Source: Oscillospiraceae bacterium (GTDB lineage Bacteria > Bacillota > Clostridia > Oscillospirales > Oscillospiraceae). Taken from it: a DNA stretch of 33,926 nt. How positions within the stretch are numbered: the stretch's first letter is position 1; each line of letters begins with the position of its first letter. The translations under genes and the position numbers were made by a program. Under the pieces are notes generated by a model, which did not search any database, had not been told where the DNA came from, and saw nothing but the letters and a program-made list of their open reading frames with translations. The stretch spans positions 1-33,926 of the forward strand of contig JAAWKB010000013.1 of the NCBI GenBank assembly GCA_022797115.1, read 5' to 3'. This document shows positions 1 through 33,926 of this stretch, one piece after another.

Positions 1-176
1 ATCCACAGGCATCCTGACGGATGGCAAGGATTTTTAACGCAGTCAGGGCGGAAAATACACCGTCAAGACGTGCGCGGGGAGATTTTAAACAGGCTCTTAC
101 GCAGTAGGGGCAGGAAAAGCCTTGCTACAAGCGGTTTTGCGGGCGTGTATCTGGCGCTGACAGTAACGGCACATAA
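1..176. other. Window edge, no confident gene
   Basis: Frame 2 of the plus strand reads a short tail ending in a TAA at 35-37 (residues ...TGILTDGKDF). It could be the C-terminus of a gene that starts outside the window, but twelve residues are too few to identify it. Frame 1 stays open from base 1 to 303, yet it runs through the hairpin at 177-217 and into the real minus-strand gene, so I treat it as noise. Nothing else is recognised here. Confidence 0.3.
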
Positions 177-217
177 AGCAAGGTGGAGAGATCCGCTTCG
201 GATCTCTCCACCTTGCT
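177..217. terminator. Long perfect hairpin, probable bidirectional terminator
   Basis: The arms 177-195 and 199-217 are exact reverse complements (19 bp) around a 3-nt loop. It lies about 30 bp past the stop of the minus-strand phosphodiesterase gene, and past the possible plus-strand gene end at 37. The T-runs that follow are short on both strands (three to four T), so termination strength is uncertain. Confidence 0.6.
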
Positions 218-247
218 GCTGCGCTGCTTTTCAATTAAAGAGCCGGG

Positions 248-796
248 CTATTGCCTGGTGTCATGGGTCTTATAGGCAACCCCCTCCATATCTTTCCAAG
301 TGAAGACGCCATCCTCCAGAACCAGATAGCTGCCCACACTGCCATCCTTGGGGATGGAAACGGAGCCCGGATTGAGATAGAGGTAGCCGTCATGCTGGAC
401 GCAGGCGGGGACATGGAAATGGCCGTTGAGCAGCACTGTCCCCGGGGCCATGGGCGGCAGGCAGTCCTCATTCCACAGATGCCCATGGGTGGCATAGAGC
501 GTCAGCCCGTCCCACTCCAGCAGCGCGTAATCGGCCATGATGGGGAACTGGAGCACCATCTGGTCCACCTCGCAGTCACAATTTCCCCGGACAGCAAGGA
601 TGCTGTCCCGGGCAGCATTCAGCATGTCCGCCGCAGCCATACAGTCATAGTCCCTGGGCAGGGCGTTCCGGGGCCCATGGTAAAGAAGGTCGCCCAGCAG
701 CAGCAGCTTGCTGGGACGCTCTGCCTGGCAGGCCTCCATCAGCTTACGGGTAAAATACGCCGAGCCATGGAGATCCGAAGCAATCATAAGCTTCAT
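248..796 (-). CDS. yfcE: YfcE-type metallophosphoesterase
   Basis: A 182-residue protein, close in length to E. coli YfcE (184). It opens with the metal-binding SDLHG motif (residues 8-12), followed by LLLGDLLYHGPRN, VRGNCD, ATHGH and NGHFHVP. These are the ordered metal-ligand motifs of the calcineurin-like phosphoesterase superfamily. Family members hydrolyse phosphodiester bonds with two divalent metals; the physiological substrate of YfcE proteins is not well established. The start is fixed by an AAGGAGG site upstream of the ATG at 796. It is the last gene of a six-gene minus-strand run, 39 bp after the cupin gene, and is followed by the hairpin at 177-217. Confidence 0.88.
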   Translation of the reverse strand: MKLMIASDLHGSAYFTRKLMEACQAERPSKLLLLGDLLYHGPRNALPRDYDCMAAADMLNAARDSILAVRGNCDCEVDQMVLQFPIMADYALLEWDGLTLYATHGHLWNEDCLPPMAPGTVLLNGHFHVPACVQHDGYLYLNPGSVSIPKDGSVGSYLVLEDGVFTWKDMEGVAYKTHDTRQ

Positions 797-835
797 GAGA
801 AAAGTCCTCCTTGCGTTTCTTGTGTCCGGCGCCTC

Positions 836-1159
836 TCAAAAGGAGACCACCAGCTGCATTTTCATCCGCTCCTCGCCGTAGACCGCGTGGGGGATGTCCT
901 TGGGCATGATCAGGGTCTCTCCCTCGCCCAGCACAAAGGCCTCCCCGCCGACGGTGAAGCGTCCGGTCCCCTCCAGTACTGTCACCATCGCATCCCCGCC
1001 GGAGGCGTGGGTGGAGATCTCCTCTCCCTTATCAAAGGAAAAGAGGGTCATGCTGACAGCGTCGTTCTGCACCAGAGTCCTGCTGACCACCTGCCCCTGC
1101 TGGTAGTCTACCAGATCCTTCAGGCGCAGACGCTCCTGCTTTGCAATATTCTTGTACAT
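836..1159 (-). CDS. Small cupin-domain protein
   Basis: A 107-residue single-domain protein. The first half reads ASGGDAMVTVLEGTGRFTVGG and is followed by LIMPKDIPHAVYG, matching cupin motif 1 (G-x5-H-x3,4-E-x6-G type, with some ligands changed) and cupin motif 2 (P-x2-IPH). One histidine-rich ligand set (STHASGGDAM ... E) is only partly conserved, so metal binding is plausible but not certain. Small stand-alone cupins act as sugar or small-molecule binders, isomerases or dioxygenases; the substrate cannot be deduced. I chose the ATG at 1159, preceded by AGGAGGT, rather than the start ten codons upstream, which has no such site. It lies between the NimA-like and YfcE-type genes. Confidence 0.85.
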   Translation of the reverse strand: MYKNIAKQERLRLKDLVDYQQGQVVSRTLVQNDAVSMTLFSFDKGEEISTHASGGDAMVTVLEGTGRFTVGGEAFVLGEGETLIMPKDIPHAVYGEERMKMQLVVSF

Positions 1160-1238
1160 ACCTACCTCCTGCCCGTGTGAAACCCGCACGGATTTTCTGC
1201 TATTGTATCAGGCTTTCCTTCTCTTGGCAAGGGAGCTG

Positions 1239-1739
1239 TCACGGCGTTTCCCGCCGCTCCCGCACCAGCTCGATGGCCTCCTTGCCTGTCAAATGCTCCA
1301 CGGACAGCTCCAGCATACAGAAGCGGGGCCACTCCTGGCGGATCACCTCCGCCCGGTTCTCATTGCTGCCCGCAGGGGCATACTTCATTGCCAGAAGCTC
1401 CGCAGCCGCCCGTTTCTCCGCCTCATCCTCCAAAATCCGGACAGCGCCAAAGGCGATGACGCTGCGGAAATAGGTGGTGTAGGTCTCCGGAACCACCTGG
1501 TCCTGATCGACCACGCAAAAGGACGCCTTCGGGCAGCGGCGCAGGGCGTCCAGCTTATGCCCCGCCATCGCGCTGTGGAAATAGACACGCCCCTCGTGGT
1601 ATACATAGCTAAGCGGGACGGCATAGGGGTAGCCATCGTCCCCCAGCAGGGCAAGCACACCTGACGTCCCCTGGGCCAATATCCTGGCACAGTCCTCCGG
1701 CCGCAGGGCCTGTTTTTTTCTCCGCATCTCTCGAAACAT
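1239..1739 (-). CDS. NimA-like FMN-binding protein (pyridoxamine 5'-phosphate oxidase fold)
   Basis: A 166-residue protein with the N-terminal MRRKKQAL pattern, then GVLALLGDDGYPYAVPLSYVY, a G-x-V-YFHSA strand and AGHKLDALR. These are the features of the split-barrel flavin-binding proteins annotated as NimA, or 5-nitroimidazole-resistance-like. Members bind FMN; true Nim proteins reduce nitroimidazoles, but most homologues have no proven substrate. The start at 1739 is supported by GAGGAG upstream. The gene follows the DUF3795 gene by 26 bp and is probably in the same operon. Fold call is firm; a role in drug resistance should not be assumed. Confidence 0.85.
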   Translation of the reverse strand: MFREMRRKKQALRPEDCARILAQGTSGVLALLGDDGYPYAVPLSYVYHEGRVYFHSAMAGHKLDALRRCPKASFCVVDQDQVVPETYTTYFRSVIAFGAVRILEDEAEKRAAAELLAMKYAPAGSNENRAEVIRQEWPRFCMLELSVEHLTGKEAIELVRERRETP

Positions 1740-1765
1740 AAGCGGCTCCTCTTTCCTATTTCAAA

Positions 1766-2308
1766 TTATTTTTTCCGGTGAAGCTTCAACGACAGGTTCC
1801 GCCTGTGCGCAATCTCCTGTAAGATGCCCACAGCATACGCGGCCCGCTCCTTGAGGGGCCAGTCCTGGAATCCGGCGGCGGTATGGATGGCCTCCATGGC
1901 CTCCCGCAGCTCCGTGACCTCCAAGAGGTTGACCGCCACGCAGAACAATGTTTTGCGCCGCCCGTCGTTGCACTGTGAGAGCAGGGCGTCCAGTATCTGT
2001 ATTTTCTCTTCCTGTTCCCGGTTATATGCGGCAATCCCCATCGCCTGTGCCCGCGCCATATCCGTCCTGCGTCCCTGGTGGGTGATAAATGAATCAAACT
2101 CGTCAAAATGGGCGTACTTTTCACAGGGATAGCGCGGGCAGTCGCAGCAATATTCCGGCGCCCCCTGCTCCAGGCTGCATCTGGCGATGGCGCAGGACTG
2201 GTTCCCATTGCCGCATCCGCCGCAATGCCCGCCCAACAACATGGGGCACAGCCCGCAGTTCAGCCCGCAGAGGGAAAACAGCTGATTTTTTCTGATGAAG
2301 CCTTTCAT
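1766..2308 (-). CDS. DUF3795-family cysteine-rich protein
   Basis: A 180-residue protein. Its first 60 residues carry a dense cysteine pattern (CGLNCGLCPMLLGGHCGGCG, then C, C and CCDCPRYPCEKY) typical of DUF3795 proteins, which probably bind zinc or another metal. The remaining part (about 75-175) is predicted helical and has no motif I can name. Function is unknown. The ATG at 2308 overlaps the stop codon of the upstream membrane-protein gene (ATGA), and its AGGAGG lies inside that gene, so translation is likely coupled. Confidence 0.8.
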   Translation of the reverse strand: MKGFIRKNQLFSLCGLNCGLCPMLLGGHCGGCGNGNQSCAIARCSLEQGAPEYCCDCPRYPCEKYAHFDEFDSFITHQGRRTDMARAQAMGIAAYNREQEEKIQILDALLSQCNDGRRKTLFCVAVNLLEVTELREAMEAIHTAAGFQDWPLKERAAYAVGILQEIAHRRNLSLKLHRKK

Positions 2309-2769
2309 GTTGGTCCTCCTGACGCGGCGGATTGTGCAATGATCCCATCCAAGGCGGCTTTCCAGCCCTTGTTGTTGATGGTCAGGTGCTTTCCATCAAA
2401 TTGGTTTGTCACCTGGATGTATTCATTCCCAATGCAATGGATCAGCAGGGGGTCATTCCCATTGGAGAATTCTACCCGGATATCGTACTGGCTGCGGTCG
2501 CGGAACCGGACCACAGAGGCCAGCTCCCTGGTAAATGAGCTCTCCAGCAGCAGCGTCTTTAACTGCTGGATCTGGTCCGCATTGAGAATATAGTCCGTCC
2601 GCTTCTCCCACTCCCCCAGTTCATATCGGGAAACTGTCACCACGCAGGCATCTGAAATATCCATAACGGAGCCAATCTCCCGGCCGGATACATGGGAAAA
2701 GCTGTAGAGCAGGAGCGCGCAGAGCGCGGCAACGGCCAGGCCGCCCCACCCGAGGATCGTTCGCCGCAT
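2305..2769 (-). CDS. Small membrane-anchored protein of unknown function
   Basis: A 154-residue protein with one N-terminal hydrophobic segment (about residues 5-24, ILGWGGLAVAALCALLLYSF) and an otherwise soluble, probably extracytoplasmic domain of mixed strands and helices. No conserved catalytic motif is visible. I chose the ATG at 2769, which follows GGGGGGGAGGAC, instead of an ATG 18 codons upstream with no ribosome binding site. It lies 40 bp after the TfoX-like gene, and its stop codon overlaps the DUF3795 start. I cannot assign a role; the gene order suggests only co-expression. Confidence 0.75.
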   Translation of the reverse strand: MRRTILGWGGLAVAALCALLLYSFSHVSGREIGSVMDISDACVVTVSRYELGEWEKRTDYILNADQIQQLKTLLLESSFTRELASVVRFRDRSQYDIRVEFSNGNDPLLIHCIGNEYIQVTNQFDGKHLTINNKGWKAALDGIIAQSAASGGPT

Positions 2770-2809
2770 GTCCTCCCCCCCCATTTGAACAGTGGTTTGA
2801 AGCCCGGCA

Positions 2810-3079
2810 TCAGGGCCGGTCATCGGACTGCTTCAGCTGCTGGAAGTATGCCTTCAGCTCCGCCTTGCAGGCAGCGTCCAGCTGCTTCATCTCAACGCCG
2901 CGGATGGCGGCCTCCAGATGGTAGAGGATGACGACGCAGGTGGACGGGTATTGTGCCTTGAGCCGGAAAACCGCCTGCCTGCTGCCCAGCGCCTTCAATT
3001 CCTCCGCCGAGTGGACCCCAACCGTGTGAAGCTTCTTTTCCATCGTTTTGCCAAGCCCCAATGATGTCAGCGCAGCCAT
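2810..3079 (-). CDS. TfoX C-terminal-domain protein
   Basis: An 89-residue protein that corresponds to the TfoX/Sxy C-terminal domain alone: LTSLGLGKTMEKKLHTVGVHSAEELKAL followed by a helical segment ending VILYHLEAAIRGVEMKQL. TfoX (Sxy) is a competence regulator in gammaproteobacteria. In Firmicutes, stand-alone C-terminal domains are common and uncharacterised; the helix-hairpin-helix-like pattern suggests nucleic acid or protein binding. I chose the ATG at 3079, which has a purine-rich GGAGCAGGGGGG upstream, over the ATG at 3121, which has none. It is the first gene of the minus-strand run. Confidence 0.75.
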   Translation of the reverse strand: MAALTSLGLGKTMEKKLHTVGVHSAEELKALGSRQAVFRLKAQYPSTCVVILYHLEAAIRGVEMKQLDAACKAELKAYFQQLKQSDDRP

Positions 3080-3141
3080 AGCGTACCCCCCTGCTCCTGT
3101 TTTTGCCCGCCTGCGCGTCATACGCGGAGAGGGCGGCTTCT

Positions 3142-3170
3142 ATCATACTATATTATAAAGCCAGCCGCAA
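3142..3170 (-). promoter_or_regulatory. SigA-type promoter of the 3079-248 operon
   Basis: On the minus strand, TTGCGG (3170-3165) is separated by 17 bp from TATGAT (3147-3142). Transcription would start near 3135, about 55 bp before the TfoX-like start codon. Confidence 0.7.
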
Positions 3171-3244
3171 GGGGCAACCTCCCGCAAGGCTACTGCTGGA
3201 GGCTGCTGTCGAAAATTTCCAGCCACGGAATTTTCTTGGGAGTG

Positions 3245-3273
3245 TTGACAGATTGAAAACGATATGTTACAAT
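3245..3273 (+). promoter_or_regulatory. Strong SigA-type promoter for the 3323 gene and NlpC/P60 gene
   Basis: A consensus TTGACA at 3245-3250, a 17-bp spacer and TACAAT at 3268-3273. The near-palindrome GTTACAATTGTGAC (3277-3290) lies right at the expected start site and could be an operator. Confidence 0.85.
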
Positions 3274-3276
3274 CTG

Positions 3277-3290
3277 GTTACAATTGTGAC
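3277..3290. promoter_or_regulatory. Possible operator dyad at the transcription start
   Basis: GTTACAATTGTGAC is a palindrome with one mismatched pair. Its core, TACAATTGTG, differs by one base from the TACAATTGTA core of the proposed BlaI operator at 14986-15001. Location immediately after the -10 box would suit a repressor. BlaI binding is an inference from this similarity only. Confidence 0.35.
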
Positions 3291-3322
3291 AAACCAAATT
3301 CAGGAAAGAAGGATATGAGCGG

Positions 3323-3613
3323 ATGGCACAAAAAACCGAAGGACTCTCCTACAGAAACCATCCCCTGCGCCGTATTGACAAGATCATTTATTACGGTTCC
3401 ATGGCGGATTCCCATATTATCATGATGCAGGTCAAGGAAACCAAGAAGGAAAAGGATCTCGAAATCGCAACCAAGGTCTCTGTTGAGCTCCAGCGTACCG
3501 CCCCGGACCTGAAGAGCCGCGACCGCGTGGTGAAGCGCAGCGAGAAGAACAGCCTCTATGAGGCAATGGATATCTCCGCGATCTGGTTGGAGCGGGCCCT
3601 GGCGGGCAAATAA
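3323..3613 (+). CDS. Small conserved-looking protein of unknown function
   Basis: A 96-residue, charged, soluble protein with no signal peptide or membrane segment. It begins MAQKTEGLSYRNHPLRRIDKIIYYGSM, has a strand-like stretch (SHIIMMQVKETK) and ends in a helical tail. No domain is recognised. The start at 3323 has AAGAAGGA about 9 bp upstream; an overlapping ATG at 3315 is in another frame and closes soon. It is the first gene behind a very strong promoter, with 41 bp to the NlpC/P60 gene, so the two are probably co-transcribed. High expression of this small protein is likely from the promoter strength. Confidence 0.75.
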   Translation: MAQKTEGLSYRNHPLRRIDKIIYYGSMADSHIIMMQVKETKKEKDLEIATKVSVELQRTAPDLKSRDRVVKRSEKNSLYEAMDISAIWLERALAGK

Positions 3614-3654
3614 ATCCTTTCTACAAACGATAAACAGAGACGAGGTTCATACGA

Positions 3655-4776
3655 ATGAGAAAGCTACTGAGCAAGGCGACTGTCCTGGCCGCACTGGCGG
3701 CCGCCATGATGACTGCTACCGCTGCGGCCGCAGAGATCGGCACCGGCGTAGTGGAAGCCGATTCCCTCCGTGTCCGCACCGAGCCCAGCATGGATGCCTC
3801 TACGGTCTCTTATCTGCTGGAGGGTACCCAGGTCGAGGTCCATGAGGATCTGGGCGACTGGTTCCAGATCAGCTGGGGCAGCTGCTCCGGGTATGTCTCC
3901 GCCGAGTTTTTGGTCTACACTCCCGCTGTCAGCACCACCAGCACCCCCGCAGCACCCCCGCCGGTTACAGATGCCGCCGGCCAGACCGGTGTCGTGACCG
4001 CCACGGGCGTGAACTTCCGCTCCGCCCCCGGCACCGATTCCTCTGTCCTCACGGTTATCGACGAGGGGGCTGAGATGGTGATTATGGACGTGTCCAACGG
4101 TTGGTGTGAAATGGAATGGAACGGCCAGCAGGGCTATGTCAACGCCGACTATGTTGCGGTTGACGGCATTCCCCTGGTGGACCCCCAGGGCATCATCACC
4201 GGCGACTGTGTGAACGTCCGCTCCGCCCCCAGCACCGATTCCGGGATTGTCACCAAGGTGTATGCCGGTGCGCTGGTTGATCTGCTCTCCCTGGAGGACG
4301 GCTGGTACGCAGTCAACTGCCAGGGGAAGACCGGCTACATAAGGAATGACTTCCTGCGCGTATATGACGGCAGCAGCGCCGGCAGCGCCATCGGCTCCGA
4401 CATCGTGGATACGGCCCTGAAATATCTTGGCACCCCCTACGCCTATGGCGGCGCATCCTCCAAGGGCTTTGACTGCTCCGGCTTCACCATGTATGTCTTC
4501 AGCCTCTTCGGCTACAGCCTGCCCCATTCCGCCACCTCCCAGTGGAATAGCAGCGGCACCTATGTGGAGCGTTCCGATCTCCAGCCCGGCGATCTGGTGA
4601 TGTTCTGCGACCCCTCCCGCAGCAAGGGCAAGGCCTGCTCCCATGTGGGCATCTACATTGGCAACAACGAGTTTGTCCATGCCTCCTCCGGCTCCAGCGG
4701 CAAGTATGTGCGCATCAGCAGCCTGAGCGAGGACTACTATAACGGCTACTACGTCGGCGCAAAGCGCGTCGGCTGA
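3655..4776 (+). CDS. Secreted SH3b / NlpC-P60 peptidoglycan endopeptidase
   Basis: A 373-residue exported wall hydrolase. A signal peptide (about 1-25, ending in an alanine run) is followed by three bacterial SH3 domains at about 30-88, 112-168 and 180-236, each with the N-V/F-R-x-x-P or LRVRTEPS pattern. The NlpC/P60 domain is at about 248-373. The catalytic cysteine is C274 in FDCSGF, the histidine H330 in SHVGIYIG, and the third polar residue H342 in EFVHAS, so all active-site residues are present. Such enzymes cut D-Glu to meso-diaminopimelate bonds in stem peptides. A proline/threonine-rich linker (89-108) separates SH3b domains 1 and 2. Transcription appears to come from the promoter at 3245, and a strong terminator follows. 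Confidence 0.93.
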   Translation: MRKLLSKATVLAALAAAMMTATAAAAEIGTGVVEADSLRVRTEPSMDASTVSYLLEGTQVEVHEDLGDWFQISWGSCSGYVSAEFLVYTPAVSTTSTPAAPPPVTDAAGQTGVVTATGVNFRSAPGTDSSVLTVIDEGAEMVIMDVSNGWCEMEWNGQQGYVNADYVAVDGIPLVDPQGIITGDCVNVRSAPSTDSGIVTKVYAGALVDLLSLEDGWYAVNCQGKTGYIRNDFLRVYDGSSAGSAIGSDIVDTALKYLGTPYAYGGASSKGFDCSGFTMYVFSLFGYSLPHSATSQWNSSGTYVERSDLQPGDLVMFCDPSRSKGKACSHVGIYIGNNEFVHASSGSSGKYVRISSLSEDYYNGYYVGAKRVG

Positions 4777-4785
4777 TGTGACGGC

Positions 4786-4830
4786 CAGAAAACCGGCGGC
4801 CCCTTTCAAAGAGGGGCCGCCGGTTTTCTG
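4786..4830. terminator. Strong rho-independent terminator
   Basis: Exact 18-bp arms (4786-4803 and 4813-4830) with a 9-nt loop; the outer part of the stem is AGAAAA/TTTTCT, giving the U-tract on the plus strand and, symmetrically, on the minus strand. Confidence 0.9.
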
Positions 4831-4902
4831 CTGAAAGGCGTGTATGCGTCCTGCAATCTGTACCTGAAAATTTGTACAGGGGCAGCCTCCCGCATTTTTT
4901 CG

Positions 4903-4931
4903 TTGTAACAGGGACCGTATTGTGGTAAACT
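4903..4931 (+). promoter_or_regulatory. SigA-type promoter
   Basis: TTGTAA (4903-4908), 17-bp spacer, TAAACT (4926-4931). It places the start site about 25 bp before the ATG at 4964. Confidence 0.65.
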
Positions 4932-4963
4932 GTCTGAGAGAACTACCGAAGGGGGTGCCGCCG

Positions 4964-6085
4964 ATGAAGAGGAACAGGGTCCGGCTGGCTGCGCTGCTGC
5001 TGGCGCTGCTGCTGGCGGCCGGACTGGCCCCGCCCAAAGGGCGGGCGGTGTTATCCGGGGTCTATTTCACAGCGGTCAACGAGCAGCTCCTGGAGCTGAG
5101 CAGCGATACCATGCCGTTCCTCTCCGGCGGGGTGTGGTATGTGCCAAGCCGCCTCTTTGTCGGGACGGACCTGGGCGTGAACTACGTACCGAACTACACC
5201 TTGGGACTGGAGATTCTATACACCAACAAAACTGATCTGCGCTTTAACATGGAGGGGCAGTACGCCTTTGACCGCAGCGGGAATACCTACAACGAATATG
5301 CCATTGAGCGGGGCGGGGTGGTGTTCTTCCCCCTGCCGCTGGTGTGCCGCCGCTTCGACCTGCGCTGGAGCATTACGGAGACGGACACCGTCCCGCTCAT
5401 CCGGGTCAAGAGCGCGAGCGCCATCCTGGACGACAGGGACTTCATCGACGCCGCCGCAGGACAAATGAGCAGCCGTTACGCGGAATATGAGAAGGCAGTG
5501 ACCTCAACTGGCGAAGGGCTCCCGCCGGCGGTAGATCAGCCGGTCCAGGCCGCCGAGGGGCAGAAGGTCTATCTGGTTGTGGACGGCCAGCCCGACACCC
5601 TGTCTGTGCTGGCACAGCTGGGGTCGTATCAGGCTACGTTCCTGCTGACTGTAGATGAGATGGAGGACGGCGACCTGCTGCGGGCCCTGGTCGCGGGAGG
5701 CCATGGCGTCGCACTGGAGGCTTCGGGCGAAACGGACAGCGAGCTGGAGTATGAGGTGGAGCAGGCGCGGGCGTTGCTGTGGCAGGCCACATGCAGCTGG
5801 CTGGAGCTGGTCTGGTGCGCCAACCGGACGGACCCCGGGCCGGTGCTGGATCGGCTGGGGTGCGAAGAGGTATCCGCGGATCTCTCCGCCAGGGATGGGC
5901 TGGCTGAGCCCAGCCAGGCGGCTGTGCTCATGCGCTCCATCGGCCGCTACCGGGAGGATGTCTCGGTGTTCCTGGGCAGCGGCAGGGCGCGTCTGGGCGG
6001 CCTGCCCACCCTGCTGGAGGCCCTGGCCGAGGGTGGGTACCGGGTCTGTGCCTGGAGGATCGGGGGACGTCAGGCGGCCGGATAA
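4964..6085 (+). CDS. Exported protein with a degenerate NodB-like (polysaccharide deacetylase) domain
   Basis: A 373-residue protein with a leucine/alanine-rich signal peptide (about 7-28). Residues 30-165 have a strand-rich pattern starting GVYFTAVNEQLLELSSDTMPFLSGGVWYVPSRLF, resembling the copper-amine-oxidase N-terminal-like stalk domain of Firmicute wall proteins. Residues 200-365 align by eye with the NodB fold: KVYLVVDGQPDTLSVLAQLGSYQATFLL sits where active deacetylases have TFDDGP...T..IL..L....ATFF. However, the DD metal and catalytic pair is VDGQ, and the H-S-x3-H metal motif is LEASGE. The deacetylase active site is therefore missing, so a binding or structural role is more likely. 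The start at 4964 follows GAAGGGGGTG; a further upstream ATG lacks a site. Confidence 0.7.
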   Translation: MKRNRVRLAALLLALLLAAGLAPPKGRAVLSGVYFTAVNEQLLELSSDTMPFLSGGVWYVPSRLFVGTDLGVNYVPNYTLGLEILYTNKTDLRFNMEGQYAFDRSGNTYNEYAIERGGVVFFPLPLVCRRFDLRWSITETDTVPLIRVKSASAILDDRDFIDAAAGQMSSRYAEYEKAVTSTGEGLPPAVDQPVQAAEGQKVYLVVDGQPDTLSVLAQLGSYQATFLLTVDEMEDGDLLRALVAGGHGVALEASGETDSELEYEVEQARALLWQATCSWLELVWCANRTDPGPVLDRLGCEEVSADLSARDGLAEPSQAAVLMRSIGRYREDVSVFLGSGRARLGGLPTLLEALAEGGYRVCAWRIGGRQAAG

Positions 6086-6132
6086 CGGTCCGGAAGGGCT
6101 GGATTTCCGGCCAAGCCGCAGTTTACAAAAAG

Positions 6133-6163
6133 TTCAAGCAAAAATTCTAAATCAGGATATAAT
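6133..6163 (+). promoter_or_regulatory. Likely promoter of the first two-component operon
   Basis: A perfect TATAAT is at 6158-6163; the best upstream hexamer is TTCAAG (6133-6138) at a long 19-bp spacing, so the -35 call is weak. Confidence 0.45.
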
Positions 6164-6223
6164 TGGAATAATTACTATCAGAAAGTCCCCGGCTGCTACC
6201 CGGCGCGGGGCGGGAGGGTGCAT

Positions 6224-6913
6224 ATGGCGAGAAAGATTCTGGTCGTGGAGGACGACCACAACATCTCCGACCTGATCCGGATGTACCTGGAGAAGGAGGG
6301 CTTTGAGATCCAGGCGGTCTTTGACGGCGGCAGCGCGGTGGAGACGTTCCGCTCCATGCAGCCGGACATGGTGCTGCTGGATCTGATGCTGCCTGTCATG
6401 GACGGTTGGGCAGTCTGCGGGAAAATCCGTGAGACGAGCCGTACGCCCATCATTATGATCACCGCAAAAAGCGAGGTCTACGACCGCATCCAGGGGCTGG
6501 AGATGGGGGCGGACGACTATATCGTCAAGCCCTTTGAGATGAAGGAGCTGATTGCCCGCATCAACGCTGTCCTCCGGCGCACGGAGATCCCCGAGGACAC
6601 CCGCAAGCGACTGGTCTTCGACAAGCTGGAGATCAACCTGGACTCCTACGAGCTGACCGTGGACGGGAAGAAGGTGGACACCCCGCCCAAGGAGCTGGAG
6701 CTGCTCTACCATCTGGCCTCCACGCCCAACCGGGTCTACACCCGCAACCAGCTGCTTGACGAGGTGTGGGGATTCGACTACTTCGGCGACAGCCGGACTG
6801 TGGACGTACACATCAAACGCCTGCGGGAGAAGGTGGAAAACGTCTCCCCCCAGTGGGCGCTGAAAACGGTGTGGGGCGTGGGGTATAAATTTGAAGTAAC
6901 GCCGAAAGCATGA
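6224..6913 (+). CDS. OmpR/PhoB-family response regulator
   Basis: A 229-residue regulator. The receiver domain (3-115) has the acidic pair D10-D11, phospho-acceptor D53 in LLDLMLP, the T80 switch residue and K102 in IVKPFE. The winged-helix DNA-binding domain (about 130-226) carries the typical ELELLYHLASTPNRVYTR, DSRTVDVHIKRLREK and VWGVGYKF patterns. It would be phosphorylated by the kinase encoded 25 bp downstream. The ATG at 6224 follows GGGAGGG; a GTG two codons upstream is an alternative. Gene order (regulator, kinase, HtrA-like protease) resembles the CssRS/HtrA type of secretion-stress arrangement, so envelope-stress response is a reasonable inference. Confidence 0.93.
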   Translation: MARKILVVEDDHNISDLIRMYLEKEGFEIQAVFDGGSAVETFRSMQPDMVLLDLMLPVMDGWAVCGKIRETSRTPIIMITAKSEVYDRIQGLEMGADDYIVKPFEMKELIARINAVLRRTEIPEDTRKRLVFDKLEINLDSYELTVDGKKVDTPPKELELLYHLASTPNRVYTRNQLLDEVWGFDYFGDSRTVDVHIKRLREKVENVSPQWALKTVWGVGYKFEVTPKA

Positions 6914-6938
6914 CGGCACAGCGGAGGGAGGTTTTCTG

Positions 6939-8402
6939 ATGGGCAGGTTCAAAGGCATTTATTGGCGCACGTTCACTGTGACCGTGGGCATGGTTGCGCT
7001 GACCCTGGTACTGCTGGGAGCCTCCTTTTTTGCGCTGACCTACAGCTATATCATGAGCGAGAAGCGGGGCGAACTGGAGGACAAGGCCGAGATCATCACC
7101 CAGCTCGCTGTAAGCGCCTATGAAAGGCCGGACGTACTGCAGTTCTGGGGCGGCGTGTCCACCGACCTGGCGGAGCTGCTGGACGTGGCCCAGCGCATGA
7201 GCGACACCAACTTCCTGATCTGGATGCCCAGCCTGGGCGGGTATATCAGTACGGACATCAGTATCAACAATACCACCTTCAGCCTCCCCAAGGACATTAC
7301 CTCCCGTCTCTCCCGGGGGGATCGCTACGCCGGGACCACCGATCTGGGGATTTACGAGAAGCCGCGCTTTGTAGTGGCGGTCCCCGCCCGTACCAGCGAG
7401 ACGGGTATCGTGGTGGGCCCTGTCCTGGCCATCGCGGAGCCCAACGCCATGACCGAGATGTGGGGGGCGTTCATGGGCATTTTCGGCATGACCGCCATCA
7501 CCGTGCTGCTCATCGCCTTCGTAGCCACCGCCACCACCACCATGCAGCAGACCAAGCCCATCCGGGATATGGCCGCCGCAGCCCGCCGCTTTGCCGAGGG
7601 CAATTTCGACGCCAGGGTCCACAACACCAACCGGGAGGACGAGATCGGGGAGCTGATCGACGCTTTCAACGCTATGGCCGACTCCCTGCAAAAGACCGAG
7701 CAGCAGCGCCGGGAGTTCATCGCCAACATCTCCCATGAGCTGAAAACCCCCATGACCACCATTGCCGGCTACGCAGACGGCATCCTGGACGGGGTCATCT
7801 CCCCGGAGGAGGAGCGGCAGTACCTGTCCATCATCTCCGCCGAGAGCCGCCGCCTGAGCCGCCTGGTGCGCCGGATGCTGGATGTCAGCCAGCTGCAAAG
7901 CCGGGATCTGATCAAGCAGAAGGTCCCCTTCGACCTGTCCGAATCCATGCGGCGGGCGCTGGTGTCCATGGAAAAGAAGATCACCTCAAGAGGGCTGGAC
8001 GTGGAGGTGCAGATCCCGGAGGACCCGGTGATCGTGCTGGGGGACAACGACCTGCTCACCCAGGTGGTGTACAACCTGCTGGAGAACGCCGCCAAATTCG
8101 CTGACCAGGGCAGCGCCCTCTTCCTGGGCTTGGATCAGCAGGGGGAGAAGGCCGTGGTCACGGTGCGCAACACCGGCGAGACCATCCCTGCCGAGGAGCT
8201 GCCGCTGCTGTTTGAGCGGTTCCACAAGGCGGATAAGTCCCGCAGCGGGGACAAGGACAGCGTGGGCCTGGGCCTGTACATTGTCCGCACCATCCTGGAG
8301 CAGCACCGGGAAAAAATCACCGCCGCCAGCGAGGACGGCATCACCACCTTCTCTTTTACGGTCCAGCTGGCGGAGGAGAAGACGAAAAGCGTGAAGGAAT
8401 GA
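6939..8402 (+). CDS. HAMP-domain sensor histidine kinase
   Basis: A 487-residue membrane kinase. Transmembrane segments lie at about 13-37 and 180-200, enclosing an extracellular sensor domain of about 140 residues. A HAMP domain follows (about 202-255), then the dimerisation/phospho-acceptor domain with H266 in ISHELKTPM, and the HATPase_c domain with the N box (LLENAAKFA), G1 (VRNTGE), F box (FERFHKADKS) and G2 (GLGLYIV). It is the partner of the adjacent regulator. Its stop codon lies 5 bp before the HtrA-like start, so the genes are almost surely one transcript. The sensed signal cannot be read from the sequence. Confidence 0.94.
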   Translation: MGRFKGIYWRTFTVTVGMVALTLVLLGASFFALTYSYIMSEKRGELEDKAEIITQLAVSAYERPDVLQFWGGVSTDLAELLDVAQRMSDTNFLIWMPSLGGYISTDISINNTTFSLPKDITSRLSRGDRYAGTTDLGIYEKPRFVVAVPARTSETGIVVGPVLAIAEPNAMTEMWGAFMGIFGMTAITVLLIAFVATATTTMQQTKPIRDMAAAARRFAEGNFDARVHNTNREDEIGELIDAFNAMADSLQKTEQQRREFIANISHELKTPMTTIAGYADGILDGVISPEEERQYLSIISAESRRLSRLVRRMLDVSQLQSRDLIKQKVPFDLSESMRRALVSMEKKITSRGLDVEVQIPEDPVIVLGDNDLLTQVVYNLLENAAKFADQGSALFLGLDQQGEKAVVTVRNTGETIPAEELPLLFERFHKADKSRSGDKDSVGLGLYIVRTILEQHREKITAASEDGITTFSFTVQLAEEKTKSVKE

Positions 8403-8407
8403 TACAG

Positions 8408-9796
8408 ATGAACAGCTACGAGCAGCATGAGATCGTATTCACCTACCGCCCGCCGGCCCCTCCGGAGCCGGTAGTGCTCCGCTATGAGCGGGAACTGCCG
8501 GAAGCCATGCGCCCGAAGCCGGAACCGCCCCTGCCGCCGGACCTGGAGCAGAGGCTCGCCGCCATCGCCCCGCCGGAGCAGAAGAAGAAGGGGCGGTGGG
8601 GTGTGCGCCTGTTTGTGGGGGTCTCCCTTCTGGTGGCGATGGTGTGCCTGGGGCTGGGCGTGTGGTACGTGGAGCAGTACGGCTGGGCCCTGCCCGGCAG
8701 CGGGCCGTCTGCGGACAGCAGCGCGGATGAGGCCCCGCCCCGGAAGGACGACGGCTACTATACCTTTGACACCAGCATGGAAAACAAGGAGATCACCATT
8801 GTACGCTACCCCAACGGCGGCCATGTGCGCCTGGAGCTGGCCAGCTCGGAGGGCCTGCCGGAGCTGACCCCTGCGGAGATCTATGAGCGGGTGACAGCCT
8901 CCACCGTCACTGTGCTGGGGCGGCAGTCCCCGACCTACAACAGCGTGGGGACCGGCATCATCTTCAGCGAGGACGGCTACATCCTCACCAACTGCCACGT
9001 GATCAGCGGGTGCAGCGCCTGCAAGGTGCTGGTGACTGACATCTATGGGGTGGACACCCAGTATGACGCGACGCTGGTGGGCTTTGACGAGGACATGGAT
9101 CTGGCAGTGCTGAAAGTGGAGGGGCGCAATCTGCCCGTGGCGGTGTTCGGTATCTCCGACGACCTGCAGGTGGGGGAACCGGTCTACGCCATCGGCAACC
9201 CCCTGGGGGTGGAGCTGCGCAACACCCTGACCAGCGGGATTGTCTCCGCCATCAATCGGGATGTGGACGTGGACGGGGTGACCATGACCCTGATTCAGAC
9301 CAACGCCGCCCTCAACAGCGGAAATTCCGGCGGCCCCCTCATCAACCAGTTCGGCCAGGTGGTGGGCGTGAACACCATCAAGATGATGAGCGAGTACGAC
9401 ACCATCGAGGGCCTGGGCTTCGCCATCCCATCCAGCCTGGCCCTGCGCTGGGTCAACGAGCTGATTGAGTACGGGGAGCTGCAGCCCCAGCCGGTGCTGG
9501 GCGTGGACATCTACCGCATCCCCGAGGTGATGGGCGACGGCGCCACCGGCCTGCGGGTGCTGACTGTGACCCGGGGCCTCAGCGGTGACAATGCGGGGCT
9601 CCTGCCGGGGGACTACATCGTGGCCTTTGCCGGGGAGCAGGTCTCCCGCACGGAGCAGATCCTGGCCATCCGCCGCAATCTGCGGGTGGGCGACCAGGTG
9701 CCGGTACGGATCTGCCGGAACGGGGAGTATCTGGAGCTGACCATGACCATGCTGGCGGAGCCCGCTGCCGCAGACGAAAGGGAGGACGAGGAATGA
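8408..9796 (+). CDS. Membrane-anchored HtrA/DegP-like serine protease with PDZ domain
   Basis: A 462-residue protein. A proline-rich cytoplasmic N-terminus (1-60) precedes one membrane span (about 66-86), which puts the rest outside the cell. The trypsin-like domain (about 155-345) has the full triad: H197 in NCHVI, D231 in DMDLAVL and S307 in NSGNSGGPL. A single PDZ domain (about 370-450) has VTRGLSGDNAGLLPGDYIVAF. HtrA proteins degrade or refold damaged exported proteins. The start at 8408 is preferred because AAGGA at 8394-8398 is well spaced from it, whereas an ATG at 8399 sits directly against that site. A DUF5655 gene overlaps its stop codon. Confidence 0.93.
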   Translation: MNSYEQHEIVFTYRPPAPPEPVVLRYERELPEAMRPKPEPPLPPDLEQRLAAIAPPEQKKKGRWGVRLFVGVSLLVAMVCLGLGVWYVEQYGWALPGSGPSADSSADEAPPRKDDGYYTFDTSMENKEITIVRYPNGGHVRLELASSEGLPELTPAEIYERVTASTVTVLGRQSPTYNSVGTGIIFSEDGYILTNCHVISGCSACKVLVTDIYGVDTQYDATLVGFDEDMDLAVLKVEGRNLPVAVFGISDDLQVGEPVYAIGNPLGVELRNTLTSGIVSAINRDVDVDGVTMTLIQTNAALNSGNSGGPLINQFGQVVGVNTIKMMSEYDTIEGLGFAIPSSLALRWVNELIEYGELQPQPVLGVDIYRIPEVMGDGATGLRVLTVTRGLSGDNAGLLPGDYIVAFAGEQVSRTEQILAIRRNLRVGDQVPVRICRNGEYLELTMTMLAEPAAADEREDEE

Positions 9797-10173
9797 CCCC
9801 CGACGTCCTGGCCTTTTTCAGCCAGCATATGGAGGCGCTGCCCCTCTATGAGCGGTTTGCGCAGCAGGTCCTTGCGGAAACCGGAGCGGTGCGCATCAAG
9901 GTGCAGAAGACGCAGATTGCCTTTGCCAACCGGCATAACTTTGCCTTTGTCTCCTTCCTGCCTGTGCGGAAGGCGAAGGACCGGCCCGATCACTACATTG
10001 TTGTGACCATCGGCCTGGGCCGCCGCCTGGATTCCCCCCGTGTGGATGCGGCGGTGGAGCCCTACCCCAACCGCTGGACCCACCACATCCTGATCTCATC
10101 CCCGGAGGAGATCGACGGGGAGCTGATGGGCTGGGTCCGGGAGGCCAGCAGCTTTGCGGCGGCCAAGCGGTGA
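9793..10173 (+). CDS. DUF5655-family protein
   Basis: A 126-residue soluble protein matching the DUF5655 pattern: an N-terminal helix with LPLYERFAQQV, KVQKTQIAFANRHNFAFVSFLP, VTIGLGRRLDSPRV, NRWTHHILI and a C-terminal DGELMGWVREA. The function of the family is unknown. The ATG overlaps the HtrA-like stop codon (ATGA), with GAGGA just upstream, so translation is probably coupled. Whether this is a functional partner of the stress operon or a passenger cannot be told from the sequence. Confidence 0.75.
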   Translation: MTPDVLAFFSQHMEALPLYERFAQQVLAETGAVRIKVQKTQIAFANRHNFAFVSFLPVRKAKDRPDHYIVVTIGLGRRLDSPRVDAAVEPYPNRWTHHILISSPEEIDGELMGWVREASSFAAAKR

Positions 10174-10256
10174 GGCTGGCGGCATGGGGGGCCGGCTCCA
10201 TGTGGATGGCTCATGCTGCCCGGCGAAACAAGTTCCCAAGACCCCCGCTGTTTCCC

Positions 10257-10285
10257 TTGCCTGGCGGGGGTGGATGTGATATACT
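10257..10285 (+). promoter_or_regulatory. SigA-type promoter of pgi
   Basis: TTGCCT (10257-10262), 17-bp spacer ending in an extended TGTGA element, and TATACT (10280-10285). Confidence 0.75.
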
Positions 10286-10324
10286 CGGCTTAGGATACTT
10301 ATTGCTTTGAAGGAGGACGCAACC

Positions 10325-11647
10325 ATGCTTCGCATCGATTTAACCAACAGCTCCACACAGGTGGAGAGCTACAGCCAGGAGCTGCAGAAGGCCCACACCG
10401 ATCTCCAGGAGGCCACCGGCCGGGGCAGCGACTTCTTAGGCTGGGTGAACCTGCCCAAGGACTACGACAAGGCGGAGTACCAGCGCATCCAGGCCGCAGC
10501 GAAGAAGATCCAGAGCGACAGCAAGGCCCTGGTCGTCATCGGCATCGGCGGCAGCTATCTGGGCGCGCGGGCCGCTATTGAGCTGATCGGCTCGAACAAC
10601 TACAATCTCAAGAAGAAGGACAACCCCAACATCTACTTCTCCGGCAACGGCCTGTCCGGCGACAGTATGCAGGAGATCGTGGATCTGATCGGTGACGACG
10701 ACTTCTCTGTGAACGTCATCTCCAAGTCCGGCACCACCACCGAGCCCGCCGTGGCCTTCCGCTTCTTCAAGGCGCTGCTGGAGAAGAAATATGGCAAGGA
10801 CGGGGCTGCAAAGCGCATCTATGCCACCACCGACAAGGCCCGCGGGGCCCTCAAGTCCCTGGCGGACGCGGAGGGCTACGAGACCTACGTGGTGCCTGAC
10901 AACGTGGGCGGACGCTTCAGCGTGCTGACCGCTGTGGGCCTGCTGCCCATCGCCGTGGCCGGAATCGACCTGGACGAGCTGATGCGCGGCGCGGCGGACA
11001 TGATGGAGACCTGCCGCAAGGCCAGCCTGGCGGACAACCCCGCCTGGCAGTACGCCGCCGCCCGTTCAGATCTCTACCGCCAGGGCAAGAAGATTGAGAT
11101 TCTGGCCGCCTACGAGCCCCGGGCCCGGTTCTTTGCCGAGTGGTGGAAACAGCTCTACGGCGAGAGCGAGGGCAAGGAGAGCAAGGGCCTCTTCCCCGCC
11201 AGCGTGGAATTCACTGCGGATCTCCACTCCATGGGCCAGTACATCCAGCAGGGTGAGCGGCACATGTTTGAGACCGTAATCCGCTTTGGCGCCAGCGCCA
11301 ACAAGCTGTGCGTCCCCCGGGACGAGACAGACGGCGACGGCCTGAACTTCCTGGCCGGCAAGGACATGGACTTCATCGCCACCCAGGCCATGGACGGCAC
11401 CCTCCTGGCCCATGTGGAGGGCGGCGTGCCCAACCTGATCGTCCGCGCCGGCGAGATCAACGCCTACACCTGCGGCGAGCTGATCTACTTCTTTGAGTAC
11501 TCCTGCGGCCTGAGCGGCTATCTGCTGGGCGTCAACCCCTTCGACCAGCCCGGCGTGGAGGCATACAAGAAGAACATGTTCGCCCTGCTGGGCAAGCCCG
11601 GCTATGAGGAGATGGGTGAGCAGCTGCGCAAGAAGCTGGGCCAGTAA
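10325..11647 (+). CDS. pgi: Glucose-6-phosphate isomerase
   Basis: A 440-residue enzyme that interconverts glucose 6-phosphate and fructose 6-phosphate in glycolysis and gluconeogenesis. The phosphosugar-binding SIS motifs are clear: [15 protein letters not shown] and [12 protein letters not shown], the second being the serine/threonine loop that holds the phosphate. The later signature [15 protein letters not shown] contains the catalytic glutamate. Length fits the short, Bacillus-type Pgi. The start at 10325 has AAGGAGG at the right distance. It has its own promoter and terminators, so it is a single-gene unit. Confidence 0.97.
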
Positions 11648-11658
11648 GGACGGCGATC

Positions 11659-11686
11659 ATCCTTTTCTTTTGTAAAAGAAAAGGAT
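11659..11686. terminator. A/T-rich palindromic hairpin after pgi
   Basis: Perfect 13-bp arms (11659-11671 and 11674-11686) around a 2-nt GT loop. A closely related palindrome lies at 33134-33159. Confidence 0.6.
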
Positions 11687-11701
11687 CAAAAGAAAACTGT
11701 T

Positions 11702-11732
11702 CCGGGGCGGTACGCAATGCGTACCGCCCCGG
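11702..11732. terminator. Bidirectional terminator between convergent genes
   Basis: GC-rich 14-bp arms (11702-11715 and 11719-11732) with a 3-nt AAT loop, then TCTCTGTTT. It separates pgi from the convergent M56 gene. Confidence 0.75.
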
Positions 11733-11739
11733 TCTCTGT

Positions 11740-14583
11740 TTATATGAGATAGTTTTGTTCCAGGATCCAGCCGCCCTCATAGGGGGAGAGAACTGCGCAC
11801 ATGGATTGGTTGAAGGAAATGTCCAGCTCATCGCCGCCCTTCTCCCACACGTTCGCCGTATAGTAGAGCGTGACATGCCCGTCAGAGAAGCGCATCCCGC
11901 TGTCAAAGCGGTAGAGCTGCATCTCTGTGTCCCCCCGTTGGCTATAGTAGGCGCCGTAGTCCGGGAGGTAAGTGCCCAACGCGTCCCCGCTGGCGTGGAG
12001 CAGGGCCTCCCCCTCCTCGCGGCTGATGGGGTAGTTGGCTGCAAGGTAATCCACAATATAGCCTGTTGTCAGCTTGCGGGCATCCAGATAGAGCGAGCCG
12101 CCGATGGCCTCCTCCACGGCGGCAGTTTCCTCTGCCGTCATCTCCCCCGCGCTGCCGTTGTGGTCGTAAAAGAGTACCGGGAGGAAATCGCCAAGGGCCA
12201 GGATGTCATCCTTGGTCTGGATCGGCCGAAGGGGGAAGCGCAGCAGGCCGTTATGCTCCACGGTATTGAAGTAGCCCGCGAACCCCTCCAGCTCCTGCGC
12301 GGTCAGCTCACAGTAGCTGCCGCCCCGCCAGTCCCCAGCGGGCTTGTCAAAGGTCTCCGTATCCGTCTTTCCACTGCGGTCAGACAGGTCCGTGGTGTCC
12401 CGCCGGGCCAGGTAGAGCTGGCCAGAGGGGGCGTAGCGGTAGGATTCCGTATAATAGGTGGGGCCTGCATGGGTTTCGCAGACAAGCTGCTGGTTGGCGG
12501 CGTCCACCGTCATGGGGCCCAGGAGCCAAAAGGCAAAGTCAAAGCCCCCGGTATCCGGGTTATAGGTCCAGTAGTAGTAGGGCAGGTTATAGGCGGTGAC
12601 GGACGCCTGGAGGCCGATATCCAGATACCCGTCAAAGTTCACATCCTCCAGCGTCAGCCCGCCGTCCGCGTTCCAGCAGTCGGTATAGACAGCCTCCTTC
12701 TCTGTCAGCCAGTCCGGATGGGCCAGGGCAATGGCGTCCGCGACGGCAAATTCACGGGAGCCTCCGTCAGACGGGGTCCACACCACCCGGCTGACCCCCC
12801 AGCTGCCGCCAGATTCCGGCCTGCGGCCATAGAGGTCGAGCTGCCCGGCCACACCGCCGCCCAGCTCCGCCCGCTCGGTGTAGAACAGCGTATCCCCGGA
12901 CCACTGGGTGGCCTGGATTTGCCAGATGGGGGCATCGCTGCCCTCCACCGGGCTCTGTCGCAGCAGCAGCCGCACGGTCTGCCCGTCACAGGTGGCCTCC
13001 ATCAGAAAGCTTGTCTCCCCTGCAAAGGTGTAGCGGGTGCTGACCTCACCTGTGGCAGCATACTCCCTGTTGAGATACTCCAGGGCCGTGCCCTGGGGCT
13101 CGGTCGCCCAGGTGTTGTGGCCGTTCAGATAGTCCGCGAGGAATTCCTCTGTCCGGGCGGGCCAGCCCTCCGCGTCGGTCAGGCGCATCCCATAGGCGGC
13201 ATAACACACGGTATACTCCTCCCAGGTGTAGCCCTGGTCCACCTCCCAGGGCTGGGACTGCCCCTCCATCCATTGGCCGCCGCGCTCCCCGGCAGGCTCA
13301 TGGAAGAGAAGGCCCCACCCCTCCCGGGCCACCGTCTCTCCACTGGCGGAGACGAGCCGGTAGCCCAGCTGCCAGACGCTGTAGGTGACGCCATCCACCT
13401 CCCAGCTGCCCTGACTGGTGAGGTAGTCAATGCTCCGGCTGGTGATCTGTAGGTTTTGCTCCTGCTCCAGGGCTTGGACGTCGGTATCCATGACCTGCCG
13501 GGCCCAGGCGTCGGCGGCTTCATCGTCCGGGTGAGCCGGGGGAGCGGGGATGGCGGCATCCTTTATTGGTTCGTCCGTCTCCTGGCGCAGCCCAAAGGTG
13601 CAGGCCGCGGTTACGGTGAGCACCAGGGCGATTGCCAGCGCAATCCCGCCCCACCGGCGGCCCCGCATCCCCAGGATATTGCGGAACCGCTCCTTCATCA
13701 CCTGCGCCCCGCCATAGAAGTGGGTGGACAGGGCGGAACGGCCCTTCTGCCGCCGCACGGCGGCCAGCAGCGTTTCACTGTAGGCCCGGCGCGCCTCTGC
13801 GTCCGCACCGGCCATCACCAGGTCGTCGCAGGTCAGCTCCAAGTCCGCCTCCGCCTCCCGGGCCAGCAGGTAAGCCAGCGGATTGAACCAGTGCAGGGCA
13901 CCGGCGGCCAGCAGTACCAGCTTATACCAGAGATCCCGCCGCCGGTAGTGGGTCAATTCGTGGCGCAGGATGAAACGCAGCTCTTGGGGGCTGTAGTCCT
14001 CCGCAGGCAGGAAGAGCTGCGTGCGCAACAGGCCGGCCAACATGGGGGAGGCTGCGGCGGTACTGATGCGGAGGGCCGGGGCCCGCTTCAGCCCCATTTC
14101 CCGGCAGGTCTCCTGATAGAGCCGGGCGGTTTCCTCCCCTGCGGCCCGGCCCCACCGACCGGCCCGGCGGAGGAGCAGCAGCGTCCCGGCCAGGCGGCGG
14201 AGGACATATGCCGCCGCACCGGCCAGCCATAGGGCTGGCAGGAGGGTATCCAACGGCAGCGTCCGGCCCGGCTGGACTGGTGCGGCTGCCGGCCGCGCAG
14301 ACGGGGCAGCGGCGGGCCGCTGGAGCCTGACGCCCTCATCCCGGCTGACATGCAGCTCCATAGAGGGCACGGCGATGACCACCGGGGGCCTCGCCTCTGC
14401 CGCCGGCAGCAGCTTCTCCCACTGCACCGGGGCCAGCAGGAGCAGGGCCGACAAAACCAGCCATACCCAATACCGCCACCTTGCGCTGTACCTCCGGTCC
14501 AGCACAGGCTTGAGCAGCGTCAGCGCCAGGGCCGCCGCCCCTACTGCCGCGCTCCATGTTACCACATCCAACAGGATTTCCAT
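11740..14583 (-). CDS. M56-family (BlaR1/MecR1-type) membrane metallopeptidase with very large C-terminal domain
   Basis: A 947-residue protein. The first 340 residues form the BlaR1/MecR1-type module: hydrophobic segments at about 5-25, 36-52, 110-128 and 313-330, and the zinc motif HELTH (208-212). A downstream E-A-E-A-D-L-E-L-T-C-D stretch (243-253) supplies the third zinc ligand. In BlaR1 proteins this module cleaves or triggers loss of the BlaI repressor. In place of the usual penicillin-binding domain there is a roughly 600-residue extracytoplasmic region rich in Trp/Tyr/Gly. It includes a VNFDGYLDIGLQ patch resembling calcium-binding VCBS/FG-GAP-type repeats, and I see no SxxK/SxN/KTG set. 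The gene starts 2 bp after the BlaI-type stop. Confidence 0.85.
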   Translation of the reverse strand: MEILLDVVTWSAAVGAAALALTLLKPVLDRRYSARWRYWVWLVLSALLLLAPVQWEKLLPAAEARPPVVIAVPSMELHVSRDEGVRLQRPAAAPSARPAAAPVQPGRTLPLDTLLPALWLAGAAAYVLRRLAGTLLLLRRAGRWGRAAGEETARLYQETCREMGLKRAPALRISTAAASPMLAGLLRTQLFLPAEDYSPQELRFILRHELTHYRRRDLWYKLVLLAAGALHWFNPLAYLLAREAEADLELTCDDLVMAGADAEARRAYSETLLAAVRRQKGRSALSTHFYGGAQVMKERFRNILGMRGRRWGGIALAIALVLTVTAACTFGLRQETDEPIKDAAIPAPPAHPDDEAADAWARQVMDTDVQALEQEQNLQITSRSIDYLTSQGSWEVDGVTYSVWQLGYRLVSASGETVAREGWGLLFHEPAGERGGQWMEGQSQPWEVDQGYTWEEYTVCYAAYGMRLTDAEGWPARTEEFLADYLNGHNTWATEPQGTALEYLNREYAATGEVSTRYTFAGETSFLMEATCDGQTVRLLLRQSPVEGSDAPIWQIQATQWSGDTLFYTERAELGGGVAGQLDLYGRRPESGGSWGVSRVVWTPSDGGSREFAVADAIALAHPDWLTEKEAVYTDCWNADGGLTLEDVNFDGYLDIGLQASVTAYNLPYYYWTYNPDTGGFDFAFWLLGPMTVDAANQQLVCETHAGPTYYTESYRYAPSGQLYLARRDTTDLSDRSGKTDTETFDKPAGDWRGGSYCELTAQELEGFAGYFNTVEHNGLLRFPLRPIQTKDDILALGDFLPVLFYDHNGSAGEMTAEETAAVEEAIGGSLYLDARKLTTGYIVDYLAANYPISREEGEALLHASGDALGTYLPDYGAYYSQRGDTEMQLYRFDSGMRFSDGHVTLYYTANVWEKGGDELDISFNQSMCAVLSPYEGGWILEQNYLI

Positions 14584-14585
14584 GT

Positions 14586-14957
14586 CTATTTCCCCTCCAA
14601 TTCATCCAGATACCGGCGCAGCTCCGCCAGGTCGTCCTCCCCGATGGCCCTGCCGTCATACAGGGAGGCCACCATCCCCGTGAAGCTGCTGCCATAGAGC
14701 CTGTCAATCATGCCGCGCCCCTCGGCTGCCTTGTACTCCCCCTCGGCGACCAGGGGGCTGTACCAGTTGCTCCGCCCCCGCTTCTCGCAGGAGAGAAACC
14801 CCTTCTCTACCAGCCGGTTCATGGCGGTGACTACCGCCGGCAGGGCCCAGTCCCGGCTGCCCCGCATCCGGTGGTGGATATAGGTGGATTGTACCGGCCC
14901 ACCGGCCTCCCAGATATACAGCATGATCTCCAGCTCCGCGTCTCCCAGCCGTTTCAT
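14586..14957 (-). CDS. BlaI/MecI/CopY-family repressor
   Basis: A 123-residue winged-helix repressor. The N-terminal domain (1-75) has the family pattern LGDAELEIMLYIWEAGGPVQSTYI, then WALPAVVTAMNRLVEKGFLSCEKRGRSNWYSPLV; the C-terminal helices form the dimerisation region, with the VASLYDGRAIGEDDLAELRRYLDE tail. Such repressors bind TACA-N2-TGTA dyads and are inactivated by the partner peptidase. The start at 14957 follows GGGAGAGAG; an upstream ATG at 14993 lies in the operator and is rejected. Two matching dyads lie over its own promoter, implying autoregulation. Confidence 0.92.
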   Translation of the reverse strand: MKRLGDAELEIMLYIWEAGGPVQSTYIHHRMRGSRDWALPAVVTAMNRLVEKGFLSCEKRGRSNWYSPLVAEGEYKAAEGRGMIDRLYGSSFTGMVASLYDGRAIGEDDLAELRRYLDELEGK

Positions 14958-14985
14958 CGTATCTCTCTCCCATAATATATGTATT

Positions 14986-15001
14986 TTATACAATTGTATA
15001 A
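14986..15001. promoter_or_regulatory. BlaI-type operator 1
   Basis: A perfect 16-bp palindrome, TTATACAATTGTATAA, with the TACA-N2-TGTA core known for BlaI/MecI operators. It lies between the -10 box and the repressor start codon. Confidence 0.75.
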
Positions 15002-15010
15002 TTTGACTTT

Positions 15011-15038
15011 ATTATACAGCTGTATTATAAAAAAGCAA
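15011..15038 (-). promoter_or_regulatory. Promoter of the BlaI/BlaR1-type operon with operator 2
   Basis: On the minus strand, TTGCTT (15038-15033), a 16-bp spacer and TATAAT (15016-15011). The palindrome ATACAGCTGTAT (15014-15025; TACA-GC-TGTA core) overlaps the -10 box. Its centre is 26 bp from the centre of operator 1. Confidence 0.7.
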
Positions 15039-15110
15039 GTTACAATCCGGTAACAACCGCCCCCTACATATGCGGAGGCCAGTCCCGGCGGGGAGGATAC
15101 CTGCATGCAG

Positions 15111-15136
15111 AAAAAAATCAGCCAAAGGCGGCTGAT
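15111..15136 (-). terminator. Rho-independent terminator of the malQ-apbE unit
   Basis: Minus-strand stem ATCAGCC/GGCTGAT (15136-15130 and 15123-15117) with a 6-nt loop, followed by a run of T (15116-15111). It separates apbE from the repressor promoter. Confidence 0.8.
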
Positions 15137-15247
15137 CTCCAGGCAGACAGGCGATTGGTTTTGGAAAGCTCTCGTGCGCAGGGGACTTGCCGGATTGCGC
15201 CACGCCAGCCCGGGCCAGCTCCATAGAAAAAGGGCGCGCCGGCAATC

Positions 15248-16255
15248 TCACCTGCGCGCCACTGATAAGGGGCGGCCCTCCCAGCTGCCATAGAGGGAGA
15301 AGCAGCCCTCCAGGCCCTCTGTAATGGTCACAGCGCCCGCCTCATCGATCAGGATATATTCAAACCCGCCCTGCATCCGCCAGTAGGCGGCGGCTTCCTC
15401 CGGGCCCATGACAAACAGGGCGGTGGACAGCGCGTCGCACACAACGCCCTCATCTGCCACTACGGTGACAGATAACACCCCGCTTCTGGCCGGACAGCCC
15501 GTCCGGGGGTCGATGATATGCCAATAGGTCTCCCCGTCCTGCTCAAAATACCGCTGGTATCCGCCGGAGGTCACAACGGCCTTGTCTGCAATCTCCAAAA
15601 CGCCGGCGTAGCCGTCCCCATCCGGGGACTGGACCGCCACCCGCCAGGGGGAGCCGTCCGGCTTCACCCCCAGGGTCTGGACGTTGCCCCCCAGCTCCAC
15701 AATAGCGGAGGTGACGCCCTCGTCCCGGAACAGGGCCATCAGCTGGTCGCCGGCGTACCCCTTGGCCACCGCCCCCAGATCCACCTCAACCCCATCCGGC
15801 AGGGTGAGACGGCCACCCGCCAGGGAGACCGTCCGGTAGTCCACCCGCTCCAGCAGCTTATCCAGCGTCTCCCGGTCCGGCACCTGGTAGTCCCCCGTGG
15901 TGAAGCCCCAGGTGCGCACCACCGGGTAGATGGTCACATCCAGCAGCCCGCCGGTATCCGCACACAGCGACAGCGCCCGTCCCAGCAGGGCGGCGGTATC
16001 CTCCGACAGGTCCGCGCTCCCGGTGTGGTTGGCGGCATAGATCTCGCTGCCGGCATCGGTTGTGGACAGGAGGGACTCCAGCTCCCGGATACGCGCCGCC
16101 GCCTGTTTCCCAGCCTGTTCCCCACCGCTGCCGTAGACCGTCAGCTTCATAAACGTGTCCATAGCCGTCAGCTCCGTCTCCCACGGGCCCGCCTGGGCGC
16201 AGCCGGCGAGCAGGAGCAGGGCCAGCAGGAGGGCGCACAAGCAGCGGGCTTTCAC
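15248..16255 (-). CDS. apbE: FAD:protein FMN transferase, lipoprotein
   Basis: A 335-residue lipoprotein with signal sequence and lipobox LLAGC (C19 lipidated). ApbE transfers FMN from FAD to a threonine of exported flavoproteins. Family motifs are present: the TAMDTFM opening, DLGAVAKGYAGD (159-170), VELGGNVQTLG, TSGGYQRYF, HIIDPRTG (246-253) and CDALSTALFVMG (273-284), the last two including metal ligands. The start is a GTG at 16255 overlapping the malQ stop (GTGA), so it depends on coupled translation. No RnfG- or NqrC-like acceptor is encoded in this window, so the flavinylated target is elsewhere. Confidence 0.94.
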   Translation of the reverse strand: MKARCLCALLLALLLLAGCAQAGPWETELTAMDTFMKLTVYGSGGEQAGKQAAARIRELESLLSTTDAGSEIYAANHTGSADLSEDTAALLGRALSLCADTGGLLDVTIYPVVRTWGFTTGDYQVPDRETLDKLLERVDYRTVSLAGGRLTLPDGVEVDLGAVAKGYAGDQLMALFRDEGVTSAIVELGGNVQTLGVKPDGSPWRVAVQSPDGDGYAGVLEIADKAVVTSGGYQRYFEQDGETYWHIIDPRTGCPARSGVLSVTVVADEGVVCDALSTALFVMGPEEAAAYWRMQGGFEYILIDEAGAVTITEGLEGCFSLYGSWEGRPLSVARR

Positions 16256-17730
16256 AGCCGCCCGTACATCCTGGTATACTGCATCAGCTTCTTTGCCAAA
16301 GCAGGGTTGGCGTCGCCCGGCAGCAGCCGCCAGCGCCAGTTGCCCGCGGGGACGCCGGGGGTGTTCATGCGCCCCTCCGCGCCCAGGCCCAGGCAGTCCT
16401 GCATCTGGACCACAAAGGTGTCCGCCACGCTGGACATGCCGCCCCGGATCATTCCCCAGTGGAAGCCCTCCGCGTCATTCAGGCCCAGGTATTTCCGGGC
16501 CATGGACACGTCCGCCCGGTCCGCCTGCTCCCGCCACTGCATCACCGTCTCATTGTCGTGGGTGCCCACATAGCAGACGCAGCGGGGGCTGTAGGTATGG
16601 GGCAGGTAGTTGCTGGGTTCCCGGGCGTCAAATGCGAACTCCAGCACCTTCATCCCAGGCAGTCCGGAGCTGCGCAGCAGCTTGTGGACCTCCGGCGTCA
16701 AAAAGCCCAGATCCTCCGCAATAAACGACAGGTTGGGGAACCAGTTGGTCAGCGTCCCCACCAGCTCCATGCCCGGGCCCTTACGCCAGCGCCCTTTCCG
16801 GGCGGTCTCCTCCCCGTAGGGCACCGCCCAGTAGCTCTCCAGGCCCCGGAAATGGTCGATACGGATGATGTCAAACAGGCGGCCCGCACCCTCCACACGG
16901 CGAATCCACCACCCGTACCCGTCGGCGCGCATCCGGTCATAGTCATACAGCGGGTTGCCCCACAGCTGGCCGTCGGCGGAGAAGTAGTCCGGCGGCACGC
17001 CGGATACCTCCTTTGGTACGTTGTCCTCCCCCAGCTGGAAGAACTCCGGCTCCGCCCACACATCGGAGGAATCCCCGGCCACATAGATGGGCAGATCCCC
17101 GATGATCTGGATGCCGAGGGAGTGGATATACTCCCGCAGGGCCTCCCACTGCTGGAAGAAGATGTACTGGAGGTAGGAGAAGAACTGCACGTCCTCCGCC
17201 AGCTCCTTGCGCCAACGCTCCACAGCCTCCGGCTTATGCAAGCGGATGTCCGCCTCCGGCCATTGGAGCCAGCTCTTCATGCCGAAATGGCGCTTGAGGG
17301 CCATAAAAAGGGCGTAGTTATCCAGCCACTTGTTCTCCTTGGCAAAACGCTCCACGGCCTCCCGGTCCCGGGGATATCCGGCACGGAACGCCTTGTACAG
17401 CACGTCAAACCTGGACTGGTAGATCTTCCCATAGTCCACATAGCCCGGTTCGCCGCCCCAGTCGATTTCCTCCAGCTCCGCACGGTCCAGAAGGCCGTCC
17501 TCCGCCAGCAGCTCCAGGTCAATGAAGTAGGGGTTTCCGGCAAAGGTGGAGAAGCTCTGATAGGGGCTGTCGCCGTAGCTGGTAGGCCCCAGGGGCAGCA
17601 GCTGCCAGTATTTCTGGCCTGCCGCGTGGAGAAAGTCCGCAAAGGCGTAGGCCTCCCTGCCCAAGGTACCGATGCCGTACCGGGAGGGGAGGGAGGAAAT
17701 ATGCAGGAGAATACCGCTGTGGCGGTCCAT
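16252..17730 (-). CDS. malQ: 4-alpha-glucanotransferase (amylomaltase, GH77)
   Basis: A 492-residue enzyme of usual GH77 length. It cuts and re-ligates alpha-1,4-glucans and processes maltodextrins or glycogen. Catalytic residues are visible: nucleophile D292 in RIDHFRG, acid/base E339 in IAEDLG and transition-state stabiliser D392 in GTHDN. Other conserved blocks are LLPLGPTSYGDSPYQSFSTFAGNPYFID and GDLPIYVAGDSSDVWAEP. I prefer the ATG at 17730; the TTG two codons upstream is an alternative. It has a strong promoter and overlaps apbE. Confidence 0.97.
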   Translation of the reverse strand: MDRHSGILLHISSLPSRYGIGTLGREAYAFADFLHAAGQKYWQLLPLGPTSYGDSPYQSFSTFAGNPYFIDLELLAEDGLLDRAELEEIDWGGEPGYVDYGKIYQSRFDVLYKAFRAGYPRDREAVERFAKENKWLDNYALFMALKRHFGMKSWLQWPEADIRLHKPEAVERWRKELAEDVQFFSYLQYIFFQQWEALREYIHSLGIQIIGDLPIYVAGDSSDVWAEPEFFQLGEDNVPKEVSGVPPDYFSADGQLWGNPLYDYDRMRADGYGWWIRRVEGAGRLFDIIRIDHFRGLESYWAVPYGEETARKGRWRKGPGMELVGTLTNWFPNLSFIAEDLGFLTPEVHKLLRSSGLPGMKVLEFAFDAREPSNYLPHTYSPRCVCYVGTHDNETVMQWREQADRADVSMARKYLGLNDAEGFHWGMIRGGMSSVADTFVVQMQDCLGLGAEGRMNTPGVPAGNWRWRLLPGDANPALAKKLMQYTRMYGRL

Positions 17731-17775
17731 AAACAATCACTCTTTCCGTTTCGGTTTAGATTTGGCCTATCTTTT

Positions 17776-17804
17776 ATCATACCATCCGTGCCGCCCTGTG
17801 TAAA
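17776..17804 (-). promoter_or_regulatory. SigA-type promoter of malQ-apbE
   Basis: Minus strand TTTACA (17804-17799), 17-bp spacer, TATGAT (17781-17776). Confidence 0.75.
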
Positions 17805-18132
17805 GGGACAAAAACGCCCAGCCGCCCTTTTTTCCTGCCGGGAGCTCCCTCTTCCCTGCCAGGTTTGACAAAAAAGGGAAAAACTCTGAAAAAAGTGACA
17901 GGGTACTCCCCGCCATACTGGGAGGGAACCCTGCTGAACTGCCGCCGCCACAAGGTTTTACACATTATCCACACAGTTTTCCACATCGTTATGTCAACGC
18001 GCGGCAGCCGGAAAAGTTGAGAAACTGCGTCCACACCGCCGTGCGTTCCCTTTCTGCGGCCGTTTCGTGCATTACGGAAACTTTTCCGCTTTTGTGTAAC
18101 ACTATAAGCAGAATAGGAGAGGGGGCGTTTCT
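17805..18132. other. Divergent intergenic region between malQ and the recombinase
   Basis: About 330 bp without a gene. It contains A-rich stretches (17870-17905), an imperfect GGGT...ACCC hairpin around 17908-17934, the DnaA-box group at 17956-17985, and a possible -10 box TATAAG at 18103-18108 for the recombinase with no convincing -35. The recombinase ribosome binding site AGGAGAGGG is at 18115-18123. Confidence 0.5.
17956..17985 (+). promoter_or_regulatory. Three tandem DnaA-box matches
   Basis: TTTTACACA (17956-17964), TTATCCACA (17965-17973) and TTTTCCACA (17977-17985) all fit TTWTNCACA, in the same orientation; the middle one is the exact consensus. dnaA and dnaN are not nearby, so this is not the usual oriC layout. 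It could be a DnaA titration or regulatory site about 150 bp upstream of the recombinase gene. Confidence 0.55.
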
Positions 18133-18966
18133 ATGTGGATTCGTCATGTGGAAATTGAGGATTTTGCCGCCCGGCTGCGGGAAGATGAGCGGAGCGCGGC
18201 GACGGTAGAGAAGTATTGCCGGGAGGCGGCGCGGTTTGCCGCCTGGCTGGAGGGCCGGGAGGTCAATCAGGTGTTGGCCTTGGAGTACAAGGCACAGCTT
18301 GCGGAATCCCGCACCCCGGCAGGGGTGAATGGGGCGGTAGCCGCCCTCAACAAGTTGTTTTCATTTTTAGGGTTGGAGGGGTGCAGGCTCAAGGCGGTGA
18401 AGCAGCAGCGGCGGATTTTCCGGGACGAGGCGCGGGAGCTGACGGAACATGAATACCGCCGCCTGCTGGCGGCGGCAAGGCGGCGGGGCAATGAACGGCT
18501 GCTGCTGCTCATGGAGACCGTCTGCTCCACGGGAATACGGATTAGTGAACTGCGGTTCTTTACCGTGGAGTCGGCAAAGCGGGGCCGGGTGGAGGTGGAC
18601 AACAAGGGCAAGCGGCGGACGGTTTTCCTGCCCGGGAAACTGCAAACGCTGCTGCTGCGCTATGCCCGGAAACGGGGGATTGCGGAAGGGCCGGTTTTTG
18701 TCACCCGCACCGGCAGACCGCTGGACAGGAGCAATATCTGGTCGGAGATGAAGGGTCTGTGCCGGGAGGCAGGGGTGGAGCCGGGGAAGGTGTTCCCCCA
18801 CAATTTGCGGCACCTGTTTGCAAGGACTTACTACGGGTTGGAAAAGGATATCGTGCGTTTGGCGGATATCTTGGGCCATGCCAGTATCGAGACGACCCGG
18901 ATTTATACCATGGAATCCGGGTATACCCACCGCAAGCAGTTGGAGCGGATGCGGCTGGTGATGTAA
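18133..18966 (+). CDS. Stand-alone tyrosine recombinase (Xer/integrase family), candidate DNA invertase
   Basis: A 277-residue recombinase. The N-terminal SAM-like core-binding domain is at about 5-88 and the catalytic domain at about 100-270. All catalytic residues are visible: R136 in GIRISEL, K158 in the DNKGK beta-hairpin, H223 and R226 in PHNLRH, H249 in LGHASIETT and nucleophile Y258. The start follows AGGAGAGGG. No excisionase, phage or transposon genes accompany it. Its stop codon lies 6 bp before the first of two inverted loxP-like sites flanking a promoter, so the most natural role is inverting that segment. XerC/XerD, the chromosome-dimer resolvases, belong to the same family, but the context argues for a local role. 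Confidence 0.93.
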   Translation: MWIRHVEIEDFAARLREDERSAATVEKYCREAARFAAWLEGREVNQVLALEYKAQLAESRTPAGVNGAVAALNKLFSFLGLEGCRLKAVKQQRRIFRDEARELTEHEYRRLLAAARRRGNERLLLLMETVCSTGIRISELRFFTVESAKRGRVEVDNKGKRRTVFLPGKLQTLLLRYARKRGIAEGPVFVTRTGRPLDRSNIWSEMKGLCREAGVEPGKVFPHNLRHLFARTYYGLEKDIVRLADILGHASIETTRIYTMESGYTHRKQLERMRLVM

Positions 18967-18972
18967 AAAGAA

Positions 18973-19000
18973 CTACCACGGAATTGTCATTCCGTGGTAG
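18973..19000 (+). repeat. Inverted recombination-site candidate, left copy (IR-L)
   Basis: Two 12-bp arms, CTACCACGGAAT and its exact reverse complement, flank an asymmetric 4-bp spacer TGTC. This arm-spacer-arm design is that of loxP- or dif-like tyrosine recombinase core sites. It also forms a hairpin in RNA at the end of the recombinase gene. Confidence 0.85.
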
Positions 19001-19067
19001 CCAGCTTAGCGGCGTGTGCCCACTTTTTATTTTTTTGGAAAAAGGTTGCAGGAAAACATACAACTGC

Positions 19068-19106
19068 AAACCTGTTTTAAAAAAATTTAGAACAGGTTTT
19101 GTTTTG
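19068..19106 (+). terminator. Terminator hairpin inside the putative invertible segment
   Basis: Arms 19068-19081 and 19086-19099 pair over 14 bp (one G-U) with an AAAA loop, followed by TGTTTTG. It would block read-through from the recombinase gene and insulate the downstream promoter. A smaller stem (TTGCAG/CTGCAA, around 19045-19070) partly overlaps it. Confidence 0.65.
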
Positions 19107-19131
19107 CTATACCTAAATCTTGATTTTGACC

Positions 19132-19160
19132 TTGAAATATTTTCCTTCTAATGCTATGAT
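19132..19160 (+). promoter_or_regulatory. SigA-type promoter within the invertible segment
   Basis: TTGAAA (19132-19137), 17-bp spacer, TATGAT (19155-19160). Start site expected near 19167, so the transcript leader would contain the right inverted site. Confidence 0.75.
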
Positions 19161-19191
19161 ATCGTTAATTAGCCCTATGTATTGGGGCAAA

Positions 19192-19219
19192 CTACCACGG
19201 AATGACAATTCCGTGGTAA
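19192..19219 (-). repeat. Inverted recombination-site candidate, right copy (IR-R)
   Basis: The reverse complement of the left site: same 12-bp arms, but the spacer reads GACA on the plus strand. The two sites are identical over 27 bp in opposite orientation; only the outermost base (19219, A instead of G) breaks the pairing. In the mRNA leader it forms a hairpin ending 11 bp before the ribosome binding site. Confidence 0.85.
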
Positions 19220-19244
19220 AAAGAACGTTGGGAGGAAGTTGTCC

Positions 19245-22172
19245 ATGAAAAAACGATTACTATCAACCTTGCTGGCACTATGTATGTTGCTGTCCCTGCT
19301 GCCAGGGACGGCATGGGCGGAGGAGGTGCCTGCTCCAAACGACGGGGCTGCTCATGATGAGGTAATTCCTCTAGCGGACACGCTGACCTACGAAAACCTA
19401 TCCTATACGATTGCGGATAGTGGGATTGTGATTATAGATTGTGACGAATCCGCTACAAGTGTCATAATTCCTGAGCAAATTGACGGAATACCAATTGTTA
19501 CCATTGGAGATCAAGCATTTTGGCAATGCAGTAAGCTGACAAGTATCACGATCCCCAGCAGTGTCATATATATCTGGCCGCGTGCATTTATTGGCTGCAA
19601 CAGCTTGACAGATCTAGTGGTTGATCCTCAAAACCGCAACTATATCGTAGAAGATGACGTCTTGTTCGATATAACAAAAACCAATCTGGTTCATTGCCCC
19701 ACGACAAAAATTGGTGAATACACGATTCCTGACAGCGTTACTGCCATTGGGTACTATGCATTTAAGGGCTGCAATAGGCTAACAAGTGTCACCATTCCAG
19801 ACAGTGTCACTTATATTCCAGATTTTGTATTTGATGGTTGCAGTGGGCTGACAAACATCACCGTCCCTGACAGCGTCACCTTTTTGGGACAGGGTGTATT
19901 CAAGAATTGCTCTGGTTTAACCAGTGTCACCCTCCCAAACGCTATTACTTCTATTGCGAGCGATACATTCTATGATTGTATCAATCTGCCGGACATCACT
20001 ATCCCCGATAGTGTTACCTCTATTGGACGTTGTGCCTTCTTGAATTGTAAAAAGCTCAAAAGCATTACTATCCCTGACAGCGTTACGTCTATTGATGGAT
20101 CTGCGTTTAGTGGTTGCAGCGGGCTGGCTAATGTCACCTTACCTGACAGTGTAACGTTCATTGGAGACAATGCGTTTAATGGATGTAGCAGCCTGACAAG
20201 CATTACCCTGCCTAACAGCCTCACATCCATTGAGCCCAGGGTATTTGAACGTACAGGATTGACCAGTATCACAATTCCTGACAGTGTAACTACTATCAGA
20301 AACAGTGCATTTGAAAGCTGCCTCCAGTTAAAAAGCGTTATCATTCCCGACAGTGTGACATATATTGAGGGCGCTTTCGGCTGGTGCAGCAGTTTGACGG
20401 ATATCGTAATTCCTGACGGTGTTACCTCTATTTATGGGGCTACATTCTGGAATTGCAGCAGTTTGGCGAATATAACGATCCCTGACAGTGTGACTTCTAT
20501 TGGAGCGTCTGCGTTTACTGGCTGCAGCAGCTTGACGAGTATCCGTATTCCGGCCTCTGTCACCAGTATAGACGGTACCGCATTTGGATCTGATGGCGTT
20601 GTTTTGGTAATGAAGGGTAGAAATATCTATTTTGACGATTCAATAGCCGCATGGAAACGGATAGAAGAACATGCGGGAGAGACGATCACCTGGTCAGAGG
20701 ATATTATCCACTGTACCGACGGCATTATCCCCGTCAAGCTGGCCGCGCCGGAGAAACTGACCTGCTACAGCATTGACGAGGACACGAATGTTCTTCCCGT
20801 TAAATGGGAAACGCACGGCTTAACCCGGGATTGGTACCAAATCGACATTTATGACGTGGCAAATCCCTCCGCTCCGGCCAGGACTCTGACGGAGCGGATC
20901 ACCCCCATAGACGCGCAGGTATATTCCTACAAAGTATCCCTGGATGAGCTTCCCAGCGGCACATATTATCTGACGCTCCAGTCCGTGGGAGGGCCGGACG
21001 ACGTTCTGGAGGACGGCCCCCTCTATGCACCCAGTGAGATTGTAAAATCCAGTCAGTGGACATACATGCCGGTTGACCCTGTGGAACCCACACCCCCTTC
21101 CGACCAGATTTCCGACAAATTGGACAGCATCATCGACGCATCCACCGAGATCATCAAGGACACGCTTGAAAGTATCGCCAAAGGCGACCTGAAAGACGCG
21201 ATAGACAAAATCGGTTCCGCCATCTTTGACAAGATTGAGGAACTGGAAAAAAACATCAACGGTTCAGCAGAGATTGAGGTTGCGGCAGGGCTGGGCTTTA
21301 TTGACACCAGCGTCAAAGTCACCGGCGCGAAGCTGAACTTTGACTACAGCAAGAGCGTCCGCCTGGAGATCGGCCATCCGGAGGATGACAGTATCCAGGT
21401 GCCGGAACAGGACAATGCTGAGACCTTCCGCTTCTCCATGAAGCTGATCGAGGGCGCAAATAACAACGTGGCGGAGCTGGAGGTTCCCATCCGTGTCACC
21501 ATGCCCATCCCGGCGCAAAAGCTGAAACCCCATACCTTCAAGCTGTGGCACTTCCACGCGGGAAAGCTGGTTCCGGTGACGCTGTCCTCCACCCCTTACC
21601 AGGACGCAGCCAGCGGCCAATGGTACGTCTCCTTCAAGATTGACGGCTTCAGCGATTTCATTATGGAGTATGAGGAGGAAACCACCGCCCCGCCTGCTGT
21701 CACCCACACCATTTCCTTTGACACAGGCGGCGCACCTTTGACTGTCCCCGCGATGACCACCGGCGCAGACGGCCGTCTTTCCTCCTTGCCCACTCCATCC
21801 TGGAGCGGCCACCGCTTCGAGGGCTGGTTCCTGGCGGACGGCTCCCGCGTAACCACCTCTACCGTATTCAGCGGGGACACCACCGTCCGCGCCCGCTGGT
21901 CGCGCACCGCCTCCGCCCCGGAAACCAACTTTGTCTCCATCCCACCGTCCGGGCACGGCAAGATCATCACCGCCGACCGCTTCGCGGCGGAGGGCGACCG
22001 GGTGAACCTGTCCGCCCATCCTGACAAGGGCTACGCCCTCGCCAGCATCACCGTCACCGCCGCAGGCGGGAAGGAGCTCACCCTGCGGGAAAAGGGCGAT
22101 GGGAAGTTCTCCTTCACCATGCCCGACCGGCAGGTGAAAGTCATTGCGGAGTTTGAGAAAACAGAAAAATAA
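19245..22172 (+). CDS. BspA-type leucine-rich-repeat surface protein, candidate phase-variable
   Basis: A 975-residue exported protein with a clear signal peptide (about 1-27, ending AWA). Residues about 75-440 hold 14 repeats of the 22-23-residue BspA/LRR_5 type (F-x-x-C-S-x-L-T-S-I-T-I-P-D-S-V-T-S-I-G), one with a long insertion. A middle region (about 460-800) of unknown fold includes a helical, lysine/aspartate-rich stretch (QISDKLDSIID...). Residues about 815-880 resemble the InlB B-repeat (ISFDTGG...FEGWFLADG...TTVRARW), followed by a last beta-rich domain to the end. There is no LPxTG or SLH anchor. BspA-type LRR proteins are adhesins. The ATG at 19245 has GGAGGAAG six bases upstream. 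The repeat half is visibly richer in A/T than the C-terminal half. Confidence 0.9.
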   Translation: MKKRLLSTLLALCMLLSLLPGTAWAEEVPAPNDGAAHDEVIPLADTLTYENLSYTIADSGIVIIDCDESATSVIIPEQIDGIPIVTIGDQAFWQCSKLTSITIPSSVIYIWPRAFIGCNSLTDLVVDPQNRNYIVEDDVLFDITKTNLVHCPTTKIGEYTIPDSVTAIGYYAFKGCNRLTSVTIPDSVTYIPDFVFDGCSGLTNITVPDSVTFLGQGVFKNCSGLTSVTLPNAITSIASDTFYDCINLPDITIPDSVTSIGRCAFLNCKKLKSITIPDSVTSIDGSAFSGCSGLANVTLPDSVTFIGDNAFNGCSSLTSITLPNSLTSIEPRVFERTGLTSITIPDSVTTIRNSAFESCLQLKSVIIPDSVTYIEGAFGWCSSLTDIVIPDGVTSIYGATFWNCSSLANITIPDSVTSIGASAFTGCSSLTSIRIPASVTSIDGTAFGSDGVVLVMKGRNIYFDDSIAAWKRIEEHAGETITWSEDIIHCTDGIIPVKLAAPEKLTCYSIDEDTNVLPVKWETHGLTRDWYQIDIYDVANPSAPARTLTERITPIDAQVYSYKVSLDELPSGTYYLTLQSVGGPDDVLEDGPLYAPSEIVKSSQWTYMPVDPVEPTPPSDQISDKLDSIIDASTEIIKDTLESIAKGDLKDAIDKIGSAIFDKIEELEKNINGSAEIEVAAGLGFIDTSVKVTGAKLNFDYSKSVRLEIGHPEDDSIQVPEQDNAETFRFSMKLIEGANNNVAELEVPIRVTMPIPAQKLKPHTFKLWHFHAGKLVPVTLSSTPYQDAASGQWYVSFKIDGFSDFIMEYEEETTAPPAVTHTISFDTGGAPLTVPAMTTGADGRLSSLPTPSWSGHRFEGWFLADGSRVTTSTVFSGDTTVRARWSRTASAPETNFVSIPPSGHGKIITADRFAAEGDRVNLSAHPDKGYALASITVTAAGGKELTLREKGDGKFSFTMPDRQVKVIAEFEKTEK

Positions 22173-22195
22173 AATGATCCCACCGACAGATTCAA

Positions 22196-22229
22196 CCAGC
22201 CGGCCTGCATCCTTTCGCGGGCCGGCTGG
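22196..22229 (+). terminator. Hairpin after the leucine-rich-repeat gene
   Basis: Arms CCAGCCGGCC (22196-22205) and GGCCGGCTGG (22220-22229), followed by a modest pyrimidine run CTCTTCCT; the U-tract is weak. Confidence 0.55.
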
Positions 22230-22286
22230 CTCTTCCTGCGAATCAAGATTTTTAAAGAGGGAAGGCCGATTTCCCAGCCAAAGTGC

Positions 22287-22315
22287 TTGTAAATTCACCC
22301 TGTGTTTGGTATACT
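22287..22315 (+). promoter_or_regulatory. SigA-type promoter of the metG operon
   Basis: TTGTAA (22287-22292), 17-bp spacer, TATACT (22310-22315). The leader to the metG start is about 60 bp, too short for a T-box. Confidence 0.75.
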
Positions 22316-22380
22316 ATGGAAAAATCCGCTCAATATGATCGGTATACCCCCCGCATATGGGGCTGACAGGAGGTTTTCCT

Positions 22381-24348
22381 ATGGAAAACAATCGCTTTTA
22401 TATCACCACGCCCATCTACTACCCCTCCAGCCGTTTCCACATTGGCCAGGCCTACTGCACGGTAGCTACCGATGCCATGGCCCGCTACAAGCGCCTGACC
22501 GGCTGCGAGGTGATGTTCCTCACCGGCACCGACGAGCATGGCCAGAAGATCGAGGACAAGGCCCGGGAGGCCGGGATCACGCCCCAGCAGTTTGTGGACA
22601 ACATCGTCATCGCCCCCGGCGGTGTGCTGGATCTGTGGAAGCTGATGGATATCAGCTATGACCGCTTCATCCGCACCACCGACGGATACCATGTCTCCGC
22701 CATCCAGAAAATCTTTAAAAAGATGTACGAGAACGGGGATATCTATAAGGGTTCCTACAAGGGCAAGTACTGCACGCCCTGCGAGAGCTTCTGGACCGAG
22801 AGCCAGCTCAAGGACGGCAAGTGCCCTGACTGCGGCCGCCCCGTCCAGGACGCGGAGGAGGAGGCTTACTTCTTCCGCCTGTCCAAGTACGCGGACCGGG
22901 TCCAGGACCTGCTGGAGAACACGGACTTCCTGGAGCCCCGCAGCCGCGTCCATGAGATGGTCAACAACTTCATCAAGCCCGGCCTGGAGGATCTGTGCGT
23001 ATCCCGCACCAGCTTCACCTGGGGCGTACCCATTGACTTCGACCCCAAGCATGTTGCCTATGTGTGGATGGACGCGCTGTTCAACTACATGACCGCCTTG
23101 GGCTATATGAACGATTCGTACAGCGATGTGGACAAGTTCTGGCCTGCGGACGTCCACTTTGTGGGCAAGGAGATCGTCCGTTTCCACGCGATTGTCTGGC
23201 CCGCCATGCTCATGAGCCTGGGCCTGCCCCTGCCGAAGAAGGTCTACGGCCACGGCTGGCTGAACTTCAACGGCGACAAGATGAGCAAATCCAAAGGCAA
23301 CGTGGTGGACCCCTATGTCCTGGCGGACCGCTACGGCGTAGATGCGCTGCGCTTCTTCCTGCTGCGCACCTTCCCCTTCGGCACGGACGGCAACTTCACC
23401 AACGAACTGCTCATCCAGACCATCAACACCGACCTTGCCAACGACCTGGGCAACCTGGTCAGCCGTACCACCGCCATGGTGGAGAAGTATTTCACCGGCA
23501 GGCTGCCCCAGGCCCGTCAGGACGCGGAGCTGGACAAGGAGCTCATCGCCCTGGCCTCCGGCCTCCGCGGCCGCTATGAGGCGCAGATGGAGAAGTACCA
23601 GTTCCAAAACGGCCTGGAGGAAATTTTCAAGGTAGTCCAGCGCGCCAACAAATATATTGACGAGAACGCCCCCTGGGCCCTGGCCAAGGATATGGAGGCC
23701 AACGGCTCCCGTCTGGCCGCCGTCCTGTACAACCTGCTGGAGACTGTGCGCATCTGCACCGTCCTGCTCACCCCCTTTATGCCCGGCAGCTGTGAGAAGA
23801 TTTTCGCCCAGACCGGCGCGGGCCCGGAGGGCCGCAGCTGGGACAGCGCCGCCCAATGGGGCGTCCTGCCCGGCGAGGTGCAGGTGCAGAAGGGGGAGAA
23901 CCTGTTCCCCCGTATCGACGCGGCCAAGGAGCTGGCAGAGCTGGAAAGGATCATGGATGAAGCCCGGAGGGCCGCCCAGCCCGCCCTGGAGATCGAGCCC
24001 CAGACGGAGGAAAAGGTGGACTTTGACACCTTCTGCAAGAGTGATTTCCGTGCGGTAAAGGTCAAGGACTGCCAGCCGGTGAAGAAGTCGGACAAGCTCC
24101 TGCGCTTCACCCTGGACGACGGCACCGGCACGGACCGGCAGATCCTCTCCGGCATCGCCAAGTGGTACAAGCCTGAACAGCTCATCGGCAAAACCCTGGT
24201 GGCGATTGTCAACCTGCCTCCCCGGAAGATGATGGGCCAGGAGAGCCAGGGGATGCTGATCTCCGCCGTCCACACGGAGCGGGGCGAGGAGTGCCTGAAC
24301 CTGCTGATGGTTGATGACAAGATCCCCGCCGGGGCGAAGCTCTGCTGA
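22381..24348 (+). CDS. metG: Methionine--tRNA ligase
   Basis: A 655-residue enzyme that charges tRNA-Met. The HIGH-type motif is HIGQ (20-23), and KMSKS is at 300-304. A four-cysteine zinc knuckle (C131, C134, C148, C151) lies in the connective peptide. The anticodon-binding domain is at about 390-530. The C-terminal 105 residues form an EMAP/Trbp111-type tRNA-binding domain (FRAVKVKDCQPVKKSDKLL ... QGMLISA). The start at 22381 has AGGAGG upstream; an in-frame ATG at 22357 is rejected for lack of a site. Confidence 0.97.
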   Translation: MENNRFYITTPIYYPSSRFHIGQAYCTVATDAMARYKRLTGCEVMFLTGTDEHGQKIEDKAREAGITPQQFVDNIVIAPGGVLDLWKLMDISYDRFIRTTDGYHVSAIQKIFKKMYENGDIYKGSYKGKYCTPCESFWTESQLKDGKCPDCGRPVQDAEEEAYFFRLSKYADRVQDLLENTDFLEPRSRVHEMVNNFIKPGLEDLCVSRTSFTWGVPIDFDPKHVAYVWMDALFNYMTALGYMNDSYSDVDKFWPADVHFVGKEIVRFHAIVWPAMLMSLGLPLPKKVYGHGWLNFNGDKMSKSKGNVVDPYVLADRYGVDALRFFLLRTFPFGTDGNFTNELLIQTINTDLANDLGNLVSRTTAMVEKYFTGRLPQARQDAELDKELIALASGLRGRYEAQMEKYQFQNGLEEIFKVVQRANKYIDENAPWALAKDMEANGSRLAAVLYNLLETVRICTVLLTPFMPGSCEKIFAQTGAGPEGRSWDSAAQWGVLPGEVQVQKGENLFPRIDAAKELAELERIMDEARRAAQPALEIEPQTEEKVDFDTFCKSDFRAVKVKDCQPVKKSDKLLRFTLDDGTGTDRQILSGIAKWYKPEQLIGKTLVAIVNLPPRKMMGQESQGMLISAVHTERGEECLNLLMVDDKIPAGAKLC

Positions 24349-24363
24349 GAAATGGGGATGTTT

Positions 24364-24561
24364 ATGTACGAATATCAATATATTGTTGTGGAGACCGGCG
24401 GCGGCTTCTTCTTTGACAACAACAGCGCGGGACACCGGGCGGTCATTGATGAGGAGGCGCAGAAGGGCTGGCGGTATGTCGGCTATGTGCCCCTGGAGTT
24501 CACCAGCCACGGCGGCATCCGCTCCATGGACCTGATTTTTGAGCGGAAGATTGACCAATAA
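24364..24561 (+). CDS. DUF4177-family small protein
   Basis: A 65-residue protein, MYEYQYIVVET...HRAVIDEEAQKGWRYVGYVPLEF...MDLIFERKI, the pattern of DUF4177 proteins, whose function is unknown. It sits 15 bp after metG and 23 bp before proS. Three in-frame ATGs (24352, 24358, 24364) exist; the last has GGGGA at good spacing. Confidence 0.75.
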   Translation: MYEYQYIVVETGGGFFFDNNSAGHRAVIDEEAQKGWRYVGYVPLEFTSHGGIRSMDLIFERKIDQ

Positions 24562-24584
24562 CGAGAGAAGGAGACAAACGACTT

Positions 24585-26027
24585 ATGGCAAAGGATCAGA
24601 GACAGGTGGACGCCATCACCGCCAGGGACGTTGATTTTGCACAGTGGTTTACCGATGTGTGCAAGAAGGCGGAGCTCATTGACTATTCCAGCGTCAAGGG
24701 CATGTTCATCTACCGCCCCTATGGCTACGCCATCTGGGAAAATATGCAGAAGGAGCTGGACCGGCAGTTCAAGGCCACCGGCCACGAAAACGTGGCGATG
24801 CCCATGCTCATCCCCGAGAGCCTGCTGCAAAAGGAGAAGGACCACGTGGAGGGCTTCGCCCCCGAGTGCGCCTGGGTGACTTACGGCGGCAGTGAAAAGC
24901 TGGAGGAACGCTACTGCATCCGCCCCACCAGCGAGACCCTGTTCTGCGAGCACTACAAGAATATCATCCACTCCCACCGGGATCTGCCCAAGCTGTATAA
25001 CCAGTGGTGCAGCGTCCTGCGCTGGGAGAAGACCAGCCGCCCCTTCCTGCGCCACCGGGAATTCCTGTGGCAGGAGGGCCACACCATGCACGCCACCGCC
25101 CAGGAGGCCGTGGCGGAGACAGTGCAGATGCTGAACGTCTACGCGGACTTCTGCGAAAACTTCCTGGCAATGCCTGTCACCAAGGGCCGCAAGACGGATA
25201 AGGAGAAGTTCTCCGGCGCGGAGGACACCTACTGCGTCGAGTGTATGATGCACGACCGCAAGGCCCTCCAGGCCGGTACCAGCCACTACTTTGGCGACGG
25301 CTTCGCCAGGGCCTTTGAGATCACCTTTACCGGCGCGGACAACCAGCTCCATTTCCCCCATCAGACCAGCTGGGGCGTCTCAACCCGGCTCATCGGCGGC
25401 ATCATCATGACCCACGGCGACGACAACGGTCTGGTCCTGCCCCCCCGGGTGGCCCCCATCCAGGCGGTGGTGCTGCCCATTGCCATGCACAAGGGCGGCG
25501 TTCTGGAGGCGGCCCAGGCGCTCAAGGCGCGCTTGGAAACGGCTGGCGTGCGGGTGAAGCTGGACGACAGCGACAAGGCCCCCGGCTGGAAGTTTGCCGA
25601 GTATGAGATGCGGGGCGTGCCGCTGCGGGTGGAGATCGGCCCGAAGGACATCGAGAAGGGACAGTGCTGCATCGCCCGGCGGGACACCGGCGAGAAGCAG
25701 TTTGTCCCCCTGGCGGAGCTGGAGAGCGCGGTGGCGGGCCTGTTGGACGAGATCCACGCGAACATGTTCGCCATGGCGAAGAAGAACCTGGAGGAAAACA
25801 GCTTCCAGGCGGAGACCTGGGAGCAGGTGAAGGAGCTGACCGTGAAAAACGGCGGCGGCTTTGTCCACACCAAGTGGTGCGGCGGCCTGGACTGCGAGCT
25901 GGCGATGAAGGAGAAGGCCGGCGTCACCTCCCGCTGTATGCCCCTGGAGCAGTCCGGCTCCACCGGCAAGTGCCCGGTCTGCGGCAAGGAGTGTGCTACG
26001 GACATCATCTGGGGCGTGGCGTATTAA
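24585..26027 (+). CDS. proS: Proline--tRNA ligase, archaeal/eukaryotic-like type
   Basis: A 480-residue class II synthetase that charges tRNA-Pro. Motif 2 (YNQWCSVLRWEKTSRPFLRHREFLWQEGHT) and motif 3 (the final GLVLPPRVAP) are clear. The RPTSET proline-binding block is at about 112-117, and the anticodon-binding domain (IQAVVLPIAM...) follows. A C-terminal zinc-binding-type extension ends in CPVCGKECATDIIWGVAY. The absence of the long editing insertion and the presence of the C-terminal extension mark the short ProS type 3 form found in archaea, eukaryotes and many Firmicutes. AGAAGGAGA precedes the start. Confidence 0.97.
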   Translation: MAKDQRQVDAITARDVDFAQWFTDVCKKAELIDYSSVKGMFIYRPYGYAIWENMQKELDRQFKATGHENVAMPMLIPESLLQKEKDHVEGFAPECAWVTYGGSEKLEERYCIRPTSETLFCEHYKNIIHSHRDLPKLYNQWCSVLRWEKTSRPFLRHREFLWQEGHTMHATAQEAVAETVQMLNVYADFCENFLAMPVTKGRKTDKEKFSGAEDTYCVECMMHDRKALQAGTSHYFGDGFARAFEITFTGADNQLHFPHQTSWGVSTRLIGGIIMTHGDDNGLVLPPRVAPIQAVVLPIAMHKGGVLEAAQALKARLETAGVRVKLDDSDKAPGWKFAEYEMRGVPLRVEIGPKDIEKGQCCIARRDTGEKQFVPLAELESAVAGLLDEIHANMFAMAKKNLEENSFQAETWEQVKELTVKNGGGFVHTKWCGGLDCELAMKEKAGVTSRCMPLEQSGSTGKCPVCGKECATDIIWGVAY

Positions 26028-26067
26028 GGGAATCCTCCTATTCCCGGAAAGAACAAGGAGATACTGT

Positions 26068-26886
26068 ATGACCATCCAAGAGCGGATCGACAGCGCGGCA
26101 GAAGCCGTCCGCGCCCGGACCGGCGCCACGCCGGAGCTGGGCTTGATTCTGGGCAGCGGGCTGGGGGACTTCTGCGACCGGCTGGAAAACCAGACCGTGA
26201 TCCCCTTCTCCGACCTGCCCGGTTTCCCCCTCCCCACCGTGGAGGGCCACGAGGGGGCGCTGGTCCTCGGCACCTGCCGGGGACGCGCCGTGGCCGCCCT
26301 GCGGGGCCGGGTCCACTACTACGAGGGCTACGCCCAGCAGGAGATTACCATCCCTGTCCGGGTCATGGCGAAGCTGGGGGTCAGGACCCTGGTGCTGACC
26401 AACGCCGCCGGAGGGGTGAACCTGAACTTCCAGCCCGGCAACCTGATGCTGATCAGCGACCACATCAACCTCTCCGGCGCCAACCCGCTGATCGGGCCCA
26501 ATCTGGACGCTTTCGGCCCCCGTTTCCCCGACATGAGCGACGTCTACACCAAGGCCCTCCGGGAGAGGCTGCGGCCCCTGGCCGCTCAGGCGGGCATCCC
26601 CCTGCGGGAGGGTGTGTACGTCATGTACAGCGGCCCCAGCTATGAGACCCCGGCGGAGATCCGCTGTTTCCGGGCCATGGGCGGTGACGCGGTGGGCATG
26701 TCCACCGTCCCCGAGGCCATCGTGGCCCGCCACGCCGGCTTGCAGGTCATGGGCGTAAGCTGTATCACCAACATGGCCGCCGGCATCCTCCCGCAGCCCC
26801 TCAGCCATGCGGAGGTGGTGGAGACCGCCGCCCGGGTCAAGCAGGATTTCACCCGCCTGCTGGAGCTGATGGTGGACATTGGGTAG
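26068..26886 (+). CDS. punA: Purine nucleoside phosphorylase
   Basis: A 272-residue enzyme of the trimeric (PNP/MTAP) family that splits purine nucleosides with phosphate. Key blocks are present: LILGSGLG (phosphate-binding S30), VEGHEG (H61), GRVHYYEGY (81-88), TNAAGG (111-116), SGPSYETPAEIR and GMSTVPE (210-216), and N235 in the base pocket. The start at 26068 has AAGGAG upstream. One base separates its stop from the cobS ATG, so it appears translationally coupled to the cobalamin genes. Confidence 0.95.
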   Translation: MTIQERIDSAAEAVRARTGATPELGLILGSGLGDFCDRLENQTVIPFSDLPGFPLPTVEGHEGALVLGTCRGRAVAALRGRVHYYEGYAQQEITIPVRVMAKLGVRTLVLTNAAGGVNLNFQPGNLMLISDHINLSGANPLIGPNLDAFGPRFPDMSDVYTKALRERLRPLAAQAGIPLREGVYVMYSGPSYETPAEIRCFRAMGGDAVGMSTVPEAIVARHAGLQVMGVSCITNMAAGILPQPLSHAEVVETAARVKQDFTRLLELMVDIG

Positions 26887-26887
26887 C

Positions 26888-27670
26888 ATGGAAAACAGAC
26901 AGCGGACCGGCCGTCTCGCCGCATCCTGTATCATCGCCTTCTCCACCTACTCCCGCATCCCCATGCCCCAGGCGGCGTGGACAGAGGAAAACATGCGCTA
27001 CACCCTGGCCTTCTTCCCCCTGGTGGGGGCGGCGGTAGGCGCTGTCTTCTGGGCGGTGGACGCGCTGTGCAGCCTGCTGGGGTTTGGCTGCATCCTGCGG
27101 GCGGCGCTGCTCACGGCAGTCCCCGCCGTTGTTACCGGCGGCATCCATCTGGACGGCTACTGCGACACAGTGGACGCCTTGGCCTCCCACGCCCCAAAGG
27201 AGAAGAAGCTGTCCATCCTGAAGGACTCAAACGTCGGCGCGTTTGCGGTGATCTGGTGCTGCGTGTGGTTCCTCCTGTACTTTGCCCTGCTCACAGAGCT
27301 GGGGAGCGTCCCCACCCTGGCGGCCGGCTTCATCCTCAGCCGGAGCCTGAGCGCCCTTGCGGTGGAGCACCTGCCCTCCGCCAGGGCGGGCATGGGCGCG
27401 TCCCTGAAGGCGGGCAGCCGGTTCCCCTGGTGGACCCTGGCGGCCTACCTCGCCCTCTACGGCGGGACGGCCTGGCTGTGGGGGGAGCCCCTGGCGGCGG
27501 CTGCGGCCCTGGCGGTGTCAGCTGTTTTCTACTTCATCTACCGCTCCATCGCCCTGGGGCAGTTCGGCGGGTTCACCGGGGATCTGGCAGGCTGGTTCTT
27601 ACAGGTCTGCGAGCTGCTGGTCCTGGCGGCGGTGGTGTTGACGGAAAGGGTGTGTGCGCTTTGGTGCTGA
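26888..27670 (+). CDS. cobS: Adenosylcobinamide-GDP ribazoletransferase
   Basis: A 260-residue integral membrane protein with about six hydrophobic segments. It joins adenosylcobinamide-GDP to alpha-ribazole (or its 5'-phosphate) in the last step of the cobalamin nucleotide-loop pathway. The conserved acidic motif GGIHLDGYCDTVDA (84-97; D89, D93, D96) and KKLSILKDSNVGAFAV are intact. The gene starts 1 bp after punA and overlaps cobU. A TTG three codons upstream is an alternative start. Confidence 0.93.
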   Translation: MENRQRTGRLAASCIIAFSTYSRIPMPQAAWTEENMRYTLAFFPLVGAAVGAVFWAVDALCSLLGFGCILRAALLTAVPAVVTGGIHLDGYCDTVDALASHAPKEKKLSILKDSNVGAFAVIWCCVWFLLYFALLTELGSVPTLAAGFILSRSLSALAVEHLPSARAGMGASLKAGSRFPWWTLAAYLALYGGTAWLWGEPLAAAAALAVSAVFYFIYRSIALGQFGGFTGDLAGWFLQVCELLVLAAVVLTERVCALWC

Positions 27671-28005
27671 TTGTAGGCGGCGCAGCCCAGGGAAAGCTGG
27701 CCTTTGCCCGGCGGGAGCTGGGCGTTGCTGCATGGAGTGACGGCGCATTGGGGGAGGCGGACTGCGTTTATGGCCTCCATCGGGCCCTCCGAACCCTGCC
27801 GGAGCCCCGTTCCGCCCTGGCGGCCTGGCTGGCGGCGCACCCGGAGGGCGTGATCATCTGCGACGAGGTGGGCTGCGGCGTGGTGCCCCTTGACCGGGAT
27901 GAGCGGGCTTGGCGGGAGCTGGTGGGCCGCATCTGCTGCGAGCTGGCGGAGCAGGCCGCGGCGGTCTACCGGGTGTGCTGCGGCCTGGGGGCACAGCTGA
28001 AATGA
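27661..28005 (+). CDS. cobU: Shortened CobU-like protein (adenosylcobinamide kinase / guanylyltransferase family)
   Basis: About 114 residues, against roughly 180 for typical CobU. The N-terminal P-loop-like LIVGGAAQGKLAFAR and the C-terminal block IICDEVGCGVVPLDRDERAWRELVGR...VYRVCCGLGAQLK are clearly CobU. The middle region, which in known CobU carries the guanylylated histidine and the kinase RxxxW and DCLTLW segments, is missing. The Walker A serine/threonine is also a leucine (GKL). CobU phosphorylates adenosylcobinamide and then adds GMP; this version may lack one or both activities. The start is uncertain: TTG at 27661, or GTG at 27652 or 27664. It overlaps both cobS and cobC. Confidence 0.8.
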   Translation: MVLIVGGAAQGKLAFARRELGVAAWSDGALGEADCVYGLHRALRTLPEPRSALAAWLAAHPEGVIICDEVGCGVVPLDRDERAWRELVGRICCELAEQAAAVYRVCCGLGAQLK

Positions 28006-28559
28006 CCAGGGTATATCTCATCCGCCACGGCCAGACCCAGGGGAACCTGGAGCGCCGGTACATCGGTTCTACGGACCAGCCCCTCTGCCCCCAGGGCCGC
28101 GCAGCCCTGGAGGGACGCACCATGCCGCCTGTGGACCGGGTCTACGTCTCGCCCCTGCGGCGATGCCGGGAGACGGCGGCAATCCTCTACCCGGGCCTGC
28201 CCCAGGAGTTGGTCCCGGACCTGCGGGAGTGCAGCTTCGGCGCGTTTGAGCTGCATACCTATGATGAGCTGAAAGGGGACGCCGCCTATCAGGCGTGGCT
28301 GGACAGCGGCGGCATTTCCGCGCCCCCGGGAGGGGAGGGCAAGGCCAGCCAGCAGGCGCGGACGGTCCGGGCCTTCCGGGAGCTTGCCGCCCGCCATCCG
28401 AATGGGACGGCCGCCCTGGTGGTCCATGGCGGCACCATCATGTCCCTGCTGGAGGCGCTGGAGGGGAGCGGCCAATTCTACCGCTGGCAGGCCCCCAACG
28501 GCGGCGGTTATCTCTGCCGCTGGGACGGGCACAGGCTCGCCGTAGAGGCCGCCCTATAG
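28002..28559 (+). CDS. cobC: Alpha-ribazole phosphatase-like histidine phosphatase
   Basis: A 185-residue member of the histidine phosphatase superfamily. The LIRHGQT motif (R8, H9) carries the phospho-histidine. SPLRRCRET (50-58), the acid E76 in RECSFGAFE, and H142 in VVHGG complete the active site. In cobalamin operons this enzyme removes phosphate from alpha-ribazole 5'-phosphate or adenosylcobalamin 5'-phosphate. The family also contains unrelated phosphatases, so the assignment leans on location: its ATG overlaps the cobU stop (ATGA). It ends the plus-strand run that begins at metG. Confidence 0.85.
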   Translation: MTRVYLIRHGQTQGNLERRYIGSTDQPLCPQGRAALEGRTMPPVDRVYVSPLRRCRETAAILYPGLPQELVPDLRECSFGAFELHTYDELKGDAAYQAWLDSGGISAPPGGEGKASQQARTVRAFRELAARHPNGTAALVVHGGTIMSLLEALEGSGQFYRWQAPNGGGYLCRWDGHRLAVEAAL

Positions 28560-28620
28560 GCGCCCGTCCTCTCCCTGAAAAGAAACCGGACCAGCACAAA
28601 TTTTATACGGATGATACCAT

Positions 28621-28666
28621 AAAAAGGGCTGTCCCGACTCGATTTTCCAATCGTGCGGGGCAGCCT
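28621..28666 (-). terminator. Terminator between convergent cobC and the carboxypeptidase gene
   Basis: A compound hairpin: outer arms GGCTGTCCCG (28627-28636) and CGGGGCAGCC (28656-28665), and inner arms CGATT/AATCG. The minus strand ends in CCCTTTTT; the plus strand ends in TCTTCCT. Confidence 0.75.
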
Positions 28667-28678
28667 CTTCCTATCCTT

Positions 28679-29677
28679 CTATTTGATTTTACAGGTGACG
28701 ATCATCCCGTCCACATTGTTGCCGGAGAGCTCATATTCCGCGCTGTCGGGCAAGTATACCTCTGTCCCGCTGGAGTACCACACCTCATAGGTCCCGCTTA
28801 CGCATTCAATGGTCAGATGCTCCCCCTCAAAGGGGAACTGCCGGAGATAGTCAATGTACTCCTCCAGGCACATGCCCAGCCGGTTTATCTCCGTGGCGTG
28901 GGGAATCCCCACATAGCGGAAGTGCCAAGGCTCGTCCCAGATGCCGGTCAGATCCTCCTTCCCGGTCTCGTAGCGGACGATATAGCCGTACTCATGGCAG
29001 TTGCCATTGATCCAGGCATACTCCCCGGTGCCGTCATAGTCCGCGCTGGAGCCGTCGCCGCGCAGGACGGACAGGTCCACCACCAGGCCCGTGTGATGCT
29101 CGCTGCCCCCGGGCTTGGCCACGTACTTCTCCGCATGGGAGAGGCCGTTGCGCTCCGCGCTCTGGTCAAAGAGGTGCTGCTGGAATTCCTCTGTACGATA
29201 ACCGGCCACCACATTGATGGACTTGCTGCCCCCCTGGTCCATGAATGCATCCAGCATCCTGTTAAGGGCGTCCATCGCCACCGGGGCCAGGAACACCTCC
29301 CGGTCACGGACATAGTAGCTGCCGCTCTTCTTATCATAGATGCAGTCCAGCTCCTGGTCCTCCGGGAAGTGGTAGAAAATCTTGTTGTTTACCAGGATCA
29401 GCTCCCCGGTGTAGAGCGCATCGTCCTCCATATTCCTCCGGGTGCAGGCAATCCCCGACGCAGTGACCACATTTGCCGGCAGGGGCTCCTGGCTGGACGG
29501 CGCTTCCGGTTCCACACTCTGCCCCCCGTCCACCTTGACAGCAGGCGGCGGCTCCCTCCCGCCGGCAAGCCGGCGAAAGCCAAACACGCATACTATGACC
29601 GCTGCCAGCAGCAGCATCATGTGCGCGGGGCGGAGGCGCGCACGGCGCCTGCGGCGGTAACGGGTATTCCTTCTCAT
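28679..29677 (-). CDS. VanY-type D-alanyl-D-alanine carboxypeptidase (M15B)
   Basis: A 332-residue membrane-anchored enzyme. A basic N-terminus (1-18) is followed by a single span (about 19-34) and a linker. The M15B domain is at about 130-290. Zinc ligands H194 and D201 are in the SxHxxGxxxD motif (S192-D201), and E249 (catalytic) with H252 (zinc) in DEPWH. Such enzymes trim the terminal D-alanine from stem peptides. The last 45 residues form an extra beta-rich tail. AAGGAGGAGC precedes the start. The gene follows a two-component operon but is separated by a 123-bp region containing phased repeats. VanY in glycopeptide-resistance loci has the same neighbourhood logic, but vanHAX genes are not present here. 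Confidence 0.92.
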   Translation of the reverse strand: MRRNTRYRRRRRARLRPAHMMLLLAAVIVCVFGFRRLAGGREPPPAVKVDGGQSVEPEAPSSQEPLPANVVTASGIACTRRNMEDDALYTGELILVNNKIFYHFPEDQELDCIYDKKSGSYYVRDREVFLAPVAMDALNRMLDAFMDQGGSKSINVVAGYRTEEFQQHLFDQSAERNGLSHAEKYVAKPGGSEHHTGLVVDLSVLRGDGSSADYDGTGEYAWINGNCHEYGYIVRYETGKEDLTGIWDEPWHFRYVGIPHATEINRLGMCLEEYIDYLRQFPFEGEHLTIECVSGTYEVWYSSGTEVYLPDSAEYELSGNNVDGMIVTCKIK

Positions 29678-29749
29678 CTTGTTTGCTGCTCCTCCTTATC
29701 TGTTATCCTACCGCCCACCGGCGGCCTGGAGTGAGACTATCGCCTCCGG

Positions 29750-29777
29750 GCATCTGCCCTGCATCTCTCTTGCATCT
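29750..29777 (-). promoter_or_regulatory. Three 11-bp-phased direct repeats upstream of the carboxypeptidase gene
   Basis: AGATGC on the minus strand at 29777-29772, 29766-29761 and 29755-29750: three exact hexamers with exactly 11-bp periodicity. Tandem 11-bp spacing is the usual format of OmpR/PhoB-family regulator sites, and such a regulator is encoded in the same run. A weak -10-like GATAGT lies about 8 bp beyond the last repeat. Confidence 0.55.
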
Positions 29778-29800
29778 TTTTTGTAAAAAATTGGCGGGCC

Positions 29801-30697
29801 TCACAGGTAGTTCCACCACAGGGAGCGGTTCCTGTCGTAAAAGGCCCAGTTGGCCAGCGGGATCTGCAGGGACTGCCCGCCGTAGGAAAAGATAATCTGC
29901 CCATTGGCATTGTACTCGCCGTTGGAATGCAGCATGGCATCCGTATTCTCCAGGATACTTTTGACATAGTCGCTATACCAGCTGTCGTTGACGCTGTCCA
30001 GGCCCCAGTAGTCCCGCCAGGCTGTGCCGAAACTGGCCGCGCCGCGGAATCCCCAGTTGAGGGGCGTACCGCTGTACCAGTCCAGGTTAAAGGCCAGGAT
30101 GCGCTGGGACTGGGCGTCCACCAGCACGTCCAGGGAAAAGGGTGCGCCGTCCAGACGCATCCGGTAGGCTTGGAAACTCATCCGGGTGGTGGAATCCACA
30201 TAGAGGGTCTCCCCATAGCCATGAAACTCCAGCTCGCTGTCCGCATCCCACAGCTGGGGCATGGCCCCCATCGCCTGGAGAGTGCGCACCTCCGAGCGCA
30301 CCGCAGACAATCGCTTAAACCACTTCTGGCGGGTTTTTTCCTGCTCCGCATCTGTCTCCATGGCAAGGGTTGCCTCATCACCGGGAAATTCCTCTTCAAC
30401 ATATAAGGATATCTCGTTCGCCGTCTCCGCCCTGTTGACAAAAACGCTGGCACTCATCCCTCCCTGGATCACCAGATCCCCCAGGACCATGCTGTTGAGC
30501 GTCCCGCTTTGCAGCAGCAGCAGCTTCTCCGCAACCGTCAGCTGGACGCTCTCGGCAAAGCCCTCCCGCTCGTCCTCCTGGGTGATATGGGGCTCGTCCA
30601 GCAGCTGCTGGTCGTTCCACACGGAGAGCTTTGCGGGCAGGAAAAAAGCCGCCGCCATCAGCAGGGCCGCCAGCACAATCACAACCGCTTTACGCAA
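29801..30697 (-). CDS. Exported membrane-anchored protein of unknown function in a sensor-kinase operon
   Basis: A 298-residue protein with one N-terminal hydrophobic segment (about 5-22) and a large extracytoplasmic domain with no motif I recognise. Tryptophan and tyrosine are frequent in the C-terminal third (WYSGTPLNWGF, WWNYL at the end). The start is a TTG at 30697, with GGGAGGG seven bases upstream; another TTG at 30703 sits too close to that site. The gene overlaps the kinase gene by 8 bp, so it is translationally coupled. By position it resembles the exported accessory proteins of WalK-type kinases (YycH/YycI), but I see no clear sequence match, so a role in modulating the kinase is only a hypothesis. 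Confidence 0.8.
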   Translation of the reverse strand: MRKAVVIVLAALLMAAAFFLPAKLSVWNDQQLLDEPHITQEDEREGFAESVQLTVAEKLLLLQSGTLNSMVLGDLVIQGGMSASVFVNRAETANEISLYVEEEFPGDEATLAMETDAEQEKTRQKWFKRLSAVRSEVRTLQAMGAMPQLWDADSELEFHGYGETLYVDSTTRMSFQAYRMRLDGAPFSLDVLVDAQSQRILAFNLDWYSGTPLNWGFRGAASFGTAWRDYWGLDSVNDSWYSDYVKSILENTDAMLHSNGEYNANGQIIFSYGGQSLQIPLANWAFYDRNRSLWWNYL

Positions 30698-32108
30698 GAG
30701 CAATCCCTCCCAGCTCCACAGTCACCTTTGTCCCCAAATCCAGCTGGCTTTCAAAGTGCAGGCTCCCCTGGTGAAGCGCGGCAATCTCCTTACACAGGGC
30801 CAGCCCCAGCCCAGCGCCCCCCTCGGCCCGGGAGCGGGATTTATCCACCATGTAAAACGCCTCCGTAATCTTGCTCAGCTCCGCCTCCGGGATGCCGCGC
30901 CCCTGGTCGGAGACAGTCAGGCAGTAGCCAGACCCTGTCCGCCTGCCCTCCAGCACCAGCAGGCCGCCGGGCTCGGACGCCTTCCGGGCGTTATCCAGCA
31001 GGTTTTGCAGCAGCATTTGCAGCAGGGCGGGGTCCCCCTGCAGGCTGCCCTCCTCCGCCTGGACCACTAAGGACAGCCCCTTTCCCCGGATGGCCGGCAG
31101 GCTGATGCGCTCCGCCTCCAGGCACAGCCGCTGCATATTCACGCTGCGCACATCCGCCGTGGCATGGCCCACCACCAGCAGGCTCATCAATGCCAGGGAC
31201 AGGTTCTCCAGCCGCTTGCCCTCGGAAAAGATGTAGCTGGCGGCTTTAAACTGCTTATCCTCCCCCAGATCCCGGCTGCGGAGCATGTCCGCATAGCCGA
31301 TGATGGAGGTCAGGGGTGTTTTCAGCTCGTGGACGAAGCTGGCGGTAAAATCCTCCTGCCGCCGGGCGGCGTCCTCCAGCTCCTGGACATTCTTCTCAAT
31401 GGCGTCCGCCATGTGGTTGAAGCTGGCGGCCAGCTCGCTGATCTCGTCCCGGCCTGTCACCCGGGCCCGGGGGGTGTAGTCCCCCTGGGACAGCTGGGTC
31501 GCCACCCTGCCCAGGCTGCGGATTGGCGTGGTCAGCCAGTAGGAGAACGCGAACATCACCGCGCTGCTCACCCCCACCACCAGCAGCACAATCCAGCGGT
31601 AGACCTGGTAATGGATTTCCCGGTCAGAAAACAGGCTGGTGATGTCCCGCACGGTCTCCAGATACAGCACGCCGTCCGGCAGGGTCATGGGCCCCGCGCT
31701 GTGGACCAGATAACGCCCGGTTTTCCCGTTATAACGGATGATGTAGCCGGAGGCGTGCTCGTCGATGCTCTCCAACAGCTCCGGGTCCCCGGCGGAGCTG
31801 AGGGTGGAATAGACCTCCACGCCGTCCTGGGTGCTGACACGGAACTGGTGATCGGCAAAATAGGCGTTCTCGCTGAGGGTCCGGCTAAAGCTGCCGCTGT
31901 GCCCCTCCAGGTTCTCCAGGGTGATGCCCCGGGCGGAGCACACCGCCTCATAGGTGATGCGCAGCATCTGCATCTCCTCCTGGGCCACGTCCACCTCCCG
32001 CTCCAGCGTGGAGCGGAAGGAGAGGGTAATCAGCAGATAGCTCCCCACCCCTGTGGACAGCAGCAGGATCACCAGGGCGGCCAGCGTCACCTTCCAGGCG
32101 AATTTCAT
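30690..32108 (-). CDS. HAMP-domain sensor histidine kinase
   Basis: A 472-residue membrane kinase. Transmembrane segments are at about 7-28 and 171-192, with an extracellular sensor of about 140 residues between them. HAMP spans about 193-246. The phospho-acceptor H260 is in FVHELKTPLTS. The ATPase domain has N box LLDNARKASE, G1 SDQGRGIPE and G2 GAGLGLALC. The start at 32108 overlaps the regulator stop (ATGA); the longer open frame upstream lies inside the regulator gene and is rejected. It is the partner of the regulator encoded just before it. Confidence 0.94.
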   Translation of the reverse strand: MKFAWKVTLAALVILLLSTGVGSYLLITLSFRSTLEREVDVAQEEMQMLRITYEAVCSARGITLENLEGHSGSFSRTLSENAYFADHQFRVSTQDGVEVYSTLSSAGDPELLESIDEHASGYIIRYNGKTGRYLVHSAGPMTLPDGVLYLETVRDITSLFSDREIHYQVYRWIVLLVVGVSSAVMFAFSYWLTTPIRSLGRVATQLSQGDYTPRARVTGRDEISELAASFNHMADAIEKNVQELEDAARRQEDFTASFVHELKTPLTSIIGYADMLRSRDLGEDKQFKAASYIFSEGKRLENLSLALMSLLVVGHATADVRSVNMQRLCLEAERISLPAIRGKGLSLVVQAEEGSLQGDPALLQMLLQNLLDNARKASEPGGLLVLEGRRTGSGYCLTVSDQGRGIPEAELSKITEAFYMVDKSRSRAEGGAGLGLALCKEIAALHQGSLHFESQLDLGTKVTVELGGIALA

Positions 32109-32764
32109 TCCTTGACCTCCAGGCGGTAGCCCACCTTGTAGACGGCGGCAATCCGCTCCTGCCAGCCCAGCTTCTTGCGCAGGCGCTGGACGTGGAGATC
32201 CACCGTGCGGCTGTCGCCCATGTAGTCGCTTTCCCACACGCGCTCATAGATTGTCTCCCGGAACAGGGCAATATTCTTGTTTTGCAGGAACAGGATCAGC
32301 AGGCTGTATTCCTTGGCGGTGAGGGGGACGGGCTCGCCCGCCTTGGTCACTACCCGGGACTGGGTGTCCACCTCCACGTCGCCCACCACTATACGGCTCT
32401 CGGTCTTGTGGTAGCGGCGCAGGACGGTCTCCACCCTGGCCAGCAGCTCGGCAATCTCGAAGGGCTTGACGATATAGTCGTCCGCCCCCAGCTTCAACCC
32501 CTTGATGCGGTCCTTTACCGCGCTGCGGGCGGTGATGAAGATGACCGGGATTTCCATAGGGGCCAGATATTCCATCAGCTCAAAGCCGTTGATCCCCGGC
32601 AGCATCACGTCCAGCAGGATCAGGTCGTAACGCTTCGCCTCCACGGCGTCCGCCGCCGCCGCCCCGTTGTCCAGGCATTCACAGCTGTAGCCGGCGGCTG
32701 TCAGGCTCATATCCAGCAGGTCGGCAATCGGCCGTTCGTCCTCCACTATCAAAATTTTAATCAT
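32105..32764 (-). CDS. OmpR/PhoB-family response regulator
   Basis: A 219-residue regulator. The receiver domain has acidic residues E8-D9, phospho-acceptor D52 in LLDVMLP, T79 and K100 in IVKPFE. The DNA-binding domain (about 125-217) has LTAKEYSLLILFLQNKN, DSRTVDLHVQRLRKK and YKVGYRLEV. AAAAGGAGA precedes the ATG. The organisation regulator-kinase-exported protein-VanY suggests control of cell-wall modification. The three phased repeats at 29750-29777 are a likely target. Confidence 0.93.
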   Translation of the reverse strand: MIKILIVEDERPIADLLDMSLTAAGYSCECLDNGAAAADAVEAKRYDLILLDVMLPGINGFELMEYLAPMEIPVIFITARSAVKDRIKGLKLGADDYIVKPFEIAELLARVETVLRRYHKTESRIVVGDVEVDTQSRVVTKAGEPVPLTAKEYSLLILFLQNKNIALFRETIYERVWESDYMGDSRTVDLHVQRLRKKLGWQERIAAVYKVGYRLEVKE

Positions 32765-32834
32765 CGCTTTCTCCTTTTGCCGTACTTTTCACGGCAGGGG
32801 ACACAGAACCGGGGACTTCCCGGCAATTTTGTCT

Positions 32835-32884
32835 ATTTTATAAGGATAGCAAATCCTACGGAAAATTACAACTGTGATTTTCCG
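32835..32884 (-). promoter_or_regulatory. Promoter region of the second two-component operon with an overlapping dyad
   Basis: A -10-like TATAAA (minus strand, 32842-32837) has only a weak -35 (TTTTCC, 17 bp away). That -35 region overlaps a 26-bp dyad (32859-32884) with exact outer arms CGGAAAAT/ATTTTCCG and centre TACAACTGTG. A regulator bound here would overlap the -35, so the operon is likely controlled. Confidence 0.5.
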
Positions 32885-32896
32885 GGAAAAACAGGG

Positions 32897-32931
32897 GGCG
32901 CATGGTTTGCAAAAGTGTACTTTTACAAACT
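32897..32931 (+). repeat. 35-bp dyad repeat, copy 1
   Basis: It begins GGCGCATG and contains a 26-bp near-palindrome (32905-32930) with GTTTG...CAAAC ends and a GTGTAC centre. Copy 2 lies 116 bp downstream in the same orientation with four differences over 35 bp. Confidence 0.75.
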
Positions 32932-32984
32932 AAAAGTCATTGGGTAAAAATTTTCCTGGATGCCCTTATTTTTCCACTTGAAAG

Positions 32985-32992
32985 GCCGATTA
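32985..32992 (+). promoter_or_regulatory. Possible SigD (sigma-28) -10 element
   Basis: GCCGATTA differs by one base from the sigma-28 consensus GCCGATAA. It lies between the two dyads, upstream of the CsrA-like and flagellin genes. The matching -35 (TAAA about 15 bp upstream) is not convincing; TTAT is found there. Confidence 0.3.
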
Positions 32993-33012
32993 GAAAAGTG
33001 TAGGCAAAAAAA

Positions 33013-33047
33013 GGCGCATGGTTTGTAAAAGTACACCTTTACAAACT
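33013..33047 (+). repeat. 35-bp dyad repeat, copy 2
   Basis: Second copy of the GGCGCATG-headed dyad. The palindromic part (33021-33046) has perfect 9-bp arms GTTTGTAAA/TTTACAAAC. It could act as an operator or as a hairpin in the leader of the csrA transcript. Confidence 0.75.
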
Positions 33048-33133
33048 GCATCCATCTCCCTTCTTTTCTTGCGAACACAGAAAAGAGGCTCAACGAAACA
33101 CCTTGCCCCTCACTCTGTTTCAAATTCTTTTTG

Positions 33134-33159
33134 ATTCTTTTTCTTTTAAGAAAAAGAAT
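33134..33159. terminator. A/T-rich palindromic hairpin upstream of csrA
   Basis: Exact 12-bp arms (33134-33145 and 33148-33159) around TT; it closely resembles the hairpin after pgi at 11659-11686. It lies 33 bp before the CsrA-like start, so it would terminate or attenuate transcription entering from upstream. Confidence 0.45.
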
Positions 33160-33191
33160 GACTGCCTGCTATGCGGTGAAAGGAGCTCGCC

Positions 33192-33605
33192 ATGCTATCG
33201 TTACAACTCAAATCTGGTGATTATCTGACCATCGGCGATGAGATCGCCGTGCAGATTTTCCAACAGCCCGGCGGGGCCTTCTCCGTGTCAGTGAAAGCCC
33301 CCCGGGAGATCCCCATCCTGCGCGGCAAGGTCCTGGAGCGCAGCGGGGATGACCGGCCGGACTGCCTGCGGGACCGGGCCCCCAAGCGGCCCTCCGTGCG
33401 GGCACGGAACGCCCGGAATATGGAAGCCTTTGCAAAGCGGAAGGAGCAGGAGACCGCCGCCGTCCAGGAAATGCGCTCTATCCTTGCGCGGATGGACAGC
33501 ATGGCGGAGGCAGGGGCACTGCGGCAGGAGATCGGGGCACTGCGGGCCCATCTGGAGACCATCGGCACGGCCCGCGGCCACAGCGCAGGGGAGGGGAACC
33601 CGTAG
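33192..33605 (+). CDS. csrA: CsrA-like RNA-binding regulator with long C-terminal extension
   Basis: A 137-residue protein. Its first 50 residues match CsrA (MLSLQLKSGDYLTIGDEI ... VKAPREIPILRGKVLER), with the IGDEI and APRE-I-x-I-x-R blocks in place. CsrA dimers bind ANGGA motifs in mRNA leaders; in Bacillus, CsrA represses flagellin translation and is antagonised by FliW. The usual R6 position holds leucine here (LQLK), while the C-terminal arginine of the RNA-binding face is kept. Residues 60-137 form a basic then helical extension, far beyond the usual 60-80-residue length. AAAGGAG precedes the ATG. The gene lies 195 bp upstream of flagellin, which supports the call. Confidence 0.72.
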   Translation: MLSLQLKSGDYLTIGDEIAVQIFQQPGGAFSVSVKAPREIPILRGKVLERSGDDRPDCLRDRAPKRPSVRARNARNMEAFAKRKEQETAAVQEMRSILARMDSMAEAGALRQEIGALRAHLETIGTARGHSAGEGNP

Positions 33606-33800
33606 GAGGTGCGGCTCAGAACCCTCAACTGCGTATCCGGCACATTATTTTTGGTTTCAAGCAGTCTGCGCAGGCTGGTTGAAATATAGTACCGCGCTGA
33701 GCGGGCCGGGCAGGCTGGCCAGATGTCCGTCTCAGGAGGCGCATCACAAAACGGAGCGTACGCAAGGAAGAGCGGCGCGAATGATTTTAAGGAGATTGTT
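33606..33800 (+). promoter_or_regulatory. Flagellin leader with several GGA motifs
   Basis: The 195-bp gap to flagellin contains GGA at about 33735, 33753, 33765 and 33791. The last is the ribosome binding site AAGGAG itself. This fits CsrA translational repression as known for Bacillus hag. No convincing sigma-28 promoter was found inside the gap, so flagellin may be read through from the csrA transcript or use an unrecognised promoter. Confidence 0.45.
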
Positions 33801-33926
33801 ATGAGAATTCAGCATAATATTATGGCTATGAACGCCTACCGCAACTACAACACCAACACCTCCGCCCTGAGCAAGAACCTGGAGAAGCTGTCCTCCGGCT
33901 ACAAGATCAACCGCGCCGGCGACGAC
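33801..33926 (+). CDS. fliC: Flagellin, N-terminal fragment (cut by window edge)
   Basis: The first 42 codons: [20 protein letters not shown], ending [11 protein letters not shown] at the window boundary. This is the highly conserved flagellin D0/D1 N-terminus (IxxNxxAxNAxR...[19 protein letters not shown]). Flagellin forms the filament, and the N-terminus is also the export signal. The start has AAGGAG upstream. It shows the organism has, or had, a flagellum. The gene continues outside the window. Confidence 0.95.

Follow-up and report, generated by a model that had tools for sequence, protein, structure and literature searches.

A probable invertible promoter beside a tyrosine recombinase gene in an Oscillospiraceae bacterium and its relatives among Clostridia

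A short promoter segment upstream of a gene for a BspA-type leucine-rich repeat (LRR) protein is very probably inverted by the tyrosine recombinase encoded beside it, i.e. the locus is best explained as an inverton whose recombinase is encoded in cis. The window analysed is a stretch of 33,926 nucleotides from an Oscillospiraceae bacterium (GCA_022797115.1, contig JAAWKB010000013.1, positions 1 to 33,926), whose relevant features are collected in Table 1. Comparison of homologous loci establishes the paired sites, the identity of their spacers, the occurrence of both segment orientations and a conserved promoter geometry; we infer that the window recombinase acts on the window sites, that inversion changes expression and that the population is mixed. 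This kind of switch is already known, and the window locus is a well-supported further example.

The site pair starts 7 bp past the intact recombinase gene. Positions 18974-19000 and 19192-19218 are complementary at 27/27 positions with 191 nt between them, which bears out the preliminary description of two identical 27-bp sites in opposite orientation with spacers TGTC and GACA. Two 12-bp palindromic arms had been ascribed to each site; this holds for site 1, where they are perfect, but in site 2 only 11 bp are perfect and the 12th is mismatched. No third copy was found in the window at up to 3 mismatches (100 shuffles also gave none) or in the organism's assembly at up to 2 mismatches (2.27 Mb, 139 contigs, 75% complete). 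The stand-alone tyrosine recombinase gene is confirmed by its open reading frame and Pfam match, and R136, K158/K160, H223, R226, H249 and Y258, which we take to be the catalytic residues (the R, K, H, R, H, Y set), are invariant across six aligned genus sequences. An equivalog identity with XerA, XerC or XerD was rejected, all three scores lying under the curated cut-offs (123.7 of 220, 93.3 of 335.15 and 101.1 of 329.6 bits, respectively). The label 'loxP-like' therefore survives as an analogy of design, but not for the enzyme, which resembles XerA/XerC/XerD below those cut-offs; to our knowledge, the sites have no sequence likeness to loxP. The target begins at ATG 19245, its LRR_5 repeats agree with the BspA-type assignment, and its N-terminus looks like a signal peptide by eye; its location at the cell surface and its role are putative.

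Table 1. Features of the putative switch (positions in the window)
Feature	Position	Strand	Basis or detail
Tyrosine recombinase, 277 aa	18133..18966	+	PF00589 3.3e-24; genus alignment
Site 1 hairpin and U-tract, probably ending leftward (OFF-state) transcripts	18962..19002	-	fold; A-tract
Recombination site 1	18973..19000	.	arms 12 bp, spacer TGTC
Putative invertible segment, 191 bp, ON orientation here	19001..19191	.	inverted alignment to five same-genus loci
Hairpin GTTG...CAAC, toward target in OFF state	19045..19064	-	weak in window
Terminator-like hairpin (short T-rich tail), lying between the recombinase gene and the promoter	19068..19099	+	fold z -4.75
Promoter TTGAAA-17-TATGAT, directed at LRR gene	19132..19160	+	sequence; promoter enrichment in relatives
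Recombination site 2	19192..19218	.	spacer GACA (= TGTC in opposite sense)
Ribosome-binding site GGGAGGA of LRR gene, outside segment	19230..19236	+	sequence
BspA-type LRR protein, 975 aa, InlB-B-like repeats	19245..22172	+	LRR_5 3e-108, Flg_new_2 1e-12

Conservation of inverted sites beside the recombinase, proposed earlier as a check, is found in relatives: a pair scoring at least 14 lies just 3' of the gene in 107/121 scorable homologous loci, against 0/605 shuffles, 1/129 upstream windows and 0/320 windows farther downstream. Ten of the 121 have no pair at a score of 12 or above, and in L094, at 72% the closest homolog with a name, no site can be recognised within the 202 bp present after the stop codon. 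When pairs were found by their arms alone, the 4-nt spacer was identical in 89/92 and unlike in the other three, compared with 1.6% identity between loci, and a single spacer of the 92 was self-complementary; in the genus set (25 genomes) the spacers agree in 7/7 pairs. Furthermore, arms are more alike where recombinases are more alike (Mantel r 0.50, 0/2000 permutations, n=89). These results bear on the possibility that the segment inverts but that the adjacent enzyme is not the recombinase, or not the only one, as with RecV of Clostridioides difficile, which is reported to act on distant switches, with partial dependence at some (PMC5903667). The window's assembly does hold two more recombinase homologs (52%, contig C30; 49%, contig C1), yet we regard this alternative as unlikely, given that homologs mostly have their own 3' pair, that arms vary with the recombinase and that the other pair seen in the assembly, belonging to the C1 homolog (L074), has different, ACAAAAT-type arms.

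The window segment aligns inverted to five loci of the same genus from four genomes, L034, L093, L095, L096 and L097 (z 6.7, 4.8, 9.9, 7.0 and 3.8, versus 2.0, 1.4, 1.3, 0.4 and 0.5 in the same sense), while a sixth, more distant locus of the genus (L009) is ambiguous or weakly same-sense (z 3.0 vs 1.7). L095 and L096 have LRR targets that are collinear at 41% identity. Opposite segments also occur in the sister pairs L104/L110 and L135/L144; no similar target was found for these or for L034, so collinearity there is on the recombinase side only. Orientation differences among related loci, another check suggested beforehand, are thus present among homologous loci that come from different species or are paralogs. 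The near copies L105, L106, L108, L188 and L189 are OFF in every case and thus give no example of a flip within one species. Of the segment pairs at least 70% alike over 120 bp, a set that includes copies of one locus, 53 have the same sense and 9 are opposite. On a recombinase tree of 61 loci (11 ON, 50 OFF) promoter direction needs 10 changes, at least 8 of them forced by starred branches, against a shuffled-label mean of 10.3. L093, L095, L096 and L097 were entered as OFF on the strength of their inverted alignment to the window segment; the automatic promoter calls were under threshold for L095 (ON), L096 (OFF) and L097 (ON), and L093 scored 10.0 (OFF). The contig ends within 350 bp 3' of the recombinase in 16/137 loci, and about six stop by eye at the end of a site, as expected if the sample held both orientations; this clustering was given no weight because upstream ends number 6/137 and the difference is of marginal significance (p 0.05).

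The frequency of pairs, the shared spacers and the inverted relatives together argue that the inversion run by a recombinase, as originally proposed, is the right reading. It is very improbable that the palindromes are instead terminators or operators in a static segment: site 1 with its leftward U-tract does look like a terminator, and palindrome copies without an adjacent pair occur in two genus genomes (G001 and G007), but terminators or operators have no need of a centre that is alike within a locus and different between loci, and leave segments in both orientations unexplained. Least probable of all is an integrating mobile element with the sites as its attachment or end sequences, even though the enzyme is of the integrase family and homologs with site pairs occur on IMG/VR contigs, since what the sites flank in homologs is for the most part a promoter segment (about 120-380 bp) lying outside the recombinase gene, and the window's neighbours are ordinary chromosomal genes (GH77, ApbE, metG). 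The opposite orientations found among homologs also speak against it. Profile search found 16 recombinase homologs on IMG/VR contigs, and a pair is present in all 11 whose downstream sequence was long enough to score; a search of viral contigs with the genus site pattern gave 0 matches, and the IMG/VR homologs yielded no near-identical pair in opposite orientations.

As a recombinase-run inverton, the locus would work as follows. The recombinase would bind both sites through their palindromic arms and presumably catalyse strand exchange across the asymmetric spacer; since the two sites face opposite ways, the 191 bp would be flipped rather than excised. In the ON state, in which the window was assembled, the promoter would drive the LRR gene through site 2, whose hairpin would fall in the 5' leader. 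Counting against this, 19/89 loci have to the right of site 2 a T-rich stretch at which ON transcripts could stop. After inversion to OFF, the promoter would be directed at the recombinase gene from its 3' side and the transcript would probably end at the site 1 hairpin and U-tract. The promoter aimed at the LRR gene in the preliminary description is present (10/12, with TG before the -10), but taken alone it is no better than chance (1 found versus 0.8 expected in shuffles), and it is credible only because of the relatives, where a promoter score of at least 11 occurs in 49/111 homologous segments versus 15/1110 shuffles. The terminator placed upstream of it corresponds to a real, terminator-like hairpin (19068-19099, -16.2 kcal/mol with flanks). 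A feature missed at that stage is site 1 itself: read leftwards and followed by TTCTTTTTAC it is terminator-like (-21.9 kcal/mol, z -6.7). The A-tract left of site 1 is present in 7/7 genus loci by eye; it was rejected as a family-wide rule (36/89 loci) and is instead a genus feature. Judged from these folds and tracts, the recombination site probably doubles as a terminator in the window's genus. The internal hairpin at 19045-19064, which would be turned toward the target in the OFF state, may lower read-through; its four GTTG/CAAC pairs are invariant in 6/6 aligned segments, with an overall covariation term of only -0.03 and a fold z of -1.3 in the window. Across segments, internal terminators toward the target in the OFF state are modestly enriched (10/57 vs 3.7% in shuffles), and those in the same direction number 4/57 (3.2% in shuffles).

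XerA, XerC and XerD are the nearest models and solved structures to the window recombinase (PDB 4a8e, 8.2e-20). Xer recombinases use one dif site, whereas members of the window family occur several to a genome, with inverted sites of their own. The fim switch of E. coli and the Mpi system of Bacteroides fragilis are similar in having invertible promoters for surface structures; Mpi is a serine enzyme with many target sites, and FimB/FimE-type invertase models match the window recombinase weakly (2.3e-4). RecV switches Cdi1-Cdi7 share a tyrosine recombinase and short inverted segments before cell-surface or signalling genes, but RecV is reported to act on several distant switches, at some apparently with partners, and only Cdi7 has a recombinase nearby, whereas nearly every recombinase of the window family has its own pair (PMC5903667). 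That invertons are known in gut bacteria, as stated at the outset, agrees with the gut Clostridia invertons described in PMC11892184: inverton group 139, linked to invertase group 35 (tyrosine recombinases), holds 33 read-based invertons, 32 from Clostridia, and two examples flip in reads (26-bp repeats with 205 bp between; 14-bp with 227 bp). Group 139 and the window both pair a short, promoter-sized inverton with an adjoining tyrosine-type recombinase, a likeness of geometry and description. The passages of PMC11892184 consulted do not contain the window locus or an LRR target, and its main text uses neither 'leucine-rich' nor 'LRR'. The I. butyriciproducens inverton printed there (227 bp between) is not among the two loci seen in another strain (262 and 253 bp), and no link to it within the same strain was found.

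The data add a widespread family of one recombinase to one switch, in which spacers are specific to the locus, arms change along with the recombinase, most assemblies are OFF and targets are diverse; in the window's genus the site probably doubles as a terminator. It is conceivable, if somewhat doubtful, that these are portable, self-contained phase-switch cassettes across Oscillospiraceae and other Clostridia, each with its own recombinase, co-evolving arms, a locus-specific spacer hindering cross-recombination and unrelated targets including a recombinase cascade, the genus site serving as OFF-state terminator. If the proposed switches are real, the surface biology of little-studied gut Clostridia would be partly phase-variable and unreadable from one assembly, in which most such switches appear OFF (41 of the 49 strong-promoter segments, score at least 11; 8 ON). 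The family would then also supply a large set of recombinases whose sites differ from one to the next, opening specificity, cross-talk and spacer function to direct tests and providing material for orthogonal genetic memory switches. Targets across the loci include adhesins, a diguanylate cyclase, SPFH proteins, TIR proteins, a helicase and a second recombinase.

Re-inspection bore out the preliminary description of an inverted site pair, a 191-bp segment, a recombinase and an LRR gene in the window. The recombinase (277 aa, PF00589) comes nearest to the XerA, XerC and XerD models, with scores below their cut-offs. The target, 975 aa long, contains LRR_5 and InlB-B-type repeats and has a ribosome-binding site that falls outside the invertible segment. 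The neighbours are a methionyl-tRNA synthetase gene downstream and GH77 and ApbE genes upstream; the setting is therefore ordinary chromosome. No third site copy was found at up to two mismatches in the window organism's assembly (G000; 2.27 Mb, 139 contigs, 75% complete). Both sites are bordered on the outside by an exact 11-nt direct repeat, its left copy's form conserved in the genus and its right copy seen in the window only, and the intergenic region preceding the recombinase holds two motifs similar to DnaA boxes.

Features of the proposed switch in the window
Feature	Position	Sequence or remark
DnaA box-like motifs	~17960-17990	TTATCCACA and TTTTCCACA
Tyrosine recombinase gene	18133-18966	
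Direct repeat, left copy	18963-18973	GTAAAAAGAAC
Site 1 (recombinase side)	18973-19000	CTACCACGGAAT-TGTC-ATTCCGTGGTAG
Invertible segment (proposed)	19001-19191	
Predicted promoter	19132-19160	
Site 2 (target side)	19192-19218	inverted copy of site 1 without its last matched base
Direct repeat, right copy	19216-19226	GTAAAAAGAAC
LRR target gene	19245-22172	

Recombinase homologs were drawn from 199 relatives' genomes and from a genome-contig database (best 80 of 576 matches), the nearest loci among those best 80 coming from Oscillibacter sp., an uncultured Angelakisella sp. and Oscillospiraceae bacterium. Some match was present in 187 of the 199 relatives, many being weak and perhaps housekeeping Xer proteins; at E <= 1e-60 a homolog occurs in 110 of 400 genomes of the window's family, spanning 43 of 106 genera. 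The loci analysed (L-numbers) are the best-scoring ones, not every homolog: 137 near-full-length loci after removal of four exact duplicates, some near copies being retained, of which 16 were unscorable (contig running no more than 350 bp past the stop codon), leaving 121. The window's assembly encodes two further homologs: L074 (contig C1, 49%) has its own inverted pair, of the ACAAAAT type with 243 bp between, and the contig of L073 (C30, 52%) runs out 118 bp past the stop codon.

Inverted sites are conserved beside the recombinase in these relatives, as the switch first proposed would predict. A pair lies directly 3' of the stop codon in 107/121 loci at a score of at least 14, against 0/605 dinucleotide shuffles, 1/129 upstream windows and 0/320 windows further downstream; at a score of at least 12 the counts are 111/121, 13/605, 4/129 and 3/320 respectively, with 10 of the 121 scored loci lacking a pair. 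The arms are ACCACGGAAT in the window's genus and mostly ACATAAT, ACAAAAT or ACAGAAT adjoining a 4-nt spacer outside it. Third or tandem direct site copies occur on the recombinase side in L056, L059 and L061 and at the contig ends of L113, L120, L130 and L163, several of these contigs ending exactly at the extra copy. In L053 a 74-bp inverted repeat (32-105 and 323-396 past the stop) carries a site plus a TTGACT-17-TATAAT promoter-like sequence in each arm, so that a promoter would face outwards in either orientation. Lone genus palindromes at ~1501-1524 in L174 (G007:C59; followed by a T-run, terminator-like) and L178 (G001:C123; upstream of an unrelated gene) have no partner nearby; they may be remnants of former sites, or the palindrome may have a further use.

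Strand exchange by tyrosine recombinases demands an identical exchanged region. Pairs were sought by arms alone, ignoring the spacer to guard against bias, which gave 92 pairs with a 4-nt spacer among the 121 loci; both spacers, read in the same sense, are identical in 89 (exceptions L160, L043 and L061) and self-complementary in one. Between loci, spacers coincide in 1.6% of comparisons. Other spacer lengths gave identical spacers in 6/6 (3 nt), 3/3 (5 nt) and 76/78 (6 nt) pairs. The genus site with N at the spacer matched in 8 of 25 genus genomes, comprising seven pairs in six genomes, all spacer-matched within the pair with five different spacers overall, and a single site in two genomes. 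Spacers of separate switches within a genome are mostly unlike each other, with sharing in both G014 loci (TGTT), both SIG626 loci (TTTC) and two of three G017 loci (TTTT). Arm similarity tracks recombinase identity (Mantel r 0.50, 0/2000 permutations, n=89), a test inflated by kinship among loci.

Related loci also differ in orientation, as a working switch should. With recombinase genes collinear by construction, and z scores computed against 200 base shuffles, the window segment aligns reverse-complemented, not same-sense, to those of L034, L093, L095, L096 and L097 (same genus, four genomes), and weakly same-sense to a sixth genus locus, L009. At 41% identity, the window's LRR protein is collinear with the targets of both L095 and L096; the target of L034 is a different one. 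Segments with at least 70% likeness over 120 bp form 53 pairs of shared and 9 of opposite orientation, copies of one locus being counted. Close recombinase-tree sisters (L104/L110 in one genome; L135/L144) have opposite segments, as does L055 relative to L065 and L148, their targets being similar and collinear. A promoter score of at least 11 was reached by 49/111 segments versus 15/1110 shuffles, the -10 element usually ending 30-45 bp from the site faced; 41 of these promoters are directed towards the recombinase (OFF) and the other 8 towards the target (ON). The recombinase tree used to follow orientation has 61 tips: 57 loci reaching a promoter score of 10.5 or more, and four genus loci whose state was assigned by homology. 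Its 11 ON and 50 OFF tips require 10 changes, of which starred branches force at least 8. With shuffled labels the mean is 10.3 changes, and 252/500 shuffles require as few; thus orientation has no detectable phylogenetic signal, as would be expected if it switches faster than loci diverge.

At the window locus, an ON transcript would cross site 2, placing a hairpin in its leader, and enter the LRR gene. When OFF, the promoter would face site 1, where the hairpin and then UUCUUUUUAC should end the transcript ahead of the recombinase gene; termination there would be made possible by the A-tract adjoining site 1, which by eye is present in 7/7 genus loci and across the whole family in 36/89. A second hairpin, with four GTTG/CAAC pairs invariant in 6/6 genus segments (covariation term -0.03) and weak in the window itself (z -1.3), would be turned towards the target when the switch is OFF.

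PMC11892184 describes 1837 invertons detected from reads of a defined gut community, the most significant inverton-invertase link being between group 139 (33 invertons, 32 from Clostridia) and a tyrosine recombinase group. Its two printed examples, with 205 and 227 bp between repeats, change orientation in the course of passaging, and the orientation of one also changes with surface attachment. We think it likely that the window locus belongs to this class. By title or abstract, neither an LRR/BspA inverton target nor such a spacer rule was recognised in any paper listed from an open-licence library, where the spacer rule, and inverton with Oscillospiraceae, gave no match. The kind of switch is therefore already known, and what is new is this example and a useful family-level extension.

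Past site 2, 104/111 loci have a start codon and a plausible ribosome-binding site to go with it (median gap 33 bp; at most 60 bp in 64/104). Pfam searches of the window's target and 20 hand-chosen relatives' targets identified LRR_5, SLH and cohesin/dockerin proteins, a GGDEF response regulator (L105), SPFH/Band 7 proteins (L039, L144), treble-clef DUF4379 proteins (L009, L067), TIR-domain proteins (L143, L150) and a helicase (L122), and no family in the L034 and L077 targets. The L133 target is helicase-like, judged by its N-terminal likeness to L122. TIR-domain and helicase targets (L143, L150, L122, L133), as in defence systems, make phase-variable defence possible. The first gene past site 2 in L041, L081 and L087 appears to encode a further tyrosine recombinase, distinct from the one beside the switch, with the recombinase N-terminal domain found by Pfam in L041 and L087, the two searched; if these targets are recombinases, they would form a cascade of switches. 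A small protein with LTGQRFGKLTVL...AWLCRCDCG, in L070 a weak AP2 match below cut-off, is encoded first past the switch in L054, L055, L058, L065, L070, L078, L080, L082, L086, L090, L091 and L148, and in several loci a large exported-looking protein is encoded behind it.
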